Source: Ruminococcus sp. (lineage in GTDB: Bacteria > Bacillota > Clostridia > Oscillospirales > Ruminococcaceae). From it: DNA of 57,938 nt. The stretch lies in contig JAFVCV010000031.1 in the NCBI GenBank assembly GCA_017478965.1, positions 1-57,938 on the forward strand, written 5' to 3'. The position numbers were made by a program, and so were the translations under genes. The notes beneath the pieces are model-generated. The model ran no database searches. It worked only from the letters and a program-made list of their open reading frames with translations, and was not told the origin of the DNA. This document shows, in pieces, positions 1-57,938 of the stretch (position 1 is its first letter; every line of letters begins with the position of its first letter).

Positions 1-30
1 CGGGAAAATAGGGTGTTGCCGACATTATAT

Positions 31-106
31 TCCTCCTTAGCTCAGTCGGTAGAGCACTCGGCTGTTAACCGAGTTGTCGCCCGTTCGAGCCGGGCAGGGG
101 GAGCCA
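31..106 (+). tRNA. tRNA-Asn (GUU)
   Basis: A full cloverleaf is visible. The 7-bp acceptor stem pairs 31-37 with 96-102, with one G-T pair. The anticodon loop reads CTGTTAAC, giving anticodon GTT (asparagine). The T-arm carries GTTCGAG, and CCA at 104-106 is encoded. It is followed directly by an intrinsic terminator. Confidence 0.97.
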
Positions 107-113
107 CTGAGGT

Positions 114-141
114 CCGCAGATCTTTGATCTGCGGGCTTTTT
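114..141 (+). terminator. Intrinsic terminator after tRNA-Asn
   Basis: A perfect 9-bp stem, CCGCAGATC at 114-122 and GATCTGCGG at 126-134, has a TTT loop and is followed by GCTTTTT. Confidence 0.9.
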
Positions 142-180
142 GCTTTGTTTATGTATATGATATTTAAGAGCAGTCATATC

Positions 181-216
181 AAAAAAACGAACAGTCGGTA
201 TATCCGGCTGTTCGTT
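181..216 (-). terminator. Intrinsic terminator of the histidine kinase gene
   Basis: A 13-bp stem (186-198 with 204-216, one G-T pair) has a 5-nt loop. On the minus strand it is followed by seven T (181-187). It lies about 30 nt past the kinase stop codon. Confidence 0.9.
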
Positions 217-246
217 CATATCAGGTCGTCAGTGATCCTTCAGAGC

Positions 247-1146
247 TTACTGCGATCCACCGCCGCTTGTGGGAAAGATAATGCTTACGGTCAGAACGCC
301 GTTTTCATAGGCTGCCGAAGCCGATGCGCCCATGCGCTGCGCTAAGGTCCTGACTATAGACAACCCCAGCCCGGTAGAGTTCCGGGCTGACTCAACTGTA
401 TAGAACCTGTCAAAGAGCTGCTCCACCTCCACGGCCGACAGCTCCTTTGCGCTGTTTGAAAAGGTGATCTCTCCTGTTTCTGAGAGTCTGATAATAAGGT
501 CCCCGTCGCTGTACTTCACTGCATTGTTCATCAGATTTGAAAAGATCCTTGACAGAGCCGCTTTGTTGGCCATTCTCATGATGTGCTCGTCTGTGATCTC
601 TAACACGGGAGTAATGCCCTTTTCGGACAGGACAGGGTAGAAGCTGCTTATGCTCTCAGCGAGGACCTGATTGATAAAGACCTCCGAAAGCTCAAGCTCC
701 TTCTCCTCGGAAACAATGATCGAGTAGCGGAACAGCTCATCGGTGAGCTGCTTTAAAAGCTCAGTACGGTCCTTCATAATGCTCAGATATCTGGCACGTT
801 TTTCCGGGTCCCCGGTCTTTTCCATCATCTCCAGATATCCGCAGATGGCTGTAAGCGGAGTGCGGATATCGTGAGAGATATTGGTGATGGCGTTTTTAAG
901 CTCCGTGTTTCCCTGATGGTATATAAGGTGTTCCTTTCTCAGTTCCCTGAGCTGGGTGTTCAGTTCTGCGGTCAGTGTCCTCATGTCCTTATCACGGCCC
1001 GAGATGCGAAGACCTGTATTTGTGTCATCTTTGAGCTTTCTTCCCAGGGCAGCAGTTATCTCTCTGGCAGACTTTTTTAACAGATAGACCTTTATGGCCA
1101 GAAGAACTAGCACAGCAGCCATTACACATATGATGACATAGACCAT
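247..1146 (-). CDS. Sensor histidine kinase of an ABC-transporter-linked two-component system
   Basis: A membrane histidine kinase of 299 residues. One hydrophobic segment spans about residues 1-23. The HisKA H-box reads NISHDIRTPLTAI with the phospho-accepting His. The HATPase domain shows an N-box (NLMNNAVKYS) and a G-box (GLGLSIVRTL). There is almost no extracellular sensor region. This matches the kinases that work with a neighbouring ABC transporter in peptide-antibiotic detoxification systems, where the transporter helps sense the drug. The start is supported by a GAGG ribosome site just upstream. It is the last gene of a minus-strand set with the response regulator (3061-3729) and the ABC transporter. 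A 174-nt gap separates it from the permease. The ligand cannot be read from the sequence. Confidence 0.9.
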   Translation of the reverse strand: MVYVIICVMAAVLVLLAIKVYLLKKSAREITAALGRKLKDDTNTGLRISGRDKDMRTLTAELNTQLRELRKEHLIYHQGNTELKNAITNISHDIRTPLTAICGYLEMMEKTGDPEKRARYLSIMKDRTELLKQLTDELFRYSIIVSEEKELELSEVFINQVLAESISSFYPVLSEKGITPVLEITDEHIMRMANKAALSRIFSNLMNNAVKYSDGDLIIRLSETGEITFSNSAKELSAVEVEQLFDRFYTVESARNSTGLGLSIVRTLAQRMGASASAAYENGVLTVSIIFPTSGGGSQ

Positions 1147-1320
1147 AGTACGACCTCATTTCATATTTTCCCAAATGCCCCGGTAAGCGTTACCCCGGTC
1201 CCAAAGTCAGATAATAACGGCGTGGATAAGGCTCTGTACCAGTGCCCGCCGATCAGGCATATTTGCCGTTGAGCATCGGCTAAGAGCTGTTTTTCAAATT
1301 CTCTGAGTATCCTTCCGGTT

Positions 1321-2070
1321 TTATTTCAGGTCCTTCTTGTTAAAATAAAGACCTGCCAGTACCATGTATATCACCGACAGCGTCAATATGCACACCGCCG
1401 AGAACCAGGGCTTGTCAGGCTTTGTTATCAGAGAATAACCGTCGCCTATATAGCCGTAAATAAATATCCTTGAAAGGAACTTCACTGCCTTGTTGTCAGC
1501 ACTGTTCATGGAAAACAGTAACAGCGGGACCATGGTGAGGTTGTTGAGCAAGTAGGTGATGACAGACATTTTTGCGTCAGGATAGATGCAGACCATCAGC
1601 AAAGAAAACATCTGGAACTTCATCAGAAAAAGGAATATCAGCAGAAAGTTCACGGCGATGACTCCGGTGTCGAACTCAGACAGGTCGGTCCCCACAGCTT
1701 TGAGCGTTATAAGATATGACCCGACGTAGACTATATAGGTCAGCACAGTGGTAAGTGAATATATCACCGTCCATGACAGCAGCACCGCTGGCCTTCTGTG
1801 GCCCATTATGAACTTGTTGCGTATGATGCCGCTGGAAAACTCCCCCGATATGAGCATTATGGAAAGTCCCCCGGAGAATACTGGCATAAGTATGGAAATA
1901 AACATCGCCAGATTGTTGGAGGACACCAGGAAGACCATCTGCTTGTTATCAGTATCTGCAAACGTCACCAGCACAGATGCAGCCGCCATAAAGGCTGTGA
2001 TGAAAAGGACTATATAAAAGATCTTCGATCTTAAAACTCTCGGTATATCTGCAAATATAAGCTTACTCAT
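1321..2070 (-). CDS. ABC-2 type permease
   Basis: An integral membrane protein of 249 residues with about six hydrophobic segments and few charged loops, as in ABC-2 permeases of the BcrB/lantibiotic-immunity kind. It overlaps the end of the ATPase gene by 8 nt, so the two are translationally coupled. A GGAGGCGGC ribosome site lies inside the ATPase 3' end. With the upstream ATPase it would form an exporter or flippase-like transporter in the cytoplasmic membrane. The kinase and response regulator around it suggest a role in sensing or removing cell-envelope-active compounds. The substrate is unknown. Confidence 0.85.
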   Translation of the reverse strand: MSKLIFADIPRVLRSKIFYIVLFITAFMAAASVLVTFADTDNKQMVFLVSSNNLAMFISILMPVFSGGLSIMLISGEFSSGIIRNKFIMGHRRPAVLLSWTVIYSLTTVLTYIVYVGSYLITLKAVGTDLSEFDTGVIAVNFLLIFLFLMKFQMFSLLMVCIYPDAKMSVITYLLNNLTMVPLLLFSMNSADNKAVKFLSRIFIYGYIGDGYSLITKPDKPWFSAVCILTLSVIYMVLAGLYFNKKDLK

Positions 2071-2977
2071 TGCTGCCGCCTCCTACCAGTGAAATAAAGA
2101 ACCCTTCCAGCGTTTCCTCACGTTCAGTACATGAAATGAGCTGACATTTTTCCTCTGCGAGGGCAAAGACCAGCTGGGAGATATTGGGCCTTGCGAAAAT
2201 GTCTGCCTCAGTGTCGCTTATCACCGTGTATTCCATTTTCAGCCCGTCCAGTACTCTTGCTAAGGCAGCAGTGCTGCTGACGGTGACTCTCAGGCTCTTG
2301 CGGCAGGAGGACTCCAGCTCGTGGGCGCTCATCTCCTGAACTATCCGCCCGTTGTCGATAAAGCCATAGTGAGTGGCGAGCTTTGCCAGCTCGTCAAGGA
2401 TATGGGAGGAGATAATAATAGTTATCTTTTTCTCACGGTTAAGTTTCAGGATAAGCTCTCTTACCTCGATTATGCCCTGTGGGTCAAGACCGTTTATAGG
2501 CTCGTCCAGGACCAGCAGGTCAGGGTCGCCGCAGAGTGCGATGGCGATGCCAAGACGCTGTCTCATTCCAAGAGAGAAGTTCTTTGTCTTCTTTTTGCCT
2601 GTGTTCTCCAGTCCCACAAGTTTCAGCAGTTCTGCTATGCCATTGTAGTCAGGCATACCCAGCAGCCGGTACTGATATTTCAGGTTCTCCTCTGCGGTCA
2701 TTTCAGGGAAAAGCGATGGAGACTCCACCACTGCTCCCATTCTTTCTCTTGCCTTAGAGATCGCCTTATCGCTGTTCTTTATACCGTAAAGCTCCAGCTC
2801 TCCCTGCGTAGGCAGCTGCAGGCCGCACAGCAGCCTTATCAGCGTTGTCTTTCCTGCGCCGTTTCTTCCCACAAACCCGTAAATGGCTCCCTTGGGGACA
2901 TTCATGCTCAGACCGTTCAGCGCCTTGAAGTTTTCATAGTATTTGCAAAGGCCACTGGTCCTCATAACATATTCCAT
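2063..2977 (-). CDS. ABC transporter ATP-binding protein
   Basis: Nucleotide-binding subunit, 304 residues, of the ABC transporter whose permease follows. Walker A reads GRNGAGKTT, the signature is FSLGMRQRLG, and Walker B ends in LLVLDEPINGLDP. The C-terminal extension of about 80 residues is typical of BcrA/CcmA-like drug or bacteriocin exporters. I place the start at MEYVMRTS because an AGGAGG site (2985-2990) stands 7 nt before that ATG; the longer frame has no such site. The gene has its own promoter with phased repeats upstream (3009-3065) that look like response-regulator sites. It is probably induced by the regulator encoded just before it. Confidence 0.92.
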   Translation of the reverse strand: MEYVMRTSGLCKYYENFKALNGLSMNVPKGAIYGFVGRNGAGKTTLIRLLCGLQLPTQGELELYGIKNSDKAISKARERMGAVVESPSLFPEMTAEENLKYQYRLLGMPDYNGIAELLKLVGLENTGKKKTKNFSLGMRQRLGIAIALCGDPDLLVLDEPINGLDPQGIIEVRELILKLNREKKITIIISSHILDELAKLATHYGFIDNGRIVQEMSAHELESSCRKSLRVTVSSTAALARVLDGLKMEYTVISDTEADIFARPNISQLVFALAEEKCQLISCTEREETLEGFFISLVGGGSNE

Positions 2978-3008
2978 GACTATACCTCCTGACTTGTTTT
3001 CTGTAGAC

Positions 3009-3065
3009 ATTATAGCATGAAACAGTTAAGAAAACGGTTAAGAAAAAAGTAAAGATTTAGTTAAG
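3009..3065 (-). promoter_or_regulatory. Promoter of the ABC genes with four phased CTTAAC-type repeats
   Basis: A TATAAT -10 box (3009-3014, minus strand) has no good -35 box. Instead four repeats of 11-12 bp lie in direct order at 3019-3030, 3031-3042, 3043-3054 and 3055-3065. On the minus strand they read CTTAACTGTTTC, CTTAACCGTTTT, CTTTACTTTTTT and CTTAACTAAAT. Helical phasing, overlap of the -35 position and an adjacent OmpR-type regulator gene suggest activator binding sites. Confidence 0.7.
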
Positions 3066-3729
3066 ATATCTCCGAGAGCATAAAACCTATGCCCCAGACA
3101 GCGGCGATGTGGTCCCTGCCTGTGAGGGCCTTTAGTTTTTTTCGCAGATTGTGGACGTGTATTTTCAGCGAATCCTCCGTGCAGTCCGGGGTGTCGGCGC
3201 TTATGCTTTCCAGTATGGTCAGCTTTGCCACCACCTGCCCAGGCCTTTTCATAAGCAGTTTAAGTATGGCGTATTCCGTCCTGGTCAGCTTGACCTCCTG
3301 TCCTCTGGCGCTGACTGTGCGGCTGAGGGTGTCAAGGCTCAGTTCTCCGCAGGTGATACTGCCCATGTCTGTCTGAGAAGCGGCATTTCTGAGCTGAACG
3401 GTTATCCTGGCTGTCAGCTCCCTGATATTGAAGGGTTTTGTAACGTAGTCCGCCGCACCGCCAAGCAGCAGTTCCACCTTGTCTGAAACATCTGCCTTTG
3501 CACTTACCACTATGACTGGGATATCCTTTATCCTTGGCAGCAGCTCCTCTCCGGAAAGTCCGGGCAGCATAAGGTCAAGAAGTATAAGGTCAGGCTTTTT
3601 CTGAGAAAGGACCATCAGCGCCTCGGTGCCGGAATAGGCCCTCATGACCCCGTAGCCCTCGTCCTGTAAAGCCTCTGTGAGCATATCGCTGATACTCATG
3701 TCGTCGTCGATTATCATGATGGTCTGCAT
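3061..3729 (-). CDS. OmpR/PhoB-family response regulator
   Basis: A DNA-binding response regulator of 222 residues. The receiver domain (about 1-115) has the acidic pocket IIDDD, the phosphorylation Asp in LLDLMLPG and the conserved Lys in YVTKPF. A winged-helix Trans_reg_C domain (about 125-220) ends in VWGIGFML, the usual wing. It starts 12 nt after the cytidylyltransferase gene, so the two probably share a transcript. The cognate kinase is most likely 247-1146. Its likely target is the repeat array directly downstream of this gene, in front of the ABC ATPase. Confidence 0.93.
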   Translation of the reverse strand: MQTIMIIDDDMSISDMLTEALQDEGYGVMRAYSGTEALMVLSQKKPDLILLDLMLPGLSGEELLPRIKDIPVIVVSAKADVSDKVELLLGGAADYVTKPFNIRELTARITVQLRNAASQTDMGSITCGELSLDTLSRTVSARGQEVKLTRTEYAILKLLMKRPGQVVAKLTILESISADTPDCTEDSLKIHVHNLRKKLKALTGRDHIAAVWGIGFMLSEIS

Positions 3730-3741
3730 AGGCTCACCCCG

Positions 3742-4458
3742 TTATTTGTCTGAATTTTCGCAAAGCGCCCTTGCCACCGCAAGGTCATAGTCTGTGGTTA
3801 TCTTGAAGTCCATAGGGTCCCCTAGGACTATGTGGACCTTCTTCCCGCAGGCGGAGATGATGGAGCAGGTATCAGTCATTGCCCCAAGGTCATCGCCCCG
3901 GCTTTTCAGCCTGCCTATACAGTCTTTCAGATGGGAAAGCTCAAAGCTCTGGGGAGTCTGCGCTCTGAAAAGCTTGCTGCGGTCAAGGCCCCCGTCAACA
4001 GTCAGCCCCTCCTCAGAGATCACCACCGTGTCTTCGGAGGGTATATAGGTCCCGCAGGACAGCTTTTCAGAGGCACAGGAGATATTGTCCTCAATTATCC
4101 TGCGGCTCACAAATGGCCTGACTGCGTCATGGGTCAGCAAAATATCGCCCTTGTCAATGCCCTTATCTTTCTCTATGGCAGAGATTATATTCATTATGGA
4201 ATCCTGCCGCATCGCACCGCCGGGTATGATCTTCACCCTCTGCGGGTCTATCCCGTGGCTGCTGAAAAGCTCTTCTGTGTAGCCGAGCCACTCTTGATTG
4301 ACAGCGACATATATAAGTCCGATCATTCCGACCCCGGCAAAGGCCCTGATTGTCCTTACTATTATAGGCAGTCCCCCGATCTCAAGAAACTGCTTTGGCA
4401 TATCCGCACTCCTTAGTCTTGTGCCCCTGCCTCCGGCCACGATGCCAGCGTAGATCAT
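3742..4458 (-). CDS. IspD/TarI-family cytidylyltransferase
   Basis: A CTP-dependent cytidylyltransferase of 238 residues. The nucleotide-binding loop is GGRGTRL followed by MPKQFL; further motifs are THDAVRPF and QTPQSF. IspD makes CDP-methylerythritol for isoprenoids; TarI makes CDP-ribitol for wall polymers. Several stretches (MIYAGIVAGG at the start, IIPGGAMRQDSIMNI, RRIIEDNI) resemble TarI as I remember it more than IspD, so a CDP-polyol role is quite possible. No TarJ-like reductase is visible beside it. The start is the ATG at 4458, 8 nt after GGGAG; an upstream TTG at 4482 is less likely. It probably shares a transcript with the response regulator that follows 12 nt later. Confidence 0.85.
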   Translation of the reverse strand: MIYAGIVAGGRGTRLRSADMPKQFLEIGGLPIIVRTIRAFAGVGMIGLIYVAVNQEWLGYTEELFSSHGIDPQRVKIIPGGAMRQDSIMNIISAIEKDKGIDKGDILLTHDAVRPFVSRRIIEDNISCASEKLSCGTYIPSEDTVVISEEGLTVDGGLDRSKLFRAQTPQSFELSHLKDCIGRLKSRGDDLGAMTDTCSIISACGKKVHIVLGDPMDFKITTDYDLAVARALCENSDK

Positions 4459-4490
4459 TTCCTCAACTCCCTGTTTTTTCAATATAAAGC

Positions 4491-4513
4491 AAACGGGCGA
4501 ATAAACGCCCGTT
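4491..4513 (-). terminator. Weak terminator or attenuator after the PRPP synthetase gene
   Basis: A perfect 8-bp inverted repeat AACGGGCG / CGCCCGTT (4492-4499 and 4506-4513) has a 6-nt loop. The minus-strand T-run after it is short (TTTGCTTT), so read-through into the cytidylyltransferase gene is likely. Confidence 0.55.
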
Positions 4514-4542
4514 GTGACTTATCATTTTTTTCTTATCTGTCC

Positions 4543-5697
4543 TCAGCAGCTTTTCTTGATATCGTACTTGTCGAGAAGCACCGATATCTTTTTATGGGGG
4601 TCGATGACCTCGGAGATAGATGCGTCATGGTTCAGGGCTGCGATGTAGTAAGCGATATACTTGGCCACATCTACCTCGTGGAACCACTTCCTTTCCAGCA
4701 GCTCAGGTGTCCTGTAGGTCAGGTTGGTGCCGAAAACGCCGTCGATGACCCCGTTCTCATAGGCCTTGTCAAAGGTCCCCAGACCGTTGGTGAAGATAGC
4801 ATAGGTCGCATAGCAGTAGATCTTACCGGCATTGCGCTTTTTGAGCTCTGCCGCAACCTCCAGCATGGACTCGCCGGAAGAGATTATGTCGTCAGCAATG
4901 AAAACGTCCTTACCGGTGACGTCATTGCCCATATATTCGTGTGCAACAATGGGGTTCCTTCCGTTCACGACGGTCGAGTAGTCTCTTCTCTTGTAGAACA
5001 TACCCATATCAACGCCGAGGACGGAGGCATAGTACATATTTCTGTTGATAGCGCCCTCGTCAGGGGAAACTATCATGAAGTGCTGCTTGTCAGGTCTGAA
5101 ATCTGAAAGGGATCTGAACATGGCTTTCAATACCTGATAGGAGGGGATAATGTTGTCAAAACCCATCAGCGGCACAGCGTTCTGCACCCTGGGGTCGTGG
5201 GCGTCAAAGGCAAGGACATTGGAAACACCCATAGCCTGAAGCTCCTGCAAAGCCACTGCACAGTCAAGAGACTCCCTGTAGTTCCTGCGGTGCTGTCTTC
5301 CGCCGTAAAGCGAGGGCATTATCACATTTATCCTGTGGCATTTGCCGCTGGCGGCCTGGATTATCCTTTTGAGGTCCTGGTAATGATCGTCGGGTGACAT
5401 ATAGTTCTCGTGGCCGAAATAGTCGTATTTTACGCTGTAGTTGCCCATGTCGCAGAGAATGAACAGATCGTTTCCCCTGACGGTCTGCTTTATCAGTCCC
5501 TTGCCGTCGCCGGAAGAAAACCTGGGGCAATCGGCCTCGACTAAGAAGGTGTCCTTGAAATAGTCCTTCTCGTTGGCCCATTTCACAAGATAATCATTGA
5601 CCTTCTTTCCCAGATCCTTAGCGCCTGCCATAGCGATTATGCCCAGGGGGGCCACTCTTGAATCGTTGTCGAATAAAATCTTATCAGCACTTCCCAT
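4543..5697 (-). CDS. prs: Ribose-phosphate pyrophosphokinase (PRPP synthetase)
   Basis: Makes phosphoribosyl pyrophosphate from ribose-5-phosphate and ATP for nucleotide, His and Trp synthesis. At 384 residues it is longer than the usual 310-320. The PRPP-binding loop DVFIADDIISSGES and the stretch MIVSPDEGAINR match the family, and MPSLYGGRQHRR lies in the flexible-loop region. The usual loop reads DDIxxTGGT, so SSGES marks a divergent long-form enzyme. The start is the ATG at 5697, 10 nt after GGAGG; a TTG 9 nt upstream would overlap the ribosome site. A clean sigma-A promoter lies 70 nt upstream. Confidence 0.9.
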   Translation of the reverse strand: MGSADKILFDNDSRVAPLGIIAMAGAKDLGKKVNDYLVKWANEKDYFKDTFLVEADCPRFSSGDGKGLIKQTVRGNDLFILCDMGNYSVKYDYFGHENYMSPDDHYQDLKRIIQAASGKCHRINVIMPSLYGGRQHRRNYRESLDCAVALQELQAMGVSNVLAFDAHDPRVQNAVPLMGFDNIIPSYQVLKAMFRSLSDFRPDKQHFMIVSPDEGAINRNMYYASVLGVDMGMFYKRRDYSTVVNGRNPIVAHEYMGNDVTGKDVFIADDIISSGESMLEVAAELKKRNAGKIYCYATYAIFTNGLGTFDKAYENGVIDGVFGTNLTYRTPELLERKWFHEVDVAKYIAYYIAALNHDASISEVIDPHKKISVLLDKYDIKKSC

Positions 5698-5766
5698 TGT
5701 TAGCAATCCTCCAATATACTTTAAGATCAGGGCCGGCGTCTCGCAGCCTCGTCACCGACCTTAATA

Positions 5767-5795
5767 ATTATACCTTAAATCTCATTGTTTGACAA
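5767..5795 (-). promoter_or_regulatory. Sigma-A promoter of prs
   Basis: Minus-strand -35 TTGTCA (5790-5795) and -10 TATAAT (5767-5772) are separated by exactly 17 nt. Confidence 0.85.
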
Positions 5796-6044
5796 TAGGT
5801 TTCATCAAAATTTTAAAACTTTTATCCTTTTACACAAATTTAGCTTTTCCTTTCCTACAGATTTATGTGCCTTTGGCAAGGACAGTTAGCCGCCGCCAAC
5901 TTTATTTCTTCCGGCAACAATGGAGAAACAGGGGGCTATGGCCGCAAAAGTCCGATGCAAGGCGGCTTTCAGTCTCTGCGGCTCAGGCAGTCCGAAGACT
6001 TGCAGGATCTGATGAAGAAAAATGCAAAATTTTTATAAACGCCC

Positions 6045-6073
6045 TTTACAAAAACGACAAATCGGTGTATAAT
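6045..6073 (+). promoter_or_regulatory. Sigma-A promoter of thrH
   Basis: -35 TTTACA (6045-6050) and -10 TATAAT (6068-6073) have a 17-nt spacer. They lie about 75 nt before the start codon. Confidence 0.85.
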
Positions 6074-6148
6074 AAAATAGTGCCGGGCGTGGCGGTCATC
6101 CGGCGGCCTGGCCGGATATGTGAAAAAAACGATATGGAGGAATGAAAA

Positions 6149-6748
6149 ATGACTGTTACTTGTCTTGACCTTGAGGGCGTACTGGTGCCTGAGATATGGA
6201 TAGCTTTTTCCGAGGCCAGCGGCATACCGGAGCTGAAAAAGACTACCCGTGACGAGCCTGATTACAATAAGCTCATGCAGTACCGCATAAACATACTGAA
6301 AGAGCACGGCCTGGGCCTGAAAGAGATACAGGAGACGATCGCAAAGATCGACCCCATGCCCGGTGCTAAGGAGTTCCTTGACGAGCTCAGGGACCTTTGT
6401 CAGGTCATCATCATAAGCGACACCTTTACCCAGTTTGCAAAGCCACTGATGAAAAAGCTGGGTATGCCTACTATTTTCTGCAACGAGCTGGTAGTGGCTG
6501 ACAATGGCGAGATAACGGGCTACAAGATGAGGTGCGAGCCGTCAAAGCTGACCACCGTCAAGGCTTTGCAGAGCTGCGGCTTTGAGACTATTGCCAGCGG
6601 CGACAGCTTTAACGACCTGGGCATGATAAAGGCCAGCAAGGCAGGCTTTTTGTTCAGAAGCACTGAACAGCTGAAAAAAGACTACCCTCAGTATCCTGCA
6701 TATGAGGAATACAGCGATCTGCTCAATGCCATCAAGGCAGCACTCTGA
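6149..6748 (+). CDS. thrH: ThrH-type phosphoserine phosphatase / homoserine phosphotransferase
   Basis: A HAD-superfamily enzyme of 199 residues. It begins CLDLEGVLVPEIW, almost the exact N-terminus of Pseudomonas ThrH, in which DLEG carries the catalytic Asp. Motif II is IISDTF, and the motif IV acidic pair lies in ASGDSFNDLGM. ThrH removes phosphate from phosphoserine and can pass it to homoserine, linking serine and threonine synthesis. An AGGAATG-type ribosome site stands just before the ATG. It is a single-gene unit with its own promoter and terminator. Confidence 0.9.
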   Translation: MTVTCLDLEGVLVPEIWIAFSEASGIPELKKTTRDEPDYNKLMQYRINILKEHGLGLKEIQETIAKIDPMPGAKEFLDELRDLCQVIIISDTFTQFAKPLMKKLGMPTIFCNELVVADNGEITGYKMRCEPSKLTTVKALQSCGFETIASGDSFNDLGMIKASKAGFLFRSTEQLKKDYPQYPAYEEYSDLLNAIKAAL

Positions 6749-6760
6749 TACGAAAACTAT

Positions 6761-6791
6761 AAGCCCCGCCGGGGAAAGGCGGGGCTTTTTT
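6761..6791 (+). terminator. Terminator between thrH and the glycosylase gene
   Basis: A perfect 10-bp stem AAGCCCCGCC / GGCGGGGCTT (6761-6770, 6778-6787) is followed by six T on the plus strand. Confidence 0.9.
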
Positions 6792-6808
6792 ATGTCCGGA
6801 AAACGTGT

Positions 6809-7621
6809 TCAGACTTCTATACCGGAGGTGCGTATGTAGTGGAAAAGGTACTGCTGAGCTATGCCCTCCATGCCCTTGGTGCAGTCCGGAAGGCCGTTGG
6901 GGTACCAGGCCGCCATGACCCGCTTTACCCATACGTCGATGGGAAAGGCCTCGGTGCGGTAGAAACCGAAAAGCAGGGCGCATTCTGCCACCTTAGGCCC
7001 CACTCCCTTGATGGTGCGCAGGGTCCGGCGTGCGTCCTCAATGTCCATTTTCGCCACCAGATCAAGGCTGATGGAGCCGCCTTTGATCTTCTGCACCGCA
7101 TCAACAAGATACTTTGCCCTGAAGCCAGCCCTCAGATATCCCAGGCTCTCCTCAGTCTCCTGTGCCATATCCTCCAGGTCCGGGTAGCCGCCGTAGTGTT
7201 CGCAGAGCCGGCCGATAATGCCTTTGATGCGGGGGATATTGTTGTTCTGGCTTATAATGAAAGATGACAGGGCCTCCCAGGGGTCCTGCCGGAGTATCCT
7301 TATGCCCGGTGCGTAGGCGCAGGCCTTTGACAGGATCTCGTCTTGAGAAAAGCGCTTTTTCACCTCTCCGTAGTCAGTGTGAAGATCGAAATAGTCCGCC
7401 CAGACTTCCTCGAATTCCTTGGGTTTGGTATTTCTGAACCTGAACAGACTGTCACCCTCAGAGCTGACTGTCAGGCGGCGGTTCAGAAAAGCGCCGGTGT
7501 AGGTGTTTTCATCTGTTTTCTCCCAGCGAAACGCCTGTCCGCAGTCCAGGGTCTGCTCCAGGTCAAGGTCGGGCTGCCTTAGTATGATGTCATTATCCTT
7601 ATATTCGTAATCCAGTCCCAT
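6809..7621 (-). CDS. ogg: 8-oxoguanine DNA glycosylase/AP lyase (OGG1 type)
   Basis: Excises oxidised guanine from DNA. The 270-residue protein has the OGG1 N-terminal domain and the helix-hairpin-helix GPD domain. IKGVGPKVAECALL carries the catalytic Lys, and AFPIDVWVKR carries the catalytic Asp. QNNNIPRIKGII is the minor-groove-reading loop of this family. The size matches the clostridial OGG1 group. A GGAGGAG site ends 4 nt before the ATG. It is convergent with thrH and divergent from the DUF6062-like gene. Confidence 0.9.
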   Translation of the reverse strand: MGLDYEYKDNDIILRQPDLDLEQTLDCGQAFRWEKTDENTYTGAFLNRRLTVSSEGDSLFRFRNTKPKEFEEVWADYFDLHTDYGEVKKRFSQDEILSKACAYAPGIRILRQDPWEALSSFIISQNNNIPRIKGIIGRLCEHYGGYPDLEDMAQETEESLGYLRAGFRAKYLVDAVQKIKGGSISLDLVAKMDIEDARRTLRTIKGVGPKVAECALLFGFYRTEAFPIDVWVKRVMAAWYPNGLPDCTKGMEGIAQQYLFHYIRTSGIEV

Positions 7622-7666
7622 AGTCTCCTCCTGCTATCAAAGTTTCCCCGGCCGGGAAAAGAAGTA

Positions 7667-7695
7667 TTGCAAAAATCCTTAAAATATATTATACT
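7667..7695 (+). promoter_or_regulatory. Sigma-A promoter of the DUF6062-like gene
   Basis: -35 TTGCAA (7667-7672) and -10 TATACT (7690-7695) have a 17-nt spacer. Confidence 0.75.
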
Positions 7696-7752
7696 ATAAA
7701 AAACGACATTTTTCAACACCCCGGTCATATTTTCCGGAAAAAGGAGTTTATT

Positions 7753-8436
7753 ATGAGAGAGAGCATACTTACCATACCCGTCACAGAGATCTTCGAGCCG
7801 AAATGCGGCTGCCCAATATGCTGTCTGAGAGATACTCTTGAACAAAGGACGGTGGACTACATAATGGGCGCCGCCATGATGGAGCCGGACGTCAGGATAG
7901 AAACTAACAGGCAGGGTTTCTGCAAGATACATTTCGAGCAGATGCGAAACTGCAAGAACCGGCTTTCCTTAGCGCTGATGCTGCAAACACACTTGCAGAG
8001 CCTGCAAAAGAACGTCCTTAACAGGCAGAGCATCTTCGAGGGAAAGAACGCTAAACAGAAACGGGTCTCCGCCGTGAACAACGACTGCTTTGTCTGCGAT
8101 AAGATAGAGTGGGGAATGTCAAGGATAATGGTGACGCTTTTTGAGCTTTACGTCCAGCAGAGCGAGTTCAGGGACCTCTTCTCACAGCAGGAGCTGCTGT
8201 GTTTGCCCCACTACGATATGCTGACCTCGGCCTGCGCTGACCATATGGACAAAAATTGCCAGAAAAGGTTCAGGGAGGCTTGCTCTGAGCTGACCGAAAA
8301 ATATTTAGCCGGGCTGGAAAAGGACATCACCCACTACTGCAATATGTACGACTACCGCAACACCGGCGCAGACGCAGACTGGGGCAATTCCAAGGACTCC
8401 ATCGAGAGGGCCATCAAATTCCTTACCACCAGGTAG
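7753..8436 (+). CDS. DUF6062-like cysteine-rich protein
   Basis: A soluble protein of 227 residues with no signal peptide or membrane segment. Near the N-terminus it has CGCPICCLRD, and later FCKIHFEQM, NNDCFVCDK and LCLPHYDML. These Cys/His pairs could bind zinc or an Fe-S cluster. The layout matches what I recall of the clostridial DUF6062 family, which has no established function. It is preceded by AAAGGAG and its own promoter and stands alone. The name is from memory; metal binding is inferred. Confidence 0.7.
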   Translation: MRESILTIPVTEIFEPKCGCPICCLRDTLEQRTVDYIMGAAMMEPDVRIETNRQGFCKIHFEQMRNCKNRLSLALMLQTHLQSLQKNVLNRQSIFEGKNAKQKRVSAVNNDCFVCDKIEWGMSRIMVTLFELYVQQSEFRDLFSQQELLCLPHYDMLTSACADHMDKNCQKRFREACSELTEKYLAGLEKDITHYCNMYDYRNTGADADWGNSKDSIERAIKFLTTR

Positions 8437-8963
8437 TGTGCGGCGGTTTTCGCTTTTTCGTTTAAAAAAGGCAGAAAATGTAAATATTATTACCGAATAA
8501 ATGTCTTGAAATTTGTACAGACTCTAAATGAAAGCCCAGGTTATACCAAAATGATCCTGCCAGTACAAAATATTGGACTTTTATGGCGGTTTTCTGGCCT
8601 AACAAATTCATATGCACCCTGATACCCGAAAAAATCCGGGACCTGCGTGATCCGGCGAAGGGTGTCGAACGGAGGGTTAACAGAACGTTCACAATTTTTT
8701 ACCCTCAATTATTTTCGTTTTTCCTGAAAACTTGTTCTTCTTGTACATATTTTTGAACTTTGAAGAATTTTCAACAACTCCCGTAATGTTGAAAACCCGG
8801 TCAAACCCCGCCTTTTTCAACGGTTTCAACAGGTTTTTCAACAAATGAGCTGATTTTTGACCGGCGGCGAAACGAGTTTTCAACTTTTCAACATAAGGAT
8901 GTTGAAAACCTTGCTACATAGGCTAAAAGCTTTATTTTTCATGGAAAAGAGGAAATGACAGTC
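8437..8963. other. Non-coding region with a GTTGAAAA repeat cluster
   Basis: No convincing gene lies in these 527 nt. The two minus-strand open frames (8462-8692, 8689-8883) lack ribosome sites and protein-like composition. The first 330 nt are AT-rich with no feature I can name. From 8768 on, the octamer TTTTCAAC or its complement recurs (listed separately). Confidence 0.6.
8768..8908. repeat. Cluster of TTTTCAAC / GTTGAAAA octamers
   Basis: Seven exact copies and one near copy of the octamer fall within 141 nt. Forward: 8768, 8814, 8835, 8877 and 8885, plus GTTTCAAC at 8823. Reverse: 8788 and 8901. The copies at 8877 and 8885 touch. The last pair forms a perfect 10-bp hairpin around AAGG (8885-8908). 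A longer pairing, CCGGTCAAA (8797-8805) with TTTGACCGG (8856-8864), encloses three copies. It ends about 55 nt before a small membrane-protein gene. Confidence 0.75.
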
Positions 8964-9239
8964 ATGATAAAGGGTATCAACAAGCAGATCATCGAGATAA
9001 AATGTACAGACAGTGAATACTTTGAAAAAGCACTGCTTTTCGTGGAGCCTTCGAGGCAGTTCGAGGACAGCGCTGTGCTGAAAGCCCAGGCCCTTGACTT
9101 CGCAAGGAGCCTTTCTCAGGGGGAAAAACTGCCCCTGAGCAGAAGGCTATTGAAGGAGAAGAACCTCAGGACCGCAGCGGCGCTGTTTTTCGGGACCGTT
9201 CTGGCAGGTCTGATAGGTTTTTTTGTATTTAATTTATAA
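8964..9239 (+). CDS. Small single-span membrane protein, unknown function
   Basis: A 91-residue protein I do not recognise. The N-terminal 65 residues are soluble and acidic to mixed (IKGINKQIIEIKCTD at the start). A basic stretch RRLLKEKNLR is followed by one C-terminal hydrophobic helix (about 70-90), so it is probably tail-anchored with its bulk in the cytoplasm. I prefer the ATG at 8964, 11 nt after AGAGG; the ATG at 8955 is only 2 nt from that site. It lies directly downstream of the GTTGAAAA repeat cluster, which may regulate it. Confidence 0.7.
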   Translation: MIKGINKQIIEIKCTDSEYFEKALLFVEPSRQFEDSAVLKAQALDFARSLSQGEKLPLSRRLLKEKNLRTAAALFFGTVLAGLIGFFVFNL

Positions 9240-9295
9240 CCAGGCCTTCTTGTGAACTGAAAATTGTAGAAAATTCACAAAATCTGTCCGGACAC

Positions 9296-9324
9296 TTGGC
9301 TTTTGGGGACTTTTGTGCTATAAT
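9296..9324 (+). promoter_or_regulatory. Sigma-A promoter of rlmB
   Basis: -35 TTGGCT (9296-9301) and -10 TATAAT (9319-9324) have a 17-nt spacer. Confidence 0.7.
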
Positions 9325-9381
9325 ATATAGTGTATTTTCATTTATCAAAAAAGACAAAAAAGATAAACAGAGGACAGCTAT

Positions 9382-10182
9382 ATGAAAAAGAACGAAACAA
9401 GACCCTACTCACAGGAAGAAAGGTCAGGACAGGAAAAAAACGAAGAGATGATAATAGGGCGCAACCCGGTCATCGAGGCAATGAAGGCAGGAAAGCTCAT
9501 TGACAGCATTTTTGTCAACGCCGATGCCAGGGGCTCGGTGAACCTTATATGCAGGATGGCCAGGGAAAGGGACATACCTGTCAAGCAGGTCAGGGAGGCC
9601 AAGCTTGACGCTATGGCTGCCGGGGCGTCCCATCAGGGGGTCATCGCCGTAGGAGCCTGTGCTGAGTACGCAGAGGTGGAGGATATACTTGCCGCCGCAG
9701 AGGCTAAGGGAGAGGACCCTTTCATAATCATTTGCGACGAGATCGAGGATCCCCATAACCTGGGTGCGATAATAAGAACTGCCGAGGCCGCCGGGGCCCA
9801 TGGGGTGATGATCCCCAAAAGACGCAGCGCCTCACTGAACCATACGGTATTCAAGACCTCTGCCGGTGCGGCCAGCTATCTGCCGGTGGCTAGGGTGGCC
9901 AATCTGGCGGCGGCCGTGGACGACCTGAAAAAGCGGGGCATCTGGATCTTCGGCACCGACGGAGAGGGCCAGGACTATGCCGGGGCAGACCTGACAGGGC
10001 CTGTGGGGCTTGTCATCGGTTCAGAGGGCTTTGGCATGGGAAGGCTCATGAAGGAGAAGTGCGACTGCCTGCTGAGCCTGCCTATGGCCGGGAAGGTCAA
10101 TTCCCTGAACGCCTCGGTGGCGGCGGGGATATTCATGTATGAGATAGTAAGACAAAGACGCAGCAGGATCGGGCAGGGGTGA
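9382..10182 (+). CDS. rlmB: 23S rRNA (guanosine-2'-O-)-methyltransferase RlmB (SPOUT/TrmH family)
   Basis: Methylates a ribose in 23S rRNA (G2251 in E. coli numbering) with SAM. The 266-residue protein has the L30e-like substrate-binding domain (about 25-100) and the knotted SPOUT domain. Motif 1 is DPHNLGAIIRTAEAAG, motif 2 VIGSEGFGM and motif 3 LSLPMAGKVNSLNAS, all intact. A charged N-terminal tail of about 20 residues precedes MIIGRNPVIEA. An AGAGG ribosome site stands upstream. The next gene starts 4 nt after the stop, so both are on one transcript. Confidence 0.93.
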   Translation: MKKNETRPYSQEERSGQEKNEEMIIGRNPVIEAMKAGKLIDSIFVNADARGSVNLICRMARERDIPVKQVREAKLDAMAAGASHQGVIAVGACAEYAEVEDILAAAEAKGEDPFIIICDEIEDPHNLGAIIRTAEAAGAHGVMIPKRRSASLNHTVFKTSAGAASYLPVARVANLAAAVDDLKKRGIWIFGTDGEGQDYAGADLTGPVGLVIGSEGFGMGRLMKEKCDCLLSLPMAGKVNSLNASVAAGIFMYEIVRQRRSRIGQG

Positions 10183-10186
10183 ATTT

Positions 10187-12307
10187 ATGAGCGATAAGAT
10201 CACATCTGAGGATATACTTGCAAATATGAACAGAGATGACCGGGACAGGGAGGAAGGCGAAAAGCTCACCTCTGAGGATATCCTGGCCAACATGAGGAAC
10301 GCAGAAAGCGCTCCGCAGGACAGCGAGCCTGTCATAGCAGAAGAGAGCGGGCCTGCGGGGGCGGAAAGCCTGGAGGAGTTTTTCAGGCTGACCGGAACCG
10401 GGAATGAGGCTGAGAAAGGTGTGCCGGTCCCCGAGGTCAGGGGCGGCAGCGAGGTGGAAAAGCTCCAGGCCGCCAGAGCACAGAAGGTGGAGAATTTCGT
10501 CCTTGGAAAAAAGAAGACCAGGGCCGCCGGCAGCCTGACAAAGACTGCCTACGGACAGAAGGAGTTCGAGAGCTTCGAGGAGGCCGCAAAGGTCCTTAAC
10601 GATATACTGCACGTGAAGAACAATCTGTTTTTGAGGATATGTGTACTGCTCTTCACGGGCATAAGCAGTATGCTCATCACGGTGGCGAACGATCTGGAGC
10701 TGCCGGTCATAAGGATATTTGACAGGTCTGTTTCGCCGGCGGCGTTTTTGTTCTCACAGGTCATACTGGGGCTGCTGGCACTGGGGGTCTCCTACACGGT
10801 CATGACCGAGGGCCTTAAAAATATGCTCAAGCGTAAGCCGGACTGTGATTCCATAACGGCGGTGAGCATTTTTATCAGCGTTATAAGCGCCATCGTAATG
10901 GTGTTCAAGCCTGAGTCTGTCAGGAACGGGCATTATCACATCTTCATCTCGGCGGCGATACTTGGGCTTATTTTCAACACTGTGGGAAAGCTCATGATAG
11001 TCATGAGGACGGAGAAGAATTTCAGATACGCTGCGGGGGACTTTGAGCGCTATGCCTTACATAGGGTAAGTGATAAGCAGGCCGCTGAGTTCGGCGACGG
11101 CGTTGCCCCGAGGTCGGTGAAGATGCTGACCATGCAGAAGACCGGGTTCGTGGAGGATTTCATCAAGAACAGCTATGCACCCGACATCACGGATAAGTTC
11201 GCCAAGAAGGCGGCGCCGCTGATACTTCTGGCCGGGGCGATCATAGCCTTCATGTCTTTCGCATTCGACAAGAACGCAGCGGACAAGGTGGAGAAGATCT
11301 ATGTGGCTCTGGCGGCCTTTTCGGGAACAGTGACCATGTGCTCATCAGTTTCGCTGATGCTGGCTGTCAATGTGCCGGTGTCAAAGGGCTGCGCAAAGTA
11401 TTTGCAGAATTCCGGCGTTATCCTTGGCTACAGCGCCGTGGAGGACTATGCTGACACTAACTCGGTCCTCATTGACGCAGAGCAGCTTTTCCCCAAGGAC
11501 AGCATAGAGATAGCCAATATCAGGCTCCTGAGCCAGAACACTCTGGAGGAATGTATAACCCTGGCAGCCAGCCTTTGCAGCAGCGCAGGCAGCGTGATGA
11601 ACAATGCCTTTTATAAAATGCTGAAGGGGGACGAAAAGCTGCTGCGGCCCACATCCGACCACTCCTTTGAGGACGGACTGGGGCTGACGGCATGGTGCGA
11701 GAACAAGAGAGTGCTCCTTGGCACCAGGGAGCATATGGAAAAGCATATGATCGACGGTATACCTCCAGCCTCGGTGGAGAACGAATACATCAGCAGGGAT
11801 ACCTCGGTGCTCTACCTTTCAGTATCCGGCGTGGTCTCGGCAATGTTCGTTATCAAGATGTCTCCGCTGCCCTCCATAGTCAGGAGCCTTCACACCCTGG
11901 AAAGGGAGGGAGTCTCCATGGTAATAAAATGCACCGACGGATTTCTTTCGGCAGATATGCTGTCTAAGCTTTTCAGCGTTGACCCTGGATATATGAAACT
12001 GCTGCCCTATGAGTTCATCGAGGACTACCGTCAGCAGGCGGGAGAGACTGAAAGGGTCTCTTCCTCCATGCTTTGCAGCGGGTCGTTGAAGACTATGGCG
12101 ATGCTCATTGCCGGGGTAAAGCGCATAAAGCTTGCGGCTCAGCTTGGCATAGCTATTCAGATGGGTTCCATCGCCCTTGGCGGTGCTATCTGTTTCCTTA
12201 CCATGTCCATAGGAAGCTTTTCACAGATAACTCCGACCCTTGTCATCGCTTATGACCTTATCTTTGCGGTGATGACTCACCTGTTCATGAGATCAAAGCA
12301 GGTCTGA
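10187..12307 (+). CDS. P-type ATPase-like membrane protein lacking catalytic motifs
   Basis: A 706-residue protein whose plan follows P1-type ATPases. There are about eight membrane segments: four from about 147 to 275, two near 345-400 and two at the C-terminus. A soluble part follows segment six. The phosphorylation loop, normally DKTGT, reads SVLIDAEQLF (Asp about 430). FEDGLGLTAWCENKRVLLGTR resembles the nucleotide-domain strand. The usual TGD is KCTDG (Asp about 584), and the GDGxNDxP hinge is absent. It cannot be a normal pump; I infer a pseudoenzyme with a regulatory or scaffold role. The soluble N-terminus has two copies of TSEDILANM (residues 6-14 and 28-36), probably a short docking motif. 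It is cotranscribed with rlmB. Confidence 0.75.
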   Translation: MSDKITSEDILANMNRDDRDREEGEKLTSEDILANMRNAESAPQDSEPVIAEESGPAGAESLEEFFRLTGTGNEAEKGVPVPEVRGGSEVEKLQAARAQKVENFVLGKKKTRAAGSLTKTAYGQKEFESFEEAAKVLNDILHVKNNLFLRICVLLFTGISSMLITVANDLELPVIRIFDRSVSPAAFLFSQVILGLLALGVSYTVMTEGLKNMLKRKPDCDSITAVSIFISVISAIVMVFKPESVRNGHYHIFISAAILGLIFNTVGKLMIVMRTEKNFRYAAGDFERYALHRVSDKQAAEFGDGVAPRSVKMLTMQKTGFVEDFIKNSYAPDITDKFAKKAAPLILLAGAIIAFMSFAFDKNAADKVEKIYVALAAFSGTVTMCSSVSLMLAVNVPVSKGCAKYLQNSGVILGYSAVEDYADTNSVLIDAEQLFPKDSIEIANIRLLSQNTLEECITLAASLCSSAGSVMNNAFYKMLKGDEKLLRPTSDHSFEDGLGLTAWCENKRVLLGTREHMEKHMIDGIPPASVENEYISRDTSVLYLSVSGVVSAMFVIKMSPLPSIVRSLHTLEREGVSMVIKCTDGFLSADMLSKLFSVDPGYMKLLPYEFIEDYRQQAGETERVSSSMLCSGSLKTMAMLIAGVKRIKLAAQLGIAIQMGSIALGGAICFLTMSIGSFSQITPTLVIAYDLIFAVMTHLFMRSKQV

Positions 12308-12322
12308 AACAAATAACATCAT

Positions 12323-12353
12323 AGCGGCTCTGTTCAGGCAGAGCCGCTTTTTT
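12323..12353 (+). terminator. Terminator of the rlmB operon
   Basis: A perfect 10-bp stem AGCGGCTCTG / CAGAGCCGCT (12323-12332, 12339-12348) has a 6-nt loop and a run of six T. Confidence 0.92.
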
Positions 12354-12475
12354 GTGTGAAAAAATGCCTCCGGCTGAATAATCCGGACCTGTCGGTCAAT
12401 ATGATATATAGGGCGGGACAATGCCCTGTAATGCAAAGGAAAATAACTTGACAGATGAAAGGACAGGGTGGTAAA

Positions 12476-13726
12476 ATGAAAAAAATGCTGCTGATGGCAA
12501 TGGCAATGGGTATAATGACCTCCTGCGGAGCGGCAGTAAAAAGAGCGGAGGAAGGCGAAAAGCTGGAAAGGCTCAGGAGTATGCGGGCTTCGTCGGTGGT
12601 GCCGGTTGGGACCGAGCTTGAAGAGGACAGGGGACGACAGGTGATAAACTATTGCTTTCAGAAGGGCATCTGGCTGTCCTATGTGGACCTGGCTCCAATG
12701 CTCAGCACCGACGATGAGGACGAGCTGGAACGGCGGTTTTCTGCGGCCTGCCAGGAGATATCGGACCTTGGCTGCAATACGGTCTACTTCCATGTAAGAG
12801 CCTTTGGGGACGCACTGTATAAATCGGAGCTGTATCCGCCGGCGGAAAGCGTTATGGGGGACCTTGATCCCCTGGATATATTCTGCCGGACCGCCCATAG
12901 CTACGGCCTTTCGGTCCATGCCTGGATAAACCCGCTGAGATTGCAGGGAGAAAGCGAGCTTGGCAGGACGGATGAAAAGTATCAGACTGCCAGGTGGTAT
13001 AAAGAGGACAGCGGGCAGGTCAGGACAGCCGAGGGCAGTCCCTTCCTATGGCTGGACCCGGCTTATCCTGAGGTAAGAGAGCTTATCGCAGAGGGGGCGG
13101 CGGAGATAGTGAAAAACTACCCCGTGGACGGCATACACTATGACGATTATTTCTATCCCGCCACTGACGAGGAGTTCGACAGGGAAAGCTTTGAGAAGAT
13201 GTCCGGGGGAAGAGAGCTGTCAAGGTTCAGGCTTGACAACACAGACCTCATGTGCAGGGAGATTTATTCGCAGGTCAAGGCCGCCGCTCCCGAGGTCAAA
13301 GTGGGCATCTCTCCGCAGGGAAATACCTGGAACGACCTGAATGTGCTCTACGCAGATGTGGGACTGTGGTGCCGTGAGGAAGGGAGGTGCGACTACATAA
13401 TGCCGCAGATATATTTCGGCTACGATGACCCTGTCAAGCCTTTTAGCTCTACACTTGCGGAGTGGACAGAAATGTGCCGCAGCGGGACCGTGGACCTTTG
13501 CATCGGCCTGGGGGCCTACAAGATAAGCTCAGACGGAGAATTTCAGGAGGACAGCGGCATAATAGCCAGGCAGATAGGGGACTGCACAGGAGCCGAAAAC
13601 TGTCAAGGTGTGTCACTTTACGGCTTCAGCGCATTGTTCGCTCCTGAAAATGGCAGTGAAAAAAGGGCCGGCGAGGATAGAAAGCTTATCAAGGATGCTC
13701 TTTCAGCCGCCGGCGGGGACCGTTGA
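12476..13726 (+). CDS. GHL10-type glycoside-hydrolase-like lipoprotein
   Basis: A secreted lipoprotein of 416 residues. The signal peptide is MKKMLLMAMAMGIMTSCG, with lipobox Cys at about 17. The rest is a TIM-barrel of the YngK/GHL10 (DUF187) kind: GIWLSYVDL, NTVYFHVRAFGDALY, VHAWINPLR, WLDPAYPEVR and VDGIHYDDYFYP are its typical strands, the acidic pair after YHY-like HYDDYF being the likely active site. The family is thought to act on wall or other glycans; the substrate here is unknown. I choose the ATG at 12476, 4 nt after AGGGTGG, because it starts the signal peptide; the longer frame from 12455 adds seven polar residues. Confidence 0.85.
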   Translation: MKKMLLMAMAMGIMTSCGAAVKRAEEGEKLERLRSMRASSVVPVGTELEEDRGRQVINYCFQKGIWLSYVDLAPMLSTDDEDELERRFSAACQEISDLGCNTVYFHVRAFGDALYKSELYPPAESVMGDLDPLDIFCRTAHSYGLSVHAWINPLRLQGESELGRTDEKYQTARWYKEDSGQVRTAEGSPFLWLDPAYPEVRELIAEGAAEIVKNYPVDGIHYDDYFYPATDEEFDRESFEKMSGGRELSRFRLDNTDLMCREIYSQVKAAAPEVKVGISPQGNTWNDLNVLYADVGLWCREEGRCDYIMPQIYFGYDDPVKPFSSTLAEWTEMCRSGTVDLCIGLGAYKISSDGEFQEDSGIIARQIGDCTGAENCQGVSLYGFSALFAPENGSEKRAGEDRKLIKDALSAAGGDR

Positions 13727-13781
13727 GCTGTTACAGAGCTGTTAAAATTTGTAACAATTTATAAAAATACTGCGCTGATAC

Positions 13782-13810
13782 TTGTAATTCGTGAAATTAT
13801 GTAGTATAAT
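13782..13810 (+). promoter_or_regulatory. Sigma-A promoter of nfnAB
   Basis: -35 TTGTAA (13782-13787) and -10 TATAAT (13805-13810) have a 17-nt spacer. Just upstream lies a direct repeat of GAGCTGTTA (about 13725-13743) of unknown meaning. Confidence 0.75.
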
Positions 13811-13867
13811 GTAATGAACGGGACCTGCGTGTAAGCAGCCCCAGCTACTGAAAACGGAGGGATGATT

Positions 13868-14710
13868 TTGTTCAGGATAGTCAGAAAAAAACAGCTCAAT
13901 GAGAGCGTCATACTTTTTGACATAGATGCACCCTTTATCGCCAGAAAAGCCGAAGCAGGGCAGTTTGTCATAATCCGTGCGGACGAGAAGAGCGAAAGGG
14001 TGCCCTTCACCATCGCTGATTATGACAGGGAAAAGGGTATACTTACGATAATTTTCCAGAAAATAGGCGGTTCTACCATGGACCTTGCCCGCTATGGCGA
14101 GGGAGATATGCTCTCGGACGTTGTCGGCCCCCTTGGGGTCGCCACCGAGTATGTGGAAAACGCTAAGAAGGTCGCAGTGGTCGGCGGCGGCGTGGGCTGC
14201 GCTATAGCCTATCCTCAGGCGAAAAAACTGTATGGTATGGGCGTTGAGGTGGACCTTATCGCAGGATTCAGGAATAAGGACATCATCATTCTGGAGGAGG
14301 AGATGAAGGCCGTATCCACCAGGCTCCATATCTGCACGGACGACGGCTCATACGGCTATCACGGCTTTGTTACGGACAAGCTCAAAGAGCTTATCGACGG
14401 CAGTGAGCAGAGATTTGACGAGGTGATCGCCATAGGGCCGGTGCCGATGATGAAATTCGTCTGTCAGGTCACAAAGCCTTACGGCATCAAGACAATAGTT
14501 TCCCTTAATCCCATCATGATAGACGGGACGGGTATGTGCGGCGGGTGCAGAGTCACCGTTGACGGCAAGATAAGGTATGCCTGCGTCGAGGGACCGGATT
14601 TTGACGGCCATAAGGTGGACTTCAACGAGCTGGTGAAGAGAAATTCTACATATTACGAGGCTGAAAAGCAGCACGTTTGCAGACTGATGGGAGGTGGGGC
14701 AAATGGCTGA
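13868..14710 (+). CDS. nfnA: NADH-dependent ferredoxin:NADP+ oxidoreductase subunit A (NfnA-like; sulfide/dihydroorotate dehydrogenase-like)
   Basis: FAD/NAD-binding iron-sulfur subunit, 280 residues. With the next gene product it would transfer electrons between NADH, NADPH and reduced ferredoxin by flavin bifurcation. An FAD-binding barrel is followed by a nucleotide fold (VAVVGGGVGCAIAYP) and C-terminal cysteines in DGTGMCGGCRV and YACVEGP that hold a 2Fe-2S cluster. The start is probably the TTG at 13868, 6 nt after GGAGGG; the in-frame ATG at 13862 touches that site. The gene overlaps nfnB by 8 nt. The bifurcating role is inferred from the pairing. Confidence 0.88.
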   Translation: MFRIVRKKQLNESVILFDIDAPFIARKAEAGQFVIIRADEKSERVPFTIADYDREKGILTIIFQKIGGSTMDLARYGEGDMLSDVVGPLGVATEYVENAKKVAVVGGGVGCAIAYPQAKKLYGMGVEVDLIAGFRNKDIIILEEEMKAVSTRLHICTDDGSYGYHGFVTDKLKELIDGSEQRFDEVIAIGPVPMMKFVCQVTKPYGIKTIVSLNPIMIDGTGMCGGCRVTVDGKIRYACVEGPDFDGHKVDFNELVKRNSTYYEAEKQHVCRLMGGGANG

Positions 14711-16091
14711 TATGTCGCTGAACAAGACCCCTGTGGCTGAGCAGGAGCCGGAGGTCAGGGCGAAGAATTTTGACGAGGTTACCTTGGGCTATTCTGCGGA
14801 GAAAGCGGTCAGGGAGGCCAGAAGGTGCCTTAACTGCAAGTCCAGGCCCTGCATGAACGGCTGTCCCGTCAGCGTGAGGATACCGGAGTTCATCGCAAAG
14901 GTCGCCGAGGGCCGTTTCGAGGAGGCCTATGACATCATCAAGTCTACAAACTCACTGCCGGCGGTCTGCGGAAGAGTCTGTCCCCAGGAGAACCAGTGCG
15001 AGGGCAGGTGCGTAAGAGGCAAAAAGGGCGAGCCGGTCAGCATAGGCAGGCTGGAAAGGTTCTGCGCCGACTATATGCGTGGCCGGGAGCTGGAGCCTAA
15101 AAAACCTGTGCCGAACGGTCATAAGGTCGCCATCGTGGGAGCAGGTCCCTCGGGACTTACTGCCGCCGGGGACCTTTCAAAGCTGGGCTATGAGGTCACA
15201 GTGTTCGAGGCCTTCCACACTGCCGGGGGAGTGCTGATGTACGGCATTCCTGAGTTCAGACTGCCCAAGAGCATAGTGCAGTATGAGATAGACAGCCTTA
15301 AAAAACAGGGCGTGAATATAATGACCAATATGGTCATTGGCAAGGTACTTTCCATAGACGAGCTGTTTGAGATGGGCTATGAGGCCGTTTTCGTAGGTTC
15401 CGGCGCAGGACTGCCCAGGTTCATGGGCATAGAGGGCGAGGGACTTGTGGGGGTATATTCCGCCAATGAGTATCTGACCAGGATAAACCTGATGAAGGCC
15501 TATAAGAAGGACTATGCCACTCCCATAATCAAGTCGCAGAACGTGGCCGTGGTCGGCGGCGGTAACGTGGCTATGGACGCAGCCAGGTCCGCTCTCAGGC
15601 TGGGTGCCAAGAAGGTATACATAGTCTACAGGCGTTCAATGGAGGAACTCCCTGCCCGTAAGGAAGAGGTCCATCACGCCATGGAGGAAGGAGTCGAGTT
15701 CCTGACCCTCAACAATCCCGTCAAGCTGCTAGGCGATGAACAGGGAAGAGTGAAGAGCGTGGTCTGCCGGAAGATGGAGCTTGGGGAGCCGGACGAGAGC
15801 GGAAGAAGGTCCCCGGTGGCTGTAGAAGGATCGGATTACGAGCTGAAGGCTGACACCGTCATCATGGCTATCGGCACGTCGCCTAACCCCCTGATAAGGA
15901 GCACCACACCGGGCCTTGAGGTCAACAAAAGGGGCGGCCTGATCGTAGACGACAGTGAGGCCACCACCAAGGAGGGCGTTTATGCCGGAGGCGACGCCGT
16001 TACGGGAGCCGCTACGGTGATACTTGCTATGGGAGCAGGCAAAAAGGCCGCTGCCGCCATCGACGAGTATATCAGGAATAAGAATTTGTAA
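14703..16091 (+). CDS. nfnB: NADPH-dependent glutamate synthase-type oxidoreductase (NfnB / GltA small-subunit-like)
   Basis: Large subunit, 462 residues, of the NfnAB pair. The N-terminal ferredoxin-like part has CLNCKSRPCMNGCPV and later CGRVCPQENQCEGRC, ligands for two 4Fe-4S clusters. Two dinucleotide folds follow: AIVGAGPSGLTAAGDL for FAD and VAVVGGGNVAMDAARS for NADPH. VYAGGDAVTGAATVI closes the FAD site. Annotation often calls such proteins glutamate synthase GltA, but no large glutamate synthase subunit is near and the NfnA-like partner overlaps it, so an Nfn role is more likely. The start is the ATG at 14703, 8 nt after GGAGG. Confidence 0.9.
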   Translation: MADMSLNKTPVAEQEPEVRAKNFDEVTLGYSAEKAVREARRCLNCKSRPCMNGCPVSVRIPEFIAKVAEGRFEEAYDIIKSTNSLPAVCGRVCPQENQCEGRCVRGKKGEPVSIGRLERFCADYMRGRELEPKKPVPNGHKVAIVGAGPSGLTAAGDLSKLGYEVTVFEAFHTAGGVLMYGIPEFRLPKSIVQYEIDSLKKQGVNIMTNMVIGKVLSIDELFEMGYEAVFVGSGAGLPRFMGIEGEGLVGVYSANEYLTRINLMKAYKKDYATPIIKSQNVAVVGGGNVAMDAARSALRLGAKKVYIVYRRSMEELPARKEEVHHAMEEGVEFLTLNNPVKLLGDEQGRVKSVVCRKMELGEPDESGRRSPVAVEGSDYELKADTVIMAIGTSPNPLIRSTTPGLEVNKRGGLIVDDSEATTKEGVYAGGDAVTGAATVILAMGAGKKAAAAIDEYIRNKNL

Positions 16092-16108
16092 AAATTCTTT
16101 GACTTTGC

Positions 16109-16137
16109 TTGCAATGTGCGGTCCGGTCTGCTATAAT
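16109..16137 (+). promoter_or_regulatory. Sigma-A promoter of yajC
   Basis: -35 TTGCAA (16109-16114) and -10 TATAAT (16132-16137) have a 17-nt spacer. The leader then carries a hairpin CATAGCTT / AAGCTATG (16181-16205) about 30 nt before the gene. Confidence 0.75.
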
Positions 16138-16237
16138 TATAGTGAACGGCAGCCTGTGTGAAAACTGAGGTACCGTTGCTCATAGCTTGTGATCTGAAAG
16201 CTATGCTGGCTGATTTTTTAGTACGGAGGAGAGCAAA

Positions 16238-16570
16238 ATGAATTATTTATCTTTGATGAGCGTTCTGGCTGCTGATACAGGCGTCAATACTACTGCGGGC
16301 TATCTGTCGATGATAATTCCGCTGGTGCTGCTGGTGGTGTTTTTCTATTTCTTTATATATAAGCCCCAGAAAAAGCAGGAGAAGAGCGACCAGAAGATGA
16401 GGGACAGTCTGGAGATCGGCGATGAGGTCATCACTAACGGCGGCATCGTCGGGCTGGTGACGCAGATAAAGGAGGACACTGTAGTCATCGAGACAGGCGG
16501 CGACAGGAGCAAGATACGCATAAAGAAATGGGCTATCGCCAAGGTCGTTACCGAGAAGGACCAGGTCTGA
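16238..16570 (+). CDS. yajC: Preprotein translocase subunit YajC
   Basis: Accessory subunit of the Sec protein-export complex, 110 residues. One membrane helix (about 24-42, IIPLVLLVVFFYFFIY) is followed by the family hallmark KPQKKQEK and the small cytoplasmic domain with LEIGDEVITNGGIVG and a C-terminal IKKWAIAKV. A GGAGG site stands 8 nt upstream. It precedes the TIGR04086 gene and the SCIFF locus, an order common in Clostridia. Confidence 0.95.
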   Translation: MNYLSLMSVLAADTGVNTTAGYLSMIIPLVLLVVFFYFFIYKPQKKQEKSDQKMRDSLEIGDEVITNGGIVGLVTQIKEDTVVIETGGDRSKIRIKKWAIAKVVTEKDQV

Positions 16571-16583
16571 TCCGGATATAATG

Positions 16584-16611
16584 AGCCGCAGAGTTGTTCT
16601 GCGGCTTTTTT
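16584..16611 (+). terminator. Terminator of yajC
   Basis: A 9-bp stem AGCCGCAGA / TCTGCGGCT (16584-16592, 16598-16606) is followed by six T. Confidence 0.9.
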
Positions 16612-16697
16612 GTAATTTTTTCCCGCCGACTGTAATATAATCTACTAAACGGCACAGATCTTCTACAGAGCAAGAACTATTATCGGAGGGCGGGAAT

Positions 16698-17099
16698 ATG
16701 AGGAGTTTTCTTACGGACAGGAGCAGGAGGATGAGGACAGTGGGGGACCTTCTGACCGGGGCGGGCACTGCTCTGCCGGTCATAGGGGGGCTGCTGGCAG
16801 TCTTTGCTTTTCTTATCACAAAGATAGATACCAAGGACCTGGGGCTTTCGGTGATGTCTACTGCCGCTCTGGGAGCCGGCGCCTTTGCCGGGGGCTACGT
16901 CAGCGCAAAAAGAAGGCGCAAAAACGGCCTGCTGATGGGCGTGCTCTGCGGGCTGTTCATTTTTATCATCATCGCCGTCCTGAGCGCCCTGTTCTCGAAG
17001 GCCACGGAGAGCTTTTCACCGTCTGCCAAGCTTACTGTCACCCTTATCTGCGCCGGCGTCGGGGGAGTGGCCGGGGTCAACAGCAGGCGGCCGCTCTGA
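16698..17099 (+). CDS. TIGR04086-type four-span membrane protein
   Basis: A small integral membrane protein of 133 residues with four hydrophobic helices (about 17-40, 52-69, 77-97, 108-125) and a basic loop KRRRKNG between two of them. Its size, layout and place between yajC and the SCIFF gene match the clostridial TIGR04086 family, whose function is not established. A GGAGGGCGGG site precedes the ATG. A TATAAT box at 16636-16641 without a good -35 box may be its promoter. A role in SCIFF peptide handling is only a guess from position. Confidence 0.8.
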   Translation: MRSFLTDRSRRMRTVGDLLTGAGTALPVIGGLLAVFAFLITKIDTKDLGLSVMSTAALGAGAFAGGYVSAKRRRKNGLLMGVLCGLFIFIIIAVLSALFSKATESFSPSAKLTVTLICAGVGGVAGVNSRRPL

Positions 17100-17176
17100 G
17101 AAGTACTTAGTCAGACAAACTGCGACAAATATTTATAGAGAGTTCATTATACATTCATAAATTCCGGGGCATAATG

Positions 17177-17185
17177 TGGTATAAT
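17177..17185 (+). promoter_or_regulatory. Extended -10 promoter of scfA
   Basis: TGGTATAAT (17177-17185) is an extended -10 element. No clear -35 box lies 17 nt upstream. Confidence 0.6.
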
Positions 17186-17217
17186 ATTTTTAACTTATTA
17201 TACGGAGGGATAGTTCT

Positions 17218-17361
17218 ATGAAACATATCAAGACCATCAACAAGGCTAATCTGAAACAGACTGCTGCCAAGGGCGGCTGCGGCAAATGCCAGGCATCATG
17301 TCAGAGCGCCTGCAAGACTTCTTGCACCGTTGCTAACCAGAAGTGCGAGAGAGAGGCTTGA
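17218..17361 (+). CDS. scfA: Six-cysteine peptide SCIFF precursor (ranthipeptide)
   Basis: A 47-residue ribosomal peptide precursor, too short for most gene finders. It starts MKHIKTINKANLK, the typical SCIFF leader. The core is GGCGKCQASCQSACKTSC followed by TVANQKC, with Cys at 21, 24, 28, 32, 36 and 43. The radical SAM maturase encoded next joins such Cys residues to neighbouring residues by thioether bonds. A GGAGGGATAGTTCT site precedes the ATG. An internal terminator separates it from the maturase, so the peptide is probably made in excess. SCIFF is almost universal in Clostridia; its biological job is unsettled. Confidence 0.96.
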   Translation: MKHIKTINKANLKQTAAKGGCGKCQASCQSACKTSCTVANQKCEREA

Positions 17362-17381
17362 GCAGATAAGCGTACCGTTAC

Positions 17382-17408
17382 AAGGGGCATTTTTATGTCC
17401 CTTTTTTG
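17382..17408 (+). terminator. Intercistronic terminator/attenuator between scfA and scfB
   Basis: A 9-bp stem AAGGGGCAT / ATGTCCCTT (17382-17390, 17395-17403, one G-T pair) has a TTTT loop and is followed by a T-run. It would limit transcription into scfB. Confidence 0.8.
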
Positions 17409-17486
17409 TTTTCTGACGCCGGGATACCGGACAAAATGAAGGAAGAAAAGCGAGAGTGCCGTTTTACGGGCCAAGGGGGAAGTTTT

Positions 17487-18860
17487 ATGATACATAAGTT
17501 CAAGCTGTCAGGCCATAATGTTTTGCTGGACGTTAACAGCGGCGGCGTCCATATAGTTGACGACCTGACCTACGATCTGCTGGATAATGTAGAGCCGCCT
17601 TTTGAGGATAAGTGTCCCGAGGGGGTCATGAAAAAGCTTTCCAGGAGCTATGACCCGGGGGAGATAGAAGAGTGCTATGAGGAGATAGTGGAGCTTTATA
17701 AGGAGAAGATACTGTTTTCGGAGGACGATTATGAGAAGTTCGCCCTAGCAAGCGTAGCCTCGCCCATCAAAGCCATGTGTCTGCACGTTTCCCATGACTG
17801 CAATCTCAGGTGCAAGTACTGCTTTGCTTCTACCGGCGACTATGGAGTGGGAAGGAAGAATATGCCACTGGAGATCGCTAAGAAGGCCATAGATTTTCTG
17901 ATCGAAAAAAGCTACGGCAGGAAATTCCTGGAGGTGGATTTCTTCGGCGGCGAGCCGTCTATGAACTACGATGTGGTGAAGGAGACTGTAAAATACGCCA
18001 GGGAGCAGGAGAAGATACATGACAAGGTCTTCCGCTTTACGACCACCACCAACGGCATGAAGCTCACCGATGAGATGATAGATTTCATAAATCAGGAAAT
18101 GTATAACGTTGTGCTCTCTATCGACGGGCGCAAGGAAGTCAACGACCGTATGCGTGTCAGGGTGGACGGCACCGGCTGTTATGACAGGATAACGGAGAAT
18201 TTCAAGAGACTGGTGGAAAAGCGTGGCAATGACAAGGACTGGTATGTCAGAGGCACCTACACCAAGTATAATCTGGACTTCTCCGAGGACGTTATGCACC
18301 TTTATGACCTGGGTTTTGAGCAGATCTCAGTTGAGCCTGTCATGGCGGACCCCTCGGAGCCTTATGCCATCACTGAGGCTGACCTGCCGAGGATATTCAA
18401 GGAATACGAGGTCCTGGCGGACAAGATCACCAGGGTCAGGGAGAGCGGCAGGTTCATAAACTTTTTCCATTTCATGCTGGACCTTGACCAGGGTCCCTGC
18501 GCAATAAAGAGACTCAGGGGCTGCGGCTGCGGCAACGAATATGTGGCCGTCACTCCGGACGGAGACATCTTCCCCTGCCATCAGTTCGTGGGTATTGACG
18601 AGTATAAGATGGGCAGTATACTGGACGGCAGCTTTGACATGAAGATGAAGGACGATTTCGCCAGGGCGCACGTTTACACCAAGCCCGAGTGCAAAAAGTG
18701 CTGGGCGAAGTTCTATTGCAGCGGCGGCTGCAATGCCAATAACTATATGTATCAGGGCGATATCAGGGCTGCTCACAAGCTTTCCTGCCAGATACAGAAG
18801 AAAAGGCTGGAGGTCGCTATCCTGATGAAGGCGCTTCAGCTCATGGACACCGCCGAGTGA
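17487..18860 (+). CDS. scfB: Thioether cross-link-forming SCIFF peptide maturase (radical SAM/SPASM)
   Basis: Modifies the scfA peptide. The 457-residue enzyme has an N-terminal peptide-binding region (about 1-85), then the radical SAM motif CNLRCKYC that binds the 4Fe-4S cluster and SAM. FFGGEPSMN is the SAM-contact strand. The C-terminal SPASM domain has Cys in GPCAIKRLRGCGCGNE, DIFPCHQF and CKKCWAKFYCSGGC for two more clusters. The start is the ATG at 17487, 5 nt after AAGGGGGAAG; the longer frame from 17406 starts inside the terminator. It lies 9 nt before the next gene and is probably cotranscribed with it. Confidence 0.95.
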   Translation: MIHKFKLSGHNVLLDVNSGGVHIVDDLTYDLLDNVEPPFEDKCPEGVMKKLSRSYDPGEIEECYEEIVELYKEKILFSEDDYEKFALASVASPIKAMCLHVSHDCNLRCKYCFASTGDYGVGRKNMPLEIAKKAIDFLIEKSYGRKFLEVDFFGGEPSMNYDVVKETVKYAREQEKIHDKVFRFTTTTNGMKLTDEMIDFINQEMYNVVLSIDGRKEVNDRMRVRVDGTGCYDRITENFKRLVEKRGNDKDWYVRGTYTKYNLDFSEDVMHLYDLGFEQISVEPVMADPSEPYAITEADLPRIFKEYEVLADKITRVRESGRFINFFHFMLDLDQGPCAIKRLRGCGCGNEYVAVTPDGDIFPCHQFVGIDEYKMGSILDGSFDMKMKDDFARAHVYTKPECKKCWAKFYCSGGCNANNYMYQGDIRAAHKLSCQIQKKRLEVAILMKALQLMDTAE

Positions 18861-18869
18861 GGGAATGTT

Positions 18870-19232
18870 ATGAAAAACATCAAGGATTTCTATTCTGATA
18901 AGTACTGCAATGAGTTCTACGTCCCTGTGGCCAAGGGCATATATAAGGTGGAGGACACCTGTTATACCAGCCTGTGCTTCGAGCAGGAGCCGGAGTATGG
19001 GGAGAACGGGAATGCGGGTGACATCGCAAGGCGGCCCCTGGAGGATATACTGAAAAAGTACGGCGTTTTCGTGCAGGACTTTTATGACGACTACAATCTT
19101 CTCACCTCGTCGGTCTGTCACCTGGAATTCGCCGGGGAGCTGGAGAATATAAAGGCCCTGAGGGAACTGATAGGCAAGCACGTTTACTGTAAAGGTGATG
19201 AGCTTGTCATAGAAGAACAGGACCAGAAATGA
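18870..19232 (+). CDS. Unknown 120-residue protein downstream of scfB
   Basis: I do not recognise this protein. It is soluble and acidic, with five Cys at scattered positions (KYC, TCY, LCF, VCH, YCK), no signal peptide and no membrane segment. It begins MKNIKDFYSDKYCNEF and ends in a charged tail. It starts 9 nt after scfB with a GAGGGAATGTT ribosome site and ends just before a terminator, so it is the last gene of the SCIFF transcript. It could be an accessory of SCIFF maturation or unrelated. Confidence 0.75.
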   Translation: MKNIKDFYSDKYCNEFYVPVAKGIYKVEDTCYTSLCFEQEPEYGENGNAGDIARRPLEDILKKYGVFVQDFYDDYNLLTSSVCHLEFAGELENIKALRELIGKHVYCKGDELVIEEQDQK

Positions 19233-19245
19233 TAAAGCACAAAAA

Positions 19246-19275
19246 AGCCCGGTCAGTAACGACCGGGCTGTCTTT
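19246..19275. terminator. Bidirectional terminator between the scf operon and asnB
   Basis: A perfect 9-bp stem AGCCCGGTC / GACCGGGCT (19246-19254, 19261-19269) has A-rich sequence on the left and T-rich on the right, so it can serve both converging units. Confidence 0.85.
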
Positions 19276-21118
19276 ATTTTTCCTGCCTAAAATAAACGTC
19301 ATACCATATAAGGAAAGTGAAAACCGTCCATATCTTTCTGGAATGGTCGTATCTTCCTGCACGGTGGTCGTCAAGCAGAGCAACCAGGGCGCTGGAGTCA
19401 AAAAACTTTTCAGCATCGGGGGAGGTGAACCTGTCCTTAACGATGTTATAATACTTGTCCTCCTTGAGCCAGACCCTGATGGGCACAGGGAAGCCAAGCT
19501 TTTTCTTGTTGGCGGTCTGGGGCGGGCAGGCCCTCAGTGCAGCTATCCTCATGGCGTACTTTGTGTTCTCAGGAGTGACTCTGTGCCTTGCGGGTATCTT
19601 CTGAGCCAGCTCCATGACCTTACTGTCAAGGAACGGCACCCTCAGCTCCAGAGAATGGGCCATAGACATCTTGTCAGCCTTCAGCAGGATATCGCCGGTC
19701 ATCCAGAGATGAAGGTCTATATACTGCATCTGCGTCACCTGGTCCTGGTCCCTTACTCTGTCGTAAAAGGGCTTGGTGATCTCCATGGCGTCAGGAGCAT
19801 CGGTCTTTATTTTAAGTATTGCCTTGCGCTCTTTCTCAGAGAAGATGTATGCGTTGCCGATGAACCTCTCGTCCAGATCCTTTGAACCTCTGATGAGGTA
19901 GTTCACCCCGTGCTTGTGGGGCAGTTTTTCTGCCACTCTGCCGACTCCTCGTCTGATCGGCCTTGGTATCCTGAAATAGGAGGCCATGTCCGCCGGGTTG
20001 TGGTAAATATTGTAGCCGCCGAAGATCTCGTCGGCCCCCTCGCCGGAAAGCACGGCTTTGACCTGCCTCGAGGCTAAGCGGCACACAAAGAACAGCGCTA
20101 TGGCCGCCGGGTCTGCTAAGGGTTCGTCCATATGATACTGTATCTTTTCAAGATTTCCCCAGTATTCCTCGGGTGAGATGACTTCCGAGAAATTCTCTTT
20201 GCCTATATACTTCGAGAATTCCTTGGCATAGCCTATCTCGTTGTACTTTTCGTCCTCACCGAAGCCTACCGTAAAGGTCTTGTCCACATCGGCCACCGCA
20301 GCCACATAGCTGGAATCCACTCCGCTGGAAAGAAAAGACCCCACCTCAACATCAGCAAATTTGTGGACCTCTACCGAATCCTGGAAGGTGTCAGAGATCC
20401 TGTTGACCCATTCCTCCAGGTCCGGGCCTTCGTCAGCATTGAACTTTATCTCCCAGTAGCGTCTGACATTAAGCTCACCGTTCTTGTATGTAAAGCAGTG
20501 GGCGGCGGGCAGCTTGAAAACGCCCTTGAAAAAGGTCTGTGCGCTTGGGGAATACTGAAAGGTCAGATAAGTCTCCAGCACGGAGGTGTCAAGCTCCTTT
20601 TTAAAATCCGGGTGGTCAAGAAAGCTCTTTATCTCCGAACCCCACATGAAAGCGCTGCCCATCTGAGCGTAGTAAAAAGGCTTTATGCCGAAGAAATCTC
20701 TCGCACCGAAAAGCTCGCCGGTGTTCTTATCATAGATGACAAAGGCGAACATTCCCCTGAGCCTGAGTAAAAGGTCCTGCCCCCACTCCTCATAGCCGTG
20801 TATGAGCACCTCGGAATCGGTCTTGGTATAAAAGCTGTGGCCGGCCTTGATAAGCTCCTCACGCAGCTCCTTATAATTGTATATCTCGCCGTTGAAGGTC
20901 AGTACCTTTGTCCTGTCCTCGTTGAAGATAGGCTGACTGCCTGTGTCGCTGAGGTCGATTATAGAAAGCCGCCTGAAACCCATGGCCACATCGCCGTCCA
21001 CATATTTTCCCTCAGAATCAGGCCCTCTGTGTTTTATCCTGTCCATCATCCTGCCCAGCACGGCAGAAGGGTCGTCGATACTATTGGTAAAGCCGGTAAA
21101 GCCCACTATGCCACACAT
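19274..21118 (-). CDS. asnB: Asparagine synthase (glutamine-hydrolysing)
   Basis: Makes asparagine from aspartate, ATP and glutamine. The 614-residue protein has the class II amidotransferase domain with catalytic Cys at position 2 (MCGIVGFTGF), RRLSIIDLSDTGSQP, FNGEIYNY and AMSFGSEIKS-like strands. The synthetase domain has the ATP loop SSGVDSSYVA and LSGEGADEIFGGY. The start must be the ATG at 21118 because the Cys nucleophile has to follow Met; the longer frame to 21190 lies partly in the promoter. A GGAGGTGTTGC site precedes it. It stands alone with its own promoter. Confidence 0.95.
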   Translation of the reverse strand: MCGIVGFTGFTNSIDDPSAVLGRMMDRIKHRGPDSEGKYVDGDVAMGFRRLSIIDLSDTGSQPIFNEDRTKVLTFNGEIYNYKELREELIKAGHSFYTKTDSEVLIHGYEEWGQDLLLRLRGMFAFVIYDKNTGELFGARDFFGIKPFYYAQMGSAFMWGSEIKSFLDHPDFKKELDTSVLETYLTFQYSPSAQTFFKGVFKLPAAHCFTYKNGELNVRRYWEIKFNADEGPDLEEWVNRISDTFQDSVEVHKFADVEVGSFLSSGVDSSYVAAVADVDKTFTVGFGEDEKYNEIGYAKEFSKYIGKENFSEVISPEEYWGNLEKIQYHMDEPLADPAAIALFFVCRLASRQVKAVLSGEGADEIFGGYNIYHNPADMASYFRIPRPIRRGVGRVAEKLPHKHGVNYLIRGSKDLDERFIGNAYIFSEKERKAILKIKTDAPDAMEITKPFYDRVRDQDQVTQMQYIDLHLWMTGDILLKADKMSMAHSLELRVPFLDSKVMELAQKIPARHRVTPENTKYAMRIAALRACPPQTANKKKLGFPVPIRVWLKEDKYYNIVKDRFTSPDAEKFFDSSALVALLDDHRAGRYDHSRKIWTVFTFLIWYDVYFRQEK

Positions 21119-21178
21119 AATGCAACACCTCCGTATTTTGTCTGACCAGCCGGCGGTGTGCCGGACTATGCCAAGAAT

Positions 21179-21207
21179 ATTATACACCAAAGCTCCGTTG
21201 ATTTCAA
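21179..21207 (-). promoter_or_regulatory. Sigma-A promoter of asnB
   Basis: Minus strand: -35 TTGAAA (21202-21207) and -10 TATAAT (21179-21184) with a 17-nt spacer. Confidence 0.85.
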
Positions 21208-21311
21208 TAGTAAAATCATAAAAATATACAAAATACGCAGCAGGCTTTTGTGGAAAATTTAATTAATTTATTATCGGGTGAAAAAATATTTCCAATTTGA
21301 GCATTTTCCCC

Positions 21312-21340
21312 TTGAAAAAAAAGACGCAATGTTGTATAAT
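21312..21340 (+). promoter_or_regulatory. Sigma-A promoter of the 60-residue membrane peptide
   Basis: -35 TTGAAA (21312-21317) and -10 TATAAT (21335-21340) have a 17-nt spacer. Confidence 0.85.
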
Positions 21341-21384
21341 ATATTCAGTTGTTTGGCAATGCTGTTTGGGAAGGGGTGCTTGGT

Positions 21385-21567
21385 ATGAACGGCAGGGATA
21401 TCAGAAGGCTGCGGTTCAGGCTGGATATCGCTCTGATGATCTGTTTTTTCGTGCTGCTGATATCGTTTACAGGGTATATGATAAAGACCAGTCTTGAAGA
21501 CGTGCTGACCAAGGACGGCACAGTGATAGTCACCCACGATTATTCTTCCAGCTCAGAGAGCCAGTGA
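21385..21567 (+). CDS. Small single-span membrane protein (60 residues)
   Basis: I know no family for it. A basic N-terminus (NGRDIRRLRFRLD) is followed by one hydrophobic helix (about 14-34) and a short extracytoplasmic tail ending in SSSSESQ. The positive-inside rule puts the N-terminus in the cytoplasm. The start is the ATG at 21385, 6 nt after AAGGGGTG. It has its own near-consensus promoter and a terminator, so it looks like a real, well-expressed single gene. The function is unknown. Confidence 0.7.
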   Translation: MNGRDIRRLRFRLDIALMICFFVLLISFTGYMIKTSLEDVLTKDGTVIVTHDYSSSSESQ

Positions 21568-21596
21568 GGGGGTAAGAGGTCCTTTGCAGCTGAAAC

Positions 21597-21621
21597 TCCG
21601 CCTGCGGGCGGATATTTTTTT
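21597..21621 (+). terminator. Terminator of the 60-residue membrane protein gene
   Basis: A 6-bp GC-rich stem TCCGCC / GGCGGA (21597-21602, 21607-21612) is followed by TATTTTTTT. Confidence 0.8.
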
Positions 21622-21689
21622 GCTGTTTCATAGCAGTGCGATGGGGAAAAATATGCCGTAAAGGCCTTTTGCTTTATGAGACTCAAAGG

Positions 21690-21803
21690 TTACAATTTGT
21701 AATATATCACACCGTTCTGTCTCCGGTCAGGATATTCCTATAAATAAGGGAAAGGGACTGTAAGGATTTTTCCTTGACAGCCTAAGGTGTTACACTTTGT
21801 AAT
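21690..21803 (+). promoter_or_regulatory. Two TTACA-N3-TGTAA palindromes upstream of nrdD, one over a promoter
   Basis: TTACAATTTGTAA (21690-21702) and TTACACTTTGTAA (21790-21802) are 100 nt apart. The second sits on the -10 box of a promoter candidate with perfect -35 TTGACA (21774-21779), 18-nt spacer and TGTAAT (21798-21803). They look like operators for a dimeric regulator. NrdR would be the known candidate for this pathway, but its usual box differs. Confidence 0.6.
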
Positions 21804-21877
21804 TTCTTCTCAAAAAGTAAGTGCGGGCCTTGTGCAAAACATACAAAAGTCCGGGGGCGAATTTGTCGCAAAGCCCC

Positions 21878-21906
21878 TTGACTTTATGCGAAAGATACTA
21901 TATACT
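21878..21906 (+). promoter_or_regulatory. Proximal sigma-A promoter of nrdD
   Basis: -35 TTGACT (21878-21883) and -10 TATACT (21901-21906) have a 17-nt spacer. Confidence 0.8.
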
Positions 21907-21993
21907 AGAATTTGATAGCTTGTTTTATACCAGATATTGTGTCTGTATGAATTTATTCAGCACGGTAAACGAAGAAGTGGAAGGAGAAGAAAA

Positions 21994-24264
21994 ATGATAG
22001 TCAAGATCAAGAAAAGGGACGGCCGCACCGTTACCTTCAATATCGAAAAGATCGCCAACGCCATCTATAAGGCTGCCGAGGCAGTGGGCGGCAGCGATTA
22101 CGAAACTGCCCTTGACCTTTCGGGCAAGGTCGTGGATATGCTTATCCAGAGGGGCAGCACCACTCCTAACGTCGAGGAGATACAGGACTGTGTAGAGAAG
22201 GTCCTTATCGAAGAGGGCCATGCCGCAACGGCCAAGTCCTATATACTTTACAGGTCAGAGAGGACCAGGGCCAGGGAGATGGATACCAGGCTCATGAAGG
22301 TATACGAGGACCTGACCTTCAAGTCCGCCGAGGACAGCGACCTGAAAAGGGAGAACGCCAATATCGACGGCGATACTGCCATGGGGACGATGCTAAAATA
22401 CGGCTCTGTGGGTGCAAAGGAATTCTATGAGATGTATGTCCTGGAGCCTGAACACGCAGCCGCCCATGAGAATGGGGATATACATATCCACGATATGGAT
22501 TTCTATACTCTTACGACCACCTGCACCCAGATAGATCTTACCAAGCTCTTCGAGGGCGGCTTTTCCACCGGTCACGGCTATCTGAGGACCCCTAACGATA
22601 TCACCAGCTATGCGGCCCTGGCCTGCATCGCTATACAGTCCAACCAGAACGACCAGCACGGCGGTCAGTCGATACCTAAGTTCGACTACGATATGGCCGA
22701 GGGCGTCAAGAAGACCTTCCGCCACAGGTACAGAGACAATGTCCGCAGAGGGCTTGCTCTTCTTGCAGATGTGCCGGACGACCCGGATATCGCTCAGAGG
22801 TGCGCAGATTTTCTGAGAAAGAGGGGACTGGTGCCTACTCTGGCCAACGACAACGGCTATATGGAGGAGGAGGCGCAGCTGCTGATCTCCTATGCAGACG
22901 CAAAGGTCGTAAAGCGCATACAGAATTTCGCTTTCAAAAACGCCGTCAAGGAAACTGACAGGGCTACCTACCAGGCTATGGAGGCCCTTATCCATAATCT
23001 CAACACCATGAATTCCAGAGCCGGCGCACAGACGCCTTTCAGCTCGATAAATTATGGCACCGATACTTCCATCGAGGGCAGGATGGTCATAAAGAATATC
23101 CTGCTGGCCGAGGAGGCTGGCCTTGGAAACGGGGAGACGCCTATTTTCCCTATCCATATATTCAAGGTCAAAGAGGGCGTGAACTTCAAGCACGGAGAGC
23201 CTAACTACGACCTTTTCAAGCTGGCCTGCCGTGTTTCTGCCAAGAGACTTTTCCCCAACTTCTCCTTTATAGATGCGCCTTATAATCTACAGTATTATAA
23301 GGAGGGGGACCCGAATACGGAGATAGCTTATATGGGCTGCCGGACAAGAGTCATAGGCAATGCCCACGACCCGGAAAGAGAGATAGTCACCGGCAGGGGC
23401 AATCTGAGCTTTACCACTATCAATCTTCCCAGACTGGGCATCAAGGCCCATTATAGCATCGACGAGTTCTATAAGCTCCTTGACGAGAAATTGCAGCTAT
23501 GTATAGACCAGCTGATGCACAGGTATAAGATACAGGCAGCAAAGAGGGTAAGGAACTACCAGTTACTTATGGGACAGGGAGTATGGATAGATTCTGAAAA
23601 GCTGTCCTATGACGACACCGTCGGGGAGGTCCTGAAGCACGGAACGCTGTCCGTGGGCTTTATAGGGCTGGCTGAGTGCCTGAAGGTGCTTACGGGCAAG
23701 CATCACGGAGAAAGCGAGGAGTCAAGGAAGTTAGGCCTTGAGATCATCACCCATATGAGGGAGAGGATGGATAGGGAGACTGCCGATACCGGCATGAATT
23801 TCTCACTGCTGGCGACCCCCGCCGAGGGCCTTTCGGGCAGGTTCGTGAAGATGGACAGAAAGATCTACGGCGATATACCCGGGGTCACGGACAGGGAGTA
23901 TTATACCAATTCCTTCCATGTGCCTGTTTATTACAAGATAAACGCATTTGAAAAGCTGAGTATCGAGGCGCCCTACCACGCCCTGACCAATGCCGGCCAT
24001 ATCAGCTATGTAGAGCTGGACGGGGACCCTTCGGGCAACCTGGCCGCCTTCGAGAAGGTGGTAAAGTATATGAAAGAGGTGGGCATTGGCTACGGCTCTA
24101 TCAACCACCCTGTTGACAGGGACCCGGAATGCGGCTATACCGGCATAATCGGGGACCGCTGCCCCAGGTGCGGAAGGACTGAGGCCGAACACCGCAGGTC
24201 TGTTCATGAGAGGATACCCAGGATAAAGCTGGAAAATGCCTCTGTCAAGCCTGAGGAGTCCTGA
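21994..24264 (+). CDS. nrdD: Anaerobic (class III) ribonucleoside-triphosphate reductase, without recognisable glycyl-radical motif
   Basis: Reduces ribonucleotides to deoxyribonucleotides without oxygen. The 756-residue protein has an N-terminal ATP-cone (about 1-90) and the reductase barrel, with likely catalytic Cys in TTTCTQIDL and YMGCRTRV. The C-terminal zinc part shows ECGYTG and DRCPRCGR, with one of the usual four Cys not evident. After HERIPRI it ends in KLENASVKPEES. The R-x-x-G-Y glycyl-radical motif expected near here is missing, and I find no replacement downstream in any frame. Either the enzyme is inactive, it is completed in trans, or the 3' end was rearranged. The start is the ATG at 21994, 6 nt after AAGGAGA. 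nrdG follows after 31 nt. Confidence 0.88.
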   Translation: MIVKIKKRDGRTVTFNIEKIANAIYKAAEAVGGSDYETALDLSGKVVDMLIQRGSTTPNVEEIQDCVEKVLIEEGHAATAKSYILYRSERTRAREMDTRLMKVYEDLTFKSAEDSDLKRENANIDGDTAMGTMLKYGSVGAKEFYEMYVLEPEHAAAHENGDIHIHDMDFYTLTTTCTQIDLTKLFEGGFSTGHGYLRTPNDITSYAALACIAIQSNQNDQHGGQSIPKFDYDMAEGVKKTFRHRYRDNVRRGLALLADVPDDPDIAQRCADFLRKRGLVPTLANDNGYMEEEAQLLISYADAKVVKRIQNFAFKNAVKETDRATYQAMEALIHNLNTMNSRAGAQTPFSSINYGTDTSIEGRMVIKNILLAEEAGLGNGETPIFPIHIFKVKEGVNFKHGEPNYDLFKLACRVSAKRLFPNFSFIDAPYNLQYYKEGDPNTEIAYMGCRTRVIGNAHDPEREIVTGRGNLSFTTINLPRLGIKAHYSIDEFYKLLDEKLQLCIDQLMHRYKIQAAKRVRNYQLLMGQGVWIDSEKLSYDDTVGEVLKHGTLSVGFIGLAECLKVLTGKHHGESEESRKLGLEIITHMRERMDRETADTGMNFSLLATPAEGLSGRFVKMDRKIYGDIPGVTDREYYTNSFHVPVYYKINAFEKLSIEAPYHALTNAGHISYVELDGDPSGNLAAFEKVVKYMKEVGIGYGSINHPVDRDPECGYTGIIGDRCPRCGRTEAEHRRSVHERIPRIKLENASVKPEES

Positions 24265-24295
24265 GAGAGCGGCTTAGGAAAGGCAGGTAATAGAA

Positions 24296-24817
24296 ATGCA
24301 GATCAGGATCGCCGGGATAGCGCAGGAATCCATCGTGGACGGTCCCGGGTTTCGGTATGCTGTATTCACTCAGGGCTGTCCCCATAACTGCAAGGGCTGT
24401 CACAATCCTCAGACCCACGATTTTTCGGGGGGAAGGCTGGACGATACTCAAAGGATATTTGAAGAGCTGATAAAGGACCCGTTGCTGGACGGAGTGACTT
24501 TCTCCGGGGGCGAGCCGTTCTGTCAGTGCGAGGCGCTTTGTGACCTGGCAGGGAGGATAAGGGCATATAAGGGCAGAAGGCTCACTGTCATAAGCTACAC
24601 AGGCTTTACCTTTGAGCAGCTCCTGGAACGAAGCAGGGAGGACAAGTTCTGTCGGGAGCTGATGGGAATGGTGGACTACCTGGTGGACGGACCTTTCGTG
24701 CTGGAAAAACGGTCCCTGGAATTAAAATTCCGTGGCAGCACCAATCAGCGCTTTATTGACATGAAAAGGTCCCTTGAAGAGGGCCGGGCCGTTGAGATCG
24801 ACCCTGACAGCATATAG
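24296..24817 (+). CDS. nrdG: Anaerobic ribonucleotide reductase activating protein
   Basis: Radical SAM enzyme of 173 residues that makes the glycyl radical on NrdD. The cluster motif is CPHNCKGC, followed by HNPQTHDF. TFSGGEPF is the SAM-contact strand. DYLVDGPF and KFRGSTNQR are typical of NrdG. The protein looks complete, in contrast to its partner upstream, which lacks a visible radical site. A 31-nt gap after nrdD places both in one operon, which ends in a strong terminator. Confidence 0.93.
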   Translation: MQIRIAGIAQESIVDGPGFRYAVFTQGCPHNCKGCHNPQTHDFSGGRLDDTQRIFEELIKDPLLDGVTFSGGEPFCQCEALCDLAGRIRAYKGRRLTVISYTGFTFEQLLERSREDKFCRELMGMVDYLVDGPFVLEKRSLELKFRGSTNQRFIDMKRSLEEGRAVEIDPDSI

Positions 24818-24828
24818 ATACACAACAG

Positions 24829-24861
24829 GCCCCGTCGGAAGCAGTTCCGGCGGGGCTTTTT
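24829..24861. terminator. Strong terminator between nrdDG and the DUF4173-like gene
   Basis: A 12-bp stem (24829-24840 with 24845-24856, one G-T pair) has a GCAG loop and five T on the plus strand. Confidence 0.9.
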
Positions 24862-24862
24862 G

Positions 24863-26407
24863 TTATTTTCTGACTTCCATAAGATAGGCGGAAAGATTGA
24901 GCCTTGCGTAGGGATCGCTGAGCGAAGCGTTCCGCAGTGAACTGATAAATCTGGCACCGCCGCCTGCTGATGAAGAAAACTTGTCGTATATAAGCTCTCT
25001 GTACTGAGGGTCAGTGACCACCGCTGCGCTGTCAAGGCTCATCTCAGACAGCATAGTGATATCGTGGGCGGTGATGGTGTCCCGACAGCAGGTCAGGTCA
25101 TATTTGGCGATAAGTGCGTCCGGCCTTGAAAAACACAGCAGACCGAACATAAGTATAAATGTCACCGCCGCTGCTCTCATGGCTCTGAAGCCTGGCCGCA
25201 GCTGCTTTATCATGACGAAAACGAACATCAGGGCTGTCAGGACCATGAACCATGAGGTGTAGACTCTCAGCTGAGTAAGGCCGTAGGAACTGATGTAAAG
25301 GAACATCTTGCTCAGCGCCGTGGCAGTGATGACGAGTGTGAAAAAGGAGATGATAAGGGTGTATACCTTCAGTGCGGCGGGCTTTTTGCCTTCCTCTCTT
25401 TTTGAAAAGGCATTCATGACGAAAATGACCCCGGCATTGATCAGCTGGATATCAAAAAGCTCGAAAAATCCTTTCCTTGCGTATTCTGCAAAGCTGTAGC
25501 CCTCCGGCAGCTTTCCCAGAAAAGCTGAGAGAAAATAGTTTGCCTGGGAAACAAAGAACATGGCATAGAGCAGACAGATCGGCGTCACCGCAGTGTAAAG
25601 TACGGTACGGCTTATCCTTCTTGCCCGGCTGCAAAACTCCTCGCAGGCCTCATCGTTTAGGGGCTTGCAGTTCTTTGCCAGGTGGGAATACATCATACCG
25701 TAGATGTAGCCTGCCGCAGGTATCGCCATCATCGCCTGGACTATGAGCCGGAAGATCCCGGCTCCGTTAAGATTCGTGGTCAGCAGGCCGAGCATCTTCT
25801 CCATGCCTCTGTCCGCCGATATGAGCAGGTCTGCCACCACCGCCGTCAGGGGCACCGCCAGCAGTGCGCCTAAAAAGCCGTTTCGGATATCTCTGCCGGC
25901 TCTGGAACCCTTCATAGTGGAATTGACCGCAGAATACTGCTTTGAGAAATGGGTCAGAGGGTCCTGTACAGTGCTCTTCAGCAGCTCGAAGGGCAGTGCC
26001 TTGCCGAAAAAGCCTTTCCCGGAGCCGATGAGATATAGAAGATATCCGCAGCCAAGGGTCAGAAAAACAACGTCAAGGGTCTTTATAAAGCTGTTGGCCG
26101 TGACAGTGAAAACGGCGGAAAAAACATACAGCACCGCTGCAAACATTTTGTGTCCGGCTCTGAGCTCGCTGCCGGACTTCTTCATAAAAATGACCATCAG
26201 TGTTATTATCGCCGCAAACAGCACAGAGGTCAGCAGACCTGTGGTGTGCCAGAGGATAAGATGGACCGCCCCGAAAGCTAAGGGAAATGTTACAAGGGCT
26301 GCGGTCTTTTCATGACCGGTGAAGACCGCCGGTGTCTCAGGGACGTATCCTGCTGAGGTCAGTATGCCTTCGCTGTTTTCGGCCTGGGTGAAATTTGTCT
26401 CTTCCAT
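24863..26407 (-). CDS. DUF4173/DUF4153-type membrane protein
   Basis: An integral membrane protein of 514 residues with about 11-12 hydrophobic helices. A soluble C-terminal part of about 110 residues includes NASLSDPYARLNLS near the end. The layout and the phrase NAGVIFVMNAF match what I recall of the clostridial DUF4173 family, of unknown role. It starts with a GGAGAG site 31 nt after the XRE gene and is the third gene of a minus-strand operon (DUF2975, XRE, DUF4173). Confidence 0.72.
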   Translation of the reverse strand: MEETNFTQAENSEGILTSAGYVPETPAVFTGHEKTAALVTFPLAFGAVHLILWHTTGLLTSVLFAAIITLMVIFMKKSGSELRAGHKMFAAVLYVFSAVFTVTANSFIKTLDVVFLTLGCGYLLYLIGSGKGFFGKALPFELLKSTVQDPLTHFSKQYSAVNSTMKGSRAGRDIRNGFLGALLAVPLTAVVADLLISADRGMEKMLGLLTTNLNGAGIFRLIVQAMMAIPAAGYIYGMMYSHLAKNCKPLNDEACEEFCSRARRISRTVLYTAVTPICLLYAMFFVSQANYFLSAFLGKLPEGYSFAEYARKGFFELFDIQLINAGVIFVMNAFSKREEGKKPAALKVYTLIISFFTLVITATALSKMFLYISSYGLTQLRVYTSWFMVLTALMFVFVMIKQLRPGFRAMRAAAVTFILMFGLLCFSRPDALIAKYDLTCCRDTITAHDITMLSEMSLDSAAVVTDPQYRELIYDKFSSSAGGGARFISSLRNASLSDPYARLNLSAYLMEVRK

Positions 26408-26438
26408 TTTTATCTCTCCTTCGTTCTGTTAAGAAAAA

Positions 26439-26639
26439 CTACACGTGCTCCAGGATATCTCCCGGCTGACATTCCAGTACCTCGCATATCTTGTCTAAGG
26501 TGGAAAATCTGATGGCCTTGGCCTTTCCGGTCTTCAGTACTGACAGATTGGCGGCGGTTATCCCTATCTTCTCCGCCAGCTCGTTGGAGGATATCTTCCT
26601 CTTAGCCATCATCACATCAAGATTAACTATAATAGCCAT
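26439..26639 (-). CDS. Small XRE-family helix-turn-helix regulator (YozG-like)
   Basis: A 66-residue DNA-binding protein that is little more than one HTH domain: KRKISSNELAEKIGITAANLS is helix 2 to 3, and LDKICEVLECQPGDIL is the typical C-terminal signature of this group. Such mini-regulators often sit next to a DUF2975 membrane protein, as here (12 nt downstream of it). A likely target is the inverted and direct repeat at 27260-27300, upstream of this operon's promoter. Confidence 0.88.
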   Translation of the reverse strand: MAIIVNLDVMMAKRKISSNELAEKIGITAANLSVLKTGKAKAIRFSTLDKICEVLECQPGDILEHV

Positions 26640-26651
26640 AAGGATACCCCC

Positions 26652-27128
26652 CTATATAGTAAAGTCGTTTTCCGACTTTATCTCTACTGCTTTTTCAAAA
26701 ACGTTTTTCAGCACCCTCATGACAAGGCCTAAAAACAGAGCGAAAAACGAGGCGAAAAAGAAACTGAATCTCCAAATGCCGAAGACCGCAAAGGTCACTC
26801 CGGCAAAAACTATACACCAGGAGATCATTCTCAGCATCCTGCTGTTTGTCTCTGTAAAGACTTCTCCGGCGCTGATATTTCTGAGGAGGATCCTCAGGGA
26901 ATTGACAGCGATGATGGCAAAAACATCGCAGATATAGAGCATCACACATACCGGCACAAAGGTGCTACCATCCACAAGGCCTACGCCGGTGGATATCTCC
27001 TCATACCACCTGGATATGAACGGCACGCAGATCAAAAGCGCCGCACAGAGAAATTCCATTCCCAGCACCAGGAACCTTGACAGCTTCAGTGACTTCATCT
27101 CAGACCAGCCGGTCATCTCGTTTATCAT
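26652..27128 (-). CDS. DUF2975-type membrane protein
   Basis: A 158-residue protein with four hydrophobic helices (about 18-37, 55-76, 96-117, 118-135). It matches the DUF2975 family, which nearly always accompanies a mini XRE regulator. The start is the ATG at 27128, 8 nt after AGGAG; the longer frame uses a GTG inside that site. First gene of the operon, under a perfect-consensus promoter. The pairing suggests a membrane sensor working with the regulator, but no function is established. Confidence 0.82.
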   Translation of the reverse strand: MINEMTGWSEMKSLKLSRFLVLGMEFLCAALLICVPFISRWYEEISTGVGLVDGSTFVPVCVMLYICDVFAIIAVNSLRILLRNISAGEVFTETNSRMLRMISWCIVFAGVTFAVFGIWRFSFFFASFFALFLGLVMRVLKNVFEKAVEIKSENDFTI

Positions 27129-27224
27129 TCTTACCACTCCTATGAAAAATTTCCTTTCTCTTGCCCTGCCGTTTTTCTGTTTTCCCGCAGGAAGCAGAGA
27201 GCCTTTTTCTCATCTGCTGAGGAC

Positions 27225-27253
27225 ATTATAGCACACTCAAAAACGTTTGTCAA
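27225..27253 (-). promoter_or_regulatory. Consensus sigma-A promoter of the DUF2975 operon
   Basis: Minus strand: TTGACA (27248-27253), 17 nt, TATAAT (27225-27230). Both boxes are perfect. Confidence 0.92.
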
Positions 27254-27259
27254 TACTTT

Positions 27260-27300
27260 TTTATCGAAAAACGATAAATTATTTTTGAAAACCGATATTT
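27260..27300. promoter_or_regulatory. Candidate operator between divergent promoters
   Basis: A perfect 7-bp inverted repeat TTTATCG / CGATAAA surrounds AAAAA (27260-27278). Its right half recurs as a degenerate direct copy GAAAACCGATATTT (27287-27300), offset by 21 bp, two helical turns. It lies just upstream of the -35 box of the DUF2975-XRE operon, so autoregulation by the XRE protein is plausible. Confidence 0.55.
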
Positions 27301-27341
27301 TTTTACTGTTATTTGCTTTTCGGGTCCGACCGGGCGTTTTT

Positions 27342-27370
27342 TTGACAAATCCGGTAAGATGTGGTATAAT
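27342..27370 (+). promoter_or_regulatory. Consensus sigma-A promoter of the fucU gene
   Basis: TTGACA (27342-27347), 17 nt, TATAAT (27365-27370), with an extended -10 TGG. Both boxes are perfect. Confidence 0.92.
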
Positions 27371-27412
27371 CAAGAAGTATAGCTGGATATTTTACTTATA
27401 AGGAGGGTAATT

Positions 27413-27853
27413 ATGCTCAAAAATATACCGCCCATCATTTCGCCGGAGCTTCTGAAGACTCTTTGCGAGATGGGCCATTCGGACAGGATAGTATTGGCGG
27501 ACGGGAATTTCCCGGCGGAGTCTGTGGGGAAAGACAGCAAGGTGATACGGTGCGACGGCCATGGCATACCGGAACTGCTTGATGCGATACTGACGCTGTT
27601 CCCCCTTGACACATATGTTCAGAGGCCGGTGCTGCTTATGGAAGTAGTTGAGGGCGATGAAACGCAGACGCCCATCTGGGAGGAGTACAAGAACATTATC
27701 GCCAAGTATGACCAGAGGGGAGAGAAAACGGTAGGAGAGCTGGAAAGGTTCGAGTTCTACCGGCAGGCCAGGGAAGCCTATGCCATAGTGGCAACGGGAG
27801 AGAAAGCCGCTTACGGCAACATCATGCTGCAAAAAGGTGTCGTGAATCCCTAA
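27413..27853 (+). CDS. fucU: RbsD/FucU-family sugar mutarotase (L-fucose mutarotase-like)
   Basis: Interconverts sugar anomers. The 146-residue protein begins MLKNIPPIISPELLKTLCEMGHSD, and ADGNFPAES follows; HGHxD/ADxNFP patterns mark FucU. CDGHGIPELLDAIL and a C-terminal YGNIMLQKGV (ligand-binding Tyr-Gly-Asn) are intact. Fucose rather than ribose is supported by sequence flavour and by the fuculose-phosphate-aldolase-like gene at 29890. An AAGGAGG site precedes the start. Confidence 0.88.
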   Translation: MLKNIPPIISPELLKTLCEMGHSDRIVLADGNFPAESVGKDSKVIRCDGHGIPELLDAILTLFPLDTYVQRPVLLMEVVEGDETQTPIWEEYKNIIAKYDQRGEKTVGELERFEFYRQAREAYAIVATGEKAAYGNIMLQKGVVNP

Positions 27854-27997
27854 GGCCTGAAGGACAGTGTCCGCCTGTTATCGCAGAGATAGAAAAAACT
27901 TTGCGTGACGGCGAATGCCAGGGTCCGCACAAGAGTCCGCTGCAGGAAAGTGCGGCAGCGCTCAGAGTTACCGTAACGAGAAAAAGGAGTGAGACAA

Positions 27998-28591
27998 ATG
28001 TCGGCACAGAAAAAGAGCGACGTTCAGACAGGCCGGTTTTTGTCGCTGGTCCTGAGACATAAGCCGGAAGAGATAGGACTTACCATAGACAGGAACGGCG
28101 GCTGGGCAGATACCCGGGAGCTGATCGAAAAGGTCAGCGCTGCGGGCTATGAGCTGGATATGGAGACGCTGGAAAGGATAGTCAGGGAGAACAATAAACA
28201 GCGATACAGCTTTAATGAGGATAAAAGCCGCATAAGGGCAAACCAGGGCCACAGCATAGACGTTGTCATTGATATGCAGATAAAGGACCCGCCGGCCAGA
28301 CTATATCACGGCACTGGCAGCCAGTTCCTTGAAAGCATAAGAAGAGAAGGCATACTTCATATGAGCAGGCAGTATGTACACCTTTCTGCGGACCCTGAGA
28401 CTGCCTTCAATGTGGGCAGCCGGCACACCAGGAGGAGCGGCGCCGCAGTAGTGCTGGTGATAGACACTGCTAAGATGGCTGAGGACGGGTATGTTTTCCG
28501 AATATCCGACAACGGAGTCTGGCAGAGCGCAGACATACCCTGGAAGTATGTCTGTGAGATCATAGAAAATGACGGAAAGGAAGTAGACTGA
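27998..28591 (+). CDS. kptA: RNA 2'-phosphotransferase (Tpt1/KptA family)
   Basis: Transfers a 2'-phosphate from RNA to NAD+, giving ADP-ribose cyclic phosphate. The 197-residue protein has the conserved catalytic features: FLSLVLRHKPEEIGL (Arg-His), LYHGTGSQF, YVHLSADPETAFNVGSRH and a final VPWKY-like IPWKYV. In yeast the enzyme finishes tRNA splicing; bacteria lack that pathway and the target is unclear. The start is the ATG at 27998, 8 nt after AAGGAG. The next gene begins 2 nt after the stop. The 144-nt gap before it has no clear gene. Confidence 0.9.
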   Translation: MSAQKKSDVQTGRFLSLVLRHKPEEIGLTIDRNGGWADTRELIEKVSAAGYELDMETLERIVRENNKQRYSFNEDKSRIRANQGHSIDVVIDMQIKDPPARLYHGTGSQFLESIRREGILHMSRQYVHLSADPETAFNVGSRHTRRSGAAVVLVIDTAKMAEDGYVFRISDNGVWQSADIPWKYVCEIIENDGKEVD

Positions 28592-28593
28592 AA

Positions 28594-29874
28594 ATGTTTG
28601 GTTTCGGTAAGAAGAAAAAAGCGAAAGAGGAAGAGCTGAAAAAGGCTCCCGATGTCAGTGCTGAGAAGGCGGAGACTGAGCCTGCGGAGGAGCCTGAAGA
28701 GGAGGAAGTGAGCTTTCAGGGCGAAAGCGGAGTGAACACCGTTTCTGACGAAAGGGCTGCTAAGATATACGACACTCTGATGGGCGGCGGGGGCCTGGCG
28801 GAAAAATACGGAGCCAGGCAGGAAAAGGGCGGCATAAGCCTTTCTGACCCAAAGCTCATCATACACGCCTATGTCCAGAGGGTAAACGAACATAACGGGA
28901 ATTTCTCCGCAGAGGTCCTTTACAGTATATACGGCGAGGACTTTGAGGAGCCGGTCATCGAGTTCTGCGCAGGCCTGGGCCATTCTGAGGAGGAGGCTCT
29001 GTCTCAGAGCGCCGAGACTTTCAGCGCAGTTGTGCTGATGTCGGTCATAGCCGCTTTCGGCTGCACGGGGGACCACACAGTGAAGACCGAACTGGAGGGA
29101 CAGGAATATGTTTTCAGGCGTTCCTGCGTGGCTATGGTGGCTTCCATAGGCGAAAAAAGGGACAACACCAAAACGCTGTGGGAGCTGGTCGAGCCGGTGA
29201 TATCGAAGTATCTTGGCACTAAGAAATACTACTGGGTAAGGCTCTACGCCTCCTGCGTAAACGGCAGGGAGAACTGCGAGGTCAGGGTAAACGGGCAGAT
29301 ACTTGACGGGCTGACGGAGCTGCTAAACGGATATGTCCGTACCTGGTCTGATATGCAGACCTTCCATTCTGAAAAGCAGTTCGTCTTTCTTATAAGAAAC
29401 AGCGGCGGCACGGGTGAGGTCTTCCCTAAGGCAGAAAACGTTATTGAAGCCGCCATGAAGACCATCGCAGTGCTGCCTGAGATACAGGACGAGGTCACTA
29501 ACGAGATAGCAGGCGGGAAGATATACGAGCTTTGCGGCAGGGACACTGACCTTTCCTGGGAGCTGAGGAATTTCGTTCCGGAGATATATGCCTATGTGCT
29601 GCTGGACGTAAGGCCCAGGGATACCTTTACAGTGATAAGGGGCGAGGAGACGATCGAGCTCACCCTCACGCAGATGCGCCATTACGGCTATATCCGTGAG
29701 GGCTGCGAAAGATATCTGAGAAACAACAATCCGGGACGTGAGTTCAATATCAGGGTGCTTGCGCTGAGCGCCACCTACAGCGGCGTTATGCAGGCCGTGG
29801 AGGCGGGCTCTAAGATAAACGAGCTGGACCTGACCCTGCAAATGACCGCCCCGGCGGATTACAGGATAAGGTAA
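28594..29874 (+). CDS. Unknown 426-residue cytoplasmic protein
   Basis: I do not recognise a family. The first 50 residues are low-complexity: a basic FGFGKKKKAKEEELKK, then Glu/Pro-rich. The rest (about 55-426) looks like a folded mixed alpha/beta protein in two similar-sized halves, with HAYVQRVNEHNGNFSAEVLY at the start of the first and LRNFVPEIYAYVLLDVRP in the second. There is no signal peptide or membrane helix. It begins 2 nt after kptA with an AAGGAAG site and is followed by the aldolase gene 15 nt later, so it belongs to the same transcript. Confidence 0.8.
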   Translation: MFGFGKKKKAKEEELKKAPDVSAEKAETEPAEEPEEEEVSFQGESGVNTVSDERAAKIYDTLMGGGGLAEKYGARQEKGGISLSDPKLIIHAYVQRVNEHNGNFSAEVLYSIYGEDFEEPVIEFCAGLGHSEEEALSQSAETFSAVVLMSVIAAFGCTGDHTVKTELEGQEYVFRRSCVAMVASIGEKRDNTKTLWELVEPVISKYLGTKKYYWVRLYASCVNGRENCEVRVNGQILDGLTELLNGYVRTWSDMQTFHSEKQFVFLIRNSGGTGEVFPKAENVIEAAMKTIAVLPEIQDEVTNEIAGGKIYELCGRDTDLSWELRNFVPEIYAYVLLDVRPRDTFTVIRGEETIELTLTQMRHYGYIREGCERYLRNNNPGREFNIRVLALSATYSGVMQAVEAGSKINELDLTLQMTAPADYRIR

Positions 29875-29889
29875 GAGGTGCTTTGAGAA

Positions 29890-30579
29890 TTGTATGAGGA
29901 GATCAAGGAGAGCATAGCCGGGGTCTGCTTTAAAATGTGGCAGAAAGGCTTTGTGGCTGCCAACGACGGCAATGTCAGCGTCAGGGTAGGCGAGGGGCTA
30001 TATCTTGTCACTCCGTCGGGTATGTCAAAGGGGGACGTAAGGGCCGGGGATATCGGTCTGGTCGATGGTGCGCTGAATGTCTTAGAAAGGCCCTATGAAG
30101 GCTGGCGGCCGTCTTCCGAGCTAAAGCTCCATGTGCGCTGCTATGAGGAAAGGACGGACATAGGGGCGGTGGTACACGCTCACCCGCCCATAGCTACGGG
30201 CTTTGCGGCTGCCCATATCCCTCTGGACGACTGCTCGGTGATAGAGACTGTGCTGAGCCTGGGGACGGTGCCTCTGGCGCCTTACGCTACACCTTCTACT
30301 GATGAGGTGCCGCAGTCTGCGGGACCGCTTATAAGGCGTCACGACGGCTTGCTTTTAGCAAACCATGGGGCTGTTACGGTGGGGGCTGACCTGAGGACCG
30401 CTTATTTCAGAATGGAGACTCTGGAGCACCAGGCCCATATCTCTCTGGCTGCCCGTCTTCTGGGCGGAGCGAAGTCCATTGACGCAGAAAATATCAGGCG
30501 GCTCACGGAGCTTAGAAAAAGCTACGGTATAAAAAGCGCTGACCTGATGGAAACGGACGGGGCTGCGGGGGAGATGTGA
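29890..30579 (+). CDS. fucA: Class II aldolase/adducin family protein (L-fuculose-phosphate aldolase-like)
   Basis: Zinc-dependent aldolase of 229 residues that would split L-fuculose-1-phosphate. GNVSVRV and LVTPSGMSKG bind phosphate, WRPSSELKLH has the catalytic Glu, VHAHPPIATGFA holds two zinc His, and LLANHGAV the third. Ribulose-phosphate epimerases share this fold, so the substrate is inferred, helped by fucU upstream. The start is a TTG at 29890 in the only available frame, 11 nt after AGAGG; no ATG fits. It overlaps the region of the next start by a few nt. Confidence 0.85.
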   Translation: MYEEIKESIAGVCFKMWQKGFVAANDGNVSVRVGEGLYLVTPSGMSKGDVRAGDIGLVDGALNVLERPYEGWRPSSELKLHVRCYEERTDIGAVVHAHPPIATGFAAAHIPLDDCSVIETVLSLGTVPLAPYATPSTDEVPQSAGPLIRRHDGLLLANHGAVTVGADLRTAYFRMETLEHQAHISLAARLLGGAKSIDAENIRRLTELRKSYGIKSADLMETDGAAGEM

Positions 30580-30581
30580 GC

Positions 30582-31361
30582 ATGGAGATAGTTTATCAGT
30601 TCATGATACTGGCCCTGCTCTTTGCGGCGGGCTGTGTTATCGGCTGGGGCCTGGAGGTGTTCTACCGGCGGTTCAAGCCTTCAAATAAAGAAAGGGTCTG
30701 GATCAATCCGGGCTTTCTCACAGGGCCGTACCTGCCGCTTTACGGTTTCGGGCTGACCCTGCTCTACCTGATGGCAGGGCTGGAAAGGTATATAGATATC
30801 GGGGACAGGTTTTTAAGGCAGGGCATACTGTTCCTGCTGATGGCGGCGGCGATGACGCTCATAGAGCTTATCGCCGGGGAGATATTCATTATCCGTATGC
30901 ACATAAAGCTATGGGACTATACGGATATGCGCTTTAACTACAAGGGCGTTATCTGCCTGCGGTTCAGCATTTACTGGGCGGCCCTTGGGGCAGTGTACTA
31001 TTTTCTTATCCACCCGAGGATACTGAGGGGTCTTGCCTGGTTCTCACACAATCTGCTTTTCTCATTTGTCATAGGTTTTTTCTATGGGGTCTTCGTCATC
31101 GACCTCATCACGACCTTCCGGCTGGTGGACAAGATCAAACGCTTTGCCTCCGAAAACGAGATGGTCATTCGCTATGATGAGCTGAAAAAACACGTGCGCA
31201 GGACGGCACTGGAGAAAAAAGAAAAGTACAGATTTTTGTACGCCTGGCGCAGTGAGACGTCTATAGCCGAGCATCTGAAGACCTATATGGAAAAGCAGCT
31301 GGAGGCCGCCAGCCTGGACAGGCTCAACGATTTCATAAGCAGAAAGAAAAAGGACCGCTGA
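30582..31361 (+). CDS. Putative ABC-transporter type IV permease-like membrane protein (CmpB family)
   Basis: A 259-residue membrane protein with about five helices. NPGFLTGPYLPLYGFGL after the first helix is the hallmark of the PF06541 (ABC_trans_CmpB) family. The tail of about 70 residues is basic and cytoplasmic. No ATPase partner is adjacent and the family's function is not established despite the name. I choose the ATG at 30582, 8 nt after GGGGGAG; a GTG at 30576 is also possible. Confidence 0.82.
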   Translation: MEIVYQFMILALLFAAGCVIGWGLEVFYRRFKPSNKERVWINPGFLTGPYLPLYGFGLTLLYLMAGLERYIDIGDRFLRQGILFLLMAAAMTLIELIAGEIFIIRMHIKLWDYTDMRFNYKGVICLRFSIYWAALGAVYYFLIHPRILRGLAWFSHNLLFSFVIGFFYGVFVIDLITTFRLVDKIKRFASENEMVIRYDELKKHVRRTALEKKEKYRFLYAWRSETSIAEHLKTYMEKQLEAASLDRLNDFISRKKKDR

Positions 31362-31394
31362 GAGCGGCCCTGAAAACAGCAAAGGAAGATAGAT

Positions 31395-32621
31395 ATGAAG
31401 ATACAGCGCAGCTACCCGGCCTTCACGGTCAGCAGGAAGTGCGAGAATTCGCTTAAAGGGGGCCACCCCTGGGTCTACGACAACGAGATAGTTTCCGCCC
31501 CGCAGGAGGTGGAAAACGGTGCTATAGCCGACGTGCTGTCTATGAAAGGCTCTTATCTCGGATCGGGACTGGTAAGCCTTAACAGCAAGATAAGGGTCAG
31601 GATACTTTCCGACAACGCTAACGAGAGCTTTGGGGAGAGCTTTTTCCGCAGAAGGCTCCGTTATGCCATCGACCACAGAAAGACCGTCATGGGCGGGGAC
31701 TTTTCCGCCTGCCGGCTGGTCCACGGAGAGTCTGACGGTCTGCCGGGGCTGACAGTGGACAGGTACGGAGATATCCTTTCCGTGCAGGTCATGAGCTTCG
31801 GAATGGAAAAAATGAAGGACATGATATTCAGGCTGCTGACCGAGGAGCTGGAAAAGGACGGCGTCAGGGTCAAGGGCATAATGCAGCGCAACGACGTGGC
31901 GCTCAGGGAGCGTGAGGGCCTTGAACAGTACAAAAAATGGTACACATCAGATCTTTTGCCGGAGCCGCCGGGGGAGCTTGCAGAGATCTGCGAGAACGGC
32001 ATTTTCTACACCGTAGACGTTCTCAACGGGCAGAAGACCGGGTTCTTCCTGGATCAGAAATACAACCGTCTTGCTGCGGCGAAAATAGCCAGGGGCAAGC
32101 GGGTGCTGGACTGCTTTACCCACACTGGCTCCTTCGCCCTGAACGCTGCTCACGGCGGTGCCGAACACGTCACAGCGGTGGACGTTTCGCAGCTTGCAGT
32201 GGATACCGCCCGGGCCAATGCTGTGAGAAACGGTCTGGACGACAGGATGGATTTTATCTGTGCAGATGTTTTTGACCTTCTGCCAAAGCTGGCTTCATCC
32301 CACGAAAAATATGATTTCATTATCCTTGACCCTCCGGCCTTCACCAAGAGCCGCAGGACCGTCGGCAGCGCCGAAAGGGGATATAAGGAGATAAACTATC
32401 GGGCCATGAAGGTGCTGCCAAGAGGCGGCTATCTTGCGACCTGCTCCTGCTCCCATTTTATGACAAGCGAGCTTTTTGTGAAAATGCTCCTGTCCGCCGC
32501 TAAGGACGCTGGGGTACAGCTCAAAATGATAGAGTCCCGCCAGCAGGCCCCGGACCACCCGATACTCTTGAACGTTCCCGAAACAGACTATCTGAAATTT
32601 TTCCTTTTCCAGGTGGTATGA
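31395..32621 (+). CDS. rlmI: 23S rRNA (cytosine-C5)-methyltransferase, RlmI family
   Basis: SAM-dependent rRNA methyltransferase of 408 residues. An N-terminal PUA domain (about 1-80, GGHPWVYDNEI) is followed by an RNA-binding middle part and the Rossmann domain: NGQKTGFFLDQKYNR, VLDCFTHTGSFALNAA (SAM loop), FIILDPPAFTKSRR (catalytic loop) and CSCSHFM with the Cys pair. In E. coli RlmI methylates C1962. It closes the run that starts at fucU and is followed by a terminator. Confidence 0.9.
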   Translation: MKIQRSYPAFTVSRKCENSLKGGHPWVYDNEIVSAPQEVENGAIADVLSMKGSYLGSGLVSLNSKIRVRILSDNANESFGESFFRRRLRYAIDHRKTVMGGDFSACRLVHGESDGLPGLTVDRYGDILSVQVMSFGMEKMKDMIFRLLTEELEKDGVRVKGIMQRNDVALREREGLEQYKKWYTSDLLPEPPGELAEICENGIFYTVDVLNGQKTGFFLDQKYNRLAAAKIARGKRVLDCFTHTGSFALNAAHGGAEHVTAVDVSQLAVDTARANAVRNGLDDRMDFICADVFDLLPKLASSHEKYDFIILDPPAFTKSRRTVGSAERGYKEINYRAMKVLPRGGYLATCSCSHFMTSELFVKMLLSAAKDAGVQLKMIESRQQAPDHPILLNVPETDYLKFFLFQVV

Positions 32622-32631
32622 AATGAAAAAC

Positions 32632-32659
32632 AGAGCCTCCGGCATAAGCCGAAGGCTCT
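32632..32659. terminator. Terminator shared by rlmI and the small NPSTG gene
   Basis: A 12-bp stem with one mismatch (32632-32643 with 32648-32659) has an ATAA loop. The minus strand has GTTTTTC after it; the plus-strand T-run is weak. Confidence 0.8.
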
Positions 32660-32676
32660 TCTTATCAGCTGTTCAC

Positions 32677-32943
32677 TCAGCTCTTCTTCTTCTTTGCGAC
32701 TATCACAGAACCGCCCATTATAACGATCATACCCAGACCAAGCGCAGTGCCTGTGGAAGGATTTTCGTCTGCGGAGCCTGTAAAAACGCTCTGGGCTGCG
32801 GCCTCCTCGACAACAGAGGCAGTCTCAGCACCGTCGTTAGCTTTAACGTCGCCGTTGCCGTCAGCATAGGCAGCGCCTGCTGCACCGACAGCTATGGCTG
32901 CTGTAGCCAGCCATGCCAACATTCGCTTAAACATATTCTTCAT
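32677..32943 (-). CDS. Small secreted NPxTG-anchored protein
   Basis: An 88-residue surface protein. A signal peptide (basic FKR, then hydrophobic, cleavage near AYADG) is followed by a short acidic mature part. The sorting-like end ENPSTG precedes a hydrophobic helix and the tail KKKKS. This is the LPxTG layout with an NPxTG variant, so a sortase probably fixes it to the wall. The mature part is only about 35 residues, too small for an enzyme. The start is the ATG at 32943 after GGAGGAAAGGG. It resembles the larger NPKTG protein at 40334 in design. Confidence 0.8.
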   Translation of the reverse strand: MKNMFKRMLAWLATAAIAVGAAGAAYADGNGDVKANDGAETASVVEEAAAQSVFTGSADENPSTGTALGLGMIVIMGGSVIVAKKKKS

Positions 32944-33026
32944 GATCCCTTTCCTCCATTTGTTTCCTTTCAAGTCACACATTTCTATCTCTGTCTGCGA
33001 AAGCCTCACCCTTTCGCTGCGAGTTA

Positions 33027-33055
33027 ATTATAGCACACTTTGCAAAAATCTTCAA
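33027..33055 (-). promoter_or_regulatory. Sigma-A promoter of the small NPSTG gene
   Basis: Minus strand: -35 TTGAAG (33050-33055), 17 nt, -10 TATAAT (33027-33032). Confidence 0.8.
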
Positions 33056-33102
33056 GCGGTTGTACCAATTAGTAACCTTTTTGTAAACTTACTTGTTGAG
33101 AA

Positions 33103-33205
33103 TTCACAATCTTTTATCCCGCTCTCAAACGTTTTTGTTAATAAATTTCTTGACTTATCTATATCTCGTTCACAATAAAGCTATATATTTCCATCTCAAA
33201 CGTTT
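33103..33205. repeat. Two composite repeats TTCACAAT ... TCTCAAACGTTT
   Basis: TTCACAAT occurs at 33103-33110 and 33169-33176, each followed by the 12-mer TCTCAAACGTTT at 33123-33134 and 33194-33205. The latter contains the palindrome AAACGTTT. The pairs lie 50-150 nt upstream of the NPSTG promoter and may be operator sites. Confidence 0.6.
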
Positions 33206-33213
33206 AAGCTATA

Positions 33214-35955
33214 TCATTTAACGGAAATATCCTGCAATCCAGTCCCCTCGGTCAGCTCAAAAGTCAGCACCGTACCGCCGGTCCCCTCGGGCAGGGTCAG
33301 GGAATAGGACTTCATGTCTTCAAAGCTGTCGCAGGCCTTTATCTCCACCTCCGTCCTGCTTTCCCCGGCTATTACAGCTGCCCTTGCACCGTTGAGCGAG
33401 GAGGCGGTAAAGCTCAGCTCACGGCCCGGTCTGAGTTCAAGGCCGCCGTAGCTGACCTTCCCCGACCAATGGGTGCAGCGGACATAGCTGCGCTTATTGA
33501 GATAGGAGAAAAATATCCTGACGCTTTTGCCTTCCTCAAAGGTGTCTGCCCCGAAACGATCGGGCCTGCGGGCGTTTCTTATATCCACGCCGTTTATGAA
33601 CAGCCCGCAGCTCACCCTTTCGTCCGCAGAGCTGCCGCCTGCAAAAAAGCTGTACAGTCCCTCCTCGACCGCCATCCTGCCTTGCCTTACGTCGTATATC
33701 CGAAGGATATCCTTGCCTGCCCTGAGAGTGACAGCCGCAGTTTCACCGGCCCTGATATGGACCCTTTCATAGGCGCAGAGCTTTTTCAGGGGCCTTTTCA
33801 CAGCGCTGTCCTTCATTCTGAAATACAGCTGCACGACTTCGTCGCTGTCGGTCGATGAGGTGTTTTTTACATTGACCTGAGCTGTCAGAGAGCCGCCCTC
33901 ATCTTTTACACTTAGTCCGGAATACTCAAAGCTCCCGTAGCTCAGTCCGAAGCCGAAGGGGTAAAGGGGCTTCCCGCCGAAATACATATATGTAGTCCCC
34001 TTGGACTCTATGTCGTAATCCATGATATCTCCCAGCTCCAGCTCGGAGCGGTACCAGGTCAGGGGCAGACGGCCTGCGGGTGAACAGGCCCCGCTTATGA
34101 CCTCTGCGGCGGCTGTGCCAAGCTCTGCCCCGGCGTGGGAGGACCAGATGACTCCTGCGGCGGCCCGGCTCTCGCTGCAAACCGCATAGGGATAGCTGCA
34201 TATCAGCATCAGCACCGTGTTTCTGTTGACAGCGCACAGCGTCTCGGTCATGCCCGGCTGGATATTGAGCGCAAGGGTCCGGCGGTCATAACATTCCTTC
34301 GCCACCTGTGTGGGGTGGTTGCCCACGCAGTAGATGACGTTCTCACATTCGGCTGCAATGGCCTTTGCCCGGTCAGGGCCGGCGCTCACAGTCTCGATCT
34401 GCCAGATGACGCTGTCGGTAAGGGCACGGCTGTCCGTAAAGCCTAAGGCGTTGTTTTCGGTGCAAAGACGGCTGTGATGAAGATACTCTTCTATTATGAC
34501 GCCGCCCTCTGCGGGCCGCAGATTGAAAGTCTCCCTGGTGAACCAGTCGAATATCCGGCTATTATGGAGCCTTAGCTCTCCACCGTCGCTAAAACGCACA
34601 TATTTCCTTTCACTGACTGAGAACAGGTCCACCCAGTTCTCGCCCCAGTCCTGAAGCTCGAAGATCCCAGCCTTTTCCCTGTCCTCGGTGAGGACTATCC
34701 GTCCCTCTTCCAGGGCCAGGTAACTGCCTGCTGAGGACCTTATCCTCACCCTGTCCCAAAGGCTGTCACTGATGACCTGACAATCCGGATAAGCGGCCTT
34801 TATGCCCTGCAAAACTGTAGTTTCATAGCTCCAGTAGCCTGTGTACCAGTCCATCAGGCAATCGTCCGCCAAAGGCCCCGCCACGGCTATCTTGCCTTTG
34901 TAGGGCTTTATGGGAAGTATCCCGTCGTTCTTCAGAAGCACCATCTGCTCTGAGGCGGCCCGCTTGTTGACCGTGCGGTGGGCCGTGCAGTCGATAACGC
35001 TCTCGCTTATACCGTCGAAAGAGGTCTTGTCGAGCTGGCCAAGTTTCAGCCTGGCATAAAGGACCTCCGTCAGCGCCCCGTCTATTTCTTCCCAGGTCAC
35101 AAGTCCCTCCTCCAGGGCCTTTGCGGCTGCTGCCGCAGTCATCTCCTCACCGTCGGTCATAGTGTTGCAGCCGCCCTTTAAGGACAGGGCGAAGGCCTCG
35201 GCCATGCTGCGGGTATACTTGTGGGCGGTCAGATTCTGGGAAAGGTCCCCGCCGTCGCTGACTGCGAACCACAGTCCCCAGCTGTCCTTCAGCTTAGTCT
35301 TTACCTCCGGGTTCATTATCCCCGGCAGACCGTTTATTTCGTTATATGCGGTCATTATGCTCCGGGCGCCGCCGTGTTTTATGGCGCACTCAAAGGGTGC
35401 GTAATAGTACTCGTATTTGAGCCTGAGGGGCAGATAGGCATTGCAGCTGCCCCTGTCTTCTTCATTGTTGTTTGCGCAGAAATGCTTCAGGGTAGGGACG
35501 GTCATGAAAAAGCCGTTATCCTCTCCGGCCATGCCAAGGGTATAGGCACGGCTCTGCTCCCCGGCAAGGCAAGGGTCCTCGCCGTAGGCCTCCTCGGTCC
35601 TGCCCCAGAGCGGGTCACGGACCATATCCACAGTGGGTCCCCAGAGACAAAGGCCGCCTTTTTTATCCTTATTATAATATGCTCTGGCCTCAGTGCCGGC
35701 TATGCGTCCCAGCTGTTCCATCAGCTCCTTGTCAAAGGTGGCCGCCATTCCCACAGGCTGAGGAAAAACCGTTGAGGGTCTGGAAGGTTCCCTTCCCACA
35801 TAGCCCCTGGCCACCTCAGTGCCGATATAGAATTCCCCCAGTCCGGCCCCCTCGGCAGCCCTGTGATGAGTTGAAAGCAAATGTAGCTTTTCATCATTGC
35901 TTAGCTTTGATACCAGGTCCCTGGCCCTTTGGTAAAAAATAGTGTCCTTCTTCAT
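33214..35955 (-). CDS. Glycoside hydrolase family 3 protein with an inserted domain
   Basis: Beta-glycosidase of 913 residues with no signal peptide, so probably cytoplasmic and acting on imported oligosaccharides. The N-terminal barrel has WGPTVDMVRDPLWGR and the nucleophile Asp in AVSDGGDLS (about 235). The second GH3 domain has AVAGPLADDC, and a fibronectin-type-III-like domain closes the protein (MYFGGKPLYPFGFGLSYG lies just before it). Between the halves, about residues 385-500, is an extra piece rich in repeated patterns such as SSAGSYLALEEGRIVL and RKYVRFSDGGELRL, like a beta-trefoil or fascin fold. The start is the ATG at 35955; no strong alternative exists. The sugar specificity is unknown. 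Confidence 0.88.
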   Translation of the reverse strand: MKKDTIFYQRARDLVSKLSNDEKLHLLSTHHRAAEGAGLGEFYIGTEVARGYVGREPSRPSTVFPQPVGMAATFDKELMEQLGRIAGTEARAYYNKDKKGGLCLWGPTVDMVRDPLWGRTEEAYGEDPCLAGEQSRAYTLGMAGEDNGFFMTVPTLKHFCANNNEEDRGSCNAYLPLRLKYEYYYAPFECAIKHGGARSIMTAYNEINGLPGIMNPEVKTKLKDSWGLWFAVSDGGDLSQNLTAHKYTRSMAEAFALSLKGGCNTMTDGEEMTAAAAAKALEEGLVTWEEIDGALTEVLYARLKLGQLDKTSFDGISESVIDCTAHRTVNKRAASEQMVLLKNDGILPIKPYKGKIAVAGPLADDCLMDWYTGYWSYETTVLQGIKAAYPDCQVISDSLWDRVRIRSSAGSYLALEEGRIVLTEDREKAGIFELQDWGENWVDLFSVSERKYVRFSDGGELRLHNSRIFDWFTRETFNLRPAEGGVIIEEYLHHSRLCTENNALGFTDSRALTDSVIWQIETVSAGPDRAKAIAAECENVIYCVGNHPTQVAKECYDRRTLALNIQPGMTETLCAVNRNTVLMLICSYPYAVCSESRAAAGVIWSSHAGAELGTAAAEVISGACSPAGRLPLTWYRSELELGDIMDYDIESKGTTYMYFGGKPLYPFGFGLSYGSFEYSGLSVKDEGGSLTAQVNVKNTSSTDSDEVVQLYFRMKDSAVKRPLKKLCAYERVHIRAGETAAVTLRAGKDILRIYDVRQGRMAVEEGLYSFFAGGSSADERVSCGLFINGVDIRNARRPDRFGADTFEEGKSVRIFFSYLNKRSYVRCTHWSGKVSYGGLELRPGRELSFTASSLNGARAAVIAGESRTEVEIKACDSFEDMKSYSLTLPEGTGGTVLTFELTEGTGLQDISVK

Positions 35956-36021
35956 ATATATGCACCCCGTTCCAACAATATCCGGCCTTAACACAAAAAC
36001 GCACAGCCGTGCTTTTGCTAT

Positions 36022-36050
36022 ATGATACCATGTCTTTGCCCCTGTGTCAA
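36022..36050 (-). promoter_or_regulatory. Sigma-A promoter of the GH3 gene
   Basis: Minus strand: perfect -35 TTGACA (36045-36050), 17 nt, -10 TATCAT (36022-36027), with TGG before the -10 box. Confidence 0.8.
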
Positions 36051-36080
36051 GGTGCAGATGACCACAAATATTTTCTTAGC

Positions 36081-36121
36081 AAAAAGCACAGGTCCCGGGG
36101 CAAAGCTGCCGCCGGGACCTG
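36081..36121 (-). terminator. Terminator of the GGDEF/EAL - membrane protein operon
   Basis: A 10-bp stem CAGGTCCCGG / CCGGGACCTG (36089-36098, 36112-36121) is followed on the minus strand by TGCTTTTTGC. Confidence 0.75.
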
Positions 36122-36155
36122 CCGTTTATCCGAAACAACAAATATTGGCTCTGTG

Positions 36156-36641
36156 CTATTTCTCAGGCTTGTTCTGAGGCCCGCCGGGTCTGCCGGGGGC
36201 GAATTTCTTTACCAGTAGTTTAAGGTAAATGGGCATAAAAACGAATATCAGCACATAGCCGACGGCCAGACTTATGCAAAGCGACCTTAACAGCATGGGA
36301 ACAAACGGGATGTCCGCCCCGTTTTTGACAGCCTGCTCGTGGGCCATGGATATCATGGCGATACTCATTATAGGCGTATAAACAAGGTCGGAGACCAGAG
36401 AATCTATGGCTCTCTCCTTCATGCTCCCGGGAGCAAGGCCAAGCTTTTTGTTTACCTTTCCTGTCAGTGGGCGCATAGGTATGACAACGCCTACGACAAG
36501 GCTTATGACCATGCTTATCAGAAAGCTGACCAGAAACCCGGGTACAGTGAAATGCCCAGAATTCAGTGTGCCGACCAGAGAAAGGACCAGACTGAGGGTA
36601 AAGCTCATCAGCAGATTCATAAAAATTCCTATCTTATTCAT
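36156..36641 (-). CDS. Four-span membrane protein (DUF2798-like)
   Basis: A 161-residue membrane protein with four hydrophobic helices (about 8-26, 34-54, 83-103, 115-140) and a Pro/Gly-rich basic tail. The pattern of two helices, PMRPLTGK, then two helices resembles the DUF2798 family, though I am not certain. It starts 14 nt after the GGDEF/EAL gene and so is cotranscribed with it. Its role is unknown. Confidence 0.6.
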   Translation of the reverse strand: MNKIGIFMNLLMSFTLSLVLSLVGTLNSGHFTVPGFLVSFLISMVISLVVGVVIPMRPLTGKVNKKLGLAPGSMKERAIDSLVSDLVYTPIMSIAMISMAHEQAVKNGADIPFVPMLLRSLCISLAVGYVLIFVFMPIYLKLLVKKFAPGRPGGPQNKPEK

Positions 36642-36655
36642 ATTACCACCCTTTT

Positions 36656-38341
36656 CTAAGTCCCGTAACTTTCATACATGGGGCTGTCGAGCCTTTTCTC
36701 GAATTCCTCCACCGGCAGTGGCCTGTCGAACAGAAATCCCTGCGCCATATCACAGCTGCTCTCTTTCAGGAGCTGCACCTGCTGCTCAGTCTCAACGCCC
36801 TCTGCTATACATTCAAGGCCCATCTCCCTTGCCATGGAGACAACGTGCCTGAACATGACGCTGTGGCGGTTGCCGTCGTCCTCTGCGCCGATAAGAAAGC
36901 TCCTGTCTATCTTCAGCACCTTCCACGGTATCTCCTTGATAAGGTTAAGTGACGAATATCCGATGCCGAAATCGTCCACCGAGGTGTATATCCCGGCTTT
37001 CTGAAGGCCGGTAACGACCCTTTTGAGGTCCTTGAACTCCACGTCCGTCGTGGTCTCCGTCAGCTCTATCTCCAGATACTCGTGGGGCACCCGGTTGCCG
37101 TCGATTATCCTCAGCATCCTCTCCACCAGTTCCGTATCCATCATATGTTTCCTTGAAAGGTTCACCGAGACTCTAACCACGTCCCGTCCCTCGCTGAGCC
37201 ATCTTTTGATATCCTTGCATACATGGTCAAGCATATAGAAGTCCAGCCTGCAAATGTCCATGCCCTGCTCCAGTATGGGTATAAAGTCCGCCGGTGATAT
37301 CAGCTCACCTCCGTGGACCCACCTGCAAAGGGCCTCTGCTCCCCTTAGTCTGTGATCTTCCAGGGAGACCTTGGGCTGATAGTACACTCTGAACTCTTCG
37401 TTTATGATGGCGTCGTTGAACTGGCTCAGCACGCTTATGGCCTTTTCCTTGCGCCTGACTATCTCTTCGTCAAAATACATCACGTCGGGGGTGTTGTACT
37501 GCCTTGCTATCTGCGCCGCCGAGATTATTTTGTCCATTACCTCCGACCCGGACTCCGCTACATGGCCCTCGGGTATACGCAATACGCCGCAGGTGGCCGA
37601 TATCCTTATCTTTTCCCGGGTCTTCTGGTCATATACCACACTCATCCCCGTCAGCGCTTCCAGCAGCTCGTCCTCCTTGGACGAATCTGCTATGAGACAG
37701 AAATTGTCTCCGCCCATCCTGCACACCACGCCCCGGTCGTCAATGATCTTGCTGAGCTTGGTGATGAAGTTGTACATTACCAGATTTCCTGCGATCCTGC
37801 CTATCTGCTGGTTGACAGTGGAAAAGTGCTTGAGGTTGAACTGAACCGCCGTCATGCCTCCCAGCCTTTTGTTCTCGTTCAGCTCCGTCAGGCTCTTCAT
37901 AAAGTAGCGTGTGTTGTAATAGCCGAATTCATCGTTATAGGTGAATTTATCAGCAATGTGCATGAGCCTGGTCCTGCCGTTGAAGACAAAGAGCATTTTC
38001 AGCACCAGCCCTATCTTCTCCCTTTCCTCTGCGTCCCATGGCTCAGTGTCTCTGGTGCGGTAAACGTTATAGTATACCACCGAGGATATGCCTGTGAAAA
38101 ATCTTACGTTCAGCGGCTCTTCATCGTATTCGGCGCCGCTGTTATAGTAGTCTATCTCGTTACAGATCCCCTCAGCTTCCTTAGCGCTGTCCTCAAAATA
38201 ATTGACCGAGACCCTCGATATCCTCAAAACGGAGCAAAGGCCTTCGATAGCCTGACTGATATCGCTGTAGATAGTCTCCTTGGTATCATACATCCTGTAA
38301 AGAAATATCTCGAAATTCTTTTCAAACCCTGCTGTGTCCAT
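36656..38341 (-). CDS. c-di-GMP phosphodiesterase-like protein with degenerate GGDEF and intact EAL domain
   Basis: A 561-residue soluble signalling protein. The N-terminal part (about 1-140) is a sensor-like domain without membrane helices. The GGDEF domain (about 145-290) has RMGGDNFCLI where an active cyclase has GGDEF, so it is probably inactive as a cyclase and may bind GTP. The EAL domain (about 305-555) keeps RGAEALCRW, NLSRKHM, ELTETTTD, DDFGIGYSS, KIDRSF and AQGFLFDRPL, the metal and catalytic residues, and should degrade c-di-GMP. A paralog of exactly the same length lies at 45318. A GGAGGGG site stands 9 nt before the ATG. Confidence 0.92.
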   Translation of the reverse strand: MDTAGFEKNFEIFLYRMYDTKETIYSDISQAIEGLCSVLRISRVSVNYFEDSAKEAEGICNEIDYYNSGAEYDEEPLNVRFFTGISSVVYYNVYRTRDTEPWDAEEREKIGLVLKMLFVFNGRTRLMHIADKFTYNDEFGYYNTRYFMKSLTELNENKRLGGMTAVQFNLKHFSTVNQQIGRIAGNLVMYNFITKLSKIIDDRGVVCRMGGDNFCLIADSSKEDELLEALTGMSVVYDQKTREKIRISATCGVLRIPEGHVAESGSEVMDKIISAAQIARQYNTPDVMYFDEEIVRRKEKAISVLSQFNDAIINEEFRVYYQPKVSLEDHRLRGAEALCRWVHGGELISPADFIPILEQGMDICRLDFYMLDHVCKDIKRWLSEGRDVVRVSVNLSRKHMMDTELVERMLRIIDGNRVPHEYLEIELTETTTDVEFKDLKRVVTGLQKAGIYTSVDDFGIGYSSLNLIKEIPWKVLKIDRSFLIGAEDDGNRHSVMFRHVVSMAREMGLECIAEGVETEQQVQLLKESSCDMAQGFLFDRPLPVEEFEKRLDSPMYESYGT

Positions 38342-38733
38342 TTATAACTGCCCCTCCGCACAGACCTTTGTCCATCCGACCCTTTCATAATATGTTCCCT
38401 TTAAAGATCCCGGTCATGGTGACGTTTCTTTCCCAGAAAAAACCGTGTGCCGCTGTCAGTTTCCCCGTATACTCAGAATTATAAAATGACCGGGCTATTT
38501 CAATTTATTATTAATTACATCATAACATACAATGGCGTATATAATAATAATTTTTTGGGACTATTTTATGAATTTTTGTAATTTCTGATAAGATATGCAC
38601 GAAAAATAAAAAAACAGACGCTTGATTTTAGTCAGCTCTTTACAAATTTTCCATAATGTGATAAAATGAATGTGGCACTGAAACGCTCTGGACTTCCGGA
38701 GCCGGCAAAAGCGTGAAAATGGGGGCTGATGAT
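38342..38733. other. Divergent intergenic region, AT-rich
   Basis: These 392 nt hold the plus-strand promoter at 38639-38667. On the minus strand only a weak promoter (TATTAT near 38388) can be suggested for the GGDEF/EAL gene. The stretch 38500-38640 is very AT-rich. No gene or known RNA is visible. Confidence 0.5.
38639..38667 (+). promoter_or_regulatory. Sigma-A promoter of the COG2509 flavoprotein gene
   Basis: -35 TTTACA (38639-38644), 17 nt, -10 TAAAAT (38662-38667). Confidence 0.75.
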
Positions 38734-40134
38734 ATGAAAAAGTATGATATAGTTTTCGTGGGACTGGGGGCTGCGGGCCTGTTTGCGGCCTATGAGCTGA
38801 CAAAGCTGAAGACCCTGCAGAGGGTCCTCATTATCGAGAAGGGAAGGGAACTAAAAAAACGCCGCTGCCCTATCGACAACGACAAGGTGAAAAAGTGCAT
38901 AAACTGCAAAAGCTGTTCCATAATGTCCGGAGCAGGAGGCGCCGGAGCCTTTTCCGACGGTAAGTACAATATCACCACCGCCTTCGGGGGGGATATCAAG
39001 AACTATTTAGGCTATGAAAAGTCCATGGAGCTTATGAGGTATGTGGACGGGGTCAATATGGACATGGGCGGGAGCGGCTGCAAAAAGTACTCCACCGCCG
39101 GTTCCGATATCAAGGCCGAGGCCCTGAAATACGACCTGCATCTGCTGGACGCCGAGGTAAGGCATCTGGGTACGGACAAAAACTACGTGATACTCAGCAA
39201 CATCATAGAATATGTGGGCAGCAGCGTGGATATACTCTACGAGACAGAGGTCACGGACATAGTCAGGGCAGGGGAGAGCTGCTGGCAGACCGTTACTGAA
39301 GAGGAGGTCTATGAAAGCAGCAAGGTGGTCATCGCCGCCGGCCGCAGCGGTTCCGCATGGGCGTCGAAGATCTGCGCCGGGCTGGGCGTCAGCCAGAGGG
39401 ACAACAGGGTAGATATAGGCGTCAGGTTCGAGTGTCCCGCCCTTATCTGGGACCATATCACCGATAAGGTGTATGAGAGCAAGATAATCTACCGCAGCCC
39501 CGTCACCGGCTGCACCTGCCGTACCTTCTGCATGAACCGCCACGGATATGTGGTGACGGAGAACACGAACGGCATAATGACCGCCAACGGCCATTCCTTT
39601 GACGACCCGGCACTGGCCTCGGACAACACCAATTTCGCCCTGCTGGTCACCCATCATTTCACCGAGCCTTTTGATGATAGCAACGCCTACGGTCAGGCCA
39701 TCGCAAAGCTGACCAACGCCCTTGCCGGCGGCGTGATGGTCCAGCGTTTCGGAGACCTGGTGGCCAATAAGCGGAGCACCCGCAAGCGCATATCCGAGTC
39801 CTTCACCAGGCCGACTCTGGAGGCTGCCGAGCCGGGAAATCTGGCTCTTGCTATACCTAAGCTGACCCTTGACACCATAATCGAGATGATCTATCAGCTT
39901 GATAAGCTGGTGCCGGGTACGGCGAATTTCGACAATCTGCTCTACGGCGCAGAGGTGAAGTTCTATAACTCTATGGCCGATGTGGACGGCAATTTCGAGA
40001 CAGCCCACAAGGGCCTTTTCATAATCGGAGACTGCTCCGGCACCACCCACTCGCTCAGCCAGGCCTCAGCGGAGGGGGTATATGTGGCAAGGTATCTTGA
40101 GAAACTTTTCCTGGAAGGAACTGGCATCAGATGA
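38734..40134 (+). CDS. FAD-dependent dehydrogenase (COG2509-like)
   Basis: A flavoprotein of 466 residues. It opens with the FAD-binding fold VFVGLGAAGLFAAYEL. A Cys-rich stretch RRCPIDNDKVKKCINCKSC and then GAGGAGAFSDGKYN are typical of the COG2509 group. Near the end, GLFIIGDCSGTTHSLSQAS binds FAD. Substrate and partner are unknown for the family. I choose the ATG at 38734, about 8 nt after GGGGG; GTG at 38713 and ATG at 38719 are in frame but poorly placed. It is a single-gene unit. Confidence 0.85.
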   Translation: MKKYDIVFVGLGAAGLFAAYELTKLKTLQRVLIIEKGRELKKRRCPIDNDKVKKCINCKSCSIMSGAGGAGAFSDGKYNITTAFGGDIKNYLGYEKSMELMRYVDGVNMDMGGSGCKKYSTAGSDIKAEALKYDLHLLDAEVRHLGTDKNYVILSNIIEYVGSSVDILYETEVTDIVRAGESCWQTVTEEEVYESSKVVIAAGRSGSAWASKICAGLGVSQRDNRVDIGVRFECPALIWDHITDKVYESKIIYRSPVTGCTCRTFCMNRHGYVVTENTNGIMTANGHSFDDPALASDNTNFALLVTHHFTEPFDDSNAYGQAIAKLTNALAGGVMVQRFGDLVANKRSTRKRISESFTRPTLEAAEPGNLALAIPKLTLDTIIEMIYQLDKLVPGTANFDNLLYGAEVKFYNSMADVDGNFETAHKGLFIIGDCSGTTHSLSQASAEGVYVARYLEKLFLEGTGIR

Positions 40135-40217
40135 GCCTGCATAAGGAAAAAATGGCCATTCCTGGCCTGAGCTCGGCATTTTTCTGCAAAAACAAAGCAT
40201 TTTTTTGTTTAGACCCC

Positions 40218-40246
40218 TTTACAATTTCAAAAAAATGATGTATAAT
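40218..40246 (+). promoter_or_regulatory. Sigma-A promoter of the NPKTG surface protein
   Basis: -35 TTTACA (40218-40223), 17 nt, -10 TATAAT (40241-40246). Confidence 0.88.
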
Positions 40247-40288
40247 ATGAACTATGGGAAAGTGTATATCCCAAAATCTTTTTTAAGG

Positions 40289-40336
40289 AAGGAGGTAGTC
40301 GGAGATCAGAGGTAAGACCTCCGACGTGACCTTATG
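40289..40336 (+). promoter_or_regulatory. Leader with a hairpin between Shine-Dalgarno site and start codon
   Basis: The only strong site, AAGGAGG (40289-40295), is 38 nt before the ATG at 40334, far too distant. Between them is a perfect 7-bp inverted repeat GTCGGAG / CTCCGAC (40298-40304, 40319-40325). If folded, it would bring the site to an effective 10 nt from the ATG. A competing small hairpin AGGT-AAG-ACCT lies in its loop, so folding could control translation. Confidence 0.5.
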
Positions 40337-41134
40337 AAAAACATCAAAACGTTAGCTGCCCTTTCCGCAGCAGTAATGGCTATCAGTTCATTCGGCGCAG
40401 TTTCTGCTTTTGCTGAGTCCGCAGCTGCTCCTACAGACTCTCAGGCTGCTGCAAGCGATGAGAAGCAGCCCCCCGTACAGGCTATCGGCAAGGATGAGAG
40501 CACTCCTGCCAGCTCCAATGTGAGCACAGTTGAAAGCACTGCTGAAAGCACTGCTGAGAGCACTGTTTCCGATAGCACCGCTGAAAGTTCAGCTGCTGAG
40601 AGCCAGCCCGACAGCTCTGCGATCAGCGCAGCAGAGAGCACCGCTGAGAGCAAGGCTGATGTGTCTGACGCCAGCACTGTTGACAGCTCTGCCGCCGCAA
40701 CTTCCAGCGCAGACAGCAAGGCTGAAGCAGTTATCACCGTAGTGGGCAGAGATCCTTTCAAGGGCGTGTTCTATTATTTTGACAACACCGGCAAGTTCGT
40801 AAAGGCTGTTGATACCGACGGCAAGGACGTTACTGCAAACGGTGCTCCTACCGGTTACATCTATGACGTTGACGACACCAAGTCTCCCTGGGAGATCATT
40901 GTATATAATTCTAACGGCAAGGAAGTCAAGAGAGCTGCTACCGATGTTAAGTCCACCACTCTGAAGGACCTTGACGAGGCAGCTAAGAAGGTCATCCAGC
41001 CCATGATAGATGCTGACAAGAAGAACACCAAGGACAGCAACAACAACCCTAAGACCGGCGCTGCTACAGCAGGCGTTACCGCAGTTGCAGTTCTTGCTGC
41101 AGCTACTGCTGTTATTTCCAAGAAGCGTAAGTGA
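40334..41134 (+). CDS. Secreted NPKTG-anchored protein with Ser/Ala/Glu-rich repeats
   Basis: A 266-residue surface protein. The signal peptide ends near AVSAFAES. Residues about 25-130 are low-complexity, with repeats such as AESTAEST and SSAAESQ, a probable extended stalk. A folded piece of about 100 residues follows (VVGRDPFKGVFYYFDNTGKFVKA onward, with GKDVTANGAPTGYIYDV). The end has NNNPKTG, a hydrophobic helix and SKKRK, the sortase-type anchor. Codons in the repeat are strongly biased to GCT/GCA and AGC. It stands alone between its promoter and a strong terminator, which suggests high expression. Binding partner unknown. Confidence 0.85.
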   Translation: MKNIKTLAALSAAVMAISSFGAVSAFAESAAAPTDSQAAASDEKQPPVQAIGKDESTPASSNVSTVESTAESTAESTVSDSTAESSAAESQPDSSAISAAESTAESKADVSDASTVDSSAAATSSADSKAEAVITVVGRDPFKGVFYYFDNTGKFVKAVDTDGKDVTANGAPTGYIYDVDDTKSPWEIIVYNSNGKEVKRAATDVKSTTLKDLDEAAKKVIQPMIDADKKNTKDSNNNPKTGAATAGVTAVAVLAAATAVISKKRK

Positions 41135-41153
41135 TCTTTAGACCGCATTCAAA

Positions 41154-41186
41154 AAGACCTCTTCGATCAGAGAAGAGGTCTTTTTT
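41154..41186 (+). terminator. Terminator of the NPKTG protein gene
   Basis: A perfect 11-bp stem AAGACCTCTTC / GAAGAGGTCTT (41154-41164, 41172-41182) is followed by T-rich sequence. Confidence 0.92.
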
Positions 41187-41190
41187 CTGC

Positions 41191-41220
41191 TTGACACTGT
41201 CAGCCTGGATATGCTATGAT
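41191..41220 (+). promoter_or_regulatory. Sigma-A promoter of the metallophosphoesterase gene
   Basis: -35 TTGACA (41191-41196), 18 nt, -10 TATGAT (41215-41220). The in-frame ATG at 41216 lies inside the -10 box and cannot be the start. Confidence 0.7.
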
Positions 41221-41269
41221 AAGCATAGGCGATTATTTTACACTAATAAAAGATAATGGGGGAGAGTTC

Positions 41270-43387
41270 ATGGCTAAGGACAGCTCTGGAAAGACACATA
41301 ACAGAAAAATAGAAAGTATCGTAGAAGTGTTGTTCGACGATATACCCTACAGTCCCGAAGCAAGCGAGGCACAGTCCAGAATAGAAACATCGCTGACAGA
41401 GAAATATGAAAAGCTTTGCAGGGACAGGTCTGAGGGCGAAGCGACAGACACTTTGCTGTCGGAATATGGGAGCCTGACAAAAATGGCCCGGCTTGCCGGT
41501 TATACTGAAGAACAGGCCCTTTCATGGCGCAATGCCGGAGATGCGGCGGAGCTTAGACCGACCCGTAAGCTTATCTGGAAACAGCGGCGGAGAACATATC
41601 TGGCGGCTCTTTTCTCTATGTTCGCCTTTACTGAGCTTGCGTGGGTGATATACGATGCGGTGAACCTGAACAAGGAATTTTTCTTCGTGACCATGATGTT
41701 TACCGCTTTTGCCGCCCTGACTTACCGCCGTATCCGTGATATCACCGCTACAGAGCGTGAGATCAGTGAAACAAAGTATGACAATGCGGCCTTTGCTTAT
41801 CTGCGGTCGCTGTCAGACAAGTATACCAAACGGCTGTTCAATTCCATTGCGCTTCTGATCGGTGCGGCATTTGTGTTTGTCTGCTCGGAGTTGAGTTTCT
41901 ATGTGTTCGGCAATTCAAAGTCTGCCGAGTTTGCGGAAAATTTCTTTTCCAACATGATAATGGTCGAGATACCGCTGTTTCTGTTTGTCAAGAACTTCAT
42001 ACTGCATAAGCTGATACAGAAACGCATAGCGCTCCCGGAAAAGAAAACAGCCAGAAATTACGGGATCTTCATTACTCTGTTCTCTCTTGTTTACTGGACA
42101 GGAGTAACACTTTTCACTGTTATTGCAAGCAAGAGTATCAGCTATCCCGGAAACATCTTCTTTGGCGCAGCTATCATTTTTGCAGTAATTATCATTATAC
42201 TTGACCTGACTGCACGAAAAAAGGTAACATTCAGAAACTTAGTGTTCAATCCCAAGCGTTTTTCAGCCGTGACGGCTGCGGTCCTGATCGCCAGCGGATC
42301 TACGGTACTTCAGCGTGATACCTGGTACACTCAGAGCTACATAAACTCTGTGCCTGTTGTGGAGCATAATACCCACAAGATCGAATATGACGAGCAGACA
42401 GGCGTTTACACCATAACCTCCTCCACTGAGGATTTCAAGATCCTTCATCTGACCGATATCCATATCGGCGGAAGTCTGTATTCTTACAGCAAGGATATGA
42501 AGGCGCTCAAGGCTTGCTTTGCAGAGATCGAGCACACCCACCCCGACCTTGTTATCGTCACGGGCGACCTTTGCTTTCCTCTTGGCATCATGTCGATGTC
42601 GCTGAACAATTCCGCACCCGTTCAGCAGTTTGCGGCGTTCATGCGAAATACCGGTATCCCCTGGGCGTTCACCTATGGGAACCATGATACCGAGAGCCTT
42701 GCTTCACTGAATAAAACGGAGCTTAACGAGGTCTACAGATCGCTGTCTTACAAAACGTCGGGAAATCTGCTTTATCCCTATGTTCAGCCTGACATCATGG
42801 GCAGAAACAATCAGCTCATCGAACTTCGCAATACAGACGGTTCGCTGAATACCGGACTGTTTCTCATTGACTCCAACGCCTATACCGGCGAGGGCATAAA
42901 TGTCTACGACTATATCCATGACGACCAGGTGGAGTGGTACGCTGATGAAGTAGAGCGAATGAATGAGGAAGCCGGACACGTTGTTGATTCGATGGTCTTC
43001 TTCCACATTCCCCTTCAGGAGTACAAAACAGCTACAGAGCTTTATCTTGACGGCAGCGATGAAGTCACCTACTTCTTCGGCGAGAATCCCGGCGACCACG
43101 GCGGCATCACCAACGACCTGGTATGCTGCTCGGACTATCCGAGCAAGATGTTCGATACTGCTTTGGAGCTAGGAAGCACATCGGGCTTTTTCTGCGGACA
43201 TGACCACTACAACAATGCGTCTATCGAATACAAGGGCATAAGGCTTACCTATGGCATGAGTATCGACTACCTTGCTATGCCCGGCATTGAGAAAGAGACT
43301 AAGCAGCGTGGTGCGGAGCTTATCACTATCCACTCCGACAGCACCTGGGACTTAGAGCAGATACCGCTGACTTCTATAGAAAAGTAA
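41270..43387 (+). CDS. Membrane protein with permease-prefix-like N-terminus and C-terminal metallophosphoesterase
   Basis: A 705-residue protein of unusual build. Residues 1-95 are helical and soluble and resemble the permease prefix domain 1 seen before some transporters (VEVLFDDIPYSPEASE and later LLSEYGSLTKMARL). About six to seven membrane helices follow (105-370). The C-terminal 300 residues are a calcineurin-type phosphoesterase with all metal motifs: LHLTDIHIGG, VIVTGDLCF, TYGNHDTES, FFHIPLQ and FCGHDHYN. Helix count leaves open on which side of the membrane the enzyme lies. The start is the ATG at 41270 after GGGGGAG. It is convergent with a sigma/anti-sigma pair. The substrate is unknown. 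Confidence 0.85.
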   Translation: MAKDSSGKTHNRKIESIVEVLFDDIPYSPEASEAQSRIETSLTEKYEKLCRDRSEGEATDTLLSEYGSLTKMARLAGYTEEQALSWRNAGDAAELRPTRKLIWKQRRRTYLAALFSMFAFTELAWVIYDAVNLNKEFFFVTMMFTAFAALTYRRIRDITATEREISETKYDNAAFAYLRSLSDKYTKRLFNSIALLIGAAFVFVCSELSFYVFGNSKSAEFAENFFSNMIMVEIPLFLFVKNFILHKLIQKRIALPEKKTARNYGIFITLFSLVYWTGVTLFTVIASKSISYPGNIFFGAAIIFAVIIIILDLTARKKVTFRNLVFNPKRFSAVTAAVLIASGSTVLQRDTWYTQSYINSVPVVEHNTHKIEYDEQTGVYTITSSTEDFKILHLTDIHIGGSLYSYSKDMKALKACFAEIEHTHPDLVIVTGDLCFPLGIMSMSLNNSAPVQQFAAFMRNTGIPWAFTYGNHDTESLASLNKTELNEVYRSLSYKTSGNLLYPYVQPDIMGRNNQLIELRNTDGSLNTGLFLIDSNAYTGEGINVYDYIHDDQVEWYADEVERMNEEAGHVVDSMVFFHIPLQEYKTATELYLDGSDEVTYFFGENPGDHGGITNDLVCCSDYPSKMFDTALELGSTSGFFCGHDHYNNASIEYKGIRLTYGMSIDYLAMPGIEKETKQRGAELITIHSDSTWDLEQIPLTSIEK

Positions 43388-43424
43388 AGCCCGGCCCCAC
43401 CGCAGTCATATTCGATAAAACAGC

Positions 43425-43459
43425 AAAGGTCCAGCGACCCTCAAAGCCGCTGGACCTTT
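43425..43459. terminator. Bidirectional terminator between the phosphoesterase and anti-sigma genes
   Basis: A perfect 12-bp stem AAAGGTCCAGCG / CGCTGGACCTTT (43425-43436, 43448-43459) has an 11-nt loop. Confidence 0.88.
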
Positions 43460-43472
43460 ATTATTGGCATTA

Positions 43473-44423
43473 TTATTTGAGATACTCCACTCCTTTTATT
43501 ACAACACCTTTGTAATCGTCGATATCAAGAAGCTCATTAAATGTTATATAGGAATGATCTCCCATATAGCAAAGGTCGTAATAGCTGTCAAGAGGGATCA
43601 TTTCACCATCTGCTCCTATAAACCGGATATCAAGTGTTTCATCTATGTCTCCATCGTAATCGTCCTCTGACCATGCCGCAGGCTCACAGTATATCTCGTA
43701 TTCCGAAAGAGTGATAGTCCTGCCGTCAGCACTTTTCAGCTTTGCGCTTTTGATATTTTTATCAGCCGGTATTTCTGTCTCACAGTCGAACCGGATAGGA
43801 ACATTGTTATTGTCTCTCTGTCCTGTGAGAGTTCCATATCCGTAATAATTATCTGTCTCGCCGTGCTTATGGAACAGCAGTTTGATACCTCGTGACATAT
43901 CAACGTCGCTTGTGTTAATAAGTATAGGCTGACGGTTCTCGCCGTATTTTTCCGTTCCGTCGAAATAAACACTGGTGTTGCAGTTGTTAGTGATGAATTC
44001 TCCGTTGTCAGCATACACTGCCGTTATCCCGTAGCCCAGCCGATCGGGAGACATATACTTAATTCCACTGTCCGTCAGGTTCTCCACTGTAAGCACACCA
44101 TAAAGCTGACAGCCGTCGTACAGCACAGTTTCCACAGTAAATCTGAGCTCGCCGTCGTCAGTGACCGCATTTGTGATAAGTTTGCGGCCTTCCAGCTCAT
44201 CAGAACTCTTGATGATATGCTCTACGTTCTCCTTGTGGATAAATGTATTATAGGCATATGCCCCCGCAGGTATCGCAAAAGCCATCGCCGCCGCTATCCC
44301 GACTGCTAACTTTACCGCCAGCTTTTTGGGTCTGTTCTGCCTTACAGTATGCTCCCTGCTTGCTGACATTATGAATTTTTCGTCCAGTCCGTTCATTGCT
44401 TTCAATATATCATTTCCGTTCAT
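43473..44423 (-). CDS. Membrane anti-sigma factor, DUF4179-like
   Basis: The 316-residue partner of the ECF sigma factor encoded immediately upstream (ATGA overlap, 4 nt). The cytoplasmic N-terminus (1-36) starts NGNDILKAMNGLDEKFI, the likely sigma-binding part. One membrane helix spans about 37-60. The extracytoplasmic part of 255 residues is beta-rich with no enzyme motif, as in DUF4179 proteins. Its N-terminus is clearly related to that of the serpin fusion at 54571 (DIL, then DEK/DDK, at the same spacing). The signal is unknown. Confidence 0.82.
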   Translation of the reverse strand: MNGNDILKAMNGLDEKFIMSASREHTVRQNRPKKLAVKLAVGIAAAMAFAIPAGAYAYNTFIHKENVEHIIKSSDELEGRKLITNAVTDDGELRFTVETVLYDGCQLYGVLTVENLTDSGIKYMSPDRLGYGITAVYADNGEFITNNCNTSVYFDGTEKYGENRQPILINTSDVDMSRGIKLLFHKHGETDNYYGYGTLTGQRDNNNVPIRFDCETEIPADKNIKSAKLKSADGRTITLSEYEIYCEPAAWSEDDYDGDIDETLDIRFIGADGEMIPLDSYYDLCYMGDHSYITFNELLDIDDYKGVVIKGVEYLK

Positions 44424-44986
44424 GGCCGTACTCCTTTCTTGTCTAAAAATCTCCTGAGTTCTTCTCTCGTCCTGTGAAGAGCAGTCTTGACCTTGCTTTT
44501 GGTGAAGCCCATTTCTTTTGCGATCTGCTCCACGCTTTCACCGTACCAGTACCGCTTGACGAACATATCGCACTTTTCATGCGGCAGCGTATCCAGAAAC
44601 TCGTTTATCAGCGCTGAAATAAACTTGTCATCGGGCGAAGCATCACGGCTCATGTCGGGTATGCACTCCTCCATTTCGTGAGTGAGCTCCACAAGCTGTG
44701 CCGAGCGCTTTGCTGTCTGCTGCTTTTCTATGATGTTGTAGGCGGTGCATCGGCAAAGCCTTGCAAGATAAGAGAAAAGATCTTCGGGCTGCTGCGGCGG
44801 GATAGATCTCCATGCTTTCAGATAGGTATCGTTCACGCATTCCTCAGCGTCACGCATATCGCTGAGAAAGCTTTTCGCAAGTCCCATCAGCCGCTTTCCG
44901 TAGCGCCTCTCCGTCCTCTCAACTGCCGACTCGTCCCGGGACAGATACAGCTCTACCAGCTCTCGGTCATTCTCATGCTCGACCAT
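44420..44986 (-). CDS. ECF-type RNA polymerase sigma factor
   Basis: A sigma-70 family factor of 188 residues with only regions 2 and 4. Region 2 holds DAEECVNDTYLKAWRSIPP, which melts the promoter. Region 4 holds VEQIAKEMGFTKSKVKTALHRTREELR, the HTH that reads the -35 box. The linker is Cys- and charge-rich. AAAGGAGG precedes the ATG by 8 nt. It is followed with a 4-nt overlap by its anti-sigma gene. A TGTAACC element (45040-45046) upstream may be part of an auto-regulated promoter. Confidence 0.92.
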   Translation of the reverse strand: MVEHENDRELVELYLSRDESAVERTERRYGKRLMGLAKSFLSDMRDAEECVNDTYLKAWRSIPPQQPEDLFSYLARLCRCTAYNIIEKQQTAKRSAQLVELTHEMEECIPDMSRDASPDDKFISALINEFLDTLPHEKCDMFVKRYWYGESVEQIAKEMGFTKSKVKTALHRTREELRRFLDKKGVRP

Positions 44987-45317
44987 AGGTCACGCCTCCT
45001 TTCTCTCTTCACTATGATAATCAGGAAATATGCGAAAAAGGTTACACATTTGCGCAAACATCTATTTGCTATTGCATTTTTTGCCGGAATGGTGTATAAT
45101 TTCAGAAGAGACCTTTTTGGACCATGAGAGGATACTCCCTATGATCCCGGGATCGAAATATGTGCAGCAGTAAAACAGACAGTTTTCAGCCTTTGTCTGT
45201 CAGCTGCCAGCTCAAAAAGTCTGAAACGGTTTGCCGTTTACTGTAACATCACAGCAGCCGGCTCTTGAACGAAAACGTTCTCTGACAGCCTGGCTCGAAG
45301 AAAAGGAAGAACTGCAT
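44987..45317. other. Divergent region with a long leader before the second GGDEF/EAL gene
   Basis: The promoter at 45072-45100 predicts a leader of about 210 nt. It contains several small hairpins: GATCCCGGGATC (near 45150), ACAGACA...TGTCTGT (near 45175-45202), AACGG-TTTG-CCGTT (near 45226) and GAACG-AAAA-CGTTC (near 45268). It does not fit the c-di-GMP riboswitch consensus I know. Confidence 0.5.
45072..45100 (+). promoter_or_regulatory. Sigma-A promoter of the second GGDEF/EAL gene
   Basis: -35 TTGCAT (45072-45077), 17 nt, -10 TATAAT (45095-45100). Confidence 0.85.
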
Positions 45318-47003
45318 ATGGACTGTGAAAAATATACCTTAGCACTGGAAAATTTTCTGAATATCATGATGTTCCATGACGATACCGATCTGGACATGAT
45401 ACACAGTGCTGTGGAGCCCCTGGGGAAAGTGCTCAGGTTTAGCAGGATAGAGTCTTACTATTACGAGAATTCCGCCATCGAGCATATAGATAAAGGCTAT
45501 AGAACTGTCTATTATGAGGACGGCGCCGCCGGGAAAAACAGCATTAGTGAAAGGTTTGTTACCAATGAGGGGAATATCGTCGTGTTCAGACTTTTCGGCT
45601 GCGATGAAGGCGCACCGTGGTCTGAGGAGGACAAGCAGAGACTGTATCTTATAGTCAAACTGCTGTTCACATTCAGGAACCGCAACAAGCTTATAAAGAT
45701 AGTCGATAATCTTACCTATTTCGACCAGGAGATAGGGGTGCATAACCTGAGGTACTATCTGCGCTATCTGGGCGTTCTTCATGAGCGGGAACAGCTGGGG
45801 GGACACACTGCCATATGTTTCAATCTGAAAAGGTTTACCGCCATCAATCAGAAACTCGGCAGGACCAGGGGTACCTATGTCATGAGGGCGTTTACCAACG
45901 AGATCGCTGCACATCTGAATGAGGGCGAGATGATATGCAGGCTGGTCAGCGATAATTTCATAATGCTGGTAAAGACCGAAAACGCCCAGGATATCGTCGA
46001 TGCACTTTTAGGACAGGATATCGTATATGACAGCGAGACCGGGGCGGCCGTCCATGTTTCTGCAAATATAGGGGTCTATTCCATCACCGATGAAAGCCAT
46101 ATCGAGCTGGCCTCTGACATAATGGACAGGATCAGCGCTGCTGCCCATATCGCCAGAGAGAGCGCCGAGCATGATGTTATCCATTTCAACGAATCTATGC
46201 TGGCCGTAAGGGACAGGAACATAAAGATAGTCACGATCTTTCCCAAAGCTCTTGAGAATGAGGAATTCATGGTCTACTACCAGCCAAAGATATCAATGGA
46301 GGACTATACCATGACCGGCGCCGAGGCCCTGTGCCGATGGCAGCATGACGGCAAGGTAGTGTCGCCGGGGGACTTTATCCCTGTGCTGGAAAGGTCTATG
46401 GAGATATGCGATCTGGATTTCTATATCCTTGACCACGTTTGTCAGCACCTCAGGCGGTGGATAGACCTTGGCAAAGACCCGGTCAGGATATCTATCAATT
46501 TTTCCAGGAGACATATGTCCGACTTAGGGCTGCTTGAACACATTCTCAGGATAGTTGACAAATACCGTGTGCCCCATGGCCTTATAGAGATAGAGCTGAC
46601 CGAGACTACATCGGACATCGAGTTCAAGGACCTGAAAAGAGTGGTGAAAGGCTTGCAGGAGGCTGGCTTTTCCACCTCAGTGGACGATTTCGGTGTAGGG
46701 TATTCGTCGCTGACGCTCATAAAGGATATACCCTGGGACGTTCTGAAGGTAGACAAGAGTTTTCTTCCGAACGAGGACGACAACGAGGACAGACAAAAGC
46801 GCATCATGTTCAAATACGTCCTTGCCATGGCTCAGGAGATGGGATTGGAGTGCATAGCAGAGGGCGTTGAGACACGGGACCAGCTGGATCTTCTGAAAGA
46901 GAACTGCTGCGACCTTGCGCAGGGCTTTTTCTTTGACAGGCCTCTGCCTGTGTCAGAATTCGAGAAACGTCTTGACGACAAGCTCTATGTCGTAAAAAGC
47001 TGA
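45318..47003 (+). CDS. c-di-GMP phosphodiesterase-like protein, degenerate GGDEF and intact EAL (paralog)
   Basis: At 561 residues it has the same length and layout as the protein at 36656-38341: N-terminal sensor-like domain, GGDEF, EAL. The cyclase motif is further decayed, to RLVSDNFIML. The EAL part is intact: TGAEALCRW, NFSRRHM, ELTETTSD, DDFGVGYSS, KVDKSF and AQGFFFDRPL. It should lower c-di-GMP. I choose the ATG at 45318, 7-8 nt after AAGGAAG; the frame extends to 45231 but starts within the leader. The next gene begins 24 nt after its stop, so it may be in an operon with the HD and SGNH hydrolase genes. Confidence 0.92.
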   Translation: MDCEKYTLALENFLNIMMFHDDTDLDMIHSAVEPLGKVLRFSRIESYYYENSAIEHIDKGYRTVYYEDGAAGKNSISERFVTNEGNIVVFRLFGCDEGAPWSEEDKQRLYLIVKLLFTFRNRNKLIKIVDNLTYFDQEIGVHNLRYYLRYLGVLHEREQLGGHTAICFNLKRFTAINQKLGRTRGTYVMRAFTNEIAAHLNEGEMICRLVSDNFIMLVKTENAQDIVDALLGQDIVYDSETGAAVHVSANIGVYSITDESHIELASDIMDRISAAAHIARESAEHDVIHFNESMLAVRDRNIKIVTIFPKALENEEFMVYYQPKISMEDYTMTGAEALCRWQHDGKVVSPGDFIPVLERSMEICDLDFYILDHVCQHLRRWIDLGKDPVRISINFSRRHMSDLGLLEHILRIVDKYRVPHGLIEIELTETTSDIEFKDLKRVVKGLQEAGFSTSVDDFGVGYSSLTLIKDIPWDVLKVDKSFLPNEDDNEDRQKRIMFKYVLAMAQEMGLECIAEGVETRDQLDLLKENCCDLAQGFFFDRPLPVSEFEKRLDDKLYVVKS

Positions 47004-47027
47004 TAAAGCGTTCAGGGAGGGACGGAG

Positions 47028-47492
47028 ATGATCTATACGCCCATGATAAACAAGGCCCTGAGGATAATGTTCACTGCCCACAGAGATCAGTGTGATAAGA
47101 ACGGTGTGCCTTACGTTTTCCACCCTTTCCACGTAGCCGAACAGATGAAGGATGAGGATACTGTGACAGCAGCGCTTCTGCACGACACCGTGGAAGACGC
47201 CGGACTTACTCCAGGATATCTGAGAGAACAGGGCTTTAATGAGCGGGTCGTGAATGCGGTCGCTGTCCTGAGCCATGATGACGGCGAGGACTATTTTGAC
47301 TACGTGAGAAGGGTAAGGCAGGACCCCGTAGCAAGGGTGGTCAAGCTGGCAGACCTCGAGCATAACAGCGACCTGAGCAGGATAGAGGAGCCGGCAGCGG
47401 AAGATTTCAGACGGGCAGAAAAATACAGAAAAGCCATAGCCATTCTGAAAGGGGAGGAGGACCTAAGATATGCTGATCTCGATCTACGGTGA
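47028..47492 (+). CDS. HD-domain hydrolase, (p)ppGpp hydrolase-like
   Basis: A 154-residue stand-alone HD protein. PYVFHPFHVAEQM, TAALLHDTVEDAGLT (the His-Asp pair) and VVKLADLEHNSDLS are the metal and substrate motifs of the SpoT/RelA hydrolase half. There is no synthetase domain, so it resembles small alarmone hydrolases such as MESH1. Related nucleotides are possible substrates. A GGAGGGACGGAG site stands upstream. It overlaps the next gene by 23 nt. Confidence 0.85.
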   Translation: MIYTPMINKALRIMFTAHRDQCDKNGVPYVFHPFHVAEQMKDEDTVTAALLHDTVEDAGLTPGYLREQGFNERVVNAVAVLSHDDGEDYFDYVRRVRQDPVARVVKLADLEHNSDLSRIEEPAAEDFRRAEKYRKAIAILKGEEDLRYADLDLR

Positions 47493-48144
47493 TTCCATAA
47501 GCACCTTTGAGGGCATGAACCCGCCGGGCTACAGAGTGTTTTACGATCTTAACAAGTGTATATACAACTGTCTGTCAGGACCGGAGGATACCTGGTGGGG
47601 CAGGGTGCTTGCGGAATTCGGCTGGGAGCTGCTGATAAATGCGGCTTTTTCCGGGGGAAGAGTGACTGGCAGGGAGTTCCCCTCAGCCTGTTCACCTGAA
47701 AGGCTCTCAGCTCTTCACAACGAGCGCTATCCTGACCTGATAATGGTGTACCTTGGATTTAACGATTATGGCTACGGTCTGCCACTCAGGTCAGGAAAAC
47801 CGGAGCCGGACACTGATTTCTTTTATGATGCCTACCGTTTCATGCTCAGAGAACTGAAAAGCCGATACCCCGGCTCGAAGATAGTGTGCGGCACACTTAT
47901 GCAGCCATTTATCGCCATGCGTCCCGACGTTTCCGAAGCCATCAGGACCAACCGCTACGGCGTGCCTCTGACAATGTTCAACCAGGTCATAAGAGAGGCT
48001 GTGAGGGAAGAGGGCGCACTGCTTTGTGACCTGGAGGCTACGGGGCTGATGTGTGACACACTCGACAGCTCTCACGGGTCATTCAAGGGGCATATGTCAA
48101 TGGCCGAGGGCTGGATAAGCTGCCTGAAACAGCTGGGCCTTTGA
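47470..48144 (+). CDS. SGNH/GDSL-family hydrolase
   Basis: An esterase-like protein of 224 residues with no signal peptide. Block I is SIYGDSISTFEG with the Ser nucleophile, block II has INAAFSGGR, block III is LGFNDYG with the oxyanion Asn, and block V is DSSHGSFKGH with the catalytic Asp/His. The family removes acyl groups from sugars or lipids. The 23-nt overlap with the HD gene means translational coupling. Substrate unknown. Confidence 0.85.
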   Translation: MLISIYGDSISTFEGMNPPGYRVFYDLNKCIYNCLSGPEDTWWGRVLAEFGWELLINAAFSGGRVTGREFPSACSPERLSALHNERYPDLIMVYLGFNDYGYGLPLRSGKPEPDTDFFYDAYRFMLRELKSRYPGSKIVCGTLMQPFIAMRPDVSEAIRTNRYGVPLTMFNQVIREAVREEGALLCDLEATGLMCDTLDSSHGSFKGHMSMAEGWISCLKQLGL

Positions 48145-48313
48145 TGTATAGATCTTTTTTTACATATGCGCTGCCGGCTTTTTAGGATCTTTCCGTAAGG
48201 ATACTGAGATCAGGGCGTGATACGATACAGCCGGCAAATGCCGGCACGGCAGCTGCATGACGTTTCGGCCTGTGAGCCGACATCTCAGAGCTGATCGAAA
48301 GGGAGGGAAAGTC

Positions 48314-48919
48314 ATGATCGCAAAACCATACAGACCGAACGGCGTCTTCAGGCCTACATTCCGGGCACTGCGTTCGCAGAACAGTGCAGAGACCGTCAGA
48401 AAGACCGCAGAAGATGCGTCAAAGCGTTATACTGACTTTATGCAGCGGCATAAAGACTTGAATCTTCTTACCAGAATGCACTACGGGCAGTGCTGTGAGC
48501 GTGCCGCTCTGTATCTTACCCTCAAGGAGCATTATCCCGACACTGCTATGGAGCTGATCGATCTTTCAGTGAGAGAATACTGCGGCAAAATAGGCATTGC
48601 TGTCAACAGGTGCCTGAAACTTCCTGCATTCAGAAAACGCTTTTTCCGCATAATGATATTTATGGCGATGAATGTTTTCGGCAAAAACGGCGGCTTCAAC
48701 AGCAGGAAGGTCTCTGTCACCGATAACGAAGGCCGCTTTGACGTCCTGAAATGTCCCTACTGCAGATTTCTTTCCGAGCTTGGCTGTCCTGAGCTGACAG
48801 CTAATTTCTGTAAGAGCGACGAGTATTCCTACGGCAGCCTTGACGGTATAGCGTTTGAGAGAACACAGTCCCTGGGTATGGGAGGAACTAAATGCGATTT
48901 TTGTATGAGAAGAAAATGA
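48314..48919 (+). CDS. L-2-amino-thiazoline-4-carboxylic acid hydrolase-like protein
   Basis: A 201-residue cytoplasmic protein. The end LKCPYCRFLSELGCPELTANFC and GMGGTKCDFCMRRK carry the Cys pairs and the final CDF motif of the ATC hydrolase family (PF14196). The N-terminal half is helical. The named activity (cysteine from a thiazoline) is proven for few members, so the role here is uncertain. The start is the ATG at 48314 after GGGAGGGAAAG. A palindrome GCCGGC-AAAT-GCCGGC lies about 75 nt upstream. Confidence 0.78.
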   Translation: MIAKPYRPNGVFRPTFRALRSQNSAETVRKTAEDASKRYTDFMQRHKDLNLLTRMHYGQCCERAALYLTLKEHYPDTAMELIDLSVREYCGKIGIAVNRCLKLPAFRKRFFRIMIFMAMNVFGKNGGFNSRKVSVTDNEGRFDVLKCPYCRFLSELGCPELTANFCKSDEYSYGSLDGIAFERTQSLGMGGTKCDFCMRRK

Positions 48920-49154
48920 AAAGTGCCGTTCATATCTTTTGATGACCCACAGAGTGTATGGATATAAACTGAGCGGAACTGAATATGCGCCATTCTGTCA
49001 GTTCATTGCCGGAACAAAGATATTCAGAACAACTGATAGATGTATCGGCAATTGTCCGTAGAAAGCAATACACCATGGCAGCATTAAAGCCAAACGCAGG
49101 TGATATCATTGCAGGAAATTTGATAAAACCAAATATGAAAAGAGGAGTCGCAAT

Positions 49155-49796
49155 ATGTTTGACAAAAAGATATTAGACAGCATCGAGGTGCTGTTCCACA
49201 GCAGTATCCGCATCAACGCAGACAAGGTCATCTACATCGATCCGTTCAGGATCAATGAAGAACGCCATGATGCCGACCTTATCCTGCTTACTCACGACCA
49301 CTACGACCATTTTTCACCGGAGGATATTGATAAGGTCATGAATGACGGCACTGTTATCGCAGTACCTGAGCTGATGGCTGATAAGTGCAGGAAGATCGCC
49401 GGAGACAGACTGATGACCGTCCTTCCCGATAATAAATATACTATATGCGGGATATCTGTCGAGACTGTGCCAGCGTATAATCTTCTGAGACCCTTTCACC
49501 CCAGGTCAAAGAAGTGGGTGGGATATGTACTGACCCTTGGGCAGACTCGCTGCTACATTGCCGGAGATACTGATCTGACTGACGAAAGCAAGTGCGTTTC
49601 CTGCGATATTGCCCTTTTGCCCATCGGCGGAACTTACACCATGAATGCCAGGAAAGCTGCCGAGCTTGCCAATACGATCAGGCCGCATACTGTGATACCT
49701 ATCCATTACGGCAGCATAGCAGGAAAGCCTGAGGACGCAGAAACGTTTAAAAATGCTGTTCAGAAGGATATCGAGGTGAAAGTATTACTAAAATGA
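49155..49796 (+). CDS. MBL-fold metallo-hydrolase (UlaG-like)
   Basis: A metallo-beta-lactamase-fold enzyme of 213 residues. LLTHDHYDHFSPED holds the HxHxDH zinc motif, CYIAGDTDLTDE the bridging Asp, and VIPIHYGSIAG the last His. The short form without added domains resembles UlaG/YtkL hydrolases, whose substrates vary. AAAAGAGGAG precedes the ATG. The 235 nt upstream contain one open frame (48985-49176) that I judge non-coding. Confidence 0.85.
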   Translation: MFDKKILDSIEVLFHSSIRINADKVIYIDPFRINEERHDADLILLTHDHYDHFSPEDIDKVMNDGTVIAVPELMADKCRKIAGDRLMTVLPDNKYTICGISVETVPAYNLLRPFHPRSKKWVGYVLTLGQTRCYIAGDTDLTDESKCVSCDIALLPIGGTYTMNARKAAELANTIRPHTVIPIHYGSIAGKPEDAETFKNAVQKDIEVKVLLK

Positions 49797-49994
49797 GAGC
49801 GCTTTGCGTTCATCAGCATTGGCACGTTTTGTTATGATGCAGATGATACAAACCGCCGGAAGATAACGAGCCTTTGTTCTGAATAATGTTTCTATGAATA
49901 TCGAATATTTTTACCGGTCCTTGGAGATCTGATCTGTTTTACTGATAAGATGAGGCTCGAGGTCCACTAAAGCCTGCGCTCGTTTACTTTGCAT

Positions 49995-51047
49995 TTAAAC
50001 GTGTTCAATGTGATATTTTTCAAGCTCTTCAAGCGTGTGCCTGTGACCGTGTCTGTCATCGCTGACGAAATGCTCATGCACGTGACTGTGGGTTATCGTG
50101 TGTGTATGCGTGCTGCCGTCGTGGGTGTGAGTAAAGGTGTGCGAATGCTCATGCCTGTGCTGACGAACGAGGGTATCTGCCACGACAAATGCCGTGCCGA
50201 CGATCATGATCATAAGCGCTGCAAAATAGCTTGCCGACAGCGTTTCATTCAGCAGAACAAGCGAGAGCAGCGCACCTATAAACGGTGCGGCAGCATAAAA
50301 TGCGCTCGTTTTAGCCGCCCCGAGTGTTTTCTGCGCACGAATATAGGTAAAAATGCTCAACCCGTAAGCCACAAATCCAAGGATAAGTGCGGCGGCAATA
50401 TAACGAAGATCAGGCAGCCTTTCGCCAACGATCAGCGCCGTTACCATCGAACCCATGCCTGAGCACAACCCTTTTATCGTCACTATCTGATAGGTGCTTT
50501 TATTTGAAATGCTGCGGGTGCAGTTGTTTTCCAGACCCCAGCAGCTAGCCGCCCCCAGCACAAGAAACGACCCAAGCGAAATATCAAAGCTGCCGCTGCC
50601 CTCAAAGGTCAGAACAGCGCTTGCGAGAGTGATGAGCCCTATGGCTGCGAACAGCCGCTTTGAGACTTTTTCCTTGAAGAGCATGAGCGCTATCAGCGTT
50701 GTGGCGACTATCTCGAAATTGCCCAGCAGCGAGGCGTTGGACGAGGTGCCGTGCTTTATGCCCAGCATCAGAAGGATAGGTGCGATGATGTCAAGCACCA
50801 CCATGCCGATGGTATAGGGCAGGTCGCTCCTGCAAAGACGCTCGGTCCTATGCTCTTTCGGGAAGTGAAAAAGATACATGATACCCACGCCAAGTCCTGC
50901 GCCGAGGTACAAAAGCGCTGCCATAACCGTTGGCGGGATACTGTCGAGCAGCAGCTTTGAAAGCGGCACGTTTATCGCATAAAAACAGGCAGCCCCCAGG
51001 GCGTAAAAGGCGGCGGTGAGCTTTGAGCGTTGTTCGGTGTTTCTCAT
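49995..51047 (-). CDS. EamA/DMT-family transporter with a His-rich C-terminal tail
   Basis: A 350-residue transporter with ten membrane helices in two EamA repeats (about 8-140 and 150-290). The last 55 residues are unusual: more than a quarter are His, in blocks such as RHEHSHTFTHTH, STHTHTITHSHVHEH and DDRHGHRH. Such tails bind zinc, nickel or cobalt in metal carriers, so export or sensing of a metal is possible. The start is the ATG at 51047 after AGGAGAGG; the frame runs on to 51530 without sense. It overlaps the preceding gene by 4 nt. Confidence 0.85.
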   Translation of the reverse strand: MRNTEQRSKLTAAFYALGAACFYAINVPLSKLLLDSIPPTVMAALLYLGAGLGVGIMYLFHFPKEHRTERLCRSDLPYTIGMVVLDIIAPILLMLGIKHGTSSNASLLGNFEIVATTLIALMLFKEKVSKRLFAAIGLITLASAVLTFEGSGSFDISLGSFLVLGAASCWGLENNCTRSISNKSTYQIVTIKGLCSGMGSMVTALIVGERLPDLRYIAAALILGFVAYGLSIFTYIRAQKTLGAAKTSAFYAAAPFIGALLSLVLLNETLSASYFAALMIMIVGTAFVVADTLVRQHRHEHSHTFTHTHDGSTHTHTITHSHVHEHFVSDDRHGHRHTLEELEKYHIEHV

Positions 51048-51760
51048 TTTTCCTCTCCTGTCTCGTGAAGATATTTCTTTGACATTATCAGCAGTCCGCC
51101 GAAAGTCCACAGATCGCCTATGCTTATCCAGCCGGCCGCAGCGGCGTTTGTGAAGGCGTGGTCTCCCGACAGCTTCATTAGTATAGCCGGGAGCGCCCCG
51201 AACAGCGGCGTGAATACCCAGCACCATTTCGGCAGCGGAGTTTTCTCTTTTGCAAATGCACTGATCTGTACGCCGGTGAGTATGCCGAAAAAGATAAGAA
51301 ATATCACCGTGGCGGGGAGCAGGAAGTATCCAATAAATCGTACAGTTTTCTCCTCGGCTGCCCAGGGCGATAACGCCTTGACGGTCTTGAAGAAATATAC
51401 CGCTGCACAGCTGACCACATGGACTAATGCGCCAAGCATGAGTACACCGAAAATGCCAGCCCGATATGCGTGAGCGTGTTTCAAAGACTTCTCCGCCATC
51501 AGGCGGTACACTCCGAAAAAACAGAGACATTTAAGCGGTATGCCCATAAGTCCCAGAGCCGCCGACCAGAATATGCGGCCATCGGACACGCTCATGCAGC
51601 GGGATAAAAATGCTTCAAGCCCCGCCGTTCCCGGCTCGGAAACTCCCCAGCACAGCAGCATATCCCCGGCCAGCACCATAAGCGCCGCAAATATGCCTAT
51701 CTTGAAAAGGTGCTCTATCCTTTCGATATCAAGCTTTGAGCTTATTCCTATATCGTTCAT
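51044..51760 (-). CDS. Multi-span membrane protein (DUF6796-like)
   Basis: A 238-residue membrane protein with about seven hydrophobic helices and no enzyme motif. It resembles what I recall as DUF6796. It begins DIGISSKLDIERIEHLFKIG. The start is the ATG at 51760, preceded by GGAGAGATAG. It overlaps the upstream broken gene by 4 nt and the EamA gene by 4 nt, so all three formed one operon. Function unknown. Confidence 0.7.
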   Translation of the reverse strand: MNDIGISSKLDIERIEHLFKIGIFAALMVLAGDMLLCWGVSEPGTAGLEAFLSRCMSVSDGRIFWSAALGLMGIPLKCLCFFGVYRLMAEKSLKHAHAYRAGIFGVLMLGALVHVVSCAAVYFFKTVKALSPWAAEEKTVRFIGYFLLPATVIFLIFFGILTGVQISAFAKEKTPLPKWCWVFTPLFGALPAILMKLSGDHAFTNAAAAGWISIGDLWTFGGLLIMSKKYLHETGEEK

Positions 51761-52156
51761 TCTATCTCTCCTTCTGCTCTGTACTCCTGCGGCATATCGG
51801 CATAAAACATCGTGAACATATACAGATGTCCTATACTGATCGCACCTGTGCCGATGCCGCTGCGAACACACCCAGCTTGTATATAGAAGGCATTATCCCT
51901 TCCAGTGGCTTAAAAAGCCTTTCGTAAAGCTGGTAATGACCCAGCGCTGTTATCGGTATGCCGACAGCACCCAGCATCCCGCCCATGACCATTCGCAGCT
52001 CGGATTTTCAGCGGCGTCAATGAACATATCCACCATTTGTGAGCCTGTCGTTATGCCCGATGCGGGGTTTGCACCTATAAGCAGATCTCCCAGCAGGGTC
52101 AGCACAGCGCCGGCTATGCCAAAGATCATTCCGTTCCTGAATTAATTGTTATCCAT
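51757..52156 (-). pseudogene. Broken membrane-protein gene (DUF6796-like) with nonsense codon and two frameshifts
   Basis: A good AGGAGG site and ATG (52156) are followed by a stop at codon 5 (MDNN, TAA). The same frame then continues FRNGMIFGIAGAVLTLL up to about ENPSCEW. A second frame carries MVMGGMLGAVGIPITALGHY and KPLEGIMPSIYKLGVFAAA. A third carries GAISIGHLYMFTMFYADMPQEY and ends over the next start. Each piece is clearly protein-like and membrane-type, so this is a decayed gene, not chance. It is shorter than its neighbour, so part of the C-terminus may be lost as well. Confidence 0.78.
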
Positions 52157-52316
52157 TACTGCCTCCTGTTGTCTGAGCTTGATTTTAAGGGACCGGTATC
52201 CATTTTATCTGTAAGTGGCGCAAAATGTATCTGCCCACCGGCATACATATCAGGTTTCCTGCCTGCCGGTCTCAGCTATGCTCATAAGCAGCGATTTTGT
52301 CCGCTTTATACTGTGT

Positions 52317-52345
52317 TTGACTTATAGCCTGAAATGTGATATAAT
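52317..52345 (+). promoter_or_regulatory. Sigma-A promoter of the PanE-like gene
   Basis: -35 TTGACT (52317-52322), 17 nt, -10 TATAAT (52340-52345). Confidence 0.88.
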
Positions 52346-52351
52346 AAACCT

Positions 52352-52381
52352 GTTAGTCATATCTAACTATGATTATATCAT
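52352..52381 (+). promoter_or_regulatory. Two small palindromes at the PanE-like transcription start
   Basis: GTTAG-N6-CTAAC (52352-52367) and ATGAT-TAT-ATCAT (52369-52381) lie right after the -10 box, a place where a repressor would block transcription. Confidence 0.5.
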
Positions 52382-52417
52382 ATTTCGTTATGTTTTTCAA
52401 TACCCTGGAGGAAGAAA

Positions 52418-53338
52418 ATGAAGATATTGATATACGGCGCTGGAGTCATAGGTTGTCTTTATGCTGCACTGTTTGCTCAGGCAGGCTATGACGTCAGCAT
52501 CTACGCTCGGGGAGCTCGTCTTGAAATGCTAAAGACCAATGGGCTTCAGTATAAAACAGACAGAGGTATCAAGTGCGCAAATGTAAAGATAGTCAGTGAA
52601 GTAAATAATAACGACCGCTGTGACTTCATTTTCGTAACTGTCAGAGAACACCAGCTTTATGATGTCCTTGCGGCGCTTCGTGACAATGTTAGCCCGAACA
52701 TCGTCACTATGGTCAATTCACTTGACCCCTACGGTAAATGGGAGAAAATCTGCGGTAAAAACCGAATTATCCCGGCATTTCCAGGCGCAGGCGGCGGTTT
52801 TGACGGCGAAGTCCTCGATGCGGCACTCACACCCCGTATCATCCAGCCGACCACCTTTGCTGAGACAGACGGCAGGAAAACACAGCGCACAAAGGAGCTT
52901 GCAGAGATATTCAAGCGCTCGGGAATACCGTACCGGATAACCTCTGATATGCACGCCTGGCAGGTCTGCCACCTGGCAATGGTGGTGCCTATCGCAGACG
53001 CTTATTATGAGACATACCGCCCCGAAAAAGCTGGCTGTGATATGAAACTTATGAGAAAGACCGCACGGCGTATCAAACGGAATTTCAGTATGCTGAAAAA
53101 GTGCGGAGCAAAGCTGGTGCCAATAAAAATGGAACTGTTTCGTATATTGCCCACGCCGCTGCTCACCCTCGGTCTTTCAGTCACATTCAAAAGCAGCTTT
53201 GGGGATAAATTCATGTATCGTCATTCTATGAAAGCTCCTGATGAGATGAGGGAGCTGCACAGGAAGTTTTATTCTTATCTGAAAAGCTCCTGTGACGAAG
53301 ACTCTGCTTCAATGCGGGAAGATCCGGACGGGATCTGA
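52418..53338 (+). CDS. Ketopantoate reductase family protein (PanE/ApbA-like)
   Basis: An NADPH-dependent reductase of 306 residues. The N-terminal Rossmann fold is ILIYGAGVIGCLYAALFAQAGYDVS. FVTVREHQL and NSLDPYGKWEKICGKNRIIPAFPGAGG follow in the usual order. The C-terminal helical half is divergent and lacks a clear catalytic Lys-Asn-Ser pattern, so I avoid the panE symbol; many such proteins act on other 2-keto acids. GGAGGAAG precedes the ATG. The next gene starts 23 nt after it. Confidence 0.82.
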   Translation: MKILIYGAGVIGCLYAALFAQAGYDVSIYARGARLEMLKTNGLQYKTDRGIKCANVKIVSEVNNNDRCDFIFVTVREHQLYDVLAALRDNVSPNIVTMVNSLDPYGKWEKICGKNRIIPAFPGAGGGFDGEVLDAALTPRIIQPTTFAETDGRKTQRTKELAEIFKRSGIPYRITSDMHAWQVCHLAMVVPIADAYYETYRPEKAGCDMKLMRKTARRIKRNFSMLKKCGAKLVPIKMELFRILPTPLLTLGLSVTFKSSFGDKFMYRHSMKAPDEMRELHRKFYSYLKSSCDEDSASMREDPDGI

Positions 53339-53361
53339 TGTAGGAGTGTAAATGATCTAAA

Positions 53362-54483
53362 ATGAGAGCTTTTCTGAAAAAACACAAGGTCGTGAGAGTT
53401 TTGATAAAAATAGCAGTGATAATATTGGCATTAGTCATATTTGCGTTGATCTTCATGCGGGTCTATCCCGCCTTTGGCGGCAGACCCACAAGCAAAGACC
53501 GCAAGGATCACGCAAAGCGTGCAGAGGGCTATTTTGACGGCAGGCATTTCAACTATCCGTCAGAGTGGGAGCTTGAAGGTATAAATGCTGACAACAGAGT
53601 GTCCTCAAAAGGGACCGTCCCCAAGGACCCTCTTCCCGTTGAGACCCCCGATCTCACAAAGGCGGCTGACGACGATGTGACGGTAACATGGCTGGGTCAC
53701 GCTTCTTCTCTGATTCAGATGCACGGCAAGAATATTCTGGTGGACCCTGTGTTCAGCAAACGTGCATCGCCTGTGCAGTGGGCGGGTCCCGCAAGGTTCA
53801 CCGAGCCGTCGGTCACGGTCGATGATCTGCCTGAGATAGACGCTGTGCTCATCACTCACGACCATTACGACCATCTCGATATGGACACTATAAAGGCGCT
53901 GGAAAGCAAGACGGAGCATTACATAGTCCCCCTCGGTATCGACAAGCACATCACCCGCTGGATCAGGGACGACAGCAAGGTGACAGATCTTGCCTGGTGG
54001 GAGAGCTGTGATCTTGACGGGCTGGAAATATACTGCACTCCCGCCAACCATAAATCCGGCAGAGCGCTTGATAATCAGCAGACCACACTTTTCTGCTCGT
54101 GGGTCCTGAAGGACGAATATCATCAGATATTCGAGAGCAGTGACACAGGCTACGGCGCACATTTTGAGGAGATATATAAGCGCTTCGGAGAGTTCGACCT
54201 GTTCATGCCCGACAGCGGTCAGTACAGCGTAAACTGGCACTACTGGCATATGTTCCCTGAGGAAAGCGCCCTGGCCGCAGAAACACTTCACGCAAAGGCG
54301 GTCATGCCGATACATTGGGGAGCCTTCGTGCTCAGCGACCACGGCTGGGACGACTCGCCCGAACGTGTGACTATAGCCTGCGAGGAAAAGGGGATCGAGG
54401 TCATAACACCCAGGCTTTGCGAGACAATGTCTCTGAATGATTCGGAGAATTATCATGAGCGCTGGTGGAGAGCTCTCGAATAA
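53362..54483 (+). CDS. Membrane-anchored MBL-fold hydrolase (NAPE-PLD-like)
   Basis: A 373-residue protein with an N-terminal membrane helix (about 11-33) and an extracytoplasmic metallo-beta-lactamase domain. VTWLGHASSLIQM, VDPVFSKRASP, LITHDHYDHLD (HxHxDH), SSDTGYG and VMPIHWGAF make up the zinc site. This set is that of the NAPE-PLD/RomA group, which cleaves phospholipid-type phosphodiesters or related substrates. Substrate here unknown. No ribosome site stands at the usual distance; AGGAG is 15 nt upstream. Confidence 0.85.
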   Translation: MRAFLKKHKVVRVLIKIAVIILALVIFALIFMRVYPAFGGRPTSKDRKDHAKRAEGYFDGRHFNYPSEWELEGINADNRVSSKGTVPKDPLPVETPDLTKAADDDVTVTWLGHASSLIQMHGKNILVDPVFSKRASPVQWAGPARFTEPSVTVDDLPEIDAVLITHDHYDHLDMDTIKALESKTEHYIVPLGIDKHITRWIRDDSKVTDLAWWESCDLDGLEIYCTPANHKSGRALDNQQTTLFCSWVLKDEYHQIFESSDTGYGAHFEEIYKRFGEFDLFMPDSGQYSVNWHYWHMFPEESALAAETLHAKAVMPIHWGAFVLSDHGWDDSPERVTIACEEKGIEVITPRLCETMSLNDSENYHERWWRALE

Positions 54484-54570
54484 CAGTGTATGTGCAGATC
54501 GTGGTATGCTCCACAATGCTGATTATGACCCCAGTGGGACGGATTTTAAGTGCGCCAATAGGCTATGGTT

Positions 54571-56034
54571 TTACTGAACAGGGTTATTCACAATACCAAC
54601 AAACAGCGGCAGTCCCGTATCACTCATTATCTCAAAGATAAAGGGTCTGTCCAGTATGAACTCTGCATGACCTTCGGGTTTTACTGCTCCTATATAGTTC
54701 ATGACCGTCAGCGATGCCGCCTTGCAGCCTTCCTCGTCAATGATGACTCTCGTATCCTGTTCGGCTTGACTAATGTATATGTTGTCTGTACTGTCTGTCA
54801 GAGGAGTAAAGTCTGAGTTATCGGCATTAAAAATATCAGTAATGCCAAGCGAACTTAGCCCTTCACGAAGATCAATTTTTGAGGAAACATCAAATTTCGG
54901 AACAGACATTTTTACTGTCACATACTTGTTGTTCGGGAAGTTCCCTATACTGAGCATATGCCTTTTGACCTGTTCATCATTTAGCAGATCATCGGGAGAA
55001 TACCCCTCATCAGGAAGTATCAGCTTCATGTGACCATTGTTTTCAAGTTGTAAGCTGACCGAAGAAAAATGCTCTCCCCAGCAATATCCCATATCTCTCT
55101 CCGAGTTCATGTAGTCACATATCACATCACCATTGACACTGTGAAATACAGCCTGTTGCGTTATTTTAGGCGAAAACTTATTGTTCCATTTTCCGCTGTA
55201 ATTTACAGTAGAGGCAAGTGTCAGTATCATTTTGGGATCCATCTTTATGTCAGAAACATAATCGGTAAGCAAGCCATCGGTCTGAGCGTTCAGCCAATCC
55301 TGAAGCATTTTGCTGTAAACATCTGATGAAGGATCACCGCTGTACACAGATGAATAGTAAGTATCGGCAAGTGTGTCCACAGTGTCTTGCTTATAATCGG
55401 CATTACTGTTCGTCCACAGTGAATTGGCAAGAATACATTTAGCCATTCCATCGTCTTTATAGTTAGCCTGCCAGATCGATTTCGAGTGTGAACGCAGAGT
55501 TTCAATATCACTCTGACCAAGTACATCAAGTATCTGCTGTCTGCTGTTTCCGTCAGTGATCTCCGCCGTCATACCGAGTGCCATATACAAACTAAGCGGA
55601 GAATAAACGACATTGTCCGTTTCTGAGCTATGCAGGAATGTCTGAGTGCTGTTCAGAAAGAAAGTATTGAAACCGTCCTGATATCCCTCCGGCTGATTTC
55701 TGAGTGCCTTTTGTGCTTCGTCCCACGCATGATAAACTTCCTTATAGTCGTCCCAATCCGGATAGGCTGTCTCATCAGGATACGGGGGCATTTCGGGATA
55801 TGCTGGCGCAGCAAGGAGCATTACACGGTCGCTGCCCTTGTCAGAAGAGGGAATGATTGTATCATCGCCTGTTTTCGGGAGTATAGAAACACAAGCAATT
55901 ATCGCCGCCGCACATATACCGCCGAGTGCTGTCCACTTGAAGATACTGCTCTTTTTCTTTTTAACTGTCAGATCGGGAACGAGCTTATCATCTGTATCAC
56001 CGATCACATCAAGAAGAATGTCCTTGTTTTTCAT
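54571..56034 (-). CDS. Membrane-anchored serpin with anti-sigma-like N-terminus
   Basis: A 487-residue fusion. Residues 1-28 (KNKDILLDVIGDTDDKLV, then KKKKK) match the N-terminus of the anti-sigma at 43473. One membrane helix spans about 32-53. After a Pro/Tyr-rich linker a full serpin domain runs from about 115 to 487: NVVYSPLSLYMALGM, ANSLWTN, LTLASTVNYSGKW, KMSVPKF and the C-terminal RPFIFEIMSDTGLPLFVGIV. The hinge of the reactive loop is DEEGCKAASLTV, which fits inhibitory serpins apart from Cys at P14; the cleavage site falls near IGAVKPEG. The gene overlaps the sigma gene by 4 nt. I infer an anti-sigma factor whose sensor is a protease trap. Confidence 0.88.
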   Translation of the reverse strand: MKNKDILLDVIGDTDDKLVPDLTVKKKKSSIFKWTALGGICAAAIIACVSILPKTGDDTIIPSSDKGSDRVMLLAAPAYPEMPPYPDETAYPDWDDYKEVYHAWDEAQKALRNQPEGYQDGFNTFFLNSTQTFLHSSETDNVVYSPLSLYMALGMTAEITDGNSRQQILDVLGQSDIETLRSHSKSIWQANYKDDGMAKCILANSLWTNSNADYKQDTVDTLADTYYSSVYSGDPSSDVYSKMLQDWLNAQTDGLLTDYVSDIKMDPKMILTLASTVNYSGKWNNKFSPKITQQAVFHSVNGDVICDYMNSERDMGYCWGEHFSSVSLQLENNGHMKLILPDEGYSPDDLLNDEQVKRHMLSIGNFPNNKYVTVKMSVPKFDVSSKIDLREGLSSLGITDIFNADNSDFTPLTDSTDNIYISQAEQDTRVIIDEEGCKAASLTVMNYIGAVKPEGHAEFILDRPFIFEIMSDTGLPLFVGIVNNPVQ

Positions 56035-56582
56035 ACGCCTACGCCTTCCTTTTCTAAATATCTTTTCAGTTTGTCCCTTACACGCTGTAATATCATCTTG
56101 ACAGCTCCCTCAGATATGTCATTACGTTTTTCTATCTCGGCTACAGGCATTATGTACCAGTAACGCAGGAGAAATATGTTTCTGTTTTTTTCAGGGAGAC
56201 TGCATAGAAAGCTGTTCAAAAGCTCCCTTAACGCAAGCCTGTCCTCTATCGGGCTGTCCTCTCCGATACATTCTCCAAGTTCATCAAGGCATAACGCCGT
56301 TTGTCCGCCGCCGTATTTTTGCGACCTGTCCCTGCGATATTTGTCTATTGCAAGGTTTCGTGTGATCCTGCCGAAGAACAAAGCCAATCGCCCGGGCTTT
56401 TCAGGGGGCATCGTATTCCAAGCCCGAAACCACGTGTCATTGACGCACTCCTCTGTGTCCTTCGCAGAATGAAGAATATTGTTTGCAATCGTACTGCAAT
56501 AGCCGCCGTATTTCGTCTGGCTCTCATTTATTGCAGATTCATTTCTCTGCCAGTAAAGCTCTATGATGTGAAGATCTTCCAT
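56031..56582 (-). CDS. ECF-type RNA polymerase sigma factor paired with the serpin
   Basis: A sigma-70 family factor of 183 residues. Region 2 includes DTEECVNDTWFRAWNTMPP and LALFFGRITRNLAIDKYRR. Region 4 includes IFLLRYWYIMPVAEIEKRNDISEGAVKMILQRVRDKLK. The start is the ATG at 56582, after AAGGAGG with 6-7 nt spacing; the frame continues to 56627 without a site. ATGA overlap with the serpin gene fixes the pair. An ECF-like promoter lies upstream, so it probably drives its own operon. Confidence 0.92.
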   Translation of the reverse strand: MEDLHIIELYWQRNESAINESQTKYGGYCSTIANNILHSAKDTEECVNDTWFRAWNTMPPEKPGRLALFFGRITRNLAIDKYRRDRSQKYGGGQTALCLDELGECIGEDSPIEDRLALRELLNSFLCSLPEKNRNIFLLRYWYIMPVAEIEKRNDISEGAVKMILQRVRDKLKRYLEKEGVGV

Positions 56583-56613
56583 AGCGCACCTCCTTGATGC
56601 CACTTTACCCTTA

Positions 56614-56641
56614 TAGACGAGATTCATATCGCTCAGGTAAC
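56614..56641 (-). promoter_or_regulatory. Candidate ECF (auto-regulated) promoter of the sigma-serpin operon
   Basis: Minus strand: GTTACC (56636-56641), 16 nt, CGTCTA (56614-56619). The AC-containing -35 and CGTC -10 with 16-nt spacing are typical of ECF sigma factors, not of sigma-A. Confidence 0.55.
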
Positions 56642-56726
56642 GGTCGGCTTAAAAAATTATTTACTATCATTATATCACAGAATAAAGACAAACTCAATCA
56701 GTAATGAAAAACTATTACCCGAAAAG

Positions 56727-56765
56727 AAAAAGCCTTATCCCCGTATCACAGGGATAAGACTTTTT
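56727..56765. terminator. Terminator with long stem
   Basis: CTTATCCC / GGGATAAG (56734-56741, 56751-56758) extends, after one mismatch, through AAAAAG / CTTTTT. It has a T-run on both strands and would end the frameshifted gene to its right. Confidence 0.85.
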
Positions 56766-56786
56766 CCATAATTGGTATCTATATGT

Positions 56787-57016
56787 TTACTCCTGAACTT
56801 CACTCATCAAAGCCACACCGTCCTTGAAACCTGCCTTGTACGCAGCTCTCATCTCACCGGCGTCGGTATCACTCACGCAGTCGAGGATTTTGTGAAATAC
56901 ATCGCTCTGCTCCTCGCTCAGAGAATCCTCAAAGGGAATACAGAGCTTGTTAAAATCGTCAGAAAAGTCGGCGGCGTGAATATCACCCTGTCGGAAGTTT
57001 AAATCATATCGATCAT
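56787..57016 (-). pseudogene. Frameshifted small gene, unknown (DUF6809-like C-terminus)
   Basis: A ribosome site (AAAGGG, 57025-57030) and an ATG (57016) give only MIDMI before a stop. Shifting frame by one base there opens a protein-like stretch: NFRQGDIHAADFSDDF, IPFEDSLSEEQSDVFHK, then RAAYKAGFKDGVALMSEVQE and a stop at 56787. The shifted frame is open to 57083 but has no start codon. One lost base explains it. The end recalls DUF6809 proteins found on mobile elements. Confidence 0.6.
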
Positions 57017-57210
57017 TGTAAGCACCCTTTCGGTATTTTTTAGCTTGCTGTACCTGTCTTACAATGTTTCCTTGAAAACTTCTTTACCGCTACTGTCCTA
57101 AACTGTGAGAGCTTTTGCCATTCAGACGATCATATAATGGTCCTGAATTACTTCTTTTCAGCTATTGCAGCCTGTGCAGCCCTCCACCAACGCAGGCGCA
57201 TTTGATACGC

Positions 57211-57938
57211 TCAAAAGCTCGAGTTTATGGGCTTTTTGTCACCCTCCACATTGCACGTTTTAGGAGTTTTGTCATCGCCCGAGAAGTGCAGATACCAATC
57301 GAAGGAGTTCTCATTCACCACTATTTTTTCTACAAATGCTTCGATAACTGCTTCGGGAATATCTTCATCAGTGTCGAAATTCGTGTACCGTTCAAGAGCA
57401 TACCTCAGCAGAGTGATACGCTCATTGTAGTCGGGAACATCACTTGTCTCTGTGACTTTTTCCGTGGGCGAAAGCTCGCATATCTGCTCCTGCAAAGAGG
57501 CTATCTGCGTATCGACTTCCGACTTCATGTTCATGAACTGCTCTTTTGTTATCTCATCGTCAGCCCTCATGGAGATGAGTTTGTTCAGACGCTTTTCCAG
57601 TTTATCAAGCTCTGCCTTTTTCTGTGCGATAATCTCGGTGTTGTCCTCGACTTCTTCCGTGTCGTCGATATGCTTTTCAAGCATCTCCTCGGCAATATCA
57701 AGTATCCTGTCGGTGTTCCTCAGAAACTCACGGAACAGATTCTTCGCCATGAACTGTAACTTCCACCCCGGTATCATCTGCGAGGTGCAGATACCCTCCG
57801 TGGGCAGTCCCTTTTTCAGCCTTGTCCGTATAGTTCCGTTGCGTATCTGCGAGTAGCACATATACCCGTACTGCGTACCCTTTGATGTGGTGTGCCATAC
57901 CTTGCGGTTGAATGTGCATCCGCAGGAGCATACCAACA
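57211..57938 (-). CDS. Large serine recombinase, C-terminal part (cut by the window edge)
   Basis: The last 242 residues of a site-specific recombinase; the catalytic N-terminus lies beyond the window. The visible part starts in the zinc-ribbon (VCSCGCTFNRKVWH, then YGYMCYSQ and GICTS for the second Cys group). The long coiled coil follows (about 105-170, EIIAQKKAELDKLEKRLNKL), and a final domain has ALERYTNF and AFVEKIVVNE, typical of TndX/Tn4451-type integrases. Such enzymes move integrative elements, so an element or a remnant extends to the right. No attachment site could be recognised. Confidence 0.88.
   Translation of the reverse strand, partial: LVCSCGCTFNRKVWHTTSKGTQYGYMCYSQIRNGTIRTRLKKGLPTEGICTSQMIPGWKLQFMAKNLFREFLRNTDRILDIAEEMLEKHIDDTEEVEDNTEIIAQKKAELDKLEKRLNKLISMRADDEITKEQFMNMKSEVDTQIASLQEQICELSPTEKVTETSDVPDYNERITLLRYALERYTNFDTDEDIPEAVIEAFVEKIVVNENSFDWYLHFSGDDKTPKTCNVEGDKKPINSSF

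Follow-up and report, generated by a model that had tools for sequence, protein, structure and literature searches.

We found that a membrane serpin (P0001) is paired with an ECF sigma factor (P0002) and, judging from its sequence and those of its relatives, is fitted to that sigma factor at its N terminus. Both genes lie in a 57,938-nucleotide stretch of Ruminococcus sp. DNA, the whole of which we refer to as the window. On this evidence, P0001 very probably acts as an anti-sigma factor. A sequence-only reading of the window had proposed that the serpin holds and controls the sigma factor. The pairing and the N-terminal fit were supported by gene overlaps in relatives, by a domain swap, by an N-terminal profile, and by a promoter, and the reading as a whole was partly supported.

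P0002 matched TIGR02937 at 68.4 bits (cut-off, 42.9), and both Sigma70_r2 and Sigma70_r4 were found above the Pfam cut-offs. The sigma and serpin genes overlap by ATGA, as the sequence-only reading had claimed, at the coordinates given in Table 1 on the minus strand. The short cytoplasmic N terminus, single helix, complete serpin domain, and inhibitory-type hinge that it had described were all recovered in the 487-aa protein. Because the gene 3′ of the serpin gene (53362-54483, plus strand) is convergent, the operon appears to consist of two genes. Co-transcription with the adjoining ECF sigma gene is predicted from the overlap in P0001 and from its recurrence in relatives. The window's genome contains a second serpin (L001), which is lipoprotein-like and has no sigma gene inside its 4.1-kb locus. 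At the edge of the window, a reading frame on the minus strand (57211-57936) resembles the C-terminal portion of large serine recombinases.

Table 1. Features of the sigma-serpin gene pair, in window coordinates
Feature	Position	Strand	Basis
ECF sigma factor gene, 183 aa (P0002)	56031..56582	minus	TIGR02937, Sigma70_r2, Sigma70_r4
Membrane serpin, putative anti-sigma factor, 487 aa (P0001)	54571..56034	minus	PF00079; 4-nt overlap with sigma gene
Cytoplasmic N-terminal segment, residues 1-30, proposed sigma-binding module	55945..56034	minus	kept while the outer domain swaps; profile retrieves sigma-adjacent membrane proteins
Membrane helix, residues 34-52	55879..55935	minus	hydropathy and charge
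Linker motif APA-YPEM, residues 76-82	55789..55809	minus	possible signal-peptidase (AxA) site, then YPxM motif; cleavage inferred
Serpin domain, residues 123-485	54580..55668	minus	two profile searches, E 3.8e-63 and (PF00079) 1.3e-62
Hinge and reactive-center loop region, about residues 433-464 (DEEGCKAASLTV...RP)	54643..54738	minus	sequence reading, hinge comparison
Ribosome-binding site AGGAGGT of sigma gene	56588..56594	minus	read from sequence
ECF-type promoter-like element GTTACC-N16-CGTC before sigma gene	56616..56641	minus	conserved in 10/10 aligned relatives

We surveyed genomes for PF00079 at the level of the genus (29 genomes, 21 with a match) and of the family (297 genomes, sampled evenly from a larger set, of which 75 had a match). 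We read gene contexts in the loci returned by the searches and in further retrieved stretches, leaving out a few short fragments from the family search (in G309, G222, and G266). The survey yielded 136 distinct serpin domains, 10 of which were fused directly behind a sigma gene and 20 of which were unfused with a sigma gene at most 2.6 kb upstream; for another 102 there was no sigma gene nearby, and in 4 the upstream DNA was too short. Within 1.8 kb of the serpins in the two surveys, same-strand sigma genes were found 24 times upstream (0.105 per kb over 227.5 kb) and twice downstream (0.0096 per kb over 209.3 kb), and one sigma gene was found upstream on the other strand. In a search of 295 genomes of the order with a profile of 13 fusions, matches that included the N terminus came from at least 24 genomes, with 8 families among the matches listed. 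The class search (341 genomes) gave a single match outside the order that included the N terminus (L186, in G641).

The search for other sigma genes adjoining membrane serpins, which the sequence-only reading had suggested, brought the collection to 42 distinct serpin domains directly behind an ECF sigma gene (hereafter, fusions), a total that pools loci from the surveys with best-hit loci and does not measure frequency. Starts could be assigned in 41 of these: 39 overlap the sigma gene, and 2 are separated from it by gaps of 15 and 23 nt; the remaining one (L037, from Lachnospiraceae TWA4) also overlaps but is affected by an assembly gap. In addition, we observed split operons, in which a sigma gene is followed by a separate membrane or acidic-linker protein and then by a lipoprotein or dockerin-like serpin (L065, L066, L069, L086, L140, L058, L067, L091, L050, L077, L128, L134, and L137).

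A quick tree of 195 serpin domains placed 39 of 41 fusions in one branch of 47 rows (SH-aLRT, 100). The other 8 rows of the branch are five serpins that lack the N terminus (L131, L136, the first copy in L138, L173, and L181), one whose sigma gene is about 250 nt away (L168), one that keeps the N terminus with no sigma gene found in its locus (L180), and the second of two serpin fusions that stand in tandem behind one sigma gene in L179 (G462). L174, which is also in this clade, has an atypical N terminus. Conversely, L186 has the same type of N terminus but falls outside the clade, and L193, which was not in the tree, has the N terminus together with a frameshift and no adjacent sigma gene. 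The sequence-only reading had counted homologous serpins with neither the N terminus nor a sigma neighbor as evidence against itself; many of these exist, as the 102 of 136 above indicate, but they lie mostly outside the fusion clade. A further, independent sigma-serpin fusion outside the clade (L190, in G763) differs in both its N terminus and its ECF sigma factor and has a long Thr/Pro-rich linker, so the joining of serpins to such proteins seems to have happened more than once.

The strongest evidence that the N terminus faces the sigma factor is that the sigma factor and N terminus are kept together while the outer domain is swapped. In four loci (L038 to L041), an almost identical sigma factor is followed by a protein that shares only residues 1-54/62 with P0001 and whose outer domain is unrelated. 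When a serpin fusion (L034) was compared with one of these (L041), the sigma factors were 97% identical (178/183), residues 1 to 30 were 87% identical, and the helices were 71% identical, whereas the outer domains could not be aligned (global score, −46). For a second serpin fusion (L032) against L041, the corresponding values were 93% for the sigma factor, 100% for residues 1 to 30, and 71% for the helix. The window's own genome holds a paralogous pair of sigma factor and membrane protein (L143; G000:C33:28221-28760), with a sigma factor 63% identical to P0002 and a non-serpin outer domain. This outer domain (FGxMGFEGLMAYDISELD..., in L143 and L038 to L041) had no Pfam match at E up to 5 when L041 was searched, and it is a candidate sensor domain that swaps with the serpin.

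We built a profile from 32 fusion N termini (32 residues each) and ran it on 6,550 start-anchored windows and on shuffled decoys. Scores above 10 bits were reached by 81 of the 6,550 real windows, some of which are internal starts of the fusions themselves, and by 2 shuffled decoys. The top nonfusion matches were sigma-adjacent membrane proteins (L093, 48.2 bits; L038, 44.2; L143, 16.3; L132, 15.2; and L129, 12.0), together with ten DUF4179-type partners (11.4 to 26.2 bits); one unrelated window in L128 scored 10.5 bits. From the domain swap and these shared N termini, we infer that the N-terminal ∼30 residues face and hold the sigma factor.

Among 16 sigma partners that match the DUF4179 profile, 11 were within the top 140 N-terminus scores, 10 of them above the best decoy (the window's own not being one of these), and 5 had other N termini. 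The likeness that the sequence-only reading had seen between the N terminus of P0001 and that of the DUF4179-type protein encoded at 43473 appears to hold at the level of the families and fails for that single pair: the DUF4179-type N terminus scored 7.7 bits with the fusion profile, below the best shuffled decoy (10.5 bits). Nor are DIL and DDK/DEK equally spaced, as had been claimed: they lie at residues 5 to 7 and 15 to 17 in the serpin protein vs 5 to 7 and 14 to 16 in the DUF4179 type, a spacing that is off by one. The gene pair at 43473-44986 is a second sigma/DUF4179-like pair in the window, with a DUF4179 score of 19.2 bits, below the curated cut-off of 30.1. P0001 itself gave no match to PF13786 (DUF4179) in a Pfam search with E up to 0.1, and none to the RsgI N-terminal domain in Pfam and NCBIfam with E up to 0.1; residues 1 to 61 searched alone, with E up to 5, matched only TOM20. 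Its cytoplasmic segment of ∼30 residues is shorter than the limit in a published survey of anti-sigma factors, where, in the available part of the text, proteins of <50 residues are set aside as possible class II anti-sigma factors (PMC7406223).

P0001 has a single hydrophobic stretch, and the net charge of +4 before it vs −1 after it predicts an N-in/C-out topology. The same anti-sigma topology, with a cytoplasmic N terminus, one helix near the N terminus, and an N-in charge bias, was predicted in 41 of 41 assigned fusions. Beyond the helix, a YPxM-like motif follows a stretch of small residues in 37 of 42 fusions (by a loose pattern). AxA occurs at most 40 residues past the helix in 28 of 41 fusions, compared with a mean of 15.3 and a maximum of 24 in 2,000 shuffles, a comparison that ignores relatedness; in P0001, APA lies 24 residues past the helix and not beside it. 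In tengpin, an N-terminal tail binds the serpin body and stabilizes the native state, according to the available text of PMC8233489. By analogy, the N-terminal tail of P0001 could couple the state of the serpin to access to the cleavage site, an idea to which an AlphaFold model of P0001 (8 sequences; pLDDT, 36) gave no structural support.

The match of P0001 to PF00079 (212.6 bits; cut-off, 27) covered profile positions 4 to 370 of 370, a full-length serpin by the curated cut-off, and the best matches among solved structures were tengpin and conserpin. In its hinge, DEEGCKAASLT, Gly at P15 and small residues at P12 to P10 are of the inhibitory kind, and in all likelihood P0001 is an inhibitory serpin. 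The Leu at P9 and the Cys at P14 we take to be mild departures, using a serpin numbering that we presume to apply. A Cys directly after the hinge glycine (EEGC; 54727-54729 in the window) is present in many fusions and is unusual for serpins. A neutral pattern matched the hinge of all 40 fusions whose loop could be read, of all 22 split-operon serpins, and of 119 of 125 others; since it also occurs in the latter two groups, it indicates competence and is not a special feature of the fusions. A contrast between fusions and other serpins (40/40 vs 15/22 and 72/125) was dropped because the pattern behind it had been written after viewing the fusion loops, and the neutral pattern erased it. The stretch after the hinge is Ala- and Gly-rich, and our guess is that the serpin would prefer elastase- or subtilisin-like proteases.

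Upstream of the sigma gene, ACCGTTACC (or a close form) followed by CGTCTATAAGG (or a close form), with a 16-base spacer after GTTACC, was present in 10 of 10 aligned close relatives whatever their outer domain, and the DNA further upstream differed among them. A looser −35/−10 pattern was found in 7 of 42 fusions, all of them close relatives. The promoter was not enriched in the window's own genome (6 matches vs 21 for a reversed control). In eight genomes of relatives there were 64 matches overall vs 111 for the control, with two genomes exceeding it (17 vs 5 and 7 vs 2). Of 35 promoter matches that we read, 4 had the extended form ACCGTTACC...CGTCTA, all at sigma operons, and two further sigma operons had CGTCTG instead of CGTCTA. 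The simplest interpretation, which we hold tentatively, is that the regulon is narrow and self-directed. A start-site element, TA...RRTGAR, occurred near the start in 22 of 42 fusions and far from it in 3 of 42 (shuffled mean, 4.2; maximum, 12); this pattern was chosen by eye after viewing the sequences, and the element is only suggestive. In a Ruminococcus flavefaciens record (L031), the sigma frame upstream of the serpin is 5′ truncated and the promoter element is absent.

On balance, we favor a model in which P0001 is a sigma brake with an inhibitory-type serpin as its outer domain, which would be cleaved stepwise when triggered by a protease and then replenished. The cytoplasmic N terminus would hold the sigma factor until an extracellular protease attacked the reactive loop of the serpin and became trapped. 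With the serpin altered or lost in this way, a stretch of the protein on the outer side of the membrane would become open to site-1 cleavage, for which signal peptidase, acting at an AxA site near the YPxM motif, is a plausible enzyme; site-2 cleavage would come next, and the freed sigma factor would transcribe its own operon. Using up the suicide inhibitor would in this way bring about a fresh supply of it. By analogy, protease attack is probably the signal, and the signal-peptidase route is possible, although we lean slightly against it. An M50 (site-2-type) protease was found in the window's genome, and because M50 matches were also found in 14 of 14 control genomes, its presence is weak support. 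RsiV, according to the available text of PMC5014341, is a lysozyme receptor, a lysozyme inhibitor, and an anti-sigma factor in one, and restrains sigma-V until it is cut by signal peptidase and then by RasP; site 1 is cut by signal peptidase in both RsiV and RsiP, with AxA as the usual motif (available text of PMC6066255 and PMC8844934). A fuller version of the model, which we hold tentatively and with some doubt, is a self-replenishing suicide-inhibitor circuit in which a single molecule, the serpin, would serve as sensor, as effector, and as sigma brake, with its consumption by the target protease as the signal. Loop insertion would free the YPxM tail, unmask AxA, shed the spent serpin-protease complex, and release the sigma factor, with its own operon as the main target, and serpins would have been recruited in this way at least twice (in the main clade and in L190).

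The N terminus may instead be a real anti-sigma segment to which the serpin is attached purely as an effector, with the sigma factor answering some other signal, for example, envelope stress, and the serpin acting as an on-demand surface inhibitor. The split operons favor this arrangement because they place the serpin as an output; they account for 20 of the 136 surveyed serpins, and in most of those viewed a membrane anti-sigma-like protein stands in between. Those with secreted or dockerin serpins also agree with a broader association of ECF sigma factors with serpins. In the fusions, however, the serpin makes up the whole outer domain of the anti-sigma segment, and the same pair of sigma factor and N terminus occurs with another outer domain, which is what one would predict if the signal is determined by that domain. 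We consider a serpin that is only an effector unlikely, while giving it appreciable weight. A further alternative is that binding of a protease or another ligand triggers site-1 cleavage with the loop neither cleaved nor inserted. The analogy with RsiV speaks for such passive reception, as RsiV is activated by lysozyme binding (available text of PMC5014341 and PMC6066255), but retention of the hinge in every readable fusion fits selection for loop insertion, and we regard passive reception as quite improbable.

Finally, P0001 could be an ordinary membrane serpin that happens to adjoin an unrelated sigma gene, as the large share of surveyed serpins with no nearby sigma gene (102 of 136) might suggest. 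The overlap in 40 of the 42 fusions (the 39 with assigned starts and L037), the strong same-strand upstream bias of sigma genes, and the shared N-terminal profile all argue against this. We rejected chance adjacency on the basis of the recurrent overlap, the strand bias, the N-terminal profile, and the domain swap, and we assign it only the slimmest probability.

If the favored model of a protease-triggered sigma brake is true, bacteria would sense attacking proteases with a dedicated receptor that turns irreversible serpin trapping into transcription. It would extend the RsiV idea, that inhibitor, sensor, and anti-sigma factor are one, from lysozyme to proteases; it would link serpin conformational change to gene control; and it would help to explain the large number of serpins retained by gut Clostridia. 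Further, it could yield protease biosensors for the gut. We found no serpin anti-sigma factor in the available text of the CC-licensed PubMed Central literature.

Several known systems share part of this arrangement. The cellulosomal dockerin serpins (PMC12484212) and the siropins (PMC5127057) are likewise serpins of gut or cellulolytic clostridia that are thought to ward off proteases, but they are secreted or cellulosome bound, and the available passages of these two sources do not mention sigma factors. Tengpin and the group T bacterial serpins include the best solved match of P0001, and the tengpin tail controls the metastable native state; in contrast to P0001, no transmembrane or anti-sigma segment is described for them in the available text of PMC8233489. 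Like P0001 and its relatives as we read them, the RsgI anti-sigma-I factors of cellulolytic clostridia are membrane anti-sigma factors whose sensing domains lie outside the cell and are interchangeable within the family. They differ in that RsgI senses polysaccharides by CBM/GH modules and pairs with SigI, according to the available text of PMC3413522 and PMC12484212, whereas P0001 has no RsgI match in the searches above. Closest in predicted behavior is RsiV/sigma-V of Bacillus subtilis, where a membrane anti-sigma factor adjoins an ECF sigma gene, the outer domain both senses and inhibits the attacker, and the site-1 cut falls just outside the membrane (available text of PMC5014341 and PMC6066255). 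P0001 differs from the RsiV type in giving no DUF4179 match, and its outer domain is a serpin, predicted to be an irreversible suicide inhibitor of proteases, whereas RsiV is a reversible lysozyme binder.
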